DNA of 64,000 bases from Synechococcus sp. CCY 9618. Its GTDB lineage: Bacteria > Cyanobacteriota > Cyanobacteriia > PCC-6307 > Cyanobiaceae. The notes under the pieces were generated by a model. That model saw only the letters and a program-made list of their open reading frames with translations. It ran no database searches and was not told where the DNA came from. This document shows, in pieces, positions 1 to 64,000 of this stretch (the stretch's first letter is position 1; every line of letters starts with the position of its first letter). The translations under genes and the position numbers were made by a program. The DNA lies in assembly GCF_019038415.1 (NCBI RefSeq), contig NZ_JAFKRG010000043.1, positions 1 through 64,000 of the forward strand, written 5' to 3'.

Positions 1-112
1 AGAGCAGCAGACCGGACCAGCCCACGAAAACGAAGCGGTCGCGCTTGAGCCAGTCGTCGAGGACGTCGAACCATCCACGCGTGGCCGGGGCGCGCCCCAG
101 GGCGATCGTCAT
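1..112 (-). CDS. psbD: Photosystem II D2 protein, N-terminal part (runs off the window)
   Basis: Core reaction-centre subunit of photosystem II in the thylakoid membrane. The 37 complete codons read on the minus strand start MTIALGRAP and continue through GWFDVLDDW and RFVFVGWSG, the highly conserved cyanobacterial D2 N-terminus. The ATG lies at 112-110, with a GAAGG stretch about 9 nt upstream that could be the ribosome binding site. The rest of the gene, including all membrane helices and cofactor ligands, lies left of the window. It is transcribed divergently from the UPF0367 gene across a 183 bp spacer. Confidence 0.95.
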
Positions 113-131
113 AAGGATGCCTTCATGAAGC

Positions 132-150
132 TTTACAACGCGACTGTAAA
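132..150. promoter_or_regulatory. Inverted repeat upstream of psbD
   Basis: TTTACA, seven bases, TGTAAA form a perfect 6-bp-arm inverted repeat 20 nt upstream of the psbD start. Each arm matches one half of the HLR1 element bound by RpaB (a G/T-TTACA core), but HLR1 is a direct repeat, so this is only a partial match. The same bases contain a possible minus 10 box for psbD (TACAGT at 148-143). Confidence 0.4.
143..148 (-). promoter_or_regulatory. Candidate minus 10 box of psbD
   Basis: TACAGT on the minus strand, 30 nt before the psbD ATG. It fits the TANNNT pattern and spacing seen before many other genes in this window. No minus 35 box is obvious. Confidence 0.35.
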
Positions 151-242
151 AGATGAGAGCCGCTGCCGCGGCGGATCGTGCACGGGCCGGCGGCTGAATG
201 AGCAGAAATGCTCAGCCGGTCCCGGTCGCCCCGCGATTCGTC

Positions 243-258
243 AGAGTGGGCCCACTCT
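243..258. repeat. Perfect 16 bp palindrome
   Basis: AGAGTGGGCCCACTCT is its own reverse complement. It lies 37 nt before the UPF0367 ATG in the divergent psbD spacer and could be an operator. No protein is known to me for this sequence. Confidence 0.4.
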
Positions 259-295
259 CCTGCCGCCCCCGGGCGACACGCCAGCCCCCCCCACC

Positions 296-559
296 ATGTA
301 CGTCGTCGAGATCTCCCTCCGGCTCAGCCCCATGCCCGTCGCCGTCCAGCGCAAGGAGCTGGAGGCGGCCCAGACCCTCTACGCAGAGGTGCGCCAGGCC
401 CTGGAGAGCGGCCAGCCCAAGGTGCTGGAGCTGAGCTGCGAGAAGGATGAGCAGAAACGCATCAGCCTGCTCAGCGGCGAAATCCTGGCCGTGCAGATGT
501 ATGAGAAGTCAGCGGCGGCCGGCGGCGGCAAGCGGCCCGGTTTCAGCTTCGAGCCTTGA
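296..559 (+). CDS. UPF0367 family protein (cyanobacterial conserved hypothetical)
   Basis: Small soluble protein of 87 residues and unknown function. It starts [20 protein letters not shown] and ends KRPGFSFEP, a pattern I recognise from the cyanobacteria-restricted UPF0367 family. The ATG at 296 gives the family length; the open frame extends upstream to 125, but that extension is low-complexity and unlike the family. Its stop overlaps the TTG start of the next ABC ATPase, so the two are probably translationally coupled. No catalytic motif is visible. Confidence 0.75.
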
Positions 560-1257
560 CACCCTCCGCGGCGGCGGCGCCCCCCCTGTCCGTCGAGGGA
601 CTCCGCTTCGGCTGGGGCAAAGGGCCGCAGGCCCTGCAGGACTGCCGGCTGGAGATCCCGGGACCGGGTCTGTGGATGCTGGTGGGCAGCAACGGCAGCG
701 GCAAGAGCACCCTGCTGCGGCTGATCGCCGGCCTGCTCACCCCGGAAGCGGGGCGCATCAGCTGCCCCTGCAAGCCGGCCCTGGTGTTCCAGAACCCCGA
801 CCACCAGTTGCTCCTGCCGAGCTGCGGCAGTGATCTGCAGCTCGCCCTCCCGGAAGACCTCAGTGCGGCGGAACGGGCGGAGCGGGTGGCCCGGGCCCTG
901 GCCCAGGTGGGTCTGCCCGGGCTGGAGCGACGCCCCATCCACACCTTGAGCGGCGGCCAGAAGCAGCGGCTGGCGATCGCCGGAGCTCTGGCCAGCGCGG
1001 CAACCCTGCTGCTGCTCGACGAACCCACCGCCCTGCTGGATCCCGACAGCCAGAGGGAGGTGCTGGAGCTGATCCATCAGCTCTGCCACCGAAGCGACGC
1101 CCCCCTCACCGCCCTGTGGATCACCCATCGGCTCGAGGAACTGCGGCGCTGCGATGGCGCCGCCCGCATGGAGTCCGGCCGCATCGGGCCCTGGCAGAGC
1201 GGCGCCGCCCTTCGGCGCAGCCTGGCCCACTTGCCCGCCGGCGGCGCCGAAAGGTAA
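556..1257 (+). CDS. Energy-coupling-factor type ABC transporter ATPase
   Basis: 233-residue ATP-binding subunit, probably of a cobalt, nickel or vitamin ECF importer at the plasma membrane. Walker [10 protein letters not shown] is at 44-52, the Q-loop FQNPDHQ near 79 is typical of CbiO/EcfA, the signature LSGGQKQR is at 131-138, Walker B LLLLDEPT is near 151-158, and the switch histidine is in WITHR. The start is a TTG overlapping the previous stop. No transmembrane or substrate-binding partner lies next to it, so the substrate cannot be assigned. It is a single complete domain of normal length. Confidence 0.85.
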
Positions 1258-1306
1258 GCTCATCTGGCTCGGGGATCCGGCTTCAGGCGCGGAGTTTCGA
1301 GTGTTT

Positions 1307-1378
1307 TCCTCGGTAGCTCAGTGGTAGAGCGGTCGGCTGTTAACCGATTGGTCGCAGGTTCGAATCCCGCCCGGGGAG
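1307..1378 (+). tRNA. trnN: tRNA-Asn (anticodon GTT)
   Basis: A 72-nt cloverleaf. The acceptor stem TCCTCGG (1307-1313) pairs with CCGGGGA (1371-1377), the discriminator is G, the D arm is GCTC/GAGC, the anticodon loop is CTGTTAA, and the T loop is TTCGAATC. CCA is not encoded. A short T run follows at 1379-1383. No integrase or tRNA-end duplication is visible beside it. Confidence 0.96.
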
Positions 1379-1640
1379 TTTTTCCTTTCAGCTTCGGGGA
1401 CCAGCTTTCTGGTGCCGCTGGCCTTCGGCCAAGGCGCCGGGGTGGATTGGCGTTCCTGCCTGGGCCATGGCCCCTGACCGACTGGAGACCGGTCAGGAGG
1501 ACGTGAAAAGGTTCAAAATGTCATACCTCGTAAGCTGTTGCGACTGCTTCGAAAGGCCCCTCTGAAGCCCCCCCGGCGCTCCGCAGAAGCCCCTTCCAAA
1601 GCACCACCCCAGAAGCAACGAAGACGCCCCGACGCCTGCC
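1379..1640. other. Spacer between tRNA-Asn and rpaA
   Basis: No gene is seen in these 262 bp. The segment holds a 12-bp palindrome (1462-1473), a 7-bp stem with 9-nt loop (1474-1496), and an AT-richer stretch at 1505-1540 that includes TAAGCT at 1531-1536, a possible minus 10 box for rpaA that would give a leader of roughly 100 nt. A small RNA cannot be excluded from sequence alone. Confidence 0.4.
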
Positions 1641-2432
1641 ATGAAGCCCTGCATCCTGCTCATCGAAGACGACGGTGACATGCGTGAGCTCGTGGCCGGC
1701 CATCTCGAGCACGGTGGCTTCGACGTGCAGCGGGCGGAGGACGGCATCAAGGGCCAGGCCCTCGCCCTCCAGTACGGACCCGATGTGATCCTGCTGGACC
1801 TGATGCTGCCCAAGGTGGACGGACTCACCCTCTGCCAGAGGCTCCGTCGCGACGAGCGCACCGCCAAGATCCCCATCCTCATGCTCACCGCCCTGGGTGG
1901 CACCAAGGACAAGGTGAGCGGCTTCAACTCCGGAGCCGACGACTACCTCACCAAGCCCTTCGACCTCGAGGAGCTGATGGTGCGGGTCAAGGCCCTGCTG
2001 CGCCGCAGTGAACGGGCACCACTCTCCACCAAGCACAACGAGATCCTCAGCTACAGCTGCCTGACCCTGGTGCCGGAGCGCTTCGAGGCCATCTGGTTCG
2101 ATGCGCCGGTTCGGCTCACCCACCTGGAATTCGAGCTCCTCCACTGCCTGCTCCAGCGTCACGGCCAGACGGTGGCTCCCTCCCTGATCCTCAAGGAGGT
2201 GTGGGGCTACGAACCGGACGACGACATCGAGACGATCCGGGTGCATGTGCGTCACCTGCGCACCAAGCTGGAGCCCGATCCCCGCAAACCCCGCTTCATC
2301 AAGACGGTCTACGGCGCGGGGTACTGCCTGGAACTCCCCGGCAGCGACCAGCTCGAACCCCTCACCACCCTGATCAACGAAGCCCGCGCCACCCGGCAGC
2401 AGGAACGGGCCGGCGGCACCGCGGTGGCCTGA
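1641..2432 (+). CDS. rpaA: Response regulator RpaA (OmpR family)
   Basis: In cyanobacteria RpaA is the output regulator of the circadian SasA pathway and influences phycobilisome-photosystem association. The 263-residue protein has a receiver domain (about 1-120) with acidic residues E9-D10-D11, phospho-acceptor D53 in LLDLMLPK and lysine in LTKPF, followed by an OmpR winged helix (about 140-235). The segments [16 protein letters not shown] and [18 protein letters not shown] are RpaA hallmarks. The C-terminal tail after GAGYCLELP is longer and less conserved. The gene is convergent with holB. Confidence 0.92.
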
Positions 2433-2440
2433 CGCCCCGC

Positions 2441-3391
2441 CTAAGCCCCCAGCTCCAGCAGGGCCACCTCCCAGGCCAGTCGCGGTTGCACATAGGCCAG
2501 CAACTGGCTGCGCAGCTGTTCGATCCGCCGCAGCGGGCCAGGCTCCCGGCATCGCCGCCAGAGCTGCCACTGCCACCAGTCGAGCAGCCAGAGCTGCTGC
2601 TCACCATCAAGGGACTCGCAGAGGTCCCGCGCCAGGGCCAGGGCCTCCATCGGCTCCCGTCCCAGGGCCAGCAGCCGCTCGGTGAGACCCTCCGGGAGCG
2701 CGCGCCAGAAACGCCGGTGGCGCAGCAGGGCGCCGGGGGAGCCGGCCGCCAGGTCCAGCAGTTCGGGGGGATCGCTGGAGGGAGCCTCTCCATCCGGCGG
2801 GAGCCGCTGCAGCACGTCCTGCACCAGGGCGGGGGAAAGACGCTGGAAAGGAATCGGCTGGCAGCGGGAACGGATCGTGGTCAGCAGCCGTTCGGGGGCT
2901 GCCGTGAGCAGGACGAGCAGGCCATGGCCGGGTTCCTCCAGGGTCTTGAGCAGGGCGTTGGCGGCTGCTTCGGCCATGGCTTCGGCGGCTTCCAGCACCA
3001 CCAGGGAGCGATCCCCCTCGACGGGCCGACGACTGAGGAAGCGGGTCACCTCCCGCACCTGCTCCAGACGCAGCTGGGGGGGGCTGCGGCGGCTGACGCC
3101 TTGCTCCTCGGCCTCGGAGGCCTTTACCAGCCGGCCCTGGTGTGAATAGGTGGGCTCGACCCAGAGCAGGTCGGGGTGATTGCCCTGCTCCAGCCGTCGC
3201 CGCAGGGGCACCGAGCCGGCGATACCCCCGGCCAGCACCCCCTCAAGCAGGCGCAGGGCCGCCAGCCGGCGGCCCACCCCATCGGGCCCCACGAACAGAT
3301 AGGCCGGCGCCAGCCGCTGTCGGAGGAGGGCGGCCGTGAGCAGCTTCACCGCCTGGGGTTGGCCGATCAGATCAGCGAACAGCTCAGCCAT
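2441..3391 (-). CDS. holB: DNA polymerase III delta' subunit
   Basis: 316-residue clamp-loader AAA+ subunit that helps load the beta sliding clamp. It starts MAELFADLIGQ, has a central LLKTLEEP and an SRC motif (TTIRSRCQP), all typical of delta'/DnaX. The P-loop region reads GPDGVGRR, with Arg in place of the catalytic Lys, and the zinc-binding cysteines usual before HPD are absent, so it is probably a non-ATP-hydrolysing subunit. Its start overlaps the end of tmk by 8 bp; tmk-holB is a common bacterial pair. Confidence 0.88.
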   Translation of the reverse strand: MAELFADLIGQPQAVKLLTAALLRQRLAPAYLFVGPDGVGRRLAALRLLEGVLAGGIAGSVPLRRRLEQGNHPDLLWVEPTYSHQGRLVKASEAEEQGVSRRSPPQLRLEQVREVTRFLSRRPVEGDRSLVVLEAAEAMAEAAANALLKTLEEPGHGLLVLLTAAPERLLTTIRSRCQPIPFQRLSPALVQDVLQRLPPDGEAPSSDPPELLDLAAGSPGALLRHRRFWRALPEGLTERLLALGREPMEALALARDLCESLDGEQQLWLLDWWQWQLWRRCREPGPLRRIEQLRSQLLAYVQPRLAWEVALLELGA

Positions 3392-4040
3392 GGCCCTCCC
3401 GGGACGGGGCCCCGCCCAGCTGCGTGGCGATCAGCTCACGGCAGCGGGCGGTCACCTGCTCCCGGGGCAACCCCCCGTCCACCCGCTGCCAGCCGCGCTG
3501 CCGCGCCAGGGTGGCGAAGCCGTCGCTGACCCGCTGCAGAAAGGCGTCGCCGGCGGACTCGATCCTGTCGGCGGGCCGATCGCCGCGGCGGCGCAGCGAG
3601 CCCGCCAGAGGCAGGTCGAGCCAGAGGGTGAGATCCGCCTCCAGCCCAGCGGTGGCCAGGGTCTCGAGCTGGTGGATGGTGGCCAGGGACAGGCCGCGGC
3701 CGTAGCCCTGATAGGCCGCGGTGGAGCCGGTGAAACGGTCGCAGAGCACCCAGTCTCCGCTGGCCAGGGCAGGACGCAGGCACGCCTCCACGTGCTGGGC
3801 CCGGTCGGCGGCATAGAGCAGAAGTTCGCTGAGGCTGGACGGGGCCGCGTCCTCGGGCGGGCTCAGGAGCAGGGCACGCAGGGCACGGCCCAGGGCCGTG
3901 CCGCCCGGCTCCCGCGTCACCACCAGGCGGGCCCCCGGGCCCATCAGGCCGCTGGCGGGCAACCAGGCGCGCAGGGCCTCGATCTGGGTGGTCTTGCCGC
4001 AGCCATCGATGCCCTCCAGCACCAGAAAACGTCCGCTCAT
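3384..4040 (-). CDS. tmk: Thymidylate kinase
   Basis: Phosphorylates dTMP to dTDP for DNA synthesis. The 218-residue protein has the P-loop GIDGCGKTT at 10-18, the TREPGGT substrate motif, the DR(F/Y) motif in CDRFTGSTAAYQG, and an arginine-rich lid (RRRGDRPADR). The start ATG overlaps the stop of the upstream P-type ATPase gene by 4 bp, so the three minus-strand genes ATPase-tmk-holB are probably one transcript. Confidence 0.95.
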   Translation of the reverse strand: MSGRFLVLEGIDGCGKTTQIEALRAWLPASGLMGPGARLVVTREPGGTALGRALRALLLSPPEDAAPSSLSELLLYAADRAQHVEACLRPALASGDWVLCDRFTGSTAAYQGYGRGLSLATIHQLETLATAGLEADLTLWLDLPLAGSLRRRGDRPADRIESAGDAFLQRVSDGFATLARQRGWQRVDGGLPREQVTARCRELIATQLGGAPSREGHG

Positions 4041-6445
4041 GGCGCCGGATCCGCCGGGGAACGCTGGAGCAGCAGGGCATTACCCACCACAGTGATGGAA
4101 CTGAAGGCCATCAGCAGGGCCGCCAGCTCAGGCGAGAGGCGCAGGCCGAACCCCGGCAGCAGCACCCCGGCCGCGATCGGCAGCACGATCAGGTTGTAGC
4201 CGAAGGCCCAGGCCAGGTTCTGGCGCACCTTGGCCATGGTGCGGCGGGCGATCTCCAGGGCCCGCACGATGCCGTCGAGGTTCTCGCCCATCACCACCAG
4301 GGAGGCGCTCTCCTGGGCGATCTGGGTGCCCGTGCCGACGGCGATGCCGAGATCGGCGGCGGCCAGGGCCGGCGCGTCGTTGACTCCGTCGCCCACCATC
4401 GCCACGGCCCCCTGGCCATGGGCCTGCAGGATCCGTTCCAGCTTCTGCTCCGGCCGCAGTTCCCAGGCCAGTTCCTCTGGTTGCAGCCCCAGCCGGCGGC
4501 CCAGCAGCTGAACGCTGGCCCGGCGATCGCCGCTGAGCAGGCCCAGGCGCAACCCCTGTCGCCGCAGGCGGCTCACGGTCGCGGCGGCATCGCCGCGGGC
4601 CCGGTCCTCCACGGCCAGGAGCCCCAGCAACCGCCCCTCGCCGGCCACCGCGAGCACCGTGGCGCCGCCGGCTTCGAGCTCCTGCTGCAGGGTCTCCATG
4701 GCCGGATCCAGCGCCAGCCCGCACTGGTGCAACCAGGCCAGCCTGCCCACCCGGGCGGAGCTGTTGTCCTCGAGGTGGCCCTCCACCCCATCCCCCGGGA
4801 TGGTCCTGGCGTCTGTGACGGGCAGCAGGGGCAGCCCCCGGCCCTGGGCCTCCTCGAGCAGGGCGTGGGCGAGGGGATGGCGGCTGTGCTGCTCCAGGCT
4901 GGCCGCCAGTTGCACCAGCCGGTTGGCCTGGTCCGCCGCCGCCGGACAGCCCGGGGGCGCTGCGGTGACCCTCACGGCCGTCACCACCGGCCGACCGATG
5001 GTGAGGGTGCCGGTCTTGTCGAAGAGCACTGCCCCCAGCCGCGCCGCGGTCTCGATCGCATCTCCGCCGCGGAACAGCAGCCCCGAGCGGGCCGCCAGGC
5101 CCGAACCCACGGTGATCGCCGTGGGGGTGGCCAGGCCCAGGGCGCAGGGGCAGGCCACCACCAGCACGGCGATGGCCAGCTGCAGACCCAGGGAGAAGGG
5201 TGTGGCTGGGCCGGAGCTGCCGCCATGGCCATGACCCCCGTGGCTCGCCGCGTCCGCAGCGACCAGCACCGTGGGCCAGTGCTGGCTGCCCCAGAGCCAC
5301 CAGAACAGCAGCGTGGCCACCGCCAGGCCCAGCACCACCAGGGTGAAGCGCCCCGCGACCCGATCCGCCAGGCCCTGGATCGGGGCCTTGCGGGCCTGGG
5401 CCCGCTCCACCAGGTGCACGATGCGGGCGATGGCGCTTTCGGCGCCGCAGCGCCGTACCTCCAGCACCAGCGAGCCCTCGAGATTGAGCAGGCCGGCGGC
5501 CAGTTCGCTGCCCGGCTGCACCGCCCGGGGCAGGGGTTCGCCGGTGAGGGACGAGGCGTCGACGCAGGACGCCCCCTCCAGTACCACCGCGTCCACCGGC
5601 ACCCGATCGCCGGGCAGGAGCCGCAGCCGGTCCCCCGGCCGCAGCCCCCCCACCCGGACCTGCCGGGGGGGGCCTTCGCCCAGCAGCAGCAGGGCGTGAT
5701 CGGGCTGCAGGGCACTGAGTTCCTCGATCGCCCGGCCGGTGCGGTAACGGGCCCGCTCCTCAAGGAAACGGCCGGTGAGCACGAAGCCCAGCAGCATCAC
5801 CGGCTCATTGAAGTAGCAGGGCCAGCCGCTGGCGGGCCAGAGCCAGCCCACCACGCTGGAGAGATAGGCACTGACCACCCCCAGCCCCACCAGGCTGTCC
5901 ATGGCGGGCAGCCCGGCCAGGGCCGACCGCACACCCCGGAAGAGGATCGGCCGGCCCGGGAAGGCCAGGGCACCGGTGGCCACGAGGGCATGGAACCAGG
6001 GGGTACCCAGCAGGCTCCAGGGACCGCGCCAGGGCAGCTCCCCGGCATCGGCCAGGTGGCCCAGACCGGAGACGAGCAGCAGCAGCAGGGCCACCACCAG
6101 CTGGCGCCAGTGGCGCCACCAGTGCTGGGCCTGGCGGCGCTGCCACTCGCCGGCCTGGGCTTCCAGGCCCTGTGAGCGCGGCCTGGCCTGGAAGCCCAGG
6201 CCCTCGAGGCCGCTCAGCAGGGCAGGGAGCGGGTCCTCAGCGGCCGCTCCGGAACCGACGACCGGTGTCTCCAGGTCGACCCAGGCGGTGCGGGTGAGCA
6301 GGTTGACGCTGGCCTGACGCACCCCCGGGGTCTGCAGCAGCCGCTGCTCCACGGCGCGCACGCAGCCGCCGCACTTCATGCCCTCCACTTCGAGCAGCAG
6401 CGGCTCGACGGCGGCCTGGGAGGAGGGGGGGGTGCTGGCGATCAC
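4037..6445 (-). CDS. ctaA: Copper-translocating P1B-type ATPase (CtaA-like)
   Basis: 802-residue heavy-metal pump. It has an N-terminal HMA domain with GMKCGGC (22-28), membrane helices from about 115, the TGE actuator loop (301-303), the metal-binding CPC in the membrane (432-434), phosphorylated D476 in DKTGT, the HP motif in SRHPLAHA, and the hinge GDGVNDAP. The GMKCGGC form resembles CtaA, the cyanobacterial plasma-membrane copper importer that supplies plastocyanin and cytochrome oxidase, more than PacS. An unusual histidine-glycine stretch (HGGHGHGG, 402-409) sits just before the CPC helix. The CtaA rather than PacS assignment is an inference. Confidence 0.8.
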   Translation of the reverse strand: MIASTPPSSQAAVEPLLLEVEGMKCGGCVRAVEQRLLQTPGVRQASVNLLTRTAWVDLETPVVGSGAAAEDPLPALLSGLEGLGFQARPRSQGLEAQAGEWQRRQAQHWWRHWRQLVVALLLLLVSGLGHLADAGELPWRGPWSLLGTPWFHALVATGALAFPGRPILFRGVRSALAGLPAMDSLVGLGVVSAYLSSVVGWLWPASGWPCYFNEPVMLLGFVLTGRFLEERARYRTGRAIEELSALQPDHALLLLGEGPPRQVRVGGLRPGDRLRLLPGDRVPVDAVVLEGASCVDASSLTGEPLPRAVQPGSELAAGLLNLEGSLVLEVRRCGAESAIARIVHLVERAQARKAPIQGLADRVAGRFTLVVLGLAVATLLFWWLWGSQHWPTVLVAADAASHGGHGHGGSSGPATPFSLGLQLAIAVLVVACPCALGLATPTAITVGSGLAARSGLLFRGGDAIETAARLGAVLFDKTGTLTIGRPVVTAVRVTAAPPGCPAAADQANRLVQLAASLEQHSRHPLAHALLEEAQGRGLPLLPVTDARTIPGDGVEGHLEDNSSARVGRLAWLHQCGLALDPAMETLQQELEAGGATVLAVAGEGRLLGLLAVEDRARGDAAATVSRLRRQGLRLGLLSGDRRASVQLLGRRLGLQPEELAWELRPEQKLERILQAHGQGAVAMVGDGVNDAPALAAADLGIAVGTGTQIAQESASLVVMGENLDGIVRALEIARRTMAKVRQNLAWAFGYNLIVLPIAAGVLLPGFGLRLSPELAALLMAFSSITVVGNALLLQRSPADPAP

Positions 6446-6603
6446 GCTGAGGGTTTCGGAGCAGACCCGGAACGGGGCCTCAGGCTAGGGACCCGCCACT
6501 GCTCCGCACTGGTGCGCCACTGCTGCGCCGCCCGTTCGCAGACCCTGCGCCCTCGCCTCCGGCCGCCCGAGGCAGGATGGGGGCACGATCCGGACCTGGA
6601 CCC
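6446..6603. promoter_or_regulatory. Divergent promoter region of the copper ATPase and ycf3
   Basis: 158 bp without a gene. It holds a direct repeat of CGCCACTGCT at 6494-6503 and 6515-6524, 21 bp apart (two helical turns), and a TAGCCT hexamer on the minus strand (6487-6482), 36 nt before the ATPase start. Confidence 0.4.
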
Positions 6604-7125
6604 TTGCCCCGCTCGCAGCGCAACGACAACTTCATCGACAAGAGCTTCACGGTCATGGCCGACCTGATCGTCAAGCTTCTGCCGATCGATCCGAAGGCCA
6701 AGGAGGCGTACGTCTACTACCGGGATGGCCTCTCGGCCCAGAACGACGGCGATTACGCCGAGGCCCTGGAGAACTACGAGGAGGCCCTCAAGCTCGAGGA
6801 GAACAGCATCGACCGGGGCGAGATCCTCAAGAACATGGCGATCATCTTCATGAGCAACGGCGAGGAGCACAAGGCGCTCGACTACTACCGCCAGTCGCTG
6901 GACGCCAACAGCAACTCCCCCTCCTGCCTGAAGAACATGGGCCTGATCTACGAGAAGTGGGGCCGGCTGGCCGAGGAGAGCGGCGACCGGGACGCGGCGG
7001 ACCGCTGGTTCGATGAAGCCGCCGTCCACTGGACCAAGGCGGTGCGGCTCTACCCGGGCGGTTACCTGGACATCGAGAACTGGCTCAAGTCCTCCGGCCG
7101 CAGCAACGTCGATGTTTATTTCTAG
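6604..7125 (+). CDS. ycf3: Photosystem I assembly protein Ycf3
   Basis: Thylakoid-associated tetratricopeptide chaperone needed for photosystem I assembly. The protein is 173 residues if started at the TTG at 6604, which gives the family N-terminus [14 protein letters not shown] and the family length. An in-frame ATG at 6577 would add nine unconserved residues. TPR units are visible around [28 protein letters not shown] and [12 protein letters not shown]. It is divergent from the copper ATPase and convergent with radA. Confidence 0.95.
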
Positions 7126-7159
7126 TCGGCGACGTCCTGCCAGGTCGTTCTAGTCGGCG
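7120..7159. repeat. Direct 12 bp repeat spanning two stop codons
   Basis: TTCTAGTCGGCG occurs at 7120-7131 and again at 7148-7159, 28 bp apart. The first copy carries the TAG stop of ycf3 and the second carries, on the other strand, the TAG stop of radA. Confidence 0.6.
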
Positions 7160-8583
7160 GGGTTCACCCCCAGCCCCGCCACCAGGGCTTCCGCCACCGT
7201 CGCCGCCTCCAGCAGCTGCAGGCCCAGGCCGGCCGCCAGCGGCCCCAGGGCGCTGCCCCGGGGCACCACCGCCCGGGTGAAACCCAGCCGGGCGGCCTCC
7301 TGCAGGCGCAGCTCCAGCTGGCCCACCGGCCGCAGCTGGCCCCCCAGGCCCAGTTCCCCCAGCAGCACCGTGCCCGCCGGCAGGGTGAGGTCGCGGTAGC
7401 TGGCCACCACCGCCGCCGCCACCCCCAGGTCAGCCGCCGGCTCCTCCACCTCCAGGCCGCCGGCCACCGCCAGGTAGCAGTCGAACCGAGACAGGGGCAG
7501 ACCCATGTGCTTCTCCAGCACGGCGAGGATCTGATGCAGGCGGTTGGTGCCGATGCCCGTGGCCGTGCGCCGCGGGCTGGCGTAGCTGGTGGTGCTCACC
7601 AGGGCCTGGATCTCCACCAGCAGCGAGCGGGTGCCCTCGCAGGCCACGATCGTGGCGGTACCCGGGCTTGGGCCGTCTCCGGCCAGGAACAGCTCGCTGG
7701 GGTTGTTCACCTCCACCAGCCCGGCCCCCTGCATCTCGAACACCCCCAGCTCATGGGTGGCGCCGAAGCGGTTCTTGACCGCCCGCAGCAGCCGGTGGCT
7801 GGCGAAGCGGTCCCCCTCGAAGGTGAGCACCGCGTCCACCAGGTGCTCCAGCACCTTGGGGCCCGCCAGCATGCCCTCCTTGGTGACGTGTCCCACCAGC
7901 ACCAGGGCGGTGTGCTGGCGCTTGGCGATGCGCTGCAGGGCAGCGGCGCATTCCCGCACCTGGGACACCGAACCGGGAGCGCTGCCCAGCTCGCCGTCAT
8001 GCAGGGCCTGGATGCTGTCGATGATCGCCACCGCCGGCCGCAGGGTCTCCAGCTCCTGCAGCACCAGCTCCAGGTCGGTCTCCGCCAGCAGTTGCAGACC
8101 CTCGCCCTCGCCTGCCGCGGGGCCGTCGTCCGCCAGGCGCCGCCAGCGCAGCTTCACCTGCTGGGCCGACTCCTCGGCGCTCACATAGAGCACGGCCGCC
8201 CGGGACGCCATGGCCCGGGCGCTCTGCAGCAGCAGGGTGCTCTTGCCGATGCCCGGATCGCCCCCCAGCAGCACCAGGGAGCCCGGCACGAGGCCGCCGC
8301 CCAGCACCCGGTCCAGCTCCCCGTAGCCGCTGGCCAGGCGCTGCAGGGGCTTCTCCCCCACGGCCTGGATCGGCTCGGAGCGGCGGGGCCGACCCGGGGC
8401 GGCGGCGCCGGCACCGTCCTCACCCCCGCCGCCGGCGACCGGACGGCGGCGGCGGCTGTCGACGCTCGCCTCGACCTGCTCGACCAGGGTGTTCCAGCCG
8501 CCGCAGCCGGCGCAGCGGCCAAAGAACTGCCGGGTCCTGGCGCCGCAGGCCTGGCAGACGAAGAAGGAGCTGGAACGGGCCAA
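7150..8583 (-). CDS. radA: DNA repair protein RadA/Sms
   Basis: RecA-like ATPase that drives branch migration of recombination intermediates. The 477-residue protein has an N-terminal C4 zinc finger (C10, C13, C24, C27), Walker A GGDPGIGKST at 107-116, the diagnostic KNRFG motif at 270-274, and a C-terminal Lon-protease-like domain ending near GVNPAD. It is divergent from rpaB, with about 100 bp between starts. Confidence 0.95.
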   Translation of the reverse strand: MARSSSFFVCQACGARTRQFFGRCAGCGGWNTLVEQVEASVDSRRRRPVAGGGGEDGAGAAAPGRPRRSEPIQAVGEKPLQRLASGYGELDRVLGGGLVPGSLVLLGGDPGIGKSTLLLQSARAMASRAAVLYVSAEESAQQVKLRWRRLADDGPAAGEGEGLQLLAETDLELVLQELETLRPAVAIIDSIQALHDGELGSAPGSVSQVRECAAALQRIAKRQHTALVLVGHVTKEGMLAGPKVLEHLVDAVLTFEGDRFASHRLLRAVKNRFGATHELGVFEMQGAGLVEVNNPSELFLAGDGPSPGTATIVACEGTRSLLVEIQALVSTTSYASPRRTATGIGTNRLHQILAVLEKHMGLPLSRFDCYLAVAGGLEVEEPAADLGVAAAVVASYRDLTLPAGTVLLGELGLGGQLRPVGQLELRLQEAARLGFTRAVVPRGSALGPLAAGLGLQLLEAATVAEALVAGLGVNPAD

Positions 8584-8684
8584 GGCAAGGGCGCGGTGTG
8601 TATGAAGAAAGGTGGCGTTCGGTGAATTCGCGACCTTCCGGCCGGTTCAGTGGGTCGGAACCGTGTTGCATTCTCCGCGCCGCA

Positions 8685-9431
8685 ATGACGGCCTCCCCCA
8701 CCGCCAAGGAAACCATCCTCGTCGTCGATGACGAGGCAAGCATCCGCCGCATCCTGGAAACCCGCCTGTCGATGATCGGCTACCAGGTGGTCACCGCCAG
8801 CGATGGCGAGGAGGCCATTGAGGCCTTTCACCGTGTCCTGCCGGACCTGGTGGTGCTCGACGTGATGATGCCCAAGTTGGACGGCTACGGCGTCTGTCAG
8901 GAGCTGCGCAAGGAGTCCGACGTGCCGATCGTGATGCTCACCGCCCTCGGCGACGTGGCGGACCGCATCACGGGCCTGGAGCTCGGGGCCGACGACTACG
9001 TCGTCAAGCCCTTCAGCCCCAAGGAACTGGAGGCCCGCATCCGTTGCGTGCTGCGGCGGGTGGAGAAGGAGACCGGCGCCGGGATCCCCAACTCCGGCGT
9101 CATCCAGGTGGGCGATCTCCGCATCGACACCAACAAGCGGCAGGTGTACCGCGGCGATGAGCGCATCCGCCTCACCGGCATGGAGTTCAGCCTGCTGGAG
9201 CTGCTGGTGAGCCGCTCCGGAGAGCCCTTCAGCCGCGGCGAGATCCTCAAGGAGGTGTGGGGCTACACCCCCGAGCGTCACGTGGACACCCGGGTGGTGG
9301 ATGTCCACATCTCCCGGCTGCGATCCAAACTGGAGGATGATCCGGCCAACCCCGAGCTGATCCTCACGGCGCGGGGCACCGGCTATCTGTTCCAGCGCAT
9401 CGTTGAACCCGTTGCCACCGAAGGACCCTGA
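8685..9431 (+). CDS. rpaB: Response regulator RpaB (Ycf27, OmpR family)
   Basis: Essential regulator of high-light and redox genes in cyanobacteria, partner of the kinase NblS/Hik33. The 248-residue protein from the ATG at 8685 has a receiver domain with D15-D16, phospho-acceptor D59 in VLDVMMPKLDGYG and KPFSPKELEARI, followed by a winged helix with [21 protein letters not shown]. The frame is open to 8598, but the upstream segment is not conserved. The next gene, plsX, starts inside the last codons of rpaB, so they are probably co-transcribed. Confidence 0.95.
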   Translation: MTASPTAKETILVVDDEASIRRILETRLSMIGYQVVTASDGEEAIEAFHRVLPDLVVLDVMMPKLDGYGVCQELRKESDVPIVMLTALGDVADRITGLELGADDYVVKPFSPKELEARIRCVLRRVEKETGAGIPNSGVIQVGDLRIDTNKRQVYRGDERIRLTGMEFSLLELLVSRSGEPFSRGEILKEVWGYTPERHVDTRVVDVHISRLRSKLEDDPANPELILTARGTGYLFQRIVEPVATEGP

Positions 9432-10740
9432 AGGCGGCAGCCGCGACAGCCGCCGCCTCATCTCCCAGCGCACCAAGCCCAACCGCACGATCCGGCGGCT
9501 GGTCATCTGGTATCGGCGCAACGCCGCCGTCACCAGCCTGGTGGGCACCGCCACAGCCACCGCAAGCGGGGCCGCCTCCGGGGCGGTGTCCGTGGCCGGC
9601 AGCATGGCCGGCTCCGTGCTCCAGCCCCTGGTCTTCGATCCCCTGCGACGGCTCCAGCAGGGAAGCGGCGGCATCGGCATCGATGATCGCGGGCGGCTCT
9701 GGGTGGCCGTGGACGGCATGGGCGGTGACCACGCCCCGGGACCGATCCTGGAGGGCTGCCTGCGGGCGGTGAGCCTGCTGCCCCTGCGCATCCGCTTCGT
9801 GGCCGAACCGGAGCCCCTGCGCCGGGCGGTGGCGGCGATGGGTCTGACCCAGGCGCTCGACGAGGCGGTGGAGCGGGGCCTGATCCAGCTGGTACCGAGC
9901 GGCCCCTCGGTGGGCATGAACGAGGAGGCCACCGTGGTGCGCCGCAAGCGCGACGCCAGCATCAACCTGGCCATGGACCTGGTCAAACGGGGCGAGGCCA
10001 CCGCCGTGTACTCGGCAGGCAACTCCGGGGCCGTCATGGCCGCCGCCATCTTCCGCCTCGGCCGCCTGGCGGGCATCGACCGCCCGGCCATCGGCGCCCT
10101 GTTCCCCACCAAGGACCCCAGCCAGCAGGTGCTGGTGCTGGATGTGGGGGCCAACATGGACTGCAAGCCCGAATGGCTGCACCAGTTCGCCCTGCTCGGC
10201 AACATCTACAGCCGTGACGTGCTGCAGGTGCGGCGGCCCCGGGTCGGCCTGGTGAACATCGGCGAGGAGGAGTGCAAGGGCAACGACCTCTGCCTGCGCA
10301 CCCACCCGCTGCTGGCGGGCGATGAACGCTTCGTGTTCGCCGGCAACTGCGAGGGGCGCGACATCCTTTCCGGCGACTTCGACGTGGTGGTCTGCGACGG
10401 CTTCACCGGCAACGTGCTGCTCAAGTTCCTGGAATCGGTGGGCAGTGTGCTGCTCGACGTGCTGCGGGCCGAGCTGCCCCGGGGCCGGCGCGGCAAGGTG
10501 GGTTCGGCCTTTCTGCGCAGCAACCTGGTGCGGATCAAGAAGCGCCTCGACCATGCCGAGCACGGCGGCGCCCTGCTGCTGGGGGTCGACGGCGTCTGCG
10601 TCATCGGCCATGGCAGCAGCCGGGCCCTGTCGGTGGTGAGCGCCCTGCGACTGGCCCACTCCGCCGCCAGCCACGGTGTGATGGACGACCTGCACGCCCT
10701 CGGGGAGGGGAGCGCCGGGGTGGCAACCACCTGTGGTTGA
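9403..10740 (+). CDS. plsX: Phosphate acyltransferase PlsX
   Basis: Converts acyl-ACP to acyl-phosphate, the first step of phosphatidic acid synthesis, at the membrane surface. The catalytic part starts near VAVDGMGGDHAPG and includes GNSGAVMAA and DGFTGNV. An N-terminal extension of about 100 residues, rich in Ala/Gly and basic residues (RRLVIWYRRNAAVTSL), precedes the domain and could help membrane attachment. The start is uncertain: TTG at 9403 or 9412, both inside the end of rpaB; the first ATG (about 9604) would remove conserved-looking sequence. It heads the run plsX-fabH-fabD-plsC. Confidence 0.9.
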   Translation: MNPLPPKDPEGGSRDSRRLISQRTKPNRTIRRLVIWYRRNAAVTSLVGTATATASGAASGAVSVAGSMAGSVLQPLVFDPLRRLQQGSGGIGIDDRGRLWVAVDGMGGDHAPGPILEGCLRAVSLLPLRIRFVAEPEPLRRAVAAMGLTQALDEAVERGLIQLVPSGPSVGMNEEATVVRRKRDASINLAMDLVKRGEATAVYSAGNSGAVMAAAIFRLGRLAGIDRPAIGALFPTKDPSQQVLVLDVGANMDCKPEWLHQFALLGNIYSRDVLQVRRPRVGLVNIGEEECKGNDLCLRTHPLLAGDERFVFAGNCEGRDILSGDFDVVVCDGFTGNVLLKFLESVGSVLLDVLRAELPRGRRGKVGSAFLRSNLVRIKKRLDHAEHGGALLLGVDGVCVIGHGSSRALSVVSALRLAHSAASHGVMDDLHALGEGSAGVATTCG

Positions 10741-10813
10741 CTGAGCCCACCTGTGAACCGAATGGGTGCCGCTCGGGGCAGACACCGCTGGGACCACGGC
10801 ATCCTTCCGGGGC

Positions 10814-11821
10814 ATGGCCCTGGTGGGCTGCGGCCGTGCCCTTCCTGTCGCCAGCATCCCTAACGAGCAGCTGAGCGAACGGGTCGAGACGAACGACGAC
10901 TGGATCCGCAGCCGCACCGGCATCGGCGCCCGCCGGGTGGCCGGGCCGGGAGAGACCGTCACCAGCCTGGCCGCCGACGCCGCCCGAGCCGCCCTGGCCC
11001 ACGCCGGCTGGGCCGCCGGGGAGGTGGATCTGATCCTGCTGGCCACCTCCAGTCCCGACGATCTGTTCGGCACGGCGCCGCGGGTGCAGGCGGCCCTGGG
11101 GGCCCACCGAGCCGTGGCCTTCGACCTCACTGCCGCCTGCAGCGGCTTCCTGTTCGCCCTGATCACCGCGGCCCAGTACATCCGCACGGGGGCGATGAGG
11201 CGGGTGCTGGTGATCGGCGCCGACCAGCTCAGCCGCTGGCTGGACTGGGACGACCGCCGCACCTGCGTGCTCTTCGGGGACGGCGCCGGGGCCGTCGCCG
11301 TGCAGGCCTGCGACCCCGACGAGGACGGGCTGCTGGGCTTCCGCATGCGCTCCGACGGCAGCCGCAACGCCTGCCTCACCCTGGCCCAGGTGACCGGGCA
11401 CCGGCCACTGGTGGGGAGCCTCTCCTCCCAGACGGGAGGGTTCGCACCGATCTTCATGAACGGCCAGGAGGTCTACAAGTTCGCCGTGCGGGAGGTGCCC
11501 GCCGTGCTGGCAGAGCTGCTCGAGGGCACCGGCACGGACCCTGCTGCCGTGGACTGGCTGCTGCTGCACCAGGCCAACCAGCGCATCCTGGATGCGGTGG
11601 CCGACCGGTTCGCCATGCCCGCCGCCAAGGTGCTCAGCAACCTGGCCGCCTACGGCAACACCTCCGCCGCCACGATTCCGCTGATGCTCGATGAAGCGGT
11701 CCGGGACGGCCGGGTGGGCGCCGGCGACCTGATCGCCAGCAGCGGCTTCGGCGCCGGGCTGAGCTGGGGGGCGGCCCTGTTCCGCTGGAGCGGTCCGGGG
11801 GCGCCACCGGCCGAGGCCTAA
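10814..11821 (+). CDS. fabH: 3-oxoacyl-ACP synthase III (KAS III)
   Basis: Initiates fatty-acid synthesis by condensing acetyl-CoA with malonyl-ACP. From the ATG at 10814 it has 335 residues, with nucleophile C109 in LTAACSG, histidine in HQANQRI and asparagine in YGNTSAA, the complete Cys-His-Asn triad. A GTG at 10766 in the same frame would add 16 unconserved residues. It is located between plsX and fabD on the same strand. Confidence 0.95.
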   Translation: MALVGCGRALPVASIPNEQLSERVETNDDWIRSRTGIGARRVAGPGETVTSLAADAARAALAHAGWAAGEVDLILLATSSPDDLFGTAPRVQAALGAHRAVAFDLTAACSGFLFALITAAQYIRTGAMRRVLVIGADQLSRWLDWDDRRTCVLFGDGAGAVAVQACDPDEDGLLGFRMRSDGSRNACLTLAQVTGHRPLVGSLSSQTGGFAPIFMNGQEVYKFAVREVPAVLAELLEGTGTDPAAVDWLLLHQANQRILDAVADRFAMPAAKVLSNLAAYGNTSAATIPLMLDEAVRDGRVGAGDLIASSGFGAGLSWGAALFRWSGPGAPPAEA

Positions 11822-11847
11822 TCTCCTGCCGTTGAAGGGGGGCTCGC

Positions 11848-12747
11848 ATGGCCATCGCCTGGGTGTTTCCGGGGCAGGGATCGCAGAAATCCGGCATGGC
11901 GGAGGGGGTCATGGCCCTGGCCGGGGCGCCCGAACGCTTCGCGAGGGCCTCGGAGCTGCTCGGCCGCGACCTGCTGGCCATCTGCGCCGGAGAGGGGACG
12001 ACGGACGGGGAGGAGCCCGGCGACCTGAACGACACCCGCAACACCCAGCCGGCCCTGTTCGTGATCGAGAGCCTGCTGGTGGACGAACTGCACCGTCAGG
12101 GGCGCAGCGCCCAGCTGGTGGCGGGCCACAGCCTGGGCGAGCTGGTGGCGCTCTACGCCGCCGGCGTGTTCGACGCCGAGACCGGACTGGCCCTGATGAA
12201 GCGCCGCAGCGAGCTGATGGCCGCCGCCGGCGGCGGTGCCATGACCGCCGTGATGGGGTTCGACCGTGAGGAACTCGAGCATGTGGTGGCAGCCACCGAA
12301 GGTGTGGTGATCGCCAACGACAACAGCGCCGCCCAGGTGGTGCTCTCCGGCACCCCGGAGGGCGTGGCCAGCGTCAGCGCCACGCTGCGCTGCAAGCGGG
12401 CCATCCCCCTGGCCGTGTCGGGTGCCTTCCATTCCCCCTTCATGGCCGACGCCGCCGAGGCCTTCGCCGCCGAGCTGGAGGCGATCCCCTTCGCCGAGGC
12501 CCGGGTTCCCGTGCTTAGCAACGCCGATCCCCGGCCCGAGACCTCGGCCGCGGTGCTGAAGGAACGCCTGCGGCGGCAGATGACCATGGGCGTGCGCTGG
12601 CGGGAGACCATGGAGCAGTTGCAGAGCGCCGGCATCGGCACAGCGGTGGAGATCGGCCCCGGCAACGTGCTGAGCGGCCTGATCAAGCGCAGCTGCCCGG
12701 GGCTTGGCACGGCCCAGATCGCCGGCAGCGGCGACCTGGGCCTGTGA
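11848..12747 (+). CDS. fabD: Malonyl-CoA:ACP transacylase
   Basis: Loads malonyl groups onto ACP for fatty-acid elongation. The 299-residue protein has FPGQGSQKSGM near the start, nucleophile S95 in GHSLGE, arginine in ALMKRRSELM, and histidine in SGAFHSPFM. It ends in a 4-bp overlap with plsC, so the two are translationally coupled. Confidence 0.96.
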   Translation: MAIAWVFPGQGSQKSGMAEGVMALAGAPERFARASELLGRDLLAICAGEGTTDGEEPGDLNDTRNTQPALFVIESLLVDELHRQGRSAQLVAGHSLGELVALYAAGVFDAETGLALMKRRSELMAAAGGGAMTAVMGFDREELEHVVAATEGVVIANDNSAAQVVLSGTPEGVASVSATLRCKRAIPLAVSGAFHSPFMADAAEAFAAELEAIPFAEARVPVLSNADPRPETSAAVLKERLRRQMTMGVRWRETMEQLQSAGIGTAVEIGPGNVLSGLIKRSCPGLGTAQIAGSGDLGL

Positions 12748-13469
12748 GGCGCCGACGCCGGCCCCCGGCCGACCCCCCGGCCCTGCTGAGCACGCCGAAG
12801 CCGAGCCTCACCTACCGGCTGATCAGCTACCTGCTGGTCTTCCCCATCTACCGGCTGCTGTTCCGGGGCCGCACCGCCGGCAACGCCAACGTGCCCCTCG
12901 AGGGAGCCGTGGTGGTGGTGGCCAACCACGGCTCCCACCTGGATCCCCCCCTGCTGGGCCATGCCCTGGGCCGCCCCGTGGCCTTCATGGCCAAGGCGGA
13001 GCTGTTCCGGGTGCCGCTGCTGGGGCCGATCATCCGCGCCTGCGGCGCCTACCCGGTGGAGCGGGGTGCCGGGGACCGGGAGGCGATCCGCACCGCCACC
13101 GACCGGCTGCTGCAGGGCTGGGCCACCGGCGTCTTTCTCGACGGCACCCGCCAGCAGGATGGCCGCGTCAACCAGCCCCAGCCCGGGGCGGCCCTGCTGG
13201 CGGCGCGGGCCGGCGTGCCCCTGCTGCCGGTGGCGATCATCAACAGCCACCGGGCCTTGGGGCCGGGGGGCAACGGGCCTCGGCTGGTGCCGATCCACAT
13301 CCGCATCGGCACCCCGATCCCGCCGCCCGCCTCCCGGCGCCGGCCCGATCTGGACGCGGTGACCCGCGCCGCCCAGGACCAGATCAACCAGCTGCTCGAC
13401 CTGGGCCCGATCAGCGAAACCCTGCTTTCTCCAGCCAGGGAGCGAGCCGGTCTTCCACCCAGGGCCTGA
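12744..13469 (+). CDS. plsC: 1-acyl-sn-glycerol-3-phosphate acyltransferase
   Basis: Makes phosphatidic acid from lysophosphatidic acid at the membrane. The 241-residue protein starts at a GTG inside the fabD stop. The NHX4D catalytic motif is NHGSHLD (61-67), with a hydrophobic segment at about 24-40, the VERGAGDREAIR region, and an FLDGTRQQDG motif in place of the common EGTRS. The gene ends inside the convergent YdcF-like gene (59 bp shared). Confidence 0.9.
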   Translation: MRRRRRPPADPPALLSTPKPSLTYRLISYLLVFPIYRLLFRGRTAGNANVPLEGAVVVVANHGSHLDPPLLGHALGRPVAFMAKAELFRVPLLGPIIRACGAYPVERGAGDREAIRTATDRLLQGWATGVFLDGTRQQDGRVNQPQPGAALLAARAGVPLLPVAIINSHRALGPGGNGPRLVPIHIRIGTPIPPPASRRRPDLDAVTRAAQDQINQLLDLGPISETLLSPARERAGLPPRA

Positions 13470-14136
13470 TGTCACGGCCGCTCACCACCCAGAGCGCGGC
13501 CCGCACCCCATCCCCCCACAACCGCCGCCGCCCTTCGACGACGCAGAGGGGGCCGCAGGGGACCGGCACCGGGGTGAGATGGATGCCGCGGCTGCCGGCC
13601 ACGATCCGTCCCACCAGCAGGGCCCGGTCCATGTGATCGGTGGAGGTGACCAGCAGGGCGTGGCGGATGCGGGCCTTGCGCAGGTCGTCGACCAGGGAGG
13701 TGAAATTGGAGACCGTGTCGCGGGCCCGGTAATCCAGCTGCACCTGGCGGGACGGCAGACCTTCCTTGTGCTGGAACAGCCAGTGGGCGTATTCCGGGTT
13801 GGTGCCGCCGGTCACCACCACCGGCAGGCCGTCGGAGCGGGCCAGGCGGGCGGCCGCCTCCTCCCGGGCCGCGTCGCCCCCCAGCACCAGGATCATCTGG
13901 GGCGGAGGCGGAGTGGGCCACCACCAGCCGCGGGAGAGCCACAGCAGGCCCAGCCCTGCCAGGCCGACGAGCACCAGCCGCCCCGGGAAGGACCGCCGCC
14001 GCCGGGCGGCCGGCGGCGGCGGTCGGCGGCCAGGGGAGGAAGGGGATGGGGCCCCTGGGGAGATCGGCCCGGCAGGGCGGCGGCGCCGCGGGCGACCACG
14101 ACGGGTGCGGGGGCCGGGTCCGGGCCGACTCAGCAT
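13411..14136 (-). CDS. YdcF-like (DUF218) membrane-anchored protein
   Basis: 241 residues. A long basic, proline-rich cytoplasmic N-terminus (about 1-48) is followed by one membrane helix (LVLVGLAGLGLLWL) and an external DUF218 domain beginning MILVLGGDAAREEAAARLA, with VVTGGTNPEYA, DTVSNF and VTSTDHMDRA. In E. coli relatives (SanA, YdcF) the domain is linked to envelope functions; the substrate is unknown. Its 3' end overlaps plsC and its start overlaps the tsaB stop by 7 bp, so it probably shares a transcript with tsaB and ycf34. Confidence 0.8.
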   Translation of the reverse strand: MLSRPGPGPRTRRGRPRRRRPAGPISPGAPSPSSPGRRPPPPAARRRRSFPGRLVLVGLAGLGLLWLSRGWWWPTPPPPQMILVLGGDAAREEAAARLARSDGLPVVVTGGTNPEYAHWLFQHKEGLPSRQVQLDYRARDTVSNFTSLVDDLRKARIRHALLVTSTDHMDRALLVGRIVAGSRGIHLTPVPVPCGPLCVVEGRRRLWGDGVRAALWVVSGRDIRPWVEDRLAPWLEKAGFR

Positions 14137-14783
14137 GGGAGCACCTCCACCGGGCTGGTGGGATAGAGAGGCAGCACTGGTTGCCAGGGGGCTGCCCGAC
14201 CCCCAGCGGCGATCGCTTCGCTGATGGCGAGCAACTGGCGCACATCCTCGGGCAGCAGTGCCTGGGCGTTGCCCACCGGGAAGTCCGCCAGGTCCTCGAC
14301 GGCGCGATGGAGCCGCGGAGCCTCCAGCTCAGCCACCCCGCCGGGCTGAGTCGGGTCGAGGCGATAGAGCCCCGCCACCACACCCCGCCGGGGCAGCTCC
14401 TGCATCAGCCAGAAGGGACCCGGCCCGGGGGGCTCCGGGCCAGTGATCCGTCGGCGGGCCACCAGCAGGAAACTGCTGACCCCATCAAGGGGCAGGTCGA
14501 GCTGCTGGGCAAGGGTGCGGGCGAGCACCACGGTCAGGCGGGTGCCGGTGAACCCTCCGGGGCCGGTGGCCACCGCCAGCCGGCCCAGGTCCGGCCAGGC
14601 GCTGGCGGGCAGCACCGATTCGAGGCACTCGAAGAGGCGGTTGGAGAGCGAACGGCCGAGGGGAAAGTGCTCGAGCCGCTCCGGCTGGGACGACCCGAGC
14701 CGCTGCAGCCCCACCCCGAGACTCTCACTGGAGCTGTGCAGGGCCAGCAGCCAACGGCCGGCCCCGGGACGCGGCGCCGTCAT
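14130..14783 (-). CDS. tsaB: tRNA threonylcarbamoyladenosine biosynthesis protein TsaB
   Basis: Partner of TsaD in making the t6A37 modification of ANN-decoding tRNAs. The 217 residues start MTAPRPGAGRWLLALHSSSE at 14783; an open frame extends further upstream but would cover ycf34. Family features seen are the ALHSSSESLGVGL start, the VATGPGGFTGTRLTV glycine-rich motif and the GVSSFLLVA region. Its ATG overlaps the stop of ycf34 by 4 bp. Confidence 0.9.
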   Translation of the reverse strand: MTAPRPGAGRWLLALHSSSESLGVGLQRLGSSQPERLEHFPLGRSLSNRLFECLESVLPASAWPDLGRLAVATGPGGFTGTRLTVVLARTLAQQLDLPLDGVSSFLLVARRRITGPEPPGPGPFWLMQELPRRGVVAGLYRLDPTQPGGVAELEAPRLHRAVEDLADFPVGNAQALLPEDVRQLLAISEAIAAGGRAAPWQPVLPLYPTSPVEVLPC

Positions 14784-15058
14784 GTGGGCAGCGCCCCCTC
14801 GGGCCGCCAGCGCCGCCAGCGACCCGTATCGGAGCGGAAGTCGGAGCAGGCCCGCACATCCCACTCCACCCCGACGCCGCCCGTGCCTCCAAGGTCCCCG
14901 CGGCCATCCCCATCAAGGTCCATCACCTGCACATGGATACGGGGCTGCCGGGGCCTGAAGTCGGGATGGGAATTGAGGTGGGCGACGCCGTGCTGGCGCT
15001 CGACCGCGTGGTAGGCCTGACAGCGCTCGACCCAGTGGCAATCCACGCAGATGCACAT
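14780..15058 (-). CDS. ycf34: Ycf34 family protein (iron-sulfur type cysteines)
   Basis: 92 residues starting MCICVDCHWVERCQAYHAVE. Cysteines C2, C4, C7 and C13 form the N-terminal cluster typical of Ycf34, reported in Synechocystis to bind an iron-sulfur cluster and affect photosynthetic electron transport. The Met at 15058 gives the family start; an upstream in-frame start at 15085 adds nine unconserved residues. It is divergent from cca with only 28 bp between starts and coupled to tsaB downstream. Confidence 0.9.
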   Translation of the reverse strand: MCICVDCHWVERCQAYHAVERQHGVAHLNSHPDFRPRQPRIHVQVMDLDGDGRGDLGGTGGVGVEWDVRACSDFRSDTGRWRRWRPEGALPT

Positions 15059-15086
15059 GCCGCCACGGCCCAGCAGGGTACCCATT

Positions 15087-16406
15087 GTGGCGCGGGAGCC
15101 GGCGCGTCAAGCCGGGGAACTGTGGCGGGCCCTGGCGCCGGAGGGCTGGCCCCTGCCCCCTGGGCTGCTGCCGGCCGGCACCGCGCTGGTGGGAGGCGCG
15201 GTGCGGGATGGCCTGCTGGGCCGCCTGACACCGCACCCGGATCTGGACCTGGTGGTGCCCGTGGACGCCGTTGCCCTGGCCAGGGCCCTGGGCCGGAAAC
15301 TCGGCGGCAGCTGCGTTGTGCTGGATCCGGAGCGCTCGATCGCCCGGCTGGTGCTGGCGGGGTGGACGATCGACCTGGCCCGCTGCGCCGGGGGCGACCT
15401 GGCGACCGACCTGGCCCGTCGCGACTTCACCGCCAACGCCATCGCCCTCCCCCTGCCGGCCGCGGTGCGGGCCGACGGCGACGGGGCGGCGGACCTGCGG
15501 CTGATCGACCCCTGCGGCGGCATGGGCGATCTGGCAGCGGGCCAGCTGGTGGCGATCAGCGAAGCCAACCTGCTCGACGATCCGCTGCGGCTGCTGCGGG
15601 GTGTGCGCCTGGCCAGCGAACTGGACTTCAGCATCGCTCCGGCCACCTGGGAGCTGATCCAGCGGCACCGGGAACGCATCAGCGCCGTGGCCGGTGAACG
15701 GGTGCTGGCGGAACTGGAACGGCTGGCCGCCTCCCCTGAGGGGCACCGGGGACTGGAGCGGGCCCTGGAGGCGGGGCTGCTCCAGCCCTGGGGGGCCGCC
15801 CTGGCAACCGCTGCCCCGCTGGCGCCCCTTGGCCCCGAGCGGCCCGAGGCCTGCGGCCTGACGCCCCAGGAGGCGACCTGGGCCCTGCCGCTGGCGCGCC
15901 TGGCTGCCGTTGCGGATGGCCCCAGCCTGGAGCGGTTACGGGCCAGCCGCCGCCTGCAGCAGCGCTGCCAGCGGCTGCGCTGCTGGCAGGGGCGGCTGCA
16001 GGCGGCGGCAGAGCGGACCGGCCAGAGCGGGCTGGACGCCCTGGCCGAGCCGGAACGGCTGCTGCTCCAGCGCCAGCTGGAGGACGACCTGCCCGCCCTG
16101 CTGCTGTCGCTGGAACCGCCACTGGCACAGCAGGCGCTGGATCGCTGGCGGGACCCGGCGGATCCCCTTTTCCACCCCCGCCCCCCCCTGGACGGACGTC
16201 GGCTGCAGCGGCTGCTTGCCATCAAGCCCGGCCCCAGGCTGGGCCGGCTGATCGATCACCTCACCGGCGAACGGGCCTTCGGGCGACTGGGCGATACGGC
16301 AGCGACCGACACAGCGGAAAAGGTCGAGGCGGGCGCGGTCGCAGAGGCCCGCCGCTGGCTGACCAGAGAGGCCGAAGGGCAGGAGATGGACCCGCGGCGT
16401 GATTAA
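15087..16406 (+). CDS. cca: CCA tRNA nucleotidyltransferase / poly(A) polymerase family protein
   Basis: Adds or repairs the 3' CCA of tRNAs, needed here because tRNA-Asn has no encoded CCA. The nucleotidyltransferase head has GGAVRD, the metal-binding DLDLVV and the RRDFTANA motif, followed by an RNA-binding part with LIDPCGG and DDPLRLLRGVR. The start is uncertain: GTG at 15087 gives 439 residues, while an ATG at 15057 would overlap the first codon of ycf34. Cyanobacteria can split A-adding and CC-adding activities over two such genes, which cannot be decided here. Confidence 0.85.
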   Translation: MAREPARQAGELWRALAPEGWPLPPGLLPAGTALVGGAVRDGLLGRLTPHPDLDLVVPVDAVALARALGRKLGGSCVVLDPERSIARLVLAGWTIDLARCAGGDLATDLARRDFTANAIALPLPAAVRADGDGAADLRLIDPCGGMGDLAAGQLVAISEANLLDDPLRLLRGVRLASELDFSIAPATWELIQRHRERISAVAGERVLAELERLAASPEGHRGLERALEAGLLQPWGAALATAAPLAPLGPERPEACGLTPQEATWALPLARLAAVADGPSLERLRASRRLQQRCQRLRCWQGRLQAAAERTGQSGLDALAEPERLLLQRQLEDDLPALLLSLEPPLAQQALDRWRDPADPLFHPRPPLDGRRLQRLLAIKPGPRLGRLIDHLTGERAFGRLGDTAATDTAEKVEAGAVAEARRWLTREAEGQEMDPRRD

Positions 16407-16470
16407 CTGCTGAATGCAATGGCGTGATCGCACCGCCTGCCAGATTTTTCCCTTTCCCGAGCCCCCTGCC

Positions 16471-16899
16471 ATGAGCGTTCGTCTCTACGTCGGCAACCTG
16501 CCGCAAACCTTTGATGCCAAAGAGCTGGATGCGCTCTTCTCGAACGTGGGAGAGGGGGTTCGCTTCAAGGCCGTCAACGACAGAGAGACTGGCGCCTGCC
16601 GGGGCTTCGGCTTCGCCAACGTCGACGACCTGGCCCTGGCCGAAGCCGTCATCGCCCAGCTCAACGGCAAGGACTTCGGCGGCAGCACCCTGCGCATCGA
16701 GATCTCAGAGCAGCGCCGGGAGTCCCGCTCTGCCACAGGCGCCGACCGACGCCCCGGCGCCGCTCCGGCCGCAGCCCGCAAGAGTGTCAACAAGGTGGTC
16801 CATGCCGACGCCGTGGGCGAAGGGGGCCCGGATCCCCGCTGGGCCGGCGAACTGGCGAAACTGAAGAACCTGCTGGCCAACCAGAAGGCCGCCGTCTGA
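16471..16899 (+). CDS. RNA-binding protein with one RRM domain
   Basis: 142-residue protein. The RRM covers about residues 1-80, with RNP2 LYVGNL and RNP1 RGFGFANV. A linker rich in Arg/Ala follows, then a short C-terminal segment (AGELAKLKNLLANQ). Cyanobacterial Rbp proteins of this kind bind RNA and some are cold induced. The ATG at 16471 is chosen because the RRM begins at once (MSVRLYVGNL). An extension to 16414 is not conserved. Confidence 0.92.
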   Translation: MSVRLYVGNLPQTFDAKELDALFSNVGEGVRFKAVNDRETGACRGFGFANVDDLALAEAVIAQLNGKDFGGSTLRIEISEQRRESRSATGADRRPGAAPAAARKSVNKVVHADAVGEGGPDPRWAGELAKLKNLLANQKAAV

Positions 16900-16937
16900 G
16901 GCTTTCCTCGGGCCCGCGCCTCCGGCGGCCCGATCCC

Positions 16938-17933
16938 ATGAGCCCTTTCCCACCAGCTGGCGTCGCTGCCGTCTATCCAGCTCAGTGGCAGGGCCTATGG
17001 GACTGGCAGGGACTGTCGATCAGCTATGTGAGCAGCGGAGGCGGCAGTCCCGACCTCGACGATCAGGGCCCTGGGCAACGGACAGCTGCCACCACCGCCC
17101 AGCCCGCTCTTTTCATCCACGGTTTCGGCGCCTGCAAGGAGCACTGGCGCCACAACCTGGCCGAGCTCGGCGGGAGTCGTCCCTGCTATGCCCTCGACCT
17201 GGTGGGCTTCGGCGCCAGCAGCAAGCCCCCGTCGCGGCTCGATGGCGAACCGGAAGATGGCCTGGCCCTCCGCTACGGCATCGACCTGTGGGCCACGCAG
17301 GTGGCCACCTTCGCCAGGGAGGTGATCGGAACGCCGGTGCAGTTGGTGGGCAACTCCATCGGCGGTGTGGTGGCTCTGGCCGCGGCCATGCAGCTGGAAC
17401 GGGAGGTGAGCCAGGTGATCCTGATCGACTGCGCCCAGCGCAGCCTGGATGACCGGCGGCTGGGCGAGCAGCCCCCCCTGGCCAGGATCGGCCGGCCGCT
17501 GCTGAAACAGCTGGTGCGGCAGCGGTGGCTCACCGCCCGCCTGTTCCGCTGGGTGGCCAGGGCGAGCGTTGTGCGTCGGATCCTCACTGTCGCCTATCCC
17601 TCGGGCGACGGCGTCAATGACGCCCTGGTCGACCTGCTGCTGACCCCGGCAAAAAGCCCCGGTGCCGTCGAGAGCTTTCGTGGCTTCATCAACCTCTTCC
17701 AGGATCGGCTGGCCCCGGACATGCTGGCCGAGCTGTCGATCCCTGTCCGGCTCCTGTGGGGCGAGGCTGATCCCTGGGAGCCCGTCGACGAGGCCCGTCG
17801 CTGGGAGCGTACCTTCAGCAGCGTTCGCGAGCTACGCGTTCTGAAGGGCCTGGGCCACTGCCCCCATGACGAGGATCCTCGTTCGGTGAATGCCGTACTG
17901 GAAGCGTGGCTAGCCAAGGCCGATCACCACTGA
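16938..17933 (+). CDS. Alpha/beta-fold hydrolase
   Basis: 331 residues. It has the oxyanion motif HGFGACKEHW, nucleophile serine in GNSIGG, acidic residue in WGEADPWEP, and catalytic histidine in GLGHCPHDEDP, so the triad is complete. The sequence resembles the plant/cyanobacterial group that includes pheophytinase-like and haloalkane-dehalogenase-like enzymes; the substrate cannot be assigned. It is convergent with crtB and ends in a repeat-containing terminator. Confidence 0.85.
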   Translation: MSPFPPAGVAAVYPAQWQGLWDWQGLSISYVSSGGGSPDLDDQGPGQRTAATTAQPALFIHGFGACKEHWRHNLAELGGSRPCYALDLVGFGASSKPPSRLDGEPEDGLALRYGIDLWATQVATFAREVIGTPVQLVGNSIGGVVALAAAMQLEREVSQVILIDCAQRSLDDRRLGEQPPLARIGRPLLKQLVRQRWLTARLFRWVARASVVRRILTVAYPSGDGVNDALVDLLLTPAKSPGAVESFRGFINLFQDRLAPDMLAELSIPVRLLWGEADPWEPVDEARRWERTFSSVRELRVLKGLGHCPHDEDPRSVNAVLEAWLAKADHH

Positions 17934-17953
17934 GGCAGATCACCACTGAGGCA
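17922..17953. repeat. Tandem 16 bp duplication over a stop codon
   Basis: GATCACCACTGAGGCA occurs at 17922-17937 and again at 17938-17953. The hydrolase TGA (17931-17933) is in copy one; a second TGA, in another frame, is in copy two. Confidence 0.85.
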
Positions 17954-17986
17954 GATCAGCCTGCGGCGGGCGCAGGCTGATCTGCC

Positions 17987-17988
<2 letters not shown>
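17948..17988. terminator. 18 bp perfect hairpin between convergent hydrolase and crtB
   Basis: The left arm (17948-17965) pairs perfectly with the right arm (17971-17988) around a 5-nt loop. It can serve both strands. No long T run follows, and the right arm overlaps the crtB stop codon. The upstream tandem copy offers a second, partial left arm. Confidence 0.75.
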
Positions 17989-21629
<3,641 letters not shown>

Positions 21630-21644
21630 TCGGGGCGGTGCCGC

Positions 21645-22595
21645 TCAGGCCTGCACCTGGCGCAGAGGGCTGTCCGGGCTGGCGAACACCGGCAGCACCT
21701 CCCGCCGGAAGGCATCGGAGGCGCGGGAGCAGTAGCGGGCGGGATGGGTGATCAGCTTGAGCTGGCGGCGCACCATCAGGTCGGCCACCTGGGGCCGGTG
21801 CAGGGTGCCGGCGGCCAGCTCCCGCTCGATCGACACCACCGGCAGGAACGCCGCCCCCAGGCCGGCCTGGACGGCATTCTTGATCGCTTCGAAGGAGTTG
21901 AGCTCCATCTCGATCTTGAGCCGCTGCACGTCGAGCTTGGAGCGGCTCAGCAGCTGATCCACCATCTTGCGGGTGGTGGACTGGGCATCGAGGCAGACGA
22001 AGCCGAGCCGGTACAGATCCTCCTTGGTGAGCTCGGGCAGCCGGGACAGGGGGTGCTTGGGGGGCAGCACCAGGGCCAGCTCGTCGTTGGCGTAGGGCAC
22101 CACCTGCAGCAGGTCGTTGAGATCGGCCGGCAGTTCCCCGCCGATGATCGCCAGGTCGATCTGGCCGTTGGCCACGCTCCAGCCGGTGCGGCGGGTGCTG
22201 TGCACCTGCAGCTGCACCGCCACATCGGGGTACTTCTGGCGGAACAGGCCGATCATCCGGGGCATCAGGTACGTGCCCGTGGTCTGGCTGGCACCCACCA
22301 CCAGGGAACCGCCGCGCAGGTTGTGGAGATCGTCGAGGGCACGGCAGGCCTCCTGGCACTGGCTCAGGATCCGGTCGCAGTAGCTGAGCAGGAGGTGGCC
22401 CGCCTCGGTGAGCTGGGCCTTGCGGCCGCCGCGGTCGAACAGGGAGACATCGAGCTGCTTCTCCAGGTTCTGGATCTGCAGACTCACCGCCGGCTGGGTG
22501 ACGTAGAGGCTGTCGGCCGCCTTCTTGAAGCTGCCCTCGCTGGCGATGGCCCGCAGGATGCGGAGCTGGTCGAGGGTGAAAGGCAGATCTGCCAT
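21645..22595 (-). CDS. rbcR: LysR-type regulator RbcR (Ycf30)
   Basis: 316 residues from the ATG at 22595. It has an N-terminal winged helix starting [25 protein letters not shown], with [16 protein letters not shown] as recognition region, then an effector-binding domain (about 95-300) with [14 protein letters not shown]. This matches the RbcR/CmpR/CcmR group, which control RuBisCO or carbon-concentrating genes and sense metabolites such as RuBP or 2-phosphoglycolate. Its position beside ndhF supports RbcR. It is divergent from the NnrU gene. Confidence 0.88.
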
Positions 22596-22713
22596 GGGTC
22601 GGGGAGGCCTCAGAGGGACCGTTGGCCGGATCCGGCAGGCCGTGCGGAACTCTAGGGGTCCCGCCCGATCGCCAGAATCCTGCGGATACATCCGCCATCG
22701 CCCCCGCGCCCCG

Positions 22714-23466
22714 ATGCCCTCGTTGACGCTGATCCCGCAGGGCCCCCAGCACAGCAGCCTGGTGATGCTGGCCCTGCTGGTGGTCTTCGCCCTGATCCAC
22801 AGCGGCGGCGCCTCCCTGAGGGTGTGGGGTGAGGAGCGGATCGGAGCCCGGGCCTGGCGGCTGCTGTTCGCCGGCCTGAGCATTCCCTCGGCGGTGCTGG
22901 TGGTGGGGTACTTCCTGGCCCATCGCTACGACGGGGTGCGGCTCTGGAATCTCCAGGACCAGCCCTGGATCGTGCCGGTGGTCTGGACCGGCACGGCGAT
23001 CAGCTTTCTGTTCCTTTATCCGGCCACCTACAACCTGCTGGAGATCCCTGCCGTTCTGAAGCCCCGGGTGCGGCTCTACGCCACCGGCATCATCCGGGTG
23101 AGTCGCCATCCCCAGGCGGTGGGCCAGGTGCTGTGGTGTGCCACCCACCTGCTCTGGATCGGCACCAGCTTCACCGCCGTGGCCTGCGTGGGGCTGATCG
23201 GCCACCACCTGTTCGCCGTCTGGAACGGCGACCGCCGGCTGCTCCACCGGTTCGGCGCCGCCTTCGAGGAGCTGCGGGCCAGCACCTCGGTGCTGCCGTT
23301 CGCCGCCGTGCTGGACGGCCGCCAGAAACTGGTGGTGGAGGAATTCCTTCGACCCTCCCAGCTGGGCATCGCCATCGCCATCGGCGTGTTCTGGTGGGCC
23401 CACCGCTGGATCGGCCTGGGGGCCACGGCCTTCTCCCGCACCGCCCTGGCCCACTGGCTGGGGTAA
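22714..23466 (+). CDS. NnrU-domain membrane protein (possible zeta-carotene isomerase)
   Basis: 250 residues with about six membrane helices. Conserved NnrU features are [28 protein letters not shown] and [14 protein letters not shown]. Plant 15-cis-zeta-carotene isomerase (Z-ISO), a heme membrane enzyme, belongs to this family, and crtP-crtB lie about 4 kb away, so a carotenoid role is plausible; it remains an inference. The ATG at 22714 gives the usual family length. It lies upstream of ndhF on the same strand. Confidence 0.75.
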
Positions 23467-23536
23467 GGAGGCCGTCGGGCCGCCGGGGACGGTGGGCAGG
23501 CCCCCACAGAGCCGGGGCCGCTTGGGCGAGCCTGCC

Positions 23537-23542
23537 TACACT
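23537..23542 (+). promoter_or_regulatory. Candidate minus 10 box of ndhF
   Basis: TACACT, 21 nt before the ndhF ATG, preceded by CCTGCC. Confidence 0.4.
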
Positions 23543-23563
23543 CGCCCCAACAGAGCCCTCAGG

Positions 23564-25576
23564 ATGCCCACCGCCTCCGAACTTGCCTGGCTGATTCCGG
23601 TGCTGCCCCTGCTGGGGGCCTGCCTCACCGGCCTGGGGCTGATCACCTTCAACCGCACCGTCAACCGCCTGCGCAAGCCGGTGGCCCTGTTTCTGATCAC
23701 CACGGTGGGCATGGCCGCGGTGCTCAGCTTCGCGATCCTGGCCGAGCAGCTGGCGGGGGCCAGCGGCACCGAGGTGCTGTTCGACTGGGCGGGTGCCGGC
23801 ACGTTCCACCTGCAGATGGGCTTCCGGGTGGATGCCCTGGGGGCGGTGATGCTCTCGCTGGTCACCACCATCGCCCTGCTGGTGATGGTCTATTCCGATG
23901 GCTACATGGCCCACGACAAGGGCTATGTGCGCTTCTTCACCTACCTGGCCCTGTTCAGCAGTTCGATGCTGGGGCTGGTGATCAGCCCCAACCTGCTCGA
24001 GATCTACGTGTTCTGGGAGCTGGTGGGCATGTGCTCCTACCTGCTGGTGGGCTTCTGGTACGACCGGGACGCCGCCGCCAACGCGGCCCAGAAGGCGTTC
24101 GTGGTCAACCGGGTCGGCGACTTCGGCCTGTTGCTCGGCATCCTCGGCCTGTTCTGGGCCACCGGCAGCTTCGCCTTCGAGGAGATCGGCGAGCGACTCG
24201 CGGCGGCGGTGGCCGGCGGCGGCCTGCCCACCGGGGTGGCCGTGCTGCTCTGCCTGCTGGTTTTCATGGGGCCGATGGCCAAGTCGGCCCAGTTCCCCCT
24301 GCACGTCTGGCTTCCCGATGCCATGGAGGGCCCCACCCCGATCTCCGCCCTGATCCACGCGGCCACCATGGTGGCCGCTGGCGTCTTCCTGGTGGCCAGG
24401 CTGCAGCCGGTGTATGAGCCCTTCCCGCTGGTGCAGGCGGTGATCGCCGTGATCGGCACGATCACCCTGTTCCTGGGAGCCTCCATCGCCCTCACCCAGA
24501 TGGACCTGAAGAAAGGGCTGGCTTACAGCACCGTCTCCCAGCTGGGCTACATGATGCTGGCCATGGGCTGCGGCGCCCCGGTGGCGGGCATGTTCCACCT
24601 GGTCACCCACGCCTTCTTCAAGGCGATGCTGTTCCTGGGCTCCGGTTCGGTGATCCACGCCATGGAGGAGGTGGTGGGCCACGAGCCGGTGCTGGCCCAG
24701 GACATGCGCCTGATGGGCGGCCTGCGCAAATTCATGCCCGTCACCTCCGCCACCTTCCTGGTGGGCTGCGTGGCCATCAGCGGCATTCCGCCCCTGGCGG
24801 GCTTCTGGAGCAAGGACGAGATCCTCGGCCAGGCCTTCAACAGCTTTCCGCTGCTCTGGGCCATGGGCTTCATCACCGCCGGGATGACGGCCTTCTACAT
24901 GTTCCGGCTCTATTTCCTCACCTTCGAGGGCCCCTTCCGCGGCCAGGACGCCGCCATCCGCTCCCAGCTGCTGACCGCAGCAGGCAAGGTGTCAGCCGAG
25001 GGCTCCGAGGAGGGTCACGCCGGCCATGCCAGCCATCCCCATGAATCGGGCTGGCAGATGGCCGCACCCCTGGTGGTGCTGGCGGTGCCGTCGGTGCTGA
25101 TCGGCCTGCTGGGCACCCCCTGGAACAGCCGTTTCGGCAACCTCGTGGATCCCGCCGAGGCCGCCGAGGTGGCCGAGCATTTCCACTGGAGCGAATTCCT
25201 GCCCCTGGCCGGCGCCTCGGTGGCCATCTCCAGCCTGGGCATCGGCATTGCGGTGCTGGCCTATGCCCTGCACCGCATCGATCTGGCCACCGCCGTGGCA
25301 GGTCGCTTTCCGACCATCAATCGCTTCCTCGCCAACAAGTGGTACCTGGATGCCATCAACGACAAGCTGTTCGTCCAGGGCAGCCGCCGGCTGGCCCGAC
25401 AGGTGCTCGATGTGGATTCCAAGGTGGTGGACGGCGTGGTCAACCTCACCGGCCTGCTCACCCTGGGCAGCGGCGAGGGTCTCAAATACTTCGAGACCGG
25501 CCGCGTGCAGTTCTATGCCCTGATCGTGTTCGGCGGTGTGATCGGTCTGGTGCTGCTGTTCGGCGCCTTCGGTTGA
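23564..25576 (+). CDS. ndhF: NDH-1 subunit 5 (NdhF)
   Basis: Large antiporter-like proton-pumping subunit of NDH-1 in the thylakoid or plasma membrane. The 670-residue protein from the ATG at 23564 has the glutamate of the helix-5 region in LEIYVFWELVGMCSYL, the lysine-containing GPMAKSAQFPLHVWLPDAMEGPTP, HATMVAAGVFLVAR, and a C-terminal lateral-helix region. It is probably the respiratory/cyclic F1 form because a D1-like ndhD follows downstream and no CO2-uptake genes are near. Confidence 0.94.
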   Translation: MPTASELAWLIPVLPLLGACLTGLGLITFNRTVNRLRKPVALFLITTVGMAAVLSFAILAEQLAGASGTEVLFDWAGAGTFHLQMGFRVDALGAVMLSLVTTIALLVMVYSDGYMAHDKGYVRFFTYLALFSSSMLGLVISPNLLEIYVFWELVGMCSYLLVGFWYDRDAAANAAQKAFVVNRVGDFGLLLGILGLFWATGSFAFEEIGERLAAAVAGGGLPTGVAVLLCLLVFMGPMAKSAQFPLHVWLPDAMEGPTPISALIHAATMVAAGVFLVARLQPVYEPFPLVQAVIAVIGTITLFLGASIALTQMDLKKGLAYSTVSQLGYMMLAMGCGAPVAGMFHLVTHAFFKAMLFLGSGSVIHAMEEVVGHEPVLAQDMRLMGGLRKFMPVTSATFLVGCVAISGIPPLAGFWSKDEILGQAFNSFPLLWAMGFITAGMTAFYMFRLYFLTFEGPFRGQDAAIRSQLLTAAGKVSAEGSEEGHAGHASHPHESGWQMAAPLVVLAVPSVLIGLLGTPWNSRFGNLVDPAEAAEVAEHFHWSEFLPLAGASVAISSLGIGIAVLAYALHRIDLATAVAGRFPTINRFLANKWYLDAINDKLFVQGSRRLARQVLDVDSKVVDGVVNLTGLLTLGSGEGLKYFETGRVQFYALIVFGGVIGLVLLFGAFG

Positions 25577-25598
25577 GGCGCTCCCTCCAGACCGTTCG

Positions 25599-26318
25599 AT
25601 GATGGAGAGGCCCGGGAGCCCGCGGAAGGTGAGGCTGGCGAGGGAGCCCCACCTGGAACTGAAGGTTTTCTACCTCTGGGATCTGGGGGTCTCCGAGGCC
25701 CGTGACCCGGGTTTCCTCAAACCGCTGCAGTGGGACATCCCGCTGCTGGACGGCTACCGGCACGTCTTCATTCCGAACCGCTCGAGGAACCCGGGCAACC
25801 ATCATTTTCTGGGCTACATCAACCCTTCCCTCAACCGGGCCGTCGCGGCATGGCAACCCGACGTGGTCCTGGTGATGAACTACGCCTTCCTCAGCTATCT
25901 GCTGCTGCTGATCGATCCCCGCTTCTGGTCCATCCCCTTCCTGTTCCGTGGCGACTCCCACGACCTGGCCCGCTCCGGCGGGATCAGGGCCTGGCTGGGT
26001 CAGGCCCTGCGGCGGCTGATTTTCCGGCGGTTCTCCGCCTTCCTGGTGGTGGGCCAGGCCAATCGCACCTACTACCGACGTTGTGGTGTGCCTGCCTCCC
26101 GGCTCATCGATGCCCCCCATGCGGTCGACAACGACCGGTTCCTGGCCGCCGCCGATGATGCCCGCCGCGAGGCGCTGGCGCTGCGGGAGCGGCTGGGCAT
26201 TGCAGCCCATCACACCGTGGTGCTGTTCGTCGGCAAGTTCGTCGATGTCAAGCGGCCCTTCGACATCCTCGAGGCCTTCGGGCAACTGCCGGCGACCCTG
26301 CTGGACGGCGCGGGCTGA
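25599..26318 (+). pseudogene. Glycosyltransferase family 4 remnant, both ends missing
   Basis: Readable for 239 codons. The segment LEPHL-like EPHLELKVFYLWD, then [36 protein letters not shown] and [24 protein letters not shown] match the N-terminal half of GT4 glycosyltransferases up to the start of the nucleotide-sugar domain. The usual N-terminal strand (a hydrophobic start plus PIQY-type motif) is absent and replaced by MMERPGSPRKVR, and the whole sugar-nucleotide domain (EX7E) is lost. It stops abruptly at TGA 26316-26318, where a second remnant begins. It sits between ndhF and ndhD. Confidence 0.75.
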
Positions 26319-26794
26319 GCAACGTCCATGCTCTGCCTTTCCAGATCCAGCATCTGGGGACGCAGGGCTTTCACCCCTCCCACCTGGATTCCCACCATCA
26401 CATCCACACGATCCGCTGGATGCTTCCGGTGGTTCTGGGCCTGCAGCGCCGACACGCCATCCGCAAGCTCCGCAACACCATGAACGTCTATGGGTTGGGC
26501 GGCGACGGCGGCAAGGGGAACGGGACTCCCTCCCTGAGACTGCGGACCGCCAAGAGCGCCTGGAGGCTGGCCAGCCGGTTGGGCGGCAGCCGCCTGCCAC
26601 AGGTGTTCACCGGCCTGCATATCTTTCTGGCCGATCCCTCCCGAGCCGAATTTCTCTCGGCCGCCTCGATCGAACTGATGTGCCACCCCGGCCAGGGGGG
26701 GTTCGAGACGGAAACGACCCGGCTGCTCGATCCCTCCAGGCCCCTGCTGGATGGCCGTTACCGACTGCGCACCTACAACGACCTGCTCGCCTGA
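26309..26794 (+). pseudogene. ChbG/YdjC (HpnK-like) carbohydrate deacetylase remnant, N-terminal half missing
   Basis: A frame of about 162 codons, different from that of the glycosyltransferase remnant, reads [16 protein letters not shown], the metal-binding histidine motif of YdjC-fold deacetylases, then [17 protein letters not shown] and ends with [15 protein letters not shown] and [14 protein letters not shown]. The family N-terminus with its ADDFG motif is absent and there is no good start codon at the junction (first ATG 26420, after the His motif). The simplest reading is that one deletion removed the end of the glycosyltransferase and the beginning of this gene. Confidence 0.7.
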
Positions 26795-26864
26795 GTCAGG
26801 GCGGGGATCCCAGCGATCTGTGTGACAACGCCCATCCACGCGGTGCCCGGAAGGCCGGTATTTC

Positions 26865-26870
26865 TACACT
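26865..26870 (+). promoter_or_regulatory. Candidate minus 10 box of ndhD
   Basis: TACACT, identical to the hexamer before ndhF, 25 nt before the ndhD GTG. Confidence 0.4.
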
Positions 26871-26895
26871 CCGCCCAGATGAACAGCACCGTTCT

Positions 26896-28500
26896 GTGCC
26901 CTTTCCCTGGCTGAGCACCGCGATTCTGTTCCCGATCGGCGCGGCTCTGCTGATCCCCTTCGTGCCCGACAAGGGCGACGGCCGTCAGGTGCGCTGGTAC
27001 GCCCTCGGCGTCGCCCTCACCACCTTCCTCGTCACGGTGGGGGCCTACCTCAACGGCTACGACCCGGCCGATCCCGGCCTGCAGCTGGCGGAGCGGGTCC
27101 AGTGGCTTCCCGACCTGGGCCTGGCCTGGTCGGTGGGGGCCGACGGCCTCTCCATGCCCCTGATCCTGCTCACCAGCTTCATCACCGCCCTGGCCTGCCT
27201 GGCGGCCTGGCCGGTGACCTTCAAGCCGAAGCTGTTCTATTTCCTGTTGCTGGCCATGGATGGCGGCCAGATCGCCGTGTTCGCGGTGCAGGACATGCTC
27301 CTGTTCTTCCTGGCCTGGGAGCTCGAGCTGCTGCCGGTGTACCTGCTGCTGGCCATCTGGGGCGGCAAGAAGCGCCAGTACGCCGCCACCAAGTTCATCC
27401 TCTACACCGCCGGCAGTTCCCTGTTCATCCTCCTGGCCGGGCTGGCTATGGGCTTCTTCGGCGGGGGCGCCCCCAGCTTCGAGTACACGGTGCTGGCCGC
27501 CAAGCAGTTCGGCACCGGCTTCCAGGTGCTCTGCTACGCGGGCCTGCTGATCGCCTTCGGCGTCAAGCTGCCGGTGGTGCCGCTGCACACCTGGCTGCCC
27601 GATGCCCACGGAGAGGCCACGGCACCGGTCCACATGCTGCTGGCGGGGATCCTGCTCAAGATGGGCGGTTATGCCCTGCTGCGTTTCAACGTGCAGCTGC
27701 TCCCCGAGGCCCACGTCCAGTTCGCCCCCCTGCTGGTGATCCTGGGGGTGGTCAACATCATCTACGCCGCCCTCACCTCCTTCGCCCAGCGCAACCTGAA
27801 GCGCAAGATCGCCTACAGCTCGATCAGCCACATGGGCTTCGTGCTCATCGGCGTGGGCAGCTTCAGCGCCCTGGGCACCAGCGGGGCCATGCTCCAGATG
27901 ATCAGCCATGGCCTGATCGGAGCCAGCCTCTTCTTCCTGGTGGGTGCCACCTACGACCGCACCCACACCCTGCAGCTCGATGAGATGGGTGGGGTGGGAC
28001 AGAAGATGCGCAAGATGTTCGCCCTCTGGACGGTCTGCTCCCTGGCCTCCCTCGCCCTGCCGGGCATGAGCGGTTTCGTGTCGGAGCTGATGGTGTTCGT
28101 GGGCTTCGCCACCAGCGAGGCCTACAGCCTGAGCTTCCGCATCGTGATCGCCGTGCTCGCGGCCATCGGCGTGATCCTCACGCCGATCTACCTGCTGTCG
28201 ATGCTGCGGGAGATCTTCTTCGGCAAGGAGAACCCCCAGCTGGCCTCCTCCCACACCCATCTGGTGGATGCGGAACCCCGGGAGATCTACGTGATCTCCT
28301 GCCTGCTGGTGCCGATCATCGGCATCGGCCTCTACCCCCGTCTGGTCACCGACAGCTACCGGGCGGCGATCGAGGCCCTGGTCGACAGGGAGGCCACCGC
28401 CCTGGTCAAGGTGGGGCGGCCGCCCATGAAGGCGGTGATGGCCGGAGGAGCCTTCGCCAACCTGCCTCCCGCCCTGCTGCACGCCCCGGCCCTGGGCTGA
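26896..28500 (+). CDS. ndhD: NDH-1 subunit 4 (NdhD)
   Basis: Antiporter-like proton-pumping subunit. The GTG start at 26896 gives 534 residues beginning [19 protein letters not shown]. Key motifs are [42 protein letters not shown] (conserved Lys and His), [16 protein letters not shown] and [12 protein letters not shown]. The in-frame open region before 26896 is not coding-like, and the nearby ATG at 26879 is in another frame that stops after 11 codons. D1-like by length and by pairing with ndhF. Confidence 0.94.
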
Positions 28501-28588
28501 AGCGCAAGCTCTTCCGACCGTCCGGGGGGCCGGTTACGAAACCCTGCGCAGCCCCCTGGCGCCTCCGCCTGCCTGCGGAGAGGATGCT

Positions 28589-28594
28589 TACGCT
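28589..28594 (+). promoter_or_regulatory. Candidate minus 10 box of the LapA-like gene
   Basis: TACGCT, 25 nt before the ATG at 28620. It lies downstream of the alternative ATG at 28584 and so argues against that longer start. Confidence 0.35.
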
Positions 28595-28619
28595 CCTGCA
28601 TCGCACAGCAAGCGTCCCC

Positions 28620-29012
28620 ATGCGGCAGATCAACTTCCTCCTGATCTTCAGCTTCGGCCTGGCGACGGTGATGTTCACCCTGGAGAACACCACCGCGACC
28701 ACGGTGCACTTCCTCCCGGGGGTGAGCACCACCCTGCCCCTGGCGGCCCTGCTCCTGCTGGTGGGGGGCATCGGTGCCACGGCCGCCTGGATCTACGCCG
28801 TCTGGAGCGGGGTGGTGAAGAAGGTCGAAACCCTGCAGGACGGCGGCGAGGCGGAGGCCCAGCAGGTGCGCATCAGCGAACTGGAGAACGACCTGCGCCG
28901 CTACCGGGCCACGGTGGATGCCCAGCTGGGACTGCTCCCCGCCGCCGGCGAGAGCTCGGCCCGCACGGGCGATGAGGATGGTGACGAGAGCCTCTCCCTG
29001 GCGATGGACTGA
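28620..29012 (+). CDS. LapA-domain (DUF1049) membrane protein
   Basis: 130 residues. Two membrane helices (about 3-18 and 40-65) flank the segment FTLENTTATTVHFLPGVST, then comes a coiled-coil-like region (QQVRISELENDLRRYRATVDAQL) and an acidic tail. This is the LapA/DUF1049 pattern; E. coli LapA acts in lipopolysaccharide assembly, but the cyanobacterial role is unknown. The start MRQINFLLIF matches relatives. Confidence 0.8.
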   Translation: MRQINFLLIFSFGLATVMFTLENTTATTVHFLPGVSTTLPLAALLLLVGGIGATAAWIYAVWSGVVKKVETLQDGGEAEAQQVRISELENDLRRYRATVDAQLGLLPAAGESSARTGDEDGDESLSLAMD

Positions 29013-29121
29013 GCCGGAGAGGGCGGGCTCCGGGCCCATTTCGTCGTGATGACGACTGGTCCCTCACGGCCTCAGCCGGTAGCTTGCCGGTGGAAGCCCT
29101 TCCCTGAGCAGGACAACGCGC

Positions 29122-30027
29122 GTGGCTGAAGCGGGCGCCAGGCTGGCCATCCGGTTGCTGCAGGACGCGGCCGAACGGGGTGACATCGACCCCTGGGACG
29201 TCGATGTGATCGCCGTCGTCGACGGCTTCCTCGACCAGCTGCGCCAGCGCATCGAGCTGCCCCGCCGCCTGGCCCTGCAGGGGGGCAGCTACGAGCGGGA
29301 CCTGGCCGAATCCAGCGAGGCCTTCCTGGCGGCCTCCGTGCTGGTGGGCCTCAAGGCGGAGCTGCTGGAGTCGGCCACCTTTCCTCCCGAACCCCTGATG
29401 GAGGACCCCTTCGCCGGGGAAGAGGACGACTCCGACTGGAACAGTGCCGCCATGGTGCTGCCGCGGCGGCCGGAACGCCATCTGCGACGTCGGCCGGTGG
29501 CACCGCCGCCCCTGCAGCGCCCCGTCACCCTGGGGGAGCTGATCCGCCAGCTGGAGGACATCGCCGAGCGGCTTGAGCAGGAGGGCGGGGTCGCTCGGAC
29601 CCGGCCCCGCCACCGCCGCTACAGCGAGCGGGCCGCCATCGCCCAGGTGACCGCCCTGGCCCACCGGGAAAAGCTGCCGGAAACCACCGCAGCCCTCAGC
29701 CGCTTCCTGCTGCACTGGGCACCGACAGCCGTGAACACGGCCTGGGTGACCTTCGATGGACTGGTGGCGGCCTGGGCAGAGGCGGTGGACAGCGGCGGCG
29801 CCGGGGCGACGGCTGCGGATGACCTCGACCGGGACCGGGTGGGGGTGTTCTGGGCCCTGCTGTTTCTCTCCTCCCAGGGCAAGGTGGAACTGGAGCAGGC
29901 CGGGGGGCTCTATGGGCCGCTGAGCCTGCGTCGGCTGCGGGAGGAAACCGCCGAACCAGTGGCGCTTCCGCAGCTCCCTGGCCAGGGGTCAGATAGGGGG
30001 CCGGCTCGTGAGGCGATGGCAGCCTGA
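29122..30027 (+). CDS. scpA: Segregation and condensation protein A
   Basis: Kleisin subunit that bridges the SMC ATPases in chromosome condensation. 301 residues from a GTG. Family features are DIDPWDVDVIAVVDGFLDQL near the start, the helical AFLAASVLVGLKAELL, and the C-terminal winged-helix region VGVFWALLFLSSQGKVELEQ. The middle (about 110-160) is acidic then Arg-rich and variable. No scpB is near. Confidence 0.9.
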   Translation: MAEAGARLAIRLLQDAAERGDIDPWDVDVIAVVDGFLDQLRQRIELPRRLALQGGSYERDLAESSEAFLAASVLVGLKAELLESATFPPEPLMEDPFAGEEDDSDWNSAAMVLPRRPERHLRRRPVAPPPLQRPVTLGELIRQLEDIAERLEQEGGVARTRPRHRRYSERAAIAQVTALAHREKLPETTAALSRFLLHWAPTAVNTAWVTFDGLVAAWAEAVDSGGAGATAADDLDRDRVGVFWALLFLSSQGKVELEQAGGLYGPLSLRRLREETAEPVALPQLPGQGSDRGPAREAMAA

Positions 30028-30037
30028 GCGATCTCCC

Positions 30038-30043
30038 TAGGCT
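30038..30043 (+). promoter_or_regulatory. Candidate minus 10 box of the nucleotidyltransferase gene
   Basis: TAGGCT inside CCTAGGCT, 31 nt before the ATG at 30075. Confidence 0.4.
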
Positions 30044-30074
30044 GTGCCGTGACCTCCGACCTGAAGCGACGCCG

Positions 30075-31256
30075 ATGAAGGCGATGATCCTGGCGGCAGG
30101 CAAGGGAACCCGGGTGCGGCCCATCACGCACACCACCCCCAAGCCGATGATCCCGATCCTGCAGAAACCCGTGATGGAGTTCCTGCTGGAGCTGCTCCGG
30201 GAGCATGGCTTCGACGAGATCATGGTCAACGTCTCCCATCTGGCGGAGGAGATCGAGAACTACTTCCGCGATGGCCAGCGGTTCGGTGTCCAGATCGCCT
30301 ACAGCTTCGAGGGCCGCATCGAGGACGGCGAGCTGATCGGGGATGCGCTGGGATCGGCGGGAGGCCTCAAGAAGATCCAGGACTTCCAGCCCTTCTTCGA
30401 TGACACCTTCGTGGTGCTCTGCGGCGATGCCCTGATCGATCTCGACCTCACCGAAGCGGTACGGCGCCACCGGGAGAAGGGGGCGATGGCCAGCCTGATC
30501 ACCAAGCGTGTCCCGCGCGACCAGGTGAGCGACTACGGCGTGGTGGTCACCGACGACGCCGGCAGGGTCCTGTCCTTCCAGGAAAAGCCCTCGGTGGAGG
30601 AGGCCGCCAGCGACATGATCAACACAGGCATCTATATCTTCGAGCCGGCCGTTCTCGACTTCATCCCCAGCCGGGAACCCTTCGACATCGCGGCCGATCT
30701 CTTCCCCAAGCTTGTGGCCTCCGGGGCGCCGTTCTATGCCCTGCCCATGGAATTCGAGTGGGTCGACATCGGCAAGGTGCCCGACTACTGGCAGGCGATC
30801 CGCAGTGTGCTCCAGGGCGATGTGCGCCAGGTCCAGATTCCCGGCAAGGAGGTGCGTCCGGGCATCTACGCCGGCCTGAATGTGGCTGCCGACTGGGACA
30901 AGATCCACGTGAAGGGCCCCATCTTCGTGGGCGGCATGACGAAGATCGAGAACGGGGTCACGATCATCGGCCCAGCCATGATCGGCCCGAGCTGCCACAT
31001 CTGCGAGGGCGCCACGATCGACAACTCAATCATCTTCGATTACTCCCGCATCGGCGCCGGGGTGCAGCTGGTGGAGAAGCTGGTGTACGGCCGTTACTGC
31101 GTGGATCGCAACGGCGATCACTTCGATCTTCAGGAAGCCGCGCTCGACTGGCTGATCACCGACGCCCGCCGTCAGGACGTGGGCACTCCCTCACCGCAGC
31201 AGAAGGCCATGGCCGAGCTGCTCGGCACCGACCTCGCCGTCAGCCACGCCCCCTAG
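30075..31256 (+). CDS. Sugar-phosphate nucleotidyltransferase (mannose-1-P guanylyltransferase-like)
   Basis: 393 residues. The Rossmann-like N-terminal domain has the signature AAGKGTRVRP and PKPMIPI, VLCGDALIDLDL (metal-binding Asp), FQEKPS, and WVDIGKVPDYWQA. After about 260 residues come hexapeptide-like left-handed helix repeats (GPIFVGGMTKIENGVTIIGP). It activates a sugar for polysaccharide or glycolipid synthesis; GDP-mannose is the likely product by similarity, but glucose cannot be excluded. Its 3' end overlaps the convergent metF by 66 bp. Confidence 0.8.
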   Translation: MKAMILAAGKGTRVRPITHTTPKPMIPILQKPVMEFLLELLREHGFDEIMVNVSHLAEEIENYFRDGQRFGVQIAYSFEGRIEDGELIGDALGSAGGLKKIQDFQPFFDDTFVVLCGDALIDLDLTEAVRRHREKGAMASLITKRVPRDQVSDYGVVVTDDAGRVLSFQEKPSVEEAASDMINTGIYIFEPAVLDFIPSREPFDIAADLFPKLVASGAPFYALPMEFEWVDIGKVPDYWQAIRSVLQGDVRQVQIPGKEVRPGIYAGLNVAADWDKIHVKGPIFVGGMTKIENGVTIIGPAMIGPSCHICEGATIDNSIIFDYSRIGAGVQLVEKLVYGRYCVDRNGDHFDLQEAALDWLITDARRQDVGTPSPQQKAMAELLGTDLAVSHAP

Positions 31257-32150
31257 CCCCGCCAGCCGGAGGATCTGGGGGATGCGATGTTCGGCCTTGA
31301 TCGCCATCAGGTGCACCCCCTGGGCGATCGATCGGTAGGCCGCCACCTGCTCGGCGGCGATCGCCACACCCTCGGCCGCCGGATCGGCGGCGCCGGCCAG
31401 GCGCTCGATCAGGGCCTCGGGGATGCAGGCCCCCGGCACCACCCGGTTGATGAACTGGGCATTACGGGCCGACTTGAGCAGAAACACCCCAGCCAGCACC
31501 GGCAGTCCCAGAGGAGCGGTGATCTCTTCCACGAAACGGCGCAGGCATCCCGCATCCATCACCATCTGGGTCTGGAGAAAGCGGGCTCCGGCCTCCCGTT
31601 TGCGCCGGACCCTGGAGCGGAGCCCGCTCCAGCTGGCCGACTGGGGATCGGCGGCCGCGCCGGGGAAGAGCGCGGTGCCCCCATCGGGGAGATCCCCCTG
31701 CACCGGGTCCTCGCCGCCATTGAGCCGCCCCACCAGCTGCAGCAGCCGCACCGCTTCGAGGTCATTCACCGCTCGAGCAGCCGGCTGATCGCCCGCCCGC
31801 ACCGGATCCCCCGTCAGGCAGAGCAGATTGCGGATGCCGAGGGCGTGGGCGCCGAGCAGATCGGCCTGGAGGGCAATGCGGTTGCGATCGCGACAGGTCA
31901 TCTGCAGGACCGGCTCGATGCCGGCCTCCAGCAGCAGGCGGCACACCGCCAGGCTGCTCATCCGCATCACGGCTCGGCTGCCATCGGTCACGTTGACCGC
32001 GTGCACCAGGCCCCTCAGACCGGCTGCGGCGGCGAGGGTGCGGGAGGCATCGGCGCCGCGGGGAGGGGTCACTTCCGCCGTGACGGCGAACCGGCCGTCC
32101 GCCAGGGCCTGTCGAAGCTGCAACGGCCACCTCCAAGACAGGGGCATCAT
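31191..32150 (-). CDS. metF: 5,10-methylenetetrahydrofolate reductase
   Basis: FAD enzyme making methyl-tetrahydrofolate for methionine synthesis. The 319-residue protein starts MMPLSWRWPLQLRQAL. The early E in TAEVTPPRGAD, the VNVTDGSRA segment, LQMTCRDRNR, RNLLCLTGDP and FLQTQMV are MetF landmarks. An open frame runs upstream to 32255 but would overlap the divergent pedR gene and is not conserved. Confidence 0.9.
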   Translation of the reverse strand: MMPLSWRWPLQLRQALADGRFAVTAEVTPPRGADASRTLAAAAGLRGLVHAVNVTDGSRAVMRMSSLAVCRLLLEAGIEPVLQMTCRDRNRIALQADLLGAHALGIRNLLCLTGDPVRAGDQPAARAVNDLEAVRLLQLVGRLNGGEDPVQGDLPDGGTALFPGAAADPQSASWSGLRSRVRRKREAGARFLQTQMVMDAGCLRRFVEEITAPLGLPVLAGVFLLKSARNAQFINRVVPGACIPEALIERLAGAADPAAEGVAIAAEQVAAYRSIAQGVHLMAIKAEHRIPQILRLAGLGGVADGEVGAEQLGHGLLLR

Positions 32151-32165
32151 GGAGCAGCAGCTGCC

Positions 32166-32171
32166 TAGAGT
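32166..32171 (+). promoter_or_regulatory. Candidate minus 10 box of pedR
   Basis: TAGAGT, 23 nt before the ATG at 32195, in the 44 bp spacer with metF. Confidence 0.4.
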
Positions 32172-32194
32172 GAAGCTCCGCTGCCCTGGAGCCG

Positions 32195-32509
32195 ATGGCT
32201 GAACGCAGGCAACCGGCGCCTTCCCTGTCCCTGGAGCGGCCCATGGTGCACCCACGCAGCGAGCTGTCGGAACGGGAAATCGAGATCATCGAGCTGGTGG
32301 CCACTGGCCTCACCAACCAGGAGATCGCCGGCCAGCTCACCATCAGCAAGCGCACGGTCGACAACCATGTCAGCAACATCTTCACCAAGACCGGTGCCAA
32401 GAACCGGGTGGCCCTGCTGAACTGGGCCATGGACAACGGCAAGATCTGCCGTGACGGCTTCAACTGCTGTGCCCTGCCCGGCGACGGCCAGGTTCCGCTG
32501 CCCGGCTGA
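32195..32509 (+). CDS. pedR: LuxR-type regulator PedR
   Basis: 104-residue stand-alone helix-turn-helix protein without a receiver domain. LSEREIEIIELVATGLTNQE and ISKRTVDNHVSNIFTKT form the LuxR helix-turn-helix, followed by NRVALLNWAMDNGKIC and a terminal NCC. This matches PedR of Synechocystis, a redox-responsive regulator inactivated through thioredoxin-dependent cysteine reduction under light. The ATG at 32195 has GGAG upstream; an ATG at 32243, also with GGAG, would give a shorter form. The promoter hexamer favours the longer start. Confidence 0.85.
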   Translation: MAERRQPAPSLSLERPMVHPRSELSEREIEIIELVATGLTNQEIAGQLTISKRTVDNHVSNIFTKTGAKNRVALLNWAMDNGKICRDGFNCCALPGDGQVPLPG

Positions 32510-32515
32510 TCCCTC

Positions 32516-33073
32516 TCAGCTGACCTCCGCCAGCAGGGCCTGCCGTGCCTCCTCAGGCCAGTCGCTCAGGGGCCGCCGGGCCAGGGCGGCATTGCTGAGG
32601 TCACGGCGGCCGGTGATGTCCTGGACACACCAGACGGGCGGGTGAACAGGGCAGTCGACCCTGTCCAGCTCCACCTCCGCCACCACCAGCGGGGCGTTGA
32701 CACCTCCGAACACGTCCAGCACCCAGTCGCCTCCAGCCAGATCCAGGTCGTAGCGGGTCTTGATCAGCCGATGGTCGCCGAGGGCCAGCAGGTCTTCCCC
32801 GTCAGCGGTTGGGATCGGATACTCAAACTCCAGCCGCGCCAGGGGCTGGCCTGCCGGAGCTGCCGCTGCAGCAGCCTGCTGCCGGGGCACCGGTGCCTTG
32901 AGGGTGAGGGTAGCCGTTTCGGCTCCCTGGAGAGGGCGGGCCAGTCGCACCCGCAGGGTGAGCCCCTGCGCTTCCGTCACCAGGTAGCCCTGGCGGATCG
33001 TGGTCTGCCGAAGCACATGGCCGCGCCACTGGACACCACGGACCAGGAAGCGACGCTCGATTTCCAGGGCCAT
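32516..33073 (-). CDS. CYTH-domain protein (triphosphate-tunnel enzyme)
   Basis: 185 residues beginning MALEIERRFLVRG, the EXEX(K/R) signature of the triphosphate tunnel metalloenzymes. LRVRLA, ATLTLKAP, RLEFEYPIP, LIKTRYDLDL and VAEVELD supply the alternating acidic and basic tunnel residues. Bacterial members often hydrolyse inorganic triphosphate. It lies just downstream of nadK on the same strand, 48 bp away. Confidence 0.85.
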   Translation of the reverse strand: MALEIERRFLVRGVQWRGHVLRQTTIRQGYLVTEAQGLTLRVRLARPLQGAETATLTLKAPVPRQQAAAAAAPAGQPLARLEFEYPIPTADGEDLLALGDHRLIKTRYDLDLAGGDWVLDVFGGVNAPLVVAEVELDRVDCPVHPPVWCVQDITGRRDLSNAALARRPLSDWPEEARQALLAEVS

Positions 33074-33121
33074 GGCGAAGGCGGCGGCAGGGAGGCTGAT
33101 GGGGCGGTCCGCTGGGGGCGC

Positions 33122-34111
33122 TCAATTGCGGGACGGCTCGCCAGCGGTGAGACTGCCGGCCCAGTGGAGCTTGTGGGTGAGGGTGCGGTAATAGGAGGGA
33201 CTCTGCTCCAGCTGCAGCATCAGGGAGGGATGGCGTCCCCGCTCCAGGACGCAGCGATCGCCGGGTTCCAGCACGGTGGCATGGGCGCCGTCCTTCCAGA
33301 GCCTCACCCTTCGGCTGGCCTCCCCCAGGGGCCAGACCGACAGCCTGGAGCGGGGCGGCACCACCACGGCCCGGCTGGAGAGGCTCATGGGGCAGATCGG
33401 TGTGACCACGATCGCCTCGATGCCGGGGTGGAGAATGGGTCCCCCGGCGGCCATGGCGTAGCCGGTGGAGCCGGTGGGCGTGGCGATGATCAGCCCATCG
33501 CCCCGGTACTGATCCACCACCTCCCCGTCGATCTCCAGTTCCAGCACGCAGGTGGGCGAGAGTTCATCGAGGCAGGGACGGAAGTAGAAGTCGTTCAGGG
33601 CCGCGTGGGGCCCATCACCGACGTCGTCCTGCTCCCCACCTGAGGGGACGTCCCCCTCCTGGGGCACCCCGTCCCCCCGGTCGATCCGCGCTTCCAGCAT
33701 CATCCGCTGCTGGATGGCGAAACGGTCGTCCCGCAGCCGCTGCCACAGATTGTCGTCCGGCGCCTGGCTGCCGTCGTCGCCGTTGGCCTCACCCCGGAGC
33801 CGCAGCAGACGTCGTTCATGGGTGAGGAAGCCCAGGTGACCGCCGACGTTAAAGCTCAGCACCGGCACACCGAAACGGGCCAGATGGCGGGCAGCGCCCA
33901 GCACGGTGCCATCCCCACCCAGCACCACGGCCAGATCGGGCAGCTCGGGCTCGGTGGCCAGCAGGCCAGGGAAGGGATTGACGGCCAGCCCGCTGACCGC
34001 GGTGGTGACGATCACCCCCTGGGAGCGCAGATCCTGGGCGCAACGGCGTGCCTGACGCTGGGCGGCCTGACTGCCATTGCGCACAATCAGCCAGACCCTC
34101 TCAAGCCGCAT
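33122..34111 (-). CDS. nadK: NAD(+)/NADH kinase
   Basis: Makes NADP from NAD. The 329-residue protein has GGDGT in [29 protein letters not shown], and the [16 protein letters not shown] motif. An insertion after residue 105 ([16 protein letters not shown]) and another near 150 are variable, acidic loops. Cyanobacteria carry two NAD kinases; this one lies between the NDH cluster and the CYTH gene. Confidence 0.92.
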
Positions 34112-34138
34112 CGGCCGGCTCGCGGAAACCTGTCACGT

Positions 34139-34468
34139 CTACCAGCGCAACAGGTTGAAGCGCTCCATGTCCACCGTTTCACGGTTGCGGTAGAGCGACA
34201 GCAGAATCGCCAGGCCCACCGCCGCCTCCGCCGCCGCCACGGTGATCACGAAGATGGCGAACACCTGGCCGCGGATCAGCTGGCCATCGAGGTAGTCGGA
34301 GAAGGCCATCAGGTTGATGTTGACGGCATTCAGCATCAGTTCGATGCTCATCAGCACCCGCACGGCATTGCGGCTGTTGATCAGGCCCCAGACGCCCGTG
34401 CAGAACAGCAGGGCCGCCACGGCCAGGAAGGCCTCAAGGGGAATCGGAGACGCGGCGTCGGAGATCAT
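34139..34468 (-). CDS. ndhE: NDH-1 subunit 4L (NdhE)
   Basis: Small membrane subunit of NDH-1, 109 residues with three helices. It contains [18 protein letters not shown], whose glutamate belongs to the proton path, and ends with [19 protein letters not shown]. Last gene of ndhA-I-G-E; it overlaps ndhG by 4 bp. Confidence 0.96.
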
Positions 34469-35091
34469 GGCTTGGAGAGCAGGGTGGGCTCGGGAGTTGC
34501 TTTCTCAATCAGCAGGGGGGTGCGATCCTTCTCGATCAGTCCCTGGTCGGCCGGTTCACCGGTGATCACATCGGTGCTGAAGACATCGCGTCGGGCGAGC
34601 ACGATGGCGCCGATCATGGCCATCAGCAGCAGCACCGAGGCCAGCTCGAAGGGCAGCAGATAGTCGGTGAAGAGATGCTCGCCGATGCGGATGGTGGCTT
34701 CCTCGCCCACCGGGACCGGACCGGGCAGGGCCCAGGGGGTGGTGAAGGCCACCCGCAGCAGCAGGGCGAACAGCCCGCCGCACACCGCACCGGAGAGCAA
34801 CCGGCGCACCAGCAGACCGGGGATGGCCGCGAGGGTTTCCTTCTTGTTCACCAGCATGATCGCGAACAGGATCAGGACGTTGACGGCGCCGACGTAGACG
34901 AGGATCTGGGCCGCCGCCACGAAGCTGGCGTTGAGCAGCAGGTAGAGACCGGACACCGACAGGAAGACGCCGCCGAGCAGAAAGGCCGAATAGACGATGT
35001 TGGGGAGCAGCACGACGCCCAGGGATCCGGCCACCACGGCGGCGGACAGCACCAGGAAGCAGATCTGCTGGGTGGTGGAGGCGATCGTCAT
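34465..35091 (-). CDS. ndhG: NDH-1 subunit 6 (NdhG)
   Basis: Membrane subunit with five helices, 208 residues. The segment [27 protein letters not shown] is the conserved helix-3 region. The C-terminus after [10 protein letters not shown] is cytosolic. It starts exactly at the last base of ndhI and overlaps ndhE, indicating coupled translation. Confidence 0.95.
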
Positions 35092-35720
35092 CAGGAAGCT
35101 CCGGTGCTGTCGGAAGGGGCGGCTCCAGCCGGGGTGGCCTTGGGCAGGGTCTCCAGCACCTGGGCGGGGAGCTGGCCGGCCCGGGGCGCATCGGCGGGCA
35201 CCCCATGGGGGTCCATGGCGCCCTTGGGAAGGTAGGCCAGTTCGCGCAGGGCGAACACCGCCGGATCGGAGGTGACGCTGGTGGGCAGGCGGCCGAGGGC
35301 GACGTTGTCGTAGTTGAGGCTGTGGCGATCAAAGGCCGCCAGTTCGTATTCCTCGGTCATGGAGAGGCAGTTGGTGGGGCAGTACTCCACACAGTTGCCG
35401 CAGAAGATGCACACCCCGAAATCGATCGAGTAGTTGCGCAGTTCCTTCTTCTTGGTGGCCTTGTTCATCACCCAGTCGACCACCGGCAGATTGATGGGGC
35501 ATACCCGCACACACACCTCACAGGAGATGCACTTGTCGAGTTCGTAGTGGATCCGGCCCCGGTAACGCTCCGAGGGGATCAGCTTCTCGTAGGGATACTG
35601 CACCGTGATCGGCCGCCGGCGCAGGTGGTCGAAGGTCACCGCCAGACCCTGGGTCATGGTCTGGGCCGCGCTCACCGCGTCCCGGGTGTAGTCACCGACT
35701 TGCTTGAGAAACCCGAACAT
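35091..35720 (-). CDS. ndhI: NDH-1 subunit I (NdhI), 2x[4Fe-4S] protein
   Basis: Carries electrons from the ferredoxin entry site toward plastoquinone. The 209-residue protein has two cluster motifs, [12 protein letters not shown] and [12 protein letters not shown]. The C-terminal tail (after about 165) is Ala/Pro rich and variable. It lies 80 bp after ndhA. Confidence 0.96.
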
Positions 35721-35800
35721 GGCTGGAAGCGAGGGGGGTTACGGGGTGGGCACCATGATGGCCCCGAAGGAGCCAGGTTGTTGGTATCCGTGGACCGGGT

Positions 35801-36952
35801 TCAGCCGCCGAAGGCGGCCGGGAAGGCCAGCTTGAGCCCTGCGGTGACCAGCAGGTTGACCAGGGCGATGGGCAGCAGGAACTTCCAGCCCAGGTCGAGC
35901 AGCTGGTCGATCCGCACCCGGGGGGTGGTCCAGCGCAGCAGGATCGCGAAGAAGACCAGCAGGTAGGCCTTGAGGATCGTGCTGACGATGCCGATCGAGC
36001 CGGTGATGACCTGCACCAGGGGGGCATCGGGAGAGACCCCCAGCCAGCCGGTGATCCATTCCACCGGGATCGGGAAGCTCCAGCCGCCCAGGTAGAGCAC
36101 CGACACCAGCAGGGCGGAGAGCACCAGGTTGATGTAGCTGCCCAGATAGAAGAGGGCGAACTTCATGCCGGCGTACTCGGTCTGGTAGCCGGCCACCAGC
36201 TCCTCCTCCGCCTCCGGCAGGTCGAAGGGCAGCCGCTCGCACTCGGCCAGGGCGCAGATCCAGAAGATCACGAAGCCCACCGGCTGGCGCCAGATGTTCC
36301 AGCTGAAGATGCCGGCGCCGGTCTGCTGGGCGACGATGTCGACGGTGCTGAGGGAGTTGCTCATCATCACCACCGCCAGCACCGCCAGGGCCAGGGGAAT
36401 CTCGTAGCTGATCGACTGGGCCGCAGCCCGCAGGCCTCCCAGGAGGGAGTACTTGTTGTTGCTCGAGTAGCCGCTCATCAGCAGGCCGATGGGCTGAATG
36501 CTGCTCAGGGCGATCCAGAGGAAGATGCCCACGCCCACGTTGCTGATCAGCAGGTTCTGACCGAAGGGCACCACCAGCCAGGACAGGATCACCGGCACCA
36601 CCACCAGCACCGGCCCGAGGCTGAACAGGAGGGTGTCGGCCCGGGCCGGAATGATGTCCTCCTTGAACACCAGCTTGAGGCCGTCGGCGAGGGGCTGGAG
36701 GACGCCCAGGGCGCCGGCGTACTCCGGGCCGATCCGCTGCTGCACCGCGGCGGAGATCTTGCGCTCCAGCCACACGCTCACGAGAACGCCGACCACGGCG
36801 CCCACCAGCACCAGCAGCATCGGCAGGGGCAGCCAGAGCAGACGGGCCGCCCCGGCCGTCAGCCCCGCGTTCTGGGCCAGATCGATGAAGCTCGACTGGA
36901 GGTCGAGCCCGGGGGCGACGACGGCGGCACCCAGCAAGCCAGTGGACAGCAT
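35801..36952 (-). CDS. ndhA: NDH-1 subunit 1 (NdhA)
   Basis: Membrane subunit that forms part of the quinone channel, 383 residues with about eight helices. Landmarks are [41 protein letters not shown]-like [12 protein letters not shown], and [24 protein letters not shown], the charged quinone-site loop. First gene of the ndhA-I-G-E operon. A TAGGTT hexamer lies just upstream. Confidence 0.96.
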
Positions 36953-36973
36953 CAGAGAACTCCGGTGGAGGGG

Positions 36974-36979
36974 AACCTA
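36974..36979 (-). promoter_or_regulatory. Candidate minus 10 box of the ndhA-I-G-E operon
   Basis: TAGGTT on the minus strand within CCTAGGTT, 21 nt before the ndhA start. Confidence 0.45.
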
Positions 36980-37006
36980 GGGGGTCAGGGGGCGGCCGGA
37001 CAGAAA

Positions 37007-38215
37007 TCAGCCCGGGACGGGACGGCTCTCGAGGGGAAGCCAGCCCCGCTCGCTGCAGCCCGTGTAGATCTGCGAGGGACGGTAGATGCGGTTGGCACCC
37101 AGTTGTTCCTTCCAGTGGGCAAGCCATCCTGCCGTACGGGCGATGGCGAAGATGGGGGTGAACAGGTCGCGCGGAATACCGAGTTTTCGGTACACCAGTC
37201 CGGAGTAGAAGTCGACGTTCGGGAAGATGCCCTTCGGCCCCAGCTTGCGGGCCGCCACCTCCTCGAGCCTGAGGGCCACGTCGTACATGGCGTCGTGACC
37301 GAAGCGCTGGAATAGCTCCTCCGCCAAGCCCTGCAGGATCACGGCTCGGGGATCCTTGACCCGATATTCACGATGACCGAAGCCCATGATCTTCTGCTTC
37401 TCGGCGATGGCCCGGTCGAGCCAGGGCTCCACCTGGTCGATGCTGCCGATCTGGTCAAGCATGTCGAGCACGTCCTCGTTGGCGCCGCCGTGCAGCGGCC
37501 CGGCCAGGGTGCCCACCGCCGAGGCCACCACGGCGTAGGGGTCGGTGAGGGTGCTGGCCGTGACCCGGGCACTGAAGGTGCTGGCGTTGAGGCTGTGCTC
37601 CGCGTGCAGGATCAGGCAGGCATCGAAGATCCGGGCCGCCAGGGGATCGGGCTCCCGCTCGGTGAGCATGTAGAGGAAGTTGGCCGAGTAGGCCAGGTCG
37701 TCGCGGGGCTGGATCGGATCCTGGCCTTTGCGGATCAGTTGGAACGCCGCCACCATCGTGGGGATCTTGGCGATCAGACGCACCACCGCGTCGACGATGT
37801 ACTGGGGGTCGTAGAGGGCCCGGCGGGAATAGAAGAGCCCCAGGGAGGCGGCGCTGGCCTGCAGGGCATCCATGGGGTGTCCCGTGGCCGGGAAGCACTT
37901 CATCATGTCGCGGATGCGGAAACTCACCCGCCGGTGCATCTGCACCTCCTGCTCGAATTCCCGCAGTTGGAAAATGGTGGGGAGTTCCCCCCAGATCAGC
38001 AGATAGGCGGTTTCGAGGAAGCTGCTGTGACTGGCCAGCTGCTCGAGGGGATAGCCCCGGTAGGTGAGCAGCCCCTTCAGGCCGTCGATGTCGCAGATGG
38101 CCGACTGGGTGGCGGGCACCCCCTCCAGACCCGGCCGGAAGGGGGGCGTCGTCGGCTCCGGCGGGAGAGGGGTGCCCTGAGGGTGATTCGCCTCTGGGTT
38201 GCACTCCGCCGCCAT
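37007..38215 (-). CDS. gltA: Citrate synthase
   Basis: Condenses oxaloacetate and acetyl-CoA at the entry of the cyanobacterial TCA pathway. With the ATG at 38215 it has 402 residues. The catalytic histidines are in HAEHSLNASTF and GFGHREYRVKDPRA, with HGGANEDVLDML between. The upstream ATG at 38236 is less likely, because it nearly abuts the hexamer TAAGTT (38243-38238), while the ATG at 38215 has AGGA upstream and a 22 nt gap to the hexamer. It precedes ndhA by 54 bp on the same strand. Confidence 0.93.
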   Translation of the reverse strand: MAAECNPEANHPQGTPLPPEPTTPPFRPGLEGVPATQSAICDIDGLKGLLTYRGYPLEQLASHSSFLETAYLLIWGELPTIFQLREFEQEVQMHRRVSFRIRDMMKCFPATGHPMDALQASAASLGLFYSRRALYDPQYIVDAVVRLIAKIPTMVAAFQLIRKGQDPIQPRDDLAYSANFLYMLTEREPDPLAARIFDACLILHAEHSLNASTFSARVTASTLTDPYAVVASAVGTLAGPLHGGANEDVLDMLDQIGSIDQVEPWLDRAIAEKQKIMGFGHREYRVKDPRAVILQGLAEELFQRFGHDAMYDVALRLEEVAARKLGPKGIFPNVDFYSGLVYRKLGIPRDLFTPIFAIARTAGWLAHWKEQLGANRIYRPSQIYTGCSERGWLPLESRPVPG

Positions 38216-38237
38216 GCCGTTTCCTGTGGGTGGCATG

Positions 38238-38243
38238 AACTTA
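38238..38243 (-). promoter_or_regulatory. Candidate minus 10 box of gltA
   Basis: TAAGTT on the minus strand, 22 nt before the preferred gltA ATG. Confidence 0.4.
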
Positions 38244-38283
38244 GGCGCAGGAAACCGGGATTGACGTAGCGCCCGCTGCCGGC

Positions 38284-38844
38284 TCAGGGGCAGGGCAGCC
38301 AGAGTTTCGGGCGCACCAGCCACTCCAGACGGGCACTCCCGGCCAGGGGGGTGCCGGTCTCGGCGGGAGGAAGCCGCAGCAGGGCCATGCCCGCCTTGCG
38401 CAGGCTGATGGCTCCGGGCTCGGCCCCCAGCAGCCGGGCGGCCAGCAGACCCAGATCGGGCTCGTGGCCCACCAGAAGCAGCCGTCGCGGGAAAGGCGAT
38501 GGGGGTTCCGAGGCCGCAGGGGCGGAACCAGCGTCCCCCCCCGCAACCAGCCAGACCGGCAGCAGCGGCAGGGGATCGCCTCCTGGCTCCAGGGCCTGGG
38601 CCAGCTCAAGGGCATCGGCCATTCCGGCCGCCAGGGCGATCTCCCCGGTCTGCCGGGCCCGGGCAAGGGGGCTGGAGAGGAGCCGGTCGGCCTTCAGACC
38701 CAGCTGGGCGGCCCGGTCCAGCACCGCCCGGGTGCGGATCCGGCCGGTGGAGGTGAGCTCCCGGCCCGGGTCGAGGAGGCCGGGACGACGCTCCTCGGCG
38801 ATGCCGTGGCGCAGCAGCAGCAGTTCCCTTGCCTGTGCGGCCAT
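38284..38844 (-). CDS. sixA: Phosphohistidine phosphatase SixA-like
   Basis: 186-residue histidine phosphatase. The RHG catalytic motif is LLLRHGIAEE, with the second arginine in SSPLARARQT and the second histidine in LLVGHEPDL. The short length fits SixA, which removes phosphate from phosphohistidine in signalling proteins. The ATG at 38844 lies 2 bp from the stop of the DUF3352 gene; an open frame further upstream is a shadow of that gene. Confidence 0.85.
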   Translation of the reverse strand: MAAQARELLLLRHGIAEERRPGLLDPGRELTSTGRIRTRAVLDRAAQLGLKADRLLSSPLARARQTGEIALAAGMADALELAQALEPGGDPLPLLPVWLVAGGDAGSAPAASEPPSPFPRRLLLVGHEPDLGLLAARLLGAEPGAISLRKAGMALLRLPPAETGTPLAGSARLEWLVRPKLWLPCP

Positions 38845-38846
38845 CC

Positions 38847-40481
38847 TCAGGGGGCTCCGAAGTCGAGGCGACCCTGCACCACCAGGCCGTCGGGCTCTCC
38901 CTTCAGGGCCAGGGCCAACCCCTCGACCGGATCGGAGAGGGAGCCGCCGGCCAGGGCGGTGAGGCGCTGCCACGGCTGCCAGGCGGCCAACAGGGACCGG
39001 GCTCGGGGACCCTCCAGGGCCCATTGCAGGGTCGCGTCAGGACCGGCAAGCGCCTCCAGCTGCTCCTGCGGGCGGCGGCCGCCCTTCCTGAGAGGCCCGT
39101 CGAAGCGCTCCAGCTGACCCAGGGATTCGCCCCACCAGGCCTGGTCGTCCCGCTGCCAGCGCCAGCCTGCCAGCGGAGCCTGCAGCTGCTCGGGCTTGCC
39201 GTCCCGGCGTCCGGAGCCGGCCTGCAGCCGGGTCCAGACCCGCAGCGGATGGCCGTCGACCTCCAGTGGGGCGGCGATCAGTCCCTGGTCCGCCAGGGCG
39301 GCCTCCACCACCGCGGCATCAGGCCGATCGGCCGCCGTGCCGAGCAGCCACTGCTCACCAGTGGAGGCGGCCAGCAGCGGCCCGGCCGCGGAGGCCCTCA
39401 CCAGGGCCGGCAGCGGACCCGCCGAGCCATCGCCCCCCACCATCCTCGAAAGCAGGGGCTGCAGCAGGGGAATCGTGGCCACCGCGGCCGGATCCTGCAC
39501 CAGGGCGAGGCTGGCGGCAGGACCGCGCAGCCCCTCCAGCAGCTCCCGGCCCAGCCCCGCGTCCGCGCCCACCACGGGCAGCACCGTTTCCGGCGGCAGC
39601 CCCAGCAGGCCGTTCAGCCGCAGGCCCCGCCCCTCGGGCCTCAGGGCCACAAGCAGATCCCCGGGCCGCTGGTCGGCCCCCACCGGCAGGGGCAGGCCCA
39701 GCCAGCGCTCGAGGGCCGCAGGTCCGGCCTGGAGCAGGGCGGCACCGGAGCCCAGGCGGCGCAGTCCGTCCTGGAAGGAGGGCTGGCCGGCCTGGTTGAG
39801 CTCGGCGATCTGGGACACGTCGAGGGCCTGCTCCAGAACCCCACGGCCCGAGGCGATCAGTACCAGGTCGTCATCCACCAGGGCCGTGGCCAGGGGCATG
39901 GGTGAGCGTCCGAGCAGGGCCCCCTGGCCGCTGATCAGACCCATGCCCCGGTAGGTGCTGATCTGCAGATCCGTGCCAGCCAGGCTGCGGGTCTGCCAGA
40001 AACGCTGCAGGAAGCGACGGGCACCGTCGTCGTCGCGGCTGCCCAGGGCCAGCAGCCAGCCTCCCCGGGAGGGCGCTGCTGCCGCAGCGGAGCCGGCCGG
40101 GCCACCGGGGGAGGGGGGTGGCTCGAACAGGGCAAGGCCGACCGGTGCCGCCAGCCAAGAGCGCAGTTCGCCGTCGTAGTCGAGCCCCGCGGCGGCGAAG
40201 GCCCCGTCGCGCAGGCGGGCCACCGCCTCCGCCGCCTGGCGCCGCTGACGGGGCGGGGCAACGGCCCTGGCGTAGTCCACCGGCTGGTCGCCGTCGCTGA
40301 ACAGGTACAGGCTGAGGGGCGCCTCGCGGGGCACGAACCGGGCGGCCCGGGGAATCCCCAGGGGCAGGCGCTGAAGCCGCAGGGCACTGCGCTGCCACAC
40401 CAGCCACCAGCCACCGAGCCCCAGTCCGAACACCACCAGCACCAGGGCCAGCAGCACCGCCAGGAAAGGGCGGGCCTTCAT
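38847..40481 (-). CDS. DUF3352 lipoprotein-like or membrane-anchored protein
   Basis: 544 residues of unknown function. It has an N-terminal membrane anchor (PFLAVLLALVLVVFGLGLGG, followed by WW) and then an external domain beginning near AARFVPREAPLSLYLF. I recognise the cyanobacterial DUF3352 pattern (repeated LDVSQIAEL-, LALVQDPAAV- and DQAWWGESLG-like segments). No catalytic motif is visible. It is followed by sixA with a 2 bp gap and is divergent from the rhodanese gene (55 bp). Confidence 0.75.
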   Translation of the reverse strand: MKARPFLAVLLALVLVVFGLGLGGWWLVWQRSALRLQRLPLGIPRAARFVPREAPLSLYLFSDGDQPVDYARAVAPPRQRRQAAEAVARLRDGAFAAAGLDYDGELRSWLAAPVGLALFEPPPSPGGPAGSAAAAAPSRGGWLLALGSRDDDGARRFLQRFWQTRSLAGTDLQISTYRGMGLISGQGALLGRSPMPLATALVDDDLVLIASGRGVLEQALDVSQIAELNQAGQPSFQDGLRRLGSGAALLQAGPAALERWLGLPLPVGADQRPGDLLVALRPEGRGLRLNGLLGLPPETVLPVVGADAGLGRELLEGLRGPAASLALVQDPAAVATIPLLQPLLSRMVGGDGSAGPLPALVRASAAGPLLAASTGEQWLLGTAADRPDAAVVEAALADQGLIAAPLEVDGHPLRVWTRLQAGSGRRDGKPEQLQAPLAGWRWQRDDQAWWGESLGQLERFDGPLRKGGRRPQEQLEALAGPDATLQWALEGPRARSLLAAWQPWQRLTALAGGSLSDPVEGLALALKGEPDGLVVQGRLDFGAP

Positions 40482-40536
40482 GCTTTCTCAGCAGGATGGC
40501 TCCATCCTGACGCCACCCCCCCCTCCCACGCCCGCC

Positions 40537-40899
40537 ATGGACGAGCCGACCCGCCCGGGGACCCCCCGGAGCCTTCCCGCAGCGGAGCTGCAGCGCCGGC
40601 TCGAGGCGGGGGAACCGCTACAGATCGTGGACGTGCGCGAGGACGCCGAACTGGCCCTGGCCCGCCTGCCCCACGCGGTGCTGCATCTGCCCCTGAGCCG
40701 CCACGGGGAATGGATGCCCCAACTGGCGAACCGGCTGGGGCGGAGCCAGCCGGTGGTGGTGCTCTGCCATGGCGGCATCCGCAGCTGGGACTTCGGCTGC
40801 TGGCTGATCCAGGAGCAGGGCTACGACGACGTCTGGAATCTGCAGGGCGGGATCGATGCCTGGAGCCGGGAGGTGGACCCCGGGGTGCCCCGTTACTGA
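40537..40899 (+). CDS. Rhodanese-like domain protein
   Basis: 120-residue single rhodanese domain. It contains LQIVDVREDAELALARLPHAVLHLPLS and the active-site loop LCHGGIRSWDF, whose cysteine carries the persulfide in this family, and ends with NLQGGIDAWSREVDP. The physiological sulfur acceptor is unknown. The ATG at 40537 is preferred to 40480, which would overlap the divergent gene start. The stop codon lies in a 14-bp tandem repeat. Confidence 0.88.
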   Translation: MDEPTRPGTPRSLPAAELQRRLEAGEPLQIVDVREDAELALARLPHAVLHLPLSRHGEWMPQLANRLGRSQPVVVLCHGGIRSWDFGCWLIQEQGYDDVWNLQGGIDAWSREVDPGVPRY

Positions 40900-40924
40900 C
40901 CCCCCGTCACTGATCCCCCGTTAC
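40888..40924. repeat. 14 bp tandem repeat over the rhodanese stop
   Basis: CCCCGTTACTGA (40888), CCCCGTCACTGA (40902) and CCCCGTTAC (40916) repeat with a strict 14-bp period. The gene stop is the TGA of copy one; copy two gives another TGA in a different frame. Confidence 0.8.
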
Positions 40925-40963
40925 CAAGCCACTGAGAAGAGCGGGGAAAGGGCATCGCCTGCC

Positions 40964-40969
40964 TAGGAT
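40964..40969 (+). promoter_or_regulatory. Candidate minus 10 box of hrcA
   Basis: TAGGAT in CCTAGGAT, 38 nt before the hrcA TTG. No CIRCE inverted repeat was found in this spacer. Confidence 0.4.
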
Positions 40970-41007
40970 CGATCTTCCGGTTTTCTTTCACTCCCCCTAC
41001 CCAGCTT

Positions 41008-42018
41008 TTGGATACATTGCCGCGCCGACAAGAGGAGGTGCTGCGGGCCACGGTGCGGCATTACGTGGACACCGTCGAACCCGTGGGCAGCCACACCCTG
41101 GTGCGGCGTTTCGGGCTGCCGGCCAGTCCCGCCACCGTGCGGACGGCCATGGGGGCGCTGGAGCAGCGCGGTCTGCTGACCCAGCCGCACACCTCCGCCG
41201 GCCGGATCCCCAGCCAGCGGGGCTATCGGCTCTACGTGGATCAGCTGCTGCCGGCTCCGGGGGCCGCCGCCCTTCAGCTGGAGCGGGAACTGGCCGGGCT
41301 GAGCCTGCAGTGGGCAGCCCTCGATGACCTGCTGCTGCACCTGGCCCGCCGTCTGGCCGATCTGACTGGCCTGCTGAGCCTGATCACCCGTCCCCAGCGG
41401 CCCAGCCCCCTGCTGCAGGCGGTGCGGCTGGTGCCCAGTGGCGACCGGCTGCTGGTGTTCCTCGTCCAGGGTCCCGACTTCAGCACCAGCCTCAACCTGC
41501 GCCTGGGCGCCGGTCTGGAGGAGGAGCTGCCGATCCTGGAGCGCTGGAGCAACCAGCAGCTGCGGGAATGCGGCCATGGCCGCATTCCCTGGGAACGGCT
41601 GCCGGCGGAACTGCGGCGCAGCGGCGGCCTGCTGCGCCAGGCCCTGGAAAGCCACGGCAGGATCCGCAGCGAGGAGCTCGATGCGGTGGTGGCGGCGGGC
41701 CTGGGCGGTCTGCTGAGCCAACCGGAATTCAGCCACACCTCCAGCCTGCTGCCCCTGGTGCAGCTCGTGGAGCATGGTCCCCGCGCCGTGCTGGGCCCCG
41801 CCGGCGGCGGCGACACCGCATCGACTGACACCATCTGGATCGGAAGCGAGCATCCCCATGCGGCCCTCGGCCGCTGCTCCGTGGTCCAGGCCACCTACCG
41901 CTCGGGCCACGGCGGCCGCGGCCAGGTGGCCCTGGTGGGGCCCATGCGCATGGCCTACGCCACGGCCCGCGCGGCAGTGCAGTCGGTGGCCACGATCCTG
42001 GAGAGGCTGCTGAGCTGA
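41008..42018 (+). CDS. hrcA: Heat-inducible transcription repressor HrcA
   Basis: Represses chaperonin genes through the CIRCE operator and is released under heat stress. 336 residues from a TTG (a second TTG is at 41017). The N-terminal winged helix reads LPRRQEEVLRATVRHYVDT, VGSHTLVRRFGL and SPATVRTAMGALEQRGLL, then QPHTSAGRIPSQRGYRLYVD; the C-terminal part ends YATARAAVQSVATILERLL. Its stop shares a base with the ATG of the Anbu protease gene. Confidence 0.92.
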   Translation: MDTLPRRQEEVLRATVRHYVDTVEPVGSHTLVRRFGLPASPATVRTAMGALEQRGLLTQPHTSAGRIPSQRGYRLYVDQLLPAPGAAALQLERELAGLSLQWAALDDLLLHLARRLADLTGLLSLITRPQRPSPLLQAVRLVPSGDRLLVFLVQGPDFSTSLNLRLGAGLEEELPILERWSNQQLRECGHGRIPWERLPAELRRSGGLLRQALESHGRIRSEELDAVVAAGLGGLLSQPEFSHTSSLLPLVQLVEHGPRAVLGPAGGGDTASTDTIWIGSEHPHAALGRCSVVQATYRSGHGGRGQVALVGPMRMAYATARAAVQSVATILERLLS

Positions 42019-42803
42019 TGACCTATTGCCTCGGCTTCCTGCTCGACAGCGGCCTGGTGCTCGCCTCCGACTCCCGCACCAACGCTGGGGTGGACTACAT
42101 CTCCTGCTACAGCAAGATGCATGTGCTGGAGCCGGCTCCCGATCGGCTGTTCGTGCTGATGGCTGCCGGCAACCTGGGCACCACCCAGGCGGTGCTGAAC
42201 CGCATCCGCCGCGACATCGAGAACCACGGGGCCGGCCCCAGCCCCCAGTGGGCCCGCAAGGATGATCCTCCGGCAGGGCCGGATCTGCTCACGGCCCGCT
42301 ACCTGTTCGAGGTGGCCGACTACATCGGCCGGCTCAACGTGATGGTGCAGAAGGAATTCAACCCCAACCTGCGCCAGGCGGGGGCCAGCGGCGAAGCCAG
42401 CTTCATCCTCGGCGGCCAGATCGCCGGCCAGCCCCACGGCCTCTACATGATCTATCCCCAGGGCAACGCGATCATGGCCACCGCCGACACACCCTTCCTG
42501 CAGATCGGTGAGACCAAATACGGCAAACCACCGCTGGATTACATCGGCCATGTGGGTCTGTCCCTGGAGGATGCCGCCCGCCTCTGCCTGGTGTCGGAGA
42601 TCGTCACCCGCCGTTCCAACCTGACCGTGGGGCCACCTTTTGAAATCGCCCTTGTGCGCAGGGACTCGCTGAAGGTGGGCCGCCATCTGAAGCTGGACAA
42701 GGACGCTGCCGAGATCACACGCACCATGGAGGTGTGGACACGACACATGAAGGAGGGGGTCAACAAGCTGCCCCGCTTCCCGTGGGAACAGGATCCTCTC
42801 TGA
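42018..42803 (+). CDS. Anbu-type proteasome-like peptidase
   Basis: 261 residues. It starts MTYCLGFLLDSGLVLASDSRTNAGVD, the Anbu (ancestral beta subunit) pattern in which Thr2 becomes the N-terminal nucleophile; D17 and the SRT region fit the Ntn-hydrolase active site. GEASFILGGQIAG and TRRSNLTVGPPFE are also typical. Anbu forms ring or helical assemblies and is often linked to stress. Here it is one-base coupled to hrcA, not to the transglutaminase/ATP-grasp genes seen in some proteobacteria. Confidence 0.88.
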   Translation: MTYCLGFLLDSGLVLASDSRTNAGVDYISCYSKMHVLEPAPDRLFVLMAAGNLGTTQAVLNRIRRDIENHGAGPSPQWARKDDPPAGPDLLTARYLFEVADYIGRLNVMVQKEFNPNLRQAGASGEASFILGGQIAGQPHGLYMIYPQGNAIMATADTPFLQIGETKYGKPPLDYIGHVGLSLEDAARLCLVSEIVTRRSNLTVGPPFEIALVRRDSLKVGRHLKLDKDAAEITRTMEVWTRHMKEGVNKLPRFPWEQDPL

Positions 42804-42955
42804 CAGGGCCTGCCGCCCCAGGCCGGGGCAGATGTAGGAGCCGCTGGTGCTGGATCCTGCTGAGCAGAACGCGCCATACGCAGTAGCTTTCGAAATCAAG
42901 TTGCCATCCACTGACCCACCCGTCAGGCCTGCAGGTCTGGGGAAAGGGCTGATGA
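42804..42955. other. Spacer between the Anbu gene and the GT-C-like gene
   Basis: 152 bp without a gene. It contains an imperfect GC-rich inverted region around 42806-42830 (GCCTGCC and GGCCGGGGC elements) that could act as a terminator, and TAGCTT at 42884-42889 as a weak promoter candidate. Confidence 0.3.
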
Positions 42956-44725
42956 ATGGCCTGCATCCCTTCCTGCGCATCCCCTCCTGTCTTGCCGAAG
43001 AAGATGCCTACAAGAAGCGGGCTGCTGAACACGGCCGCGATAGCCGCCGCATCAGGACTGTTCCTTTACCTGGGATGGCTTGTCCTGTATCGCCTTGCTT
43101 TGATGCCCGGCCTCCACGCCGATGAAGCGAGATTTGGTCTGGCAAGCCTTGATGTGCTGCAGCGGGGCATCCAAACCATCCATGGCGTCAATCACCGCAC
43201 CGGAGCCGCCTATCCATGGCTTGTCTCCGTCGCCTTTCGCCTCGGGGGGACCAGCGTCTGGACCCTGCGAAGCGTGGGAGCCATTGCCAATCTCCTCGCC
43301 GTTGCCCTGCTGACCTGGTCACTGCACAGGTACAGAAGCAAGAGGGCGGTTGCCTTCTTACTTCTGATCGTGGTGTGCTCTCCTTTCATTGTCGTCAATG
43401 CCCGCGTTGCGTGGGAAGTCACTGCCCTGCAGTTTCTCCTGGTCAGCATTCAGATCAGCATCCTGCTGGGTGCCATCCATCAAGGAAGAATGAACAACGG
43501 TGCAGGCCTGGCTTTCGCCATCACATCGTCATTGGGCGTGTTCAACCATTTCATCTTCCTCTCCAATCTTTTTGCCTTCTTTCTGAGCTCTGCCTGTCTT
43601 TACGTTCTGAGCGCCTCCGACAGCCATCAAAAGACGTTCGCGTCAAGACTATTACATCTTTCAATCCTCACCGTTGCCTTCGCAGCCATTCTGATTGTCC
43701 TCAAGCCAATCATCGGCGATGCCCAGAGACAATGGCTTGTGGCGGTGATTTTCATGGTGGCGTTCGTCCTTTGTTTTTCTTCATTTGTGAGCCGCTCTTC
43801 TGCTGATTTCTGTGAGCAGATGATCGCCAGGCTCTGCCAGCGCCTGGCCGAGGCCGGAAAAGCGATACTGCCTCTGGCCAGGCATGTCCAAGCCCGACAG
43901 TTCGGCCTTGCCACCGTGATCACGGCCGCTGTCATCATTGGGCTCATGGCCGACTTTGGGGGCAGAAGTCCGTGGGTTCTTTATACCAAACACACCTGGG
44001 GACTTCTTGGCTCACTGACCAGCGTGCTACCGCTTCAGAGGATCATGATGCATCCTCTTCAGGATGACTACCTGATCATCTCTCATGGGTTCTGGATCGT
44101 TCTGCTGGGCATCTATGCGTGGTTGACCTCCAGGGTCATCCTGGCGGCCATCAAGACCAAGGGCGCAACCTGCGACATCGACCTGATCTTTTATCTCTAT
44201 CCAATATTTGCCTTTGTCGTCTTACCAATTTTCGTGCAGCTGAGTTCTGAGCGCTATTATCTGATCACTTGTTATCTGATGGTTTCCTGTGTCCCGATCC
44301 TCTTGGCTTCACCACCCTCAAAGGAGGTTTTTGCCTACCCATTTTTTCAACCGAAACGTCCACTCGCTTTCGTTGCCACTGGCATGCTGCTCTTGCTTAT
44401 CCTGAGCGATGCGATCAGCGCACAGCGCACCATCCTGGCATCCATTGGGCGCGACAACAGCCAGACCGAGGGATTCACGATCACCTATCCCGGCTATTCA
44501 GACACCTCGTTGCATTTCGCCGACACTGCGAAACTATACAACGACCTGAAGGATCAGCAGGTCTGTCGAAACATCAAGGCCAACTTTTTCATCCTCGAAC
44601 CTCTCAGATTCTATCGCGCGATTGATGGCGACCGGTGCTCTGGAAATCGATATGCCCAGATCACCTATTGTGAATCCTGCTCCCAGCCGGGCGATCATTT
44701 TGAGGTGCTTGTGAAAAACAGGTGA
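42956..44725 (+). CDS. Polytopic GT-C-like glycosyltransferase (PMT/ArnT superfamily)
   Basis: 589 residues with about eleven hydrophobic segments. After the first helix comes LMPGLHADEARFG, the Asp-Glu motif in the first external loop that marks dolichyl/undecaprenyl-phosphate-sugar dependent GT-C enzymes; NHRTGAAYPWLVS and a SERYYL segment near a later loop also fit. A periplasmic C-terminal domain (about 500-589) has several cysteines. The base composition looks clearly less GC-rich than the neighbours. The start could also be the Met at 43004. Substrate unknown. Confidence 0.65.
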   Translation: MACIPSCASPPVLPKKMPTRSGLLNTAAIAAASGLFLYLGWLVLYRLALMPGLHADEARFGLASLDVLQRGIQTIHGVNHRTGAAYPWLVSVAFRLGGTSVWTLRSVGAIANLLAVALLTWSLHRYRSKRAVAFLLLIVVCSPFIVVNARVAWEVTALQFLLVSIQISILLGAIHQGRMNNGAGLAFAITSSLGVFNHFIFLSNLFAFFLSSACLYVLSASDSHQKTFASRLLHLSILTVAFAAILIVLKPIIGDAQRQWLVAVIFMVAFVLCFSSFVSRSSADFCEQMIARLCQRLAEAGKAILPLARHVQARQFGLATVITAAVIIGLMADFGGRSPWVLYTKHTWGLLGSLTSVLPLQRIMMHPLQDDYLIISHGFWIVLLGIYAWLTSRVILAAIKTKGATCDIDLIFYLYPIFAFVVLPIFVQLSSERYYLITCYLMVSCVPILLASPPSKEVFAYPFFQPKRPLAFVATGMLLLLILSDAISAQRTILASIGRDNSQTEGFTITYPGYSDTSLHFADTAKLYNDLKDQQVCRNIKANFFILEPLRFYRAIDGDRCSGNRYAQITYCESCSQPGDHFEVLVKNR

Positions 44726-44803
44726 TCAGATCACTTTGGGATCCAAGGGCAGAAAAGGGGCCACGGAGCTGAGTGCTACCGAGGCACACCCTCAGCAAGG
44801 CGC

Positions 44804-46084
44804 TCAGAAAGGACGCTGCAGCCCCAGGACACGCAAGTAGAAATATATCTGCAGGATGATGCCTACGGGTGCACTGGCAAGCCACCCATAGACGCTCCAG
44901 GAAACAACCTGAACACCCCAGAGGCCCAGTCCAAGCGGTGCCATCCAGCCAGGCATGATCAACGTCTGCAGCTGATGCGGGAAGCGGGAGAGTTCTGCAA
45001 ATTTCACCTGCCAGGTCATCGGGGTCTCAATGGCCAGAACAAACGCCGTCATCAGACAGAGAACCACCCATCGACCATGGTCCCAGGAGTGATAGAAGAC
45101 GGGTGCCATGATCAGAAACTGACAGAGCGCAGCCGCCACGAAGAACCAGGCACGCCGTGGGGATGCGCGACCGATCACCGCTGCCAGAAGCACCACTCCG
45201 CTGATGCTTACCAAAACAAGGATCAACCAGAAGGGGAAACCAAAATGAAGCTGGGACAGCACGCCTTGCGAATCAGCGATGTACCTTTCGCTTGGCAGGG
45301 GAAGCCAAGCAATGGCCCCTTTGGGTCCCGTGAATGGCAAACCCGGAGCAAAGGCGCTCTTCCAGGACAGTGCGATCGCATCGGCACGTTCGTCGGTTCC
45401 TCGGAAGAACAGAATAGCGACGAAAGATGTGAGGGGAATGAACAGCCAGAGCAGGCTGGCGCAGGCCCCGCGCGCGGCACGCCTGAAGTTGGAGCCCTCG
45501 GCAGATTCACGCAACAGCATCAGAAGCGCAAGGGAGGGGAGCGCAAGGAAAGCGATCAGCTCATGCGAAAGGATGCCAACCAATAACAGGAGACTGGCGA
45601 TGCCATCAGAAAGGGCCTTTCGGTGCGTGCACACGAGCTTCACCGCCAGGGCAAAGAGCAGAAGAATCAGTAAGTCCTTCCGGATCAGTATGCGATCTAC
45701 GAACACCGGATAGCCAAGCAGAGGTGTCGTCAGCAACACCCATCTGGGCACGATTCCCGAAGATTGACGCCAGAGATAGATGCCGAAAGCGAGATAAAGA
45801 AATAGGCAGGAAATGACAATACTCAGATTTGGCGCAAGCTGAAACTTCTCATGCAGGCCATGGATGAGGGCACCCGGCAACCCCCTGCGCTGGAACCCAC
45901 CGGCATAGTTGATCAACCATTCCGTCAGTCCGTAGTTGGTGGTGAAATCAAGCTGCCTGGCCGCCAAGAAGAAGGCTGCAACCAGCCGCTCCAGGAGCCG
46001 GGCCCCGAAGGCAAGGCCAAAGAGGATGAGAAGGCCCCTGTCGTATGACTTCTGGGTCTGGCTTCCCGTGGGGATCTCCGCCAT
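44804..46084 (-). CDS. Polytopic membrane protein of unknown function
   Basis: 426 residues with about ten membrane helices. A YAGGFQRRGLPGALIHGLHEK segment between helices one and two recalls the GGFxRRGL motif of uncharacterised bacterial membrane proteins found near polysaccharide genes. ILSHELIAFLALPSL and HSWDHGRWVVL are other charged positions inside the membrane region. It is convergent with the GT-C-like gene and of similar base composition, so both may belong to one acquired surface-sugar module. No function is claimed. Confidence 0.6.
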   Translation of the reverse strand: MAEIPTGSQTQKSYDRGLLILFGLAFGARLLERLVAAFFLAARQLDFTTNYGLTEWLINYAGGFQRRGLPGALIHGLHEKFQLAPNLSIVISCLFLYLAFGIYLWRQSSGIVPRWVLLTTPLLGYPVFVDRILIRKDLLILLLFALAVKLVCTHRKALSDGIASLLLLVGILSHELIAFLALPSLALLMLLRESAEGSNFRRAARGACASLLWLFIPLTSFVAILFFRGTDERADAIALSWKSAFAPGLPFTGPKGAIAWLPLPSERYIADSQGVLSQLHFGFPFWLILVLVSISGVVLLAAVIGRASPRRAWFFVAAALCQFLIMAPVFYHSWDHGRWVVLCLMTAFVLAIETPMTWQVKFAELSRFPHQLQTLIMPGWMAPLGLGLWGVQVVSWSVYGWLASAPVGIILQIYFYLRVLGLQRPF

Positions 46085-46107
46085 GGCCGCTTCCTGGCAT
46101 CAGCGGG

Positions 46108-46113
46108 AGCCTA
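46108..46113 (-). promoter_or_regulatory. Candidate minus 10 box of the 46 kb membrane protein gene
   Basis: TAGGCT on the minus strand, 23 nt before the ATG at 46084. Confidence 0.4.
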
Positions 46114-46200
46114 ATTCGCCCCCCTGGAGACAGCCACAGCCGGGCTGCGCACCTCTCCCCTGACCGCCGGGGCGGGGCGGCGGCCAGGCTCCAGACCGGA

Positions 46201-47454
<1,254 letters not shown>

Positions 47455-47479
47455 CGGCGGAGCGAGCAGGGGGACTGTC

Positions 47480-47485
47480 ACCTTA
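47480..47485 (-). promoter_or_regulatory. Candidate minus 10 box of trpB
   Basis: TAAGGT on the minus strand, 25 nt before the GTG at 47454. It overlaps the alternative GTG at 47481. Confidence 0.35.
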
Positions 47486-47646
47486 GGGAGGCGCCACCGC
47501 CACCGCCTCGTTGCGGATCCCAGGCGCAGAAGGACGTTGGCGCTGGCCGCTCCCCCGGGACGGACCCACTCCGGGGCGCCTCGGCTGCCAGGCTGGCCAG
47601 GGGGACCGACGGTCGCCCAGCAGGATCACCAGCGGAGCGGCGAACC

Positions 47647-47970
47647 ATGCCCAAGGGCAGCTGGCAGGAGTTCAGCGGACCGGAGAGCCTCCAGAGGCCT
47701 GATGCGACGACGGACCCGCAGCCCAGGGCCCGGCAGACGGTGCGGGTCCAGCGCACCAGGGCCGGCAAGGGAGGAAAGATGGTGACCGTGATCTCGGGGT
47801 TGGTGGCACCGGACGGGGAGGCGCGGCAACTGCTGAAGCGGCTGAAGGCCTCCGCCGGAACGGGCGGCACCCTCAGGGATGGGGTGATCGAGCTCCAGGG
47901 AGACCAGGTGGACGCCGCCCTGGCGGCCCTGGAGCGGGAGGGCTACCGCCCGAAGCGGGCCGGTGGGTAG
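47647..47970 (+). CDS. SUI1/eIF1-like translation factor (YciH family)
   Basis: 107 residues. A polar N-terminal half (MPKGSWQEFSG) is followed by the SUI1 core TVRVQRTRAGKGGKMVTVISGL and GTGGTLRDGVIELQGDQ. E. coli YciH and relatives affect initiation fidelity and may act under stress. The open frame upstream of 47647 is a shadow of trpB. Confidence 0.9.
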   Translation: MPKGSWQEFSGPESLQRPDATTDPQPRARQTVRVQRTRAGKGGKMVTVISGLVAPDGEARQLLKRLKASAGTGGTLRDGVIELQGDQVDAALAALEREGYRPKRAGG

Positions 47971-48004
47971 CAGCCGCCGGACCGGGGCAGCCGGGCGATT
48001 TCGT

Positions 48005-48010
48005 TACGTT
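48005..48010 (+). promoter_or_regulatory. Candidate minus 10 box of the DUF362 gene
   Basis: TACGTT, 26 nt before the ATG at 48037. Confidence 0.35.
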
Positions 48011-48036
48011 GAAATTCGCTCCCGACCGGATCAGCC

Positions 48037-49101
48037 ATGGCTCATGCCGATCGCCGACAGGGCCTCAGCCGGCGTCAGGTGCTCCAGCTGGCGAGCCTCG
48101 CCGCGGGGAGCGCCGCCCTTTCCGCAGCCTGCGGGTCCACCGGCTCCGTTGCCACCGAATCCCCAGGCGGCACGACGACGGCCGCGTCCATGGGCGCTGG
48201 GGTGAGCCGGGTGGCGCTCATCCGCAGTGGGGACCGGGCCGCGGGCACCCGGGCGGCGATCGATCTGCTGCAGCCGGATGGCCTCGCCGGCCGGACCGTG
48301 TTTCTCAAGCCCAACTACAACACCGGTGATCCGGCCCCCGCCGCCACGGACACGCCCCTGCTGGAGTCCCTGGTGCGGGAACTGCAGAACGCAGGCGCCG
48401 GGGCGATCACGGTGGGGGACCGCTCAGGCATGGCCGACACCCGCGAAGCGATGGGGACCAAGGGGGTGTTCGCCCTGGCGGACCGGCTGGGATTCGAGGC
48501 GATGGTGCTGGATGAACTGGACCGGGACGGCTGGCAGGCCGTGGCGGCGGAGGGTACCCACTGGCCGAAGGGCTTCGCCTTCGCCCGGCCGGCCCTGGAT
48601 GCGGGAGCGGTGGTGAACACCTGCTGCCTGAAAACCCACCGTTTCGGCGGCCACTTCACCCTGTCGCTGAAGAACAGCGTGGGGCTCGTGGCCAAGTACG
48701 TGCCCGGGGACCCCCACAACTACATGGGGGATCTCCATTCCTCGCCCCACCAGCGCCAGATGATCGCGGAGATCAACCAGGCCTATGCCCCGGCCCTGGT
48801 GCTGCTCGATGGTGTGGAGGCCTTCACCCAGGGGGGGCCGGAAGCCGGTGTCAGGGCCAGGCCGGAGGTGATCCTGGCCGGCACCGATCGGATCGCGGTC
48901 GACGTGGTGGCGATCGCCATCCTGCGGTCCCTCGGCACCACCGCCGACGTGTCCCAGGGCTCCATCTGGCGGCTGGAACAGATTCAGAGGGCCGTCGAGC
49001 TGGGTCTGGGGGCCGCCGGCCCCGATCAGATCGAGATCGTCACCGCCGATCGAGCCGGGCAGACCATGGCCGACACGCTGCGGCGGATCATCGCCGCCTG
49101 A
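48037..49101 (+). CDS. Tat-exported DUF362 protein, possibly a lipoprotein
   Basis: 354 residues. The N-terminus has twin arginines in [15 protein letters not shown] and a lipobox-like LSAAC, suggesting export in folded form and lipid attachment at the cysteine near residue 32. The DUF362 core has [43 protein letters not shown] and [14 protein letters not shown]. No ferredoxin-like cysteine motifs are present. Function unknown; binding of a metal or cofactor is possible given the cysteine and histidine content of NTCCLKTH. Confidence 0.78.
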
Positions 49102-49160
49102 ACCCTGCCATGCCGGCGGCGGCAGGGAGAATGGCGCCCATCGCCCTGTCCATCCCCGCC

Positions 49161-49805
49161 ATGTCGCACGAGTCCACCACCGGCACCGCCGCCAAGGCCA
49201 CCAACATCGTCTGGCACCACTCCACGGTGACCCGCGCCGCCCGGGCCCATCAGCGTGGGCACCGCAGCGCCATCCTCTGGTTCACAGGGTTGTCGGGAGC
49301 GGGGAAGAGCACCCTGGCCAACGCGGTCAATTCGGCCCTGTTCGAGCAGGGACTGGCCTGTTATGTGCTCGATGGCGACAACGTGCGCCATGGTCTGTGC
49401 AGCGATCTGGGCTTCTCCGATGCCGACCGGGAGGAGAACATCCGCCGCATCGGTGAGGTGGCCAAGCTGTTCCTCGACGCCGGGGTGGTGGTGCTGACCG
49501 CCTTCGTCTCTCCCTTCCGGGCGGATCGCCAGCGGGCCCGGGAGCTGGTGGCGGCGGGCGATTTCCTCGAGATCCACTGCGCCGCCGATCTGGAGATCTG
49601 CGAGCAGCGGGATACCAAGGGGCTCTACGCCAAGGCCCGGGCCGGAGAGATCAGGGAATTCACCGGCATCTCCAGCCCCTACGAGGCGCCGGAGAGCCCC
49701 GAGCTGCGGGTGGGCACCGGCGAGCAGAGCCTGGAGGACTCGGTGGCCCAGGTGATGGCGGAACTGAAGCGGCGGAGCATCATTCCGGCGCCGGCGGAGC
49801 CCTGA
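49161..49805 (+). CDS. cysC: Adenylylsulfate (APS) kinase
   Basis: Phosphorylates APS to PAPS for sulfate assimilation. The 214-residue protein has the P-loop [39 protein letters not shown] and the lid segment [22 protein letters not shown]. The ATG at 49161 is preferred; an open frame to 49110 is not conserved. Its 3' end overlaps the convergent permease gene by 26 bp. Confidence 0.95.
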
Positions 49806-50946
49806 GCGGCTCCGAAGGGGGCAGCCCGGGAGCGGACGCCGGGGGGCGGACGCGCAGGGCCCAGGCATCAAGGAAGGTCTTGGCGCAACTGGCCACCGGC
49901 ACCGCCAGCAGCAGGCCCAGCAGTTCTCCGAGCCCCAGCAGCCCCCCCAGCCGGGCGCCGATCGGCAAGCTGATCAGCAGCCAGGCCGGCTGCAGCCCCA
50001 CGATCGAACCCATCAGCCGGGGCTGAATCACCTGATCCACCACCTGGCCGACGGTGATGGCCACGGCCAGCACCTCCAGGCCGGTGCGGGGATCCTGGAG
50101 GGCCAGCAGCACGCTCACCACCACGATGGTGAGGGCACTGGCGTAGGGAATCAGGGTGGTGAAGCCGATGGCCACGGCGAACAGCACGCCGTAGGGAATC
50201 CCGAGCAGGGTGAACACCAGGCTCTGGGCGCCGCTGAGAATCAGGGCCAGCACCACCTGACCGGCGAAATAACCCCGGAAGGTGCGGTCCAGGGTGCTGA
50301 GCACCAGGCTGCGGGCACCGCTGGGCAGCCACTCGGCCAGCCCCATGGCGATGGCTTCCCCCCCCAGCAGCAGGAACACCGCCAGCACCAGCACGATCAC
50401 CACATTGACCGTGATGCTCACCGTGGCCCCGAGGATCCCCAGGACCTGCTGGCTGAGCTGGGAGGCGAGCTTGCTGGTGCGGCTGATCAGATCACTGCTG
50501 ATCCCGCCGAAATCGGTGGGCAGGCCGCGCTCGGTGGCCCAGCGCTGAAGCTGTCCCAGCAGGGTTTCCCCCCCCGCCAGCCAGCCGGGCAGGGCCAGCA
50601 CCAGATCGCCCAGCTGATTCACCAGGCGGGGCACCAGCACCAGGACCGCCAGCACCACCACGCCCAGGCTGAGGCCGAGCACCAGCACCAGGGCCAGGGG
50701 GCGGGGCAGTCCCCGCCGGATCAGCCAGCGGCTGGGGATATCGAGCAGGAAGGCGAGCAGGGCCGCCGTGAGGAACAGGGCCGGGAACGGCGCCAGCGGC
50801 ACCAGCAGCTGGCGCAGCACCCAGAGGTTGAGCACCAGCAGGGGCAGGGCGAGGGAGAACCGCATCGGGATGGGCAGTTCCAGCCTCTGAAGCATCCGCG
50901 GCAACAGGGCCTGGGCCCCGGGGAATCGACGATCGGCAACCAGCAT
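49780..50946 (-). CDS. AI-2E family transporter (PerM/TqsA-like)
   Basis: 388 residues with about eight helices: two or three near the N-terminus ([26 protein letters not shown]), a central cytosolic region (about 120-190), and a C-terminal set including [20 protein letters not shown] and [20 protein letters not shown]. The family exports small signals or ions; the substrate is unknown. The start is uncertain: ATG at 50946, 50895 or 50865. It lies just downstream of purE on the same strand. Confidence 0.82.
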
Positions 50947-50975
50947 GGCGGGCCGAAGCCGATGTCGCCAGCGAC

Positions 50976-51515
50976 TCAGCCCTGGCCCATTGTCTCCAGG
51001 TAGGCGGCACTGCCCAGGGATTGGAGCCGCGCGTCCTTGGCCACCACCTGATCATGCTGGGCACGGCGATGGGTCTCCAGGGCCTCGGCGAGCACCGGAT
51101 CCGCCGTCGCCAGGATCGCCGCAGCCAGCAGTCCGGCATTGAGGCCGCCACCGATGGCCACCGTGGCCACCGGAATGCCTGCCGGCATCTGCACGATCGA
51201 ATGGAGCGAATCCACCCCCGACAGGGCCTGGCTGCGCACCGGCACACCGATCACCGGAAGCATGGAGAAGGCCGCCACCATGCCGGGCAGGTGGGCGGCG
51301 CCGCCGGCACCGGCGATGATCACCCGGAAGCCCCTGGAGGCGGCCGCTTCGGCGAAGGCCGCCATCTCCCAGGGGGTGCGATGGGCCGAGAGCACCCGCA
51401 CCTCGCTTCCGACGCCGAGCTGTTTGAGAATCCGCGCCGCCGGCTCCATGGTCGGCAGGTCGGAATCGCTTCCCATCACGATCGCGACACGGGGGCGAAG
51501 GGGGGCGGACTCCAT
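50976..51515 (-). CDS. purE: N5-carboxyaminoimidazole ribonucleotide mutase
   Basis: Acts in purine synthesis, moving the carboxyl group of N5-CAIR to give CAIR. 179 residues starting [21 protein letters not shown], with the substrate motif [16 protein letters not shown] and [15 protein letters not shown]. The large open frame upstream is the antisense shadow of nagA. It starts 18 bp from the divergent nagA start. Confidence 0.95.
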
Positions 51516-51533
51516 GGGGCGGGGGCGGTGAGG

Positions 51534-52784
51534 ATGGCATTGTCCCGTCCCGCCGCTGCCTCCATGCGCTGGCTGACCCGTGTGCGACTGGCCGGCGACG
51601 GGGCGGACCCCGGCCAGGAGGGGCCGACCGGGGTCCTGTGGCGGGTGGGCATCGACCGGGACGGGCTGATCGCCCGGGTACGGCCGACCGAGCCGGGCAG
51701 CCGTGCCGCCGGGGAGGACTGGGGCGGCGACTGGCTTTCCCTGGGAGGCGTGGACCTGCAGATCAACGGCGGCCTGGGCCTGGCCTTCCCGGAACTCAAC
51801 GCCGCCGACCTGCCGCGTCTGGTCAAACTGCTGGAGCTGCTCTGGCATGACGGGGTGGACGCCATCTGTCCCACCCTGGTGACCTGCGCCGCCGACCCCC
51901 TGCGCCAGGCGCTGGCGGTGCTGGCCGAGGCCCGTCGCCACCACCGCCCGGGCCGCTGTCGGCTGCTGGGCGCCCACCTGGAGGGGCCGTTCCTGGCGCC
52001 GGAACGGCGCGGCGCCCACCCCCGGCAGCACCTGCTCGACCCCGACAGGGAAACCCTGGAGCGTCTGATCAGCGGCTTCGAAGGCGGCCCCGAGGCGGAC
52101 ATCGCCCTGGTGACCCTGGCGCCGGAACTGGAGGGGGCCAGGGAGGTGATCGAGGAGCTGCGGGCCAGGGGCGTGGTCGTGAGCCTGGGCCACAGCGGCG
52201 CCGATGAGGACCAGGCCCACCAGGCCTTCGCATGCGGGGTGGGCATGCTCACCCACAGCTTCAATGCCATGGCGGGGCTGCACCACCGCGCCCCGGGACC
52301 GGTGGCGGCGGCGCTGAAGCAAGGGACCGTGGCCCTGGGGCTGATCGCCGACGGTGTCCACGTGGCCCCGACCATGGCCGTGCTGCTGCAGCGGCTGGCC
52401 CCGCGGCAACTGGTGATCGTCAGCGATGCCCTGGCCCCCTACGGGCTCGGCGAAGGCGCCCACCGCTGGGACGAACGGCTGCTGCTGGTGGAGGACGGCA
52501 GCTGCCGCCTGGAGGACGGCACCCTGGCCGGGGTCACCCTGCCGCTGCTGGAGGGGGTGCGCCGGCTGGCGGGCTGGGGCGGCCTGGAGGGGGCCTCGAT
52601 TGCCGCCGCCACCCTGGCGCCGCGCCGGGTGCTGGGCGACACCCGGCCCCTGGAGCAGCTGCTGCTTGGGCGCGCCCTGGGGGACACCCTGCGCTGGAGC
52701 ACGACGGACGGACGCCTGCAATGGCGTCGCCCGGCCCTGGCCCCGGCCGCGGGACCGGGGGCCGCCCAGGGCCTGGCTCCCTAG
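51534..52784 (+). CDS. nagA: N-acetylglucosamine-6-phosphate deacetylase-like protein
   Basis: 416-residue amidohydrolase. Motifs are [10 protein letters not shown], the metal-binding glutamate in HLEGPF, histidine in LGHSGA, THSFNAM, DGVHV, and aspartate in VSDALAPYG. It would recycle amino sugars from peptidoglycan or polysaccharides. The ATG at 51534 follows a GGTGAGG ribosome-binding-like stretch; the Met at 51564 is an alternative. Its stop codon is part of the TAGGAT hexamer in front of chlM. Confidence 0.9.
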
Positions 52785-52787
52785 GAT
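52782..52787 (+). promoter_or_regulatory. Candidate minus 10 box of chlM
   Basis: TAGGAT in CCTAGGAT, 29 nt before the chlM ATG. Its first three bases are the nagA stop codon. Confidence 0.4.
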
Positions 52788-52816
52788 CCGCGCCACCCGA
52801 ACGGTCGCCGCGCGCC

Positions 52817-53551
52817 ATGCCCCCGGAACTGAAACAGCCCGAGCAAGCCGAGCGGGAGGCCCAGAAGCAGGCGGAGAAGGCCGAGGTGCAGGCCTACTTC
52901 GAAAGCACCGGCTTCGAGCGCTGGAACCGCATCTACAGCGACAGCGAGGAGGTGAACCGGGTCCAGCGCAACATCCGCATCGGCCATCAGAAGACGGTCG
53001 ACGCGGTGCTGAGCTGGCTGGGCGCCCAGGGCGATCTGGGCAGCCGCAGCTTCTGCGATGCCGGCTGCGGCGTCGGCAGCCTCAGCCTGCCCCTCGCCGC
53101 CCTGGGGGCCGGCTCGATCGCCGCCAGTGATCTGTCGGCCGCGATGGTGGACGAGGCCCGCCGGCGGGCCGAAGCCGCCGGACTGACTGCCGAACGGCTG
53201 AGCTTCACCAGCTCCGATCTGGAAAGCCTCCAGGGCCGCTACGACACCGTGATCTGTCTGGACGTCTTCATCCACTACCCCCAGGCGGCCGCTGAAGCCA
53301 TGGTGCGGCACCTGGCCTCCATGGCCGAACGGCAGCTGATCGTCAGCTTCGCCCCCTACACCCCCCTGCTGGCGGTGCTCAAGCAGATCGGCCAGCTGTT
53401 CCCCGGCCCCAGCAAGACCACCCGGGCCTACACCCTGCGGGAGGAGGGCATCGTGGCGGCCGCCGCCGAAGCGGGCTTCCAGCCCGTCCACCGCAGCCTC
53501 AATCAGGCCCCCTTCTACTTCTCCCGCCTGATCGCCTTTGAGCGGGTCTGA
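52817..53551 (+). CDS. chlM: Magnesium-protoporphyrin IX O-methyltransferase
   Basis: SAM-dependent enzyme of chlorophyll synthesis that methylates the C13 propionate of Mg-protoporphyrin. 244 residues: a charged helical N-terminus, [24 protein letters not shown], the SAM motif [14 protein letters not shown], and C-terminal [12 protein letters not shown], all conserved in ChlM/BchM. Confidence 0.95.
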
Positions 53552-53558
53552 AGCGGCC

Positions 53559-54037
53559 ATGGCCGGAGTCTCCACCGCTGGGGCCTACCGGCCCGAGATC
53601 GACGGGCTCAGGCCACTGGCCGTGGTTGCGGTGATCTTGAATCACTTCGACAAGAACCTTCTCCCGGGTGGCTTTCTGGGAACGGCAATCCACTGGCCCG
53701 CGAGTCCCAGTGCGGACCTGTCGTTGCGGTCAGGCCATGGTTTCATTTCACGGGCCAGCCCTGCCCCTTCCACAGCCGCCGGCAGACCCTGGCACGGCGT
53801 GGCCGCCTGGATGGCATCCTCCGGGATCTGGAGGCGCAGCAACGGCTCAGGGTCATCGATCTGTTCGATGTGTTCTGTCCCAGCCCCACCTGCACCCACG
53901 AGGGAAACCGGGGTGTGGTGCTCTACCGGGATGCCTGTTCCCATCCCTCGATCGATGCGGCGCGCTGGTCAGCCCCCCGGATCAGGGCCGCCCTGATCGC
54001 CCCACCCGCTTCACCCCCCGCAGCCGCTGGCAACTGA
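53559..54037 (+). pseudogene. Acyltransferase-3/SGNH (OafA-like) gene remnant with internal deletion
   Basis: The first 32 or so codons read YRPEIDGLRPLAVVAVILNH then FDKNLLPGGFLG, the N-terminus of acyltransferase-3 O-antigen or peptidoglycan acetylases. After about 53685 the coding similarity continues in another frame as the end of the SGNH domain: LRVIDLFDVFCP, CTHEGNRGVVLYRDACSHPS and the stop at 54035-54037. A full gene is about 650 codons, so roughly 500 are missing and the two ends are out of frame. The 3' end overlaps the convergent pseudouridine synthase gene. Confidence 0.75.
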
Positions 54038-55081
54038 CCGGTGCGCAGGTGCGGGGCCGGGGGCAGCGGGGACGAGTTCTCCTGGCGGCGGGGCCTCCCA
54101 GAGGACTGCCTCGCCACCGGGCCCGGCGAGGCCCAGCCGATGGGCGTGCAGCCGGTAGCCCCCGGACCCCGGCAGCGCGTCCACACGGGCCCCGCCGCCC
54201 GGGAGATACAGCGGATCGCCCAGCAGCGGCGCCCCGACCCCGGCGCAGTGGATACGGATCTGGTGGGGCCGGCCCGTGGCGATCACCACATCCACGAGAT
54301 CCCCGTCGCAGCGCCGCTCCAGCAGGGTGAGGGTGCTGAGCGCGGCCAGTCCCCCCTCCGGACAGGCGCACCAGATCTTCCCCAGCAGGGGGTGCTCCCG
54401 GCATCCGATGGGGATGGAGATGGGCAGGGGATCGCCCACCTGCCGATCGAGGCCCCCCGGCTCCAGCAGGGCCCGGTAGACCTTGCGGCAGGCGGAAGGC
54501 TCTCCCGGCTTTTCGAGCAGGCCGCTGCTGTCCCGCAGCCGGCGGCTCAGCCAGGCGCGGGTGGCGGCACGACGGGCGCAGACCAGCAGGCCGGAGGTGA
54601 AGCGTCCCAGCCGGTGCACCGGCCGGGGCGGGGGCCCGGCCGCCGCCATGGCCGTGTGCCGGCGCTCCAGCAGCCGCAGCAGGGTGTGCTCCAGGAATCC
54701 CCCGGCCGGGAGCACGGGCAGGCCGCTGGGCTTGTCGATCACCAGCAGGTCGCCGTCATCGTCAATCACTTCCCAGCCTCCCGGCACCGCCGGCTCTTGC
54801 CAGGGGGGACGGCGCCAGACCAGGCGATCGCCGTTGCGCAGAGTCCGCTCGGAGCGCAGGGGCTCGCCGTTGCAGCTGATCTGGCCGTCAGCGAGACGCT
54901 CCTGCCAGACCTCCGCGCTGGAATGGGCATGCCGGCCCGCGTAGTACGCCACCACGCCCATCCCATCCCCGGCTGGGGAAATCCGCTCCCGATAGGTCCA
55001 GCCGTCGTTGAGACGGGGCGGCAGCCAGCCCGACGGCAGCCCCGGGGGCAGGGGTGGGCCGGGGCGGTCCTCAGTCCACAA
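54011..55081 (-). CDS. RluA-family pseudouridine synthase
   Basis: 356 residues. An N-terminal S4-like part (WQERLADGQISCNGEPLRSERTL and GDRLVWRRPPW) precedes the catalytic domain with DDGDLLVIDKPSGLPVLP, PVHRLGRFTSGLLVCAR, KVYRALLEPG, and VVIATGRPHQIRIHCAGVG. The canonical HRLDR motif, whose Asp is the nucleophile, reads HRLGR here, as I recall for some plant and cyanobacterial members, so activity or the position of the catalytic residue should be treated with care. Its start overlaps the end of ycf29 by 11 bp. Confidence 0.82.
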   Translation of the reverse strand: MWTEDRPGPPLPPGLPSGWLPPRLNDGWTYRERISPAGDGMGVVAYYAGRHAHSSAEVWQERLADGQISCNGEPLRSERTLRNGDRLVWRRPPWQEPAVPGGWEVIDDDGDLLVIDKPSGLPVLPAGGFLEHTLLRLLERRHTAMAAAGPPPRPVHRLGRFTSGLLVCARRAATRAWLSRRLRDSSGLLEKPGEPSACRKVYRALLEPGGLDRQVGDPLPISIPIGCREHPLLGKIWCACPEGGLAALSTLTLLERRCDGDLVDVVIATGRPHQIRIHCAGVGAPLLGDPLYLPGGGARVDALPGSGGYRLHAHRLGLAGPGGEAVLWEAPPPGELVPAAPGPAPAHRSVASGCGG

Positions 55082-55847
55082 GCCCGTGCTCGAGGGCGAA
55101 GCGCACCAGCTCGGTGCGACTGGCGGTGCCGGTCTTGATGAACAGGCGACTCACGTACTTCTCCACGTTGCGGATCGAGGTCTCGAGGCGGCGGGCGATC
55201 TCCTTGTTCATCATCCCCTCGGCCACCAGCTGCAGCACGCTCGCCTCCCGGGGCGTGAAGTCGAGCTTGACGTCGGAGACGGGCTTGGCGGTAGTGCCAC
55301 CGCCGCCGAGCATGGAGCGGATCTCGGTGATCTGGCGGGCCATGGCGCCGATGTCGGCATCGGCGAAGCGGGCCGCCTCCGCCAGCAGCCGCTCCTGACG
55401 CCGCACCACGTTGTGCACCCGGGCCACGAGTTCGTCGGGGTCGAAGGGCTTGGGGATGTAGTCGTCGGCGCCGGCCTGGAAACCGGCGATGCGGTCGGCC
55501 GTCATCCCCTTGGCGGTGAGAAAGATCACCGGGGTGCCCCCGAGCCGCTCATCGGCCCGCAAACGCTTGAGCAGCCCGTAGCCGTCGCAGCGCGGCATCA
55601 TCACGTCGCTGATCACCACATCGGGCATCTGGGCCTGGGCTGCCGTCCAGCCCTCCTCGCCGTCGTTGGCCGTGGTGACGGCGAAGCCCTCGTCCTCGAG
55701 GTAGGCCTTGACCGCCGTGCGCAGGCCGGGCTCATCGTCCACCAGCAGCAGCCGCACCGGTGTGGTCGGCGGTGCGGCACCGGCCTCCCCGTGGTCGGGG
55801 GAATCGGTGCCTGGGGCGCCGGCGGCAGCGGATGGATCGTGGCTCAT
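55071..55847 (-). CDS. ycf29: Response regulator Ycf29 (NarL/LuxR type)
   Basis: 258 residues. After a disordered 30-residue N-terminus comes a receiver domain (LLLVDDEPGLR, phospho-acceptor in VVISDVMMPRCDGYG, FLTAKGMTADRIAG, KPFDPDELVARVHNVV) and a LuxR helix-turn-helix (LDFTPREASVLQLVAEGMMNKE, SIRNVEKYVSRLFIKTGTASR). The receiver segment FLTAKGMT and the HTH segment match Ycf29 of red-algal plastids, whose targets are unknown. A TAGATT hexamer lies very close to the start (55859-55854). Confidence 0.8.
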   Translation of the reverse strand: MSHDPSAAAGAPGTDSPDHGEAGAAPPTTPVRLLLVDDEPGLRTAVKAYLEDEGFAVTTANDGEEGWTAAQAQMPDVVISDVMMPRCDGYGLLKRLRADERLGGTPVIFLTAKGMTADRIAGFQAGADDYIPKPFDPDELVARVHNVVRRQERLLAEAARFADADIGAMARQITEIRSMLGGGGTTAKPVSDVKLDFTPREASVLQLVAEGMMNKEIARRLETSIRNVEKYVSRLFIKTGTASRTELVRFALEHGLVD

Positions 55848-55856
55848 GGGAGAAAT

Positions 55857-56402
55857 CTATCGACCGGGACCAAGCAGGACCTGTTCCCGCTCAGGCAGGC
55901 GTCCGCTGTACCCCAGCTGCCGGGCCAGCGGGCCCAGGGTGGCGGGATCCTTGCCGGCCTGGGCCGGCACGCAGACCGCCCACCACATCAGGTGATCCAA
56001 CCGGTTGGCGGGGGTGATGGACCCACCTGGATTGAGCTCGCGCACGAGCAACCGCGTAGCGGTGCCGGTGATGCGCAGGGGGCTTGCCAAAGTGCAGCCG
56101 ATCTTGTCGGTGGCGACGGTGACGCGGTCATCGAGCTCCTCCCACACCTGGACCCGCCACAGCCCCGGCTGGCCCGGTTCGGGCACCAGGCCGAAGATGC
56201 CCACCACCTCCCGGCCCCGGTGGGTGATCCGGTCCTGAAGCACCCGGAACCCCGGCGGGCGTTGCTCGGCGTTGCTGGGGGCTGTCTCCTGGGCCGCCAC
56301 GGGCGCCGCCGCAGACCCCGCCAGGAGCACGGAGCCGGACGGGGCCAGGGCCGCCGCCAGCAGCAGGGCGGGGACACCGGGGGAGCGAAGACGGATCAGC
56401 AT
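55857..56402 (-). CDS. Secreted protein of unknown function
   Basis: 181 residues with an N-terminal signal peptide (MLIRLRSPGVPALLLAAALA, then a small-residue stretch ending near VAAQ). The mature part contains FRVLQDRITHRGREVVGIFGLVPE and VWEELDDRVTVATDKIGCTL, and two cysteines. I do not recognise the family. It is downstream-adjacent to ycf29 on the same strand (9 bp) and its start is only 6 bp from the divergent cysteine desulfurase start. Confidence 0.7.
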   Translation of the reverse strand: MLIRLRSPGVPALLLAAALAPSGSVLLAGSAAAPVAAQETAPSNAEQRPPGFRVLQDRITHRGREVVGIFGLVPEPGQPGLWRVQVWEELDDRVTVATDKIGCTLASPLRITGTATRLLVRELNPGGSITPANRLDHLMWWAVCVPAQAGKDPATLGPLARQLGYSGRLPEREQVLLGPGR

Positions 56403-56408
56403 GGCTCC

Positions 56409-57551
56409 ATGCTGACCTACCTCGACCACCACGCGAGCACCCCGTGCGATCCGGCGGTGGTGGCGGCCATGGCGCCGTGGTGGGCCCAGAACCCTGCCAA
56501 TCCCTCCAGCCGCCTGCACCGGCCGTCCCTGGAGGCGGCGGCGGCGGTGGACATCGCCCGGGCCAGGGTGGCCGACGGGCTGGCCATGGCCAGCGACGCG
56601 GTGCTCTTCACCAGCGGCGCCACAGAAGCCAACAACCTGGCCCTGCGGGGGGTGGCCGAGGCGGCCCTGGAGCGGGGGGAGACCCGTCGACGGCTGGTCA
56701 CCCTTGCCACCGAGCACCGGGCGGTGCTGGAGCCGCTGGCCTGGCTGGAAAGCCACGGGTTCCCCCTCACCGTGCTGCCGGTGGGAGCCGATGGGATGGT
56801 CGATCCCGACCGGCTGGCGGCGGCGCTCGGGCCCGACACCCTGCTGCTGTCGGTGATGGCCGCCAACAACGAGATCGGCGTGCTGCAGCCCCTCGACACC
56901 ATCGGCGCCCTCTGCCGGGAGCGGGGCGTGATCTTCCACTGCGATGCCGCCCAGGCGGTGGGCCATGTGCCCCTGGCCATGGAGGAGCTCGGCATCGATC
57001 TGCTCAGCCTCAGCGGCCACAAGCTCTACGGCCCCAAGGGCGTCGGGGCCCTGCTGCGGCGCCCGGGGGTGCCCCTGGCCCCCCAGCAGCTGGGGGGCGG
57101 CCAGGAGGGGGGCCTGCGGGGGGGCACCCTGCCCGTGCCCCTGATCGTGGGGCTGGGGGCCGCCGTCGCCGCGGCCCTGGCGGACCGCCAGGAGCGGGCC
57201 GAACGGCTCGGGGCCCTGCGCGATCGGCTGTGGCGGGAGCTGGAGGCCCTCGGCGGGGTGCTGCGCAACGGCCACCCCGTCCACGGCCTGCCCCACAACC
57301 TCAACGTCACGATCGAGGGGCTGGACGGCACCCGCCTGCACCGGCAGCTGCGCCGCAGCCTGGCGGTTAGCAGCGGTTCGGCCTGCAGCCAGGGAAGCCC
57401 TTCCCACGTGCTGGCCGCCCTCGGCCGCGACCGCCGCGCCGCCGGTGCCTCGATCCGCTTCGGCCTGGGTCGGGGCACCACGGCGGAGCACATCGATGCG
57501 GCGATCGCGGCCGTGGCCGCGGCCGTGGCGGAACTGCGAGGCCCTGTCTAG
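56409..57551 (+). CDS. Cysteine desulfurase (NifS/IscS type)
   Basis: PLP enzyme that takes sulfur from cysteine for iron-sulfur clusters and thiolation. 380 residues beginning MLTYLDHHASTPCDP. TSGATEANNLAL, ATEHRAVLEPL, the PLP lysine in SGHKLYGPKG, and the persulfide cysteine in SSGSACSQGSPSH are all present. The stop TAG is part of the TAGGTT hexamer before the next gene. Confidence 0.93.
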   Translation: MLTYLDHHASTPCDPAVVAAMAPWWAQNPANPSSRLHRPSLEAAAAVDIARARVADGLAMASDAVLFTSGATEANNLALRGVAEAALERGETRRRLVTLATEHRAVLEPLAWLESHGFPLTVLPVGADGMVDPDRLAAALGPDTLLLSVMAANNEIGVLQPLDTIGALCRERGVIFHCDAAQAVGHVPLAMEELGIDLLSLSGHKLYGPKGVGALLRRPGVPLAPQQLGGGQEGGLRGGTLPVPLIVGLGAAVAAALADRQERAERLGALRDRLWRELEALGGVLRNGHPVHGLPHNLNVTIEGLDGTRLHRQLRRSLAVSSGSACSQGSPSHVLAALGRDRRAAGASIRFGLGRGTTAEHIDAAIAAVAAAVAELRGPV

Positions 57552-57554
57552 GTT
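57549..57554 (+). promoter_or_regulatory. Candidate minus 10 box of the 57.6 kb membrane protein gene
   Basis: TAGGTT, 22 nt before the ATG at 57577, overlapping the desulfurase stop. Confidence 0.4.
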
Positions 57555-57576
57555 TCGGGGGATTCCGTATTGATTC

Positions 57577-58410
57577 ATGGCCACACCCGGCGGCCGGCAG
57601 GGGCCCCGGCTCAACTTCGGCGACGCCCTCCAGGAGGGCTGGCGTGCCTTCAGCCGCAGCCCGGCCGCGTTCGTGGGGTTCCCCCTGGTGGTGGTGGCCC
57701 TGCAGTTCCTCATCCAGCCCCTGCAGAGCCGCATCAGCAACGGTGGGGTGCCCTCCAGCGATCCGCTGGACTGGCTTCTGTACCTGATCGGGCTGACGCT
57801 GAATCTGATCCTGAATCTCTGGTGCGCCCTGGGGCTGGTGCGTGGTGCCGGCAGCGCCCTGCAGGGGGGGCGCCCCACCCTGGGCCAGCTGATGCGCTGG
57901 GATGGACCGGTGTTCCTGAGGCTGCTGCGGGCCTGGCTGCTGCTGGTGGCGGTGGTGCTCGTGCCCCTGCTCGGGATCCTGGTGCTGGTGGGCGGCCCGC
58001 TCGCCCTGCTGGGGATCTTCGCCGACCAGCTCGTGCCGATCAGCCGCACCCTGGTGGAGGTGCTGGGTCTGGCCCTGGCCGTGGTGCTGTTTCTGGCCCT
58101 GAGCGTGCTGTTGCTCGGGGTGATCTACCTGATGATCAACCAGAGCTTCCTGACCCAGATCGTGCTGTTCGAGCACACCGCCGCCAGGGCCACGCTCCTG
58201 CGCGGCCGCGCCCTGGTGGACCCCAGCTGGCTGATGGTGCTGCTGCTCACCCTGATCGAGAGCCTGCTGTTGCTGCTGGGACTGCTGGCCTGCCTGGTGG
58301 GATCGTTCGTGGCCTGGCCCCTGGTGGTCTGCATCGCCACTGCGGCCTACCGCCAGCTGGTGCTGGCCAGCGGCGATGCCGATCCCCTGCCGGCTCCCCT
58401 GAACCACTGA
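57577..58410 (+). CDS. Polytopic membrane protein (YciC/DUF975-like topology)
   Basis: 277 residues with about six helices: a soluble start (LNFGDALQEGWRAFSRSPAAF), then helices near 32, 65, 115-150, 165-190 and 225-255, with the amphipathic SRTLVEVLG and RGRALVDPSW segments between. The start pattern LQEGWRAFSRSPAAFVGF recalls glycerophosphoryl-diester-phosphodiesterase-type membrane domains. Function unknown. Convergent with the DUF456 gene. Confidence 0.7.
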   Translation: MATPGGRQGPRLNFGDALQEGWRAFSRSPAAFVGFPLVVVALQFLIQPLQSRISNGGVPSSDPLDWLLYLIGLTLNLILNLWCALGLVRGAGSALQGGRPTLGQLMRWDGPVFLRLLRAWLLLVAVVLVPLLGILVLVGGPLALLGIFADQLVPISRTLVEVLGLALAVVLFLALSVLLLGVIYLMINQSFLTQIVLFEHTAARATLLRGRALVDPSWLMVLLLTLIESLLLLLGLLACLVGSFVAWPLVVCIATAAYRQLVLASGDADPLPAPLNH

Positions 58411-58446
58411 CTCCGGCCCTCAGGCTCCGGCCCTCAGACTCCGGAG
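58411..58446. repeat. 14 bp tandem repeat over the DUF456 stop
   Basis: CTCCGGCCCTCAG at 58411 and 58425 (14-bp period), then a partial CTCCGGA at 58439 that is part of the palindrome CTCCGGAG. The DUF456 stop (minus strand, 58436-58434) is in copy two, and copy one carries the same triplet out of frame. Confidence 0.75.
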
Positions 58447-59018
58447 CGGAGGGCCCACGGCCCCGCCGTGACCAGCACGAATCCCGCCACCCCCAGCAGG
58501 GCCAGCAGCAGCTGGGCCAGCCGACTCACCAGCATCCCGGCCACCACCGCCAGGCCCACCAGCAGGGAGCGCCGCAGCCGGCCCAGGCCCGGGGGCCCCA
58601 GGGAGGCAGGCGCGCTGAGGAACTCTCCGAGGCTGGCCCCCAGCAGCGGCCCCACCAGGGCCCCCAGCAGGGGACCGCCCACCGGCAGGGCCGGCAGCAG
58701 CCCCAGCAGGCCCACCACCAGGCCGAGGCCAGCTCCGAGGTAGCTCCAGCGGGTGGCCTGGAGGCGGACCGGGCCCAGCAGCAGGCCCAGGGCTTCGGCC
58801 CCCCAGCCCAGCACCAGCAGCACCACGGCCACGGCGAGGGCGGGCCAGCCGGCCGCCCAGCCCACGGCCCAGCACCACAGCAGGGCGCCCAGCGGCAGCA
58901 GTGCGAGGCCGGGCAGGAGCGGCAACAGGGTGCCGGGGATCGCCAGGGCCTGGATCAGCAGCGCCAGCCACCAGAGCAGGTCGAGGCGATCGAGGCTGGG
59001 AAGGCTGGCCGACGTCAT
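58434..59018 (-). CDS. DUF456 membrane protein
   Basis: 194 residues, highly hydrophobic, with about five helices. ALAIPGTLLPLLPGLALLPLGALLWCW and the glycine-rich LLGALVGPLLGASLGEFL are the DUF456 features. The glycine-zipper-like GPLLGALVGPLLGASLGE segment could pack helices. Function unknown. It is directly downstream of rsmH on the same strand (10 bp). Confidence 0.8.
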   Translation of the reverse strand: MTSASLPSLDRLDLLWWLALLIQALAIPGTLLPLLPGLALLPLGALLWCWAVGWAAGWPALAVAVVLLVLGWGAEALGLLLGPVRLQATRWSYLGAGLGLVVGLLGLLPALPVGGPLLGALVGPLLGASLGEFLSAPASLGPPGLGRLRRSLLVGLAVVAGMLVSRLAQLLLALLGVAGFVLVTAGPWALRSGV

Positions 59019-59028
59019 GGTGGCTGTC

Positions 59029-59928
59029 TCAGACCCGGCGGTGGGCCACCCGCAGCTTGGCGGAGCGGCTGCGGGGATTGGCCTGCTGCTCCTCCTCCCC
59101 GGCCACCAGGGGCTTGCGGGTGAGCCGCTCCAGGCGTGGATCCCCCAGGAAGGCGGTCTTGACGCGCCGGTCCTCCAGGGAATGGAAGCTGATCACCGCC
59201 AGCAGCCCGCCCGGCACCAGCCAGTCGGGGGCCTCGCGCAGCAACCGGTCGAGGGCCCCCAGTTCGTCGTTGACGGCGATCCGCAGGGCCTGGAAGGTGC
59301 GGGTGGCCGGGTGGATGCGGCCGCGGCGGGCCTTGGGGGGGAAGCAGCCGGCCACGGCGTAGGCCAGATCGGCGGTGCTGCGGCCGCTGCCGGTCCAGGG
59401 GCGCTCGGCCACCAGCCGCCGGGCGATGCGGCGCGACAGCCTCTCCTCGCCGAAGCCATGGATCAGGTCGGCCAGCTCGGTCTCCTCGAGCCGGTCGATC
59501 AGTTCGGCGGCGGTCTCGCCGCTTTCCGGATCCATGCGCATGTCCAGGGGACCGGCGGTACGGAAACTGAACCCCCGGGCGGGCTCATCCAGCTGGGGGC
59601 TGCTCACGCCCAGGTCGGCCAGCACCCCCACCAGCGGGGCCGGCGGGGTGAAACCGGCAAAGTTGGCGGCCACGATTGTGGCCCGATCGGCGAAAGGGGC
59701 GAGCCGTTCGGCCGCCGCGTCCCGGGCGGCGGGATCCCGGTCGAGGCCGATCAGCCGCAGCCGCGGGTGAGCCTCCAGCAGCAGGGCGCTGTGTCCCCCG
59801 CCGCCGAGGGTGCAGTCCAGCAGCAGCCCTTCCCCTGCCTCCTCCCCGGCCGGTAGCCCGGACAACCCGGAGAAGGCCTGAAGCACCGATTCGGCCAGAA
59901 CGGGCAGGTGGGCGAACGTCACGGCCAT
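59029..59928 (-). CDS. rsmH: 16S rRNA (cytosine1402-N4)-methyltransferase
   Basis: Methylates C1402 in the ribosomal decoding centre. 299 residues: [10 protein letters not shown] near the start, the SAM motif [49 protein letters not shown], and [16 protein letters not shown]. All family blocks are present and the length is typical. Divergent from ndhH with 43 bp between starts. Confidence 0.96.
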
Positions 59929-59938
59929 CCGACCTTCC

Positions 59939-59944
59939 TAAGAT
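59939..59944 (+). promoter_or_regulatory. Candidate minus 10 box of ndhH
   Basis: TAAGAT in CCTAAGAT, 27 nt before the ndhH ATG. Confidence 0.4.
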
Positions 59945-59971
59945 CCCGGCACTCCGTCCCTGGCGCAGGCC

Positions 59972-61156
59972 ATGACCCAGCTCGAGACCCGCACCGAGCC
60001 GATGGTGGTCAACTTCGGCCCCCATCACCCGTCGATGCACGGCGTGCTGCGGCTGGTGGTGACCCTCGACGGCGAGGACGTGATCGACTGCGAGCCCGTG
60101 ATCGGCTACCTCCACCGCGGCATGGAGAAGATCGCCGAGAACCGCACCAACGTGATGTTCGTGCCCTACGTGAGCCGCTGGGACTACGCGGCGGGCATGT
60201 TCAACGAAGCGATCACGGTGAATGCCCCCGAGAAGCTGGCCGACGTGCCCGTGCCGAAGCGGGCCAGCTACATCCGGGTGCTGATGCTGGAACTCAACCG
60301 CATCGCCAACCATCTGCTCTGGCTCGGCCCCTTCCTGGCCGATGTGGGCGCCCAGACCCCCTTCTTCTACATCTTCCGCGAGCGGGAGATGATCTACGAC
60401 CTGTGGGAAGCGGCCACGGGCCAGCGGCTGATCAATAACAACTACTTCCGCATCGGCGGGGTGGCGGTCGATCTTCCCTACGGCTGGCTGGAGAAGTGCG
60501 CCGACTTCTGCGACTGGTTCGGCCCAAAGATCGACGAATACGAGAAATTGATCACCAACAACCCCATCTTCCGCAAGCGGATTGAGGGGCTGGGGGTGAT
60601 CGGCAAGGAGCAGGCGATCAACTGGAGCCTCTCCGGCCCCATGCTGCGGGCCTCCGGCGTGCCCTGGGATCTGCGCAAGGTCGACCACTACGAGTGCTAC
60701 GACGACTTCGAGTGGTCGGTGGCCTGGGCGAAGGAGGGCGACTGCTACGCCCGCTACCGGGTGCGGATCGAGGAGATGCGCCAGTCCCTGAAGATCCTGC
60801 GCCAGGCCGTCACCATGATTCCCGGCGGCCCCACCGAAAACCTCGAGGCCCGGCGCATGGCCGAAGGCAAGAAAAGCGAGTGGTACGACTTCGACTACCA
60901 GTACATCGCCAAGAAGGTGGCGCCCACCTTCAAGATTCCTGATGGTGAGCTCTACTGCCGGGTGGAATCGGGCAAGGGCGAACTGGGCGTGTTCATCATG
61001 GGCAAAAATGACGTGACGCCCTGGCGCTGGAAGATCCGTGCCGCCGATTTCAACAACCTCCAGATTCTGCCCCACATCCTCAAAGGGGCCAAGGTGGCCG
61101 ACATCATGGCCATCCTGGGCTCGATCGACGTGATCATGGGATCGGTGGACCGGTGA
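59972..61156 (+). CDS. ndhH: NDH-1 subunit H (49 kDa type)
   Basis: Forms the plastoquinone-binding pocket with NdhK. 394 residues beginning [26 protein letters not shown]. The [10 protein letters not shown] histidines, [20 protein letters not shown], and the C-terminal [12 protein letters not shown] are diagnostic. Its stop overlaps the GTG of the DUF2752 gene by 4 bp. Confidence 0.97.
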
Positions 61157-61566
61157 AGGCCGCCGGCCGGCGCTGGGCTCGCCGGCTCGGGAGCTGCGGC
61201 CTGCTCCTGCCGGCCGGTGTCACTACCCTGCTGGTGCTGAAGGGCCTGCATCCGGGCCTGCCGGGCCTGAGCTGTCCCCTGCGGGCCCTCACGGGAATCC
61301 CCTGCCCCACCTGCTACCTGACCCGGGCCACGGCGGCAAGCCTGGTGGGTCGCTTCGACGACGCCGTGGCCCTGCACGCCTTCGGGCCCGTGGTCGCGGC
61401 CGGCCTCGTGGTCTGGTCGCTGCTGGCCCTGCGCACCGGGCGGCTGGTGCCCCGGATCCTGCGGGGCCGGCACCTGGTGGTTGTGGGCGTGCTGCTGCTG
61501 CTCTACTGGGCCGGGCGGATGGGGCTGACCTACGGCATCGGCCTGCAGGCGTTTCCGCTCAGCTGA
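61153..61566 (+). CDS. DUF2752 membrane protein
   Basis: 137 residues from a GTG inside the ndhH stop. Three or four helices, with the family motif region [39 protein letters not shown], including the CPxC pair (PCPTC). The family is widespread and uncharacterised. Translational coupling to ndhH suggests a role linked to NDH-1 amount or assembly, but this is inference. Confidence 0.8.
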
Positions 61567-61758
61567 GGACGTGGCAGGCACGGCCAGGACCGTTCTTGCC
61601 GCTGATCGTGGGTGGCCTCCCTGTCGGTGCCACCGCCCAGCGGGTCTGCGCAGCTCGTCAACCAACTCCGTTGTGGCCGCGGTGGTGGCAGCCACAGAAC
61701 CGGATCCCGGCCTCAGACTCGCCATGACGGACTTCTCCTCCTGCAGCGAGCGTCTAGT
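61567..61758. other. Spacer between DUF2752 and the desaturase gene
   Basis: 192 bp without a supported gene. It holds a weak GGTGGC/GCCACC inverted repeat near 61611-61634 and a TAGTGT hexamer (61755-61760) that overlaps the proposed desaturase GTG, so the true promoter is unclear. Confidence 0.3.
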
Positions 61759-62640
61759 GTGAACTTCTCTTTACAGAAGTTCCCCCTGGAAAGCGGTCGA
61801 GTTCGATTTCTTCTCTATGCCACGGGGCCGATCTTCATCCTGGTATCGCACCTCGGTTGCCTGCTGTTGCTGGTCACCGGACTGAGCCTGGCGGCCGCGG
61901 GCTGGGCTCTAGCGCTCTATCTGATCAGGATGCTGGCCACCACCGCGATCTATCACCGCCTGATCACCCATGGCAGCTACCGGGCGCCGAGGCTGGTGCA
62001 CTGGATCGGTTCCCTGGTGGGGGCCTCGGCGGGGCAGATGGGACCGAGCTGGTGGAAGGCCCATCACCTGGCCCACCATCGCCATGTGGACACCGACCTC
62101 GATCCTCATTCACCCTTGAAGCCCCAGGCGGGTCTGGGGGGGGTCTGGCGCTCGCAGGCGGGCTGGCTGCTGGCGCCCTCGTTCTTCCCGGAGCGGTTGC
62201 CCGCCGATGTGGAGGCCGATCCTGTGCTCAGGCTGATCGATCGCCTGCATTTCGTGCCCCTGCTGGCCCTGGGCGGGCTGTCCTATCTCCTCGGGGGCCC
62301 CGAGTGGCTGGCGGCCTTCTTCCTCAGCACCACCCTGCTCTTCCACGGCGTGGCCACGGTGAATTCCCTGGCCCACATCGCCGGTGAGCGGCCATTCATG
62401 ACCAACGACATGAGCCGCAACAACGGCTGGGTTGCGCTGATCACCCTCGGTGAGGGCTGGCACAACCTGCATCACGCCTTCCAGTGGTCGGTGCGGCAGG
62501 GTTACGGGGTGCGAGGGGGCCGCATCAGGCAGTTACCCGATCCCACCTACGTCTTCATCCGCGGCCTCGAGCGCCTGGGCTGGGCCGATCGGCTGCGCCT
62601 GCCGGCGACGGAGGATCTGCTGGAGCGGGCACGCCCTTGA
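61759..62640 (+). CDS. Membrane fatty-acid desaturase (DesC/delta-9 type)
   Basis: Introduces a double bond into acyl chains of membrane lipids using a di-iron centre. 293 residues from a GTG at 61759. The histidine boxes are HRLITH, HLAHHRH and HNLHH (in EGWHNLHHAF), with NSLAH between. The hydrophobic segments and box spacing fit acyl-lipid/acyl-CoA delta-9 desaturases. The start is uncertain because no in-frame ATG lies near; the frame is open upstream to 61612. Confidence 0.85.
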   Translation: MNFSLQKFPLESGRVRFLLYATGPIFILVSHLGCLLLLVTGLSLAAAGWALALYLIRMLATTAIYHRLITHGSYRAPRLVHWIGSLVGASAGQMGPSWWKAHHLAHHRHVDTDLDPHSPLKPQAGLGGVWRSQAGWLLAPSFFPERLPADVEADPVLRLIDRLHFVPLLALGGLSYLLGGPEWLAAFFLSTTLLFHGVATVNSLAHIAGERPFMTNDMSRNNGWVALITLGEGWHNLHHAFQWSVRQGYGVRGGRIRQLPDPTYVFIRGLERLGWADRLRLPATEDLLERARP

Positions 62641-62651
62641 GTCGGCGACAC

Positions 62652-63341
62652 TCAGCTGAGCACCCCCCGGTGGTAGGCGGCGTTCTGGATGTAGAACGTG
62701 GCCACCGGCACCGCCACCAGGGTGGCCAGGCCGCAGGTGCAGAGGGCCACCACCAGCACCAGCAGCCAGGCAGCCAGTTCGATCGCGGCGAATCGGCGCC
62801 CCTGCGGCGAGCCGTAGACCGCCTGGAAGGAGCTGGAGAAGGCCTCGGTGATCGGCAGATCGGTGAGGAACACCTTGTTGACGTACACGGGCATCACCAG
62901 GGTGACGGCGATCCCTGGCAGGATGCAGAGCACCAGACCCACCGCCGCCACGAGCGAGAACAGTGCACCGGCCAGCAGGTAGCGGGAGGGCCGCAGCATC
63001 AGGGCCCGGAACGCCGCTTCTGGGCCGATCGTCTCACCGCTGACGTAGTGCATGGCAGGCACCGCCACGAACAGCACCCCCACCAGATTGGAGAGGATGG
63101 TGAAGGGCAGTTGGACCAGATGTCCCAGCATCGCGGCCAAGCCGCCGGCGGCTTCCGCACTGCCCCCACCGCTGTTGGCCAGGCCCACACCCAGCACGGT
63201 CAGTGCCAGGGAGGCCACGAAGCCGATGGCGGCGATGAGGATCGTGACGACCCAGATCAGCAGAATGGTGGGGATGTGGGCCAGGAAGGCATCCCAGGCC
63301 CTTGTGATGCTGGGCGGCTCGTAGGCGATGGCGGCGGCCAA
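62652..63341 (-). CDS. Polytopic membrane protein (DUF-type, YciC-like topology)
   Basis: 229 residues if a TTG at 63341 is used. A short soluble start (YEPPSITRAWDAFLAHIPTIL) is followed by about five helices and a conserved-looking VYVNKVFLTDLPITEAFSSSFQAVYG. It recalls the membrane protein at 57.6 kb in pattern (soluble lead, then helices around an Ala/Leu-rich core). Function unknown. A TAGGTT hexamer 23 nt before the TTG supports this start; no ATG or GTG lies between. Confidence 0.6.
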   Translation of the reverse strand: MAAAIAYEPPSITRAWDAFLAHIPTILLIWVVTILIAAIGFVASLALTVLGVGLANSGGGSAEAAGGLAAMLGHLVQLPFTILSNLVGVLFVAVPAMHYVSGETIGPEAAFRALMLRPSRYLLAGALFSLVAAVGLVLCILPGIAVTLVMPVYVNKVFLTDLPITEAFSSSFQAVYGSPQGRRFAAIELAAWLLVLVVALCTCGLATLVAVPVATFYIQNAAYHRGVLS

Positions 63342-63364
63342 GGTACGGGGTCCGTAGTGAGCGG

Positions 63365-63370
63365 AACCTA
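63365..63370 (-). promoter_or_regulatory. Candidate minus 10 box of the 62.7 kb membrane protein gene
   Basis: TAGGTT on the minus strand within CCTAGGTT, 23 nt before the TTG at 63341. Confidence 0.4.
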
Positions 63371-63442
63371 GGTGCACTCCGGAGTGCCAGCAACGATGCC
63401 AGCATGGGCCGAGGGCCGCAGCGACGGCGCCACCGAGGTCCC

Positions 63443-63913
63443 ATGCCCCCTGCCGAGCCAGCGTCCTCCCCTCCGGTCGCCCGGCGGGATGACTGGCTGC
63501 TCCTTTGCCGGACGGTCCGCTTCGGCGAGACGGATGCCGCCGGCGTGATGCACTTTCACCAGTTGCTGCACTGGTGCCACGTGGCCTACGAGGAGAGCCT
63601 GGAGCGGTTCGGTGTGGCCTCGGACACGGTCTTTCCAACCCCGGGCCGGACCCTGGCCGTCGCCCTGCCGATCGTGCACGCCAGCGCCGACTACCTGCGG
63701 CCGCTGGTCTGCGGCGATCCCCTGGCGATCGAACTGCAGCCCAGGCCGCTGGATGGCAGCAGTTTCGAGGTGCGCTACCGCTTCTGCCGGGAAGGGATCG
63801 AGGCGGCCAGGGGCCTGACCCGGCACGTGGCGATCGAGACGGCAAGCCGGCGACGCACGACGCTGCCTGACGCCATCAGCCAGTGGCTGGGGGCCAGCCA
63901 GGCCGCTGCCTGA
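63443..63913 (+). CDS. 1,4-dihydroxy-2-naphthoyl-CoA hydrolase-like thioesterase
   Basis: Hotdog-fold thioesterase of the phylloquinone (photosystem I quinone) pathway. 156 residues from the ATG at 63443. The catalytic region RFGETDAAGVMHFHQLLHWCHVAYEESLERFG matches the R-F-x-D/E-T-D-x-x-G motif of the cyanobacterial enzyme described from Synechocystis slr0204. It is convergent with whatever gene ends at 63918. A general acyl-CoA thioesterase cannot be fully excluded. Confidence 0.8.
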   Translation: MPPAEPASSPPVARRDDWLLLCRTVRFGETDAAGVMHFHQLLHWCHVAYEESLERFGVASDTVFPTPGRTLAVALPIVHASADYLRPLVCGDPLAIELQPRPLDGSSFEVRYRFCREGIEAARGLTRHVAIETASRRRTTLPDAISQWLGASQAAA

Positions 63914-63917
63914 GCCC

Positions 63918-64000
63918 TCAGCGCCCGGCGAGCTCCGCCGCAGGCCGTTCCTGGGGCGCCACCAACGCAGATGGGTTCGGCTGCTGCAGCGCCTCGGGCT
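63918..64000 (-). CDS. Possible C-terminus of a minus-strand gene (runs off the window)
   Basis: A frame read on the minus strand ends PSALVAPQERPAAELAGR then TGA at 63920-63918, 4 bp after the thioesterase stop. The 27 residues are consistent with a variable C-terminal tail, but no family can be named. Supported only by position and an uninterrupted frame. Confidence 0.3.
   Translation of the reverse strand, partial: PEALQQPNPSALVAPQERPAAELAGR

Follow-up and report, generated by a model that had tools for sequence, protein, structure and literature searches.

An eroded GT4–ChbG gene pair between ndhF and ndhD in a Cyanobium genome, with intact and empty counterparts in related genomes

The window, by which we mean the whole stretch of 64,000 nucleotides analyzed here, lies on contig C43 of a Cyanobium genome (G000) and carries fragments of two genes between ndhF and ndhD. 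These fragments are very probably (about 93%) what is left of a two-gene cassette, encoding a GT4 glycosyltransferase (GT) and a ChbG/YdjC deacetylase, that was ancestral at this place and decayed by deletions in the window lineage. An ancestor of the Cyanobium lineage would have carried the GT4 gene, followed by the gene for a ChbG/YdjC-type deacetylase, between the stop codon of ndhF and an element upstream of ndhD. Three deletions would then have taken 18 residues near the start of the GT, 63–64 nt whose loss shifted the reading frame, and 810 nt across the GT–ChbG boundary, and the sister clade of 15 genomes would have come to lack the cassette. The evidence comes from comparison of the window with a genus set of 42 genomes, G000 and 41 others.

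Remnants in the window and intact pairs in relatives

Both genes that flank the remnants are intact. The ndhF gene (NAD(P)H-quinone oxidoreductase subunit 5; 23564..25576, + strand, start set by comparison with G005) lies in a frame that is open from 23492 and ends with the stop at 25576; the NCBIfam match starts at residue 25 of this frame and covers nearly the full length of the model (1207.6 bits, positions 1–673 of 675). The ndhD gene (subunit 4; 26896..28500, + strand, GTG start) likewise matches its NCBIfam model over nearly the full length (998.5 bits, positions 6–513 of 533). Near ndhF, a putative LysR-type regulator gene on the − strand (window positions 21645–22883) was noted by eye from its translation.

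The first remnant is an open reading frame of 239 aa (25599..26318, + strand), which consists of the GT4 N-terminal domain minus 18 residues and the start of the C-terminal domain, and ends at the frameshift. It scores above the cut-offs of two profiles of the GT4 N-terminal domain, PF13579 (37.3 bits) and PF13439 (30.8 bits), and reaches only 14.1 bits over just 38 residues with the sugar-nucleotide domain profile PF00534 (cut-off 26.4). The EX7E motif belongs to the C-terminal sugar-nucleotide domain of GT4 enzymes, and in the window the corresponding stretch, which reads ETWGLVVNE in the four intact copies described below, is deleted. The window copy is thus recognizable as a GT4 protein by its N-terminal domain and lacks the C-terminal domain with its EX7E region. 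The second remnant (26341..26794, + strand; first ATG at 26420), delimited by family match and alignment, is the C-terminal half of a ChbG/YdjC deacetylase in a different frame. It matches positions 105–229 of the 266 in PF04794 (YdjC) with 45.4 bits (cut-off 29.7) and falls short of a whole domain: the N-terminal NADD motif and the HLNLTE stretch, which have metal-site roles in YdjC/ChbG proteins, are both deleted. In these respects the initial annotation, which described a GT4 protein without its N-terminal strand or sugar-nucleotide domain, a ChbG/YdjC C-terminal half in another frame and two intact flanking genes, read the window correctly. Apart from the stop created by the frameshift, the remnant frames contain no stops, and their base composition resembles that of the flanks. 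A consensus scan of the spacer found no sigma-70 promoter-like site, and the two terminator-like sites detected (0.7 in shuffles) both lie within the coding remnants.

A profile search with PF04794 matched six of the 42 genomes, including G000 with a single match. Of the 41 other members of the genus, four (G005, G007, G017, and G021; G005 and G007 being metagenome assemblies) show the order ndhF, full-length GT4 gene, full-length ChbG gene, ndhD, the final 189 residues being all of ndhF that the G021 contig includes. This intact pair at the same site bears out the earlier proposal that GT4 and ChbG genes once stood between ndhF and ndhD and were reduced by deletion. The nearest intact copy is that of G005, whose proteins measure 425 aa (GT4) and 280 aa (ChbG) from the start codons chosen. 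The GT fragment is 79% identical to it (58.5–61% to the copies in G007, G017, and G021) and the ChbG fragment 75–77%; with an intact pair so similar at this very position in G005, the remnants are not chance matches. As disrupted copies of genes that are whole at the same site in relatives, they qualify as pseudogenes. Short forms like those in the window, which the initial annotation had named as evidence that would speak against decay, are absent from all four relatives with the cassette, where both proteins are full-length. From what the fragments retain, we infer that they are incapable of acting as either enzyme and that function has been lost.

When 55 GT4 loci from the genome collection were examined, a ChbG match (E 1e-6) was present beside just two, L084 and L085, the Cyanobium loci of G005 and G007. 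The flanks searched extended no farther than 6 kb in either direction and were shorter in several loci. ChbG matches with E 1e-20 or better occur in six of 400 family genomes and correspond to five Cyanobium sites and one match in G318 (34%); the 7.2 kb covered around the latter, where the contig ends shortly beyond the match, contains no GT4, ndhF, or ndhD match. The PF04794 match of G032 is on a different contig from its ndhD, and G005 has a second match on another contig. Full-length YdjC proteins were seen at these unrelated places, namely L003 (G005:C16) and L002 (G032:C6).

Sequence comparisons also give some indication of what the intact pair resembles. Among NCBIfam models, BshA gives the highest score with the G005 GT4 protein, and both this score (94.3 bits, cut-off 273.7) and that for MshA (69.3 bits, cut-off 462.5) fall far below the equivalog cut-offs. 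The solved structures closest to it by sequence are the group 1 glycosyltransferases 2jjm and 3mbo, followed by BshA (5d00). The G005 deacetylase matches PF04794 with 153 bits (cut-off 29.7) and is closest among NCBIfam models to chitin disaccharide deacetylase (NF002559; 109.1 bits, cut-off 227) and HpnK (TIGR03473; 88.2 bits, cut-off 232.6), scoring far below both cut-offs, so that it is not assignable as ChbG proper or HpnK; its closest solved structure by sequence is the chitooligosaccharide deacetylase 7vi8. BshA/BshB and MshA/MshB are GT4 and N-deacetylase pairs of low-molecular-weight thiol synthesis, whose deacetylases BshB and MshB are of the PIG-L type. The intact Cyanobium pair resembles them in that a GT4 glycosyltransferase is combined with a sugar deacetylase, but its deacetylase is YdjC-type, and its GT4 protein scores far below the curated cut-offs. 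Within the ChbG/YdjC family, the G005 protein scores well above the PF04794 cut-off, whereas the window copy represents the C-terminal half only. By analogy, the simplest reading is that the pair would have transferred an N-acetylated sugar to an acceptor and then N-deacetylated it.

States of the site across the genus and age of the decay

The states of the site can be ordered on a midpoint-rooted rpoB tree of 39 genomes. Within its clade, G005 (intact cassette) splits first, then G000 (scar), then a clade of 15 genomes with an empty site, and the supports along this ladder are 100/100, 97/96, and 98/97. In the 15-genome clade, the nearest to G000, the cassette is absent throughout (15/15) and only 88–121 nt separate the last sense codon of ndhF from ndhD, in agreement with the earlier view that the two genes would otherwise form a compact pair. 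Over all 42 genomes, the site contains the cassette in four, the scar in one, a spacer of at most 121 nt without cassette in 20, and a spacer of 243–344 nt in four. Eight further genomes have at least 1.3 kb upstream of ndhD with neither the cassette nor a nearby ndhF: ndhF lies farther upstream in G008, G023, and G039, the region reaches the contig end in G026, G035, and G040, and in G031 and G041 this holds for the stretch examined. For the remaining genomes, the contig end is too close (G037, G038) or the ndhD start is not covered (G020, G022, G027). Cassette remnants were also sought in nine genomes, some with short and some with longer spacers; four of the nine gave matches, of only 11–15 nt (E 0.03–0.43), which were taken as chance. 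GC-rich palindromes, possibly a terminator or a dispersed repeat, were noted by eye in the longer ndhD-upstream spacers of G029, G030, and G038. The cassette is present in G017 and missing from its sister G018, so that several losses or exchanges are required to account for the wider genus, and the patchy spread is compatible both with frequent loss and with movement between lineages.

Protein evolution in the remnants points to a recent decay. Between G000 and G005, omega over the shared codons is 0.195 for GT (221 codons) and 0.303 for ChbG (150 codons); between intact copies, where computable, it ranges from 0.12 to 0.47 and from 0.125 to 0.275, respectively. Amino-acid changes were polarised with G007, G017, and G021, dropping gapped columns and undecided ones (22 in GT, 16 in ChbG), and their numbers on the G000 and G005 sides are 8 versus 11 in GT and 8 versus 7 in ChbG. 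The resulting total of 16:18 has, as a crude count, a 95% interval of 0.42–1.85 for the ratio. In a likewise crude estimate, the neutral part makes up at most ~15% of the G000 branch assuming that the intact genes have an omega of 0.15, and at most ~36% assuming 0.30. Since the G000 side shows no surplus of protein change, the decay is probably recent, and the bounded neutral part suggests that GT and ChbG probably stayed intact for most of the time after the split from G005.

The empty site in the nearest clade also suits a different history, in which G000 received a G005-like cassette via recombination in ndhF and ndhD, flanks that would lend themselves to homologous exchange, and then lost part of it. 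The synonymous differences argue against this. Between G000 and G005, pS is 0.41 for GT and 0.36 for ChbG, compared with 0.32 for both ndhF and ndhD; a value for the cassette that is somewhat higher than that of the flanks, rather than lower, agrees with common descent at a single position and not with a recent import. In four blocks of 60 codons of ndhF and ndhD beside the cassette, G000 is closer to G003 than to G005 in every case, although in two of the four it is marginally closer to G005 than to G025 (pS 0.470 versus 0.488 and 0.245 versus 0.247). A recent transfer from a G005-like donor was rejected, as there is no clear local drop in synonymous difference. We regard acquisition by recombination in general as unlikely and favor decay of an ancestral cassette.

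The three deletions and their interpretation

Global alignment and repeat-anchored measurement against G005 both identify three large blocks that are missing from the window, with smaller gaps besides in variable stretches; the spacer is otherwise collinear up to ndhD. The first loss (54 nt, in frame; junction at 25634..25639, + strand) took 18 residues near the GT start, probably with the first strand of the fold, and lies on a 6-nt direct repeat, GCTGGC, present at both ends in G005. The second (63–64 nt; 26304..26318, + strand, placed by alignment with G005) shifts the GT frame and thereby terminates the open reading frame 25599–26318; it can also be read as a 63-nt loss plus one missing base. 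The third (810 nt; 26341..26345, + strand) is the main scar, which removed the GT sugar-nucleotide domain together with the N-terminal half of ChbG and joined GT to ChbG in phase. It coincides with a 5-nt direct repeat, CCAGA, at both G005 ends, inside a 12-nt repeat with one mismatch. The initial annotation had explained the junction by one deletion and placed the loss of the GT end and the ChbG start near 26300–26312. The alignment with G005 rules out the single-deletion model, since three separate losses are needed, and the main junction lies ~30 nt farther downstream.

Repeats of this length are rarely expected at the ends of such deletions. Deletions of equal length were placed at every possible start in the G005 cassette: for the 54-nt loss, 1.4% of 2070 positions gave a repeat of 6 nt or more, and for the 810-nt loss, 1.5% of 1314 positions gave one of 5 nt or more; the scan covered these two losses, and the repeat lengths measured in G005 serve as a proxy for the ancestor. 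We infer the mechanism and the order of the deletions from such comparisons: two of the three may have arisen between short direct repeats, by replication slippage or microhomology-mediated joining. The locus is similar to known deletion pseudogenes on short direct repeats in its truncated homologues, in having two of three junctions on repeats of 5–6 nt and in its intact flanks. It shows no essential difference from bacterial deletion pseudogenes, and what it offers here are intact, scarred, and empty states at one site in one genus.

The junctions could also be thought to arise from an assembly or sequencing artefact, with the cassette really intact and the contig misjoined. The assembly (2.93 Mb) is in 133 contigs, G000 is the single genome sampled of its species, and the second deletion, if read as a 63-nt loss with a single missing base, includes a common type of error. 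Such an artefact would have to produce three gaps in one stretch of 1.2 kb, each between collinear sequence, and the missing DNA is on no other contig: outside C43, the G005 spacer (2266 nt) matches G000 only over 93 nt (79%) and 37 nt (86%). In addition, the genome is listed as 100% complete and 0.35% contaminated, and we consider an artefact very improbable.

The phase of the losses bears on whether the short frames are still used. Both the 54-nt loss and the 810-nt loss preserve the phase, as the 63–64 nt loss does except for one base; three of three has a probability of 1 in 27 by chance and is weak evidence. That the frames encode functional proteins, one with the GT4 N-domain and one with the C-half of ChbG, or a functional fusion through the frameshift, is the least credible reading: the sole in-frame stop is the one made by the frameshift, and the low omega relative to G005 could by itself mean continued selection, but the EX7E region, nearly the whole sugar-nucleotide domain, and the NADD and HLNLTE stretches are deleted, none of the four cassette relatives has such short forms, and a young decay, with no more than ~15–36% of the G000 branch neutral, predicts low omega as well.

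The element upstream of ndhD and other contents of the gap

Downstream of the remnants, the window contains a conserved bipartite element, identified by comparison within the genus, which consists of TGTGTGACA and TTTCTACACTCC spaced 42 nt start to start (26819..26873, + strand). An exact match to TTTCTACACTC lies upstream of ndhD in 37 of the 39 genus genomes with an ndhD start, including G000, and every one of the 36 genomes that match both search patterns has TGTGTGACA or a near form at the fixed distance of 42 nt (start to start); in G017, G019, and G039, one or both patterns were missed by a base or so. The joint pattern occurs once in G000, preceding ndhD, and in 32 of 300 family genomes from five of 59 genera (four besides its own), as a strict pattern that misses some Cyanobium genomes with the element. 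A reversed control pattern gave no match in any listed genome of the 300-genome family sample, and ndhD lies downstream of the element in all 20 loci inspected. From this conservation and position, the bipartite element is probably the ndhD promoter region with a putative activator site; a simple sigma-70 consensus scan does not call it. A conserved upstream element of its own for ndhD may explain why the flanks were spared, as inserts between ndhF and such a promoter would leave the control of ndhD alone.

The gap holds other genes elsewhere in the genus. It spans ~3.9 kb in G008 (L072), where it encodes a Uma2 protein and a possible potassium channel (below cut-off); ~6.5 kb in G039 (L073 with L181), with a haem peroxidase carrying RTX repeats; and ~2.9 kb in G023 (L081), with a different GT4 gene on the opposite strand. 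In G026 (L075) and G040 (L076), more than 3.3 and 2.8 kb, respectively, extend upstream of ndhD to the contig end, with no ndhF. The gap looks like a recurrent place of insertion. A more far-reaching version seems quite unlikely: that the gap is a recurrent Cyanobium landing site owing to the separate element in front of ndhD, and that the decay, its losses being in phase except for one base, passed through a translated GT–ChbG chimera kept open by selection. Such selection would favor the shortened product or serve to keep the ndhF–ndhD transcript translated.

Among the paper titles found in a literature search, none concerns this locus. Taken together, the locus is an ordinary pseudogenised cassette, which leaves the knowledge of gene decay unchanged, with an unusually readable series of states: at one site in one genus, the intact, scarred, and empty states of a two-gene insert can be placed on a tree, and the junctions separate three deletion steps. 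These comparisons suggest that inserts of different kinds can be accommodated between ndhF and ndhD in several lineages of Cyanobium, with the element upstream of ndhD remaining fixed.
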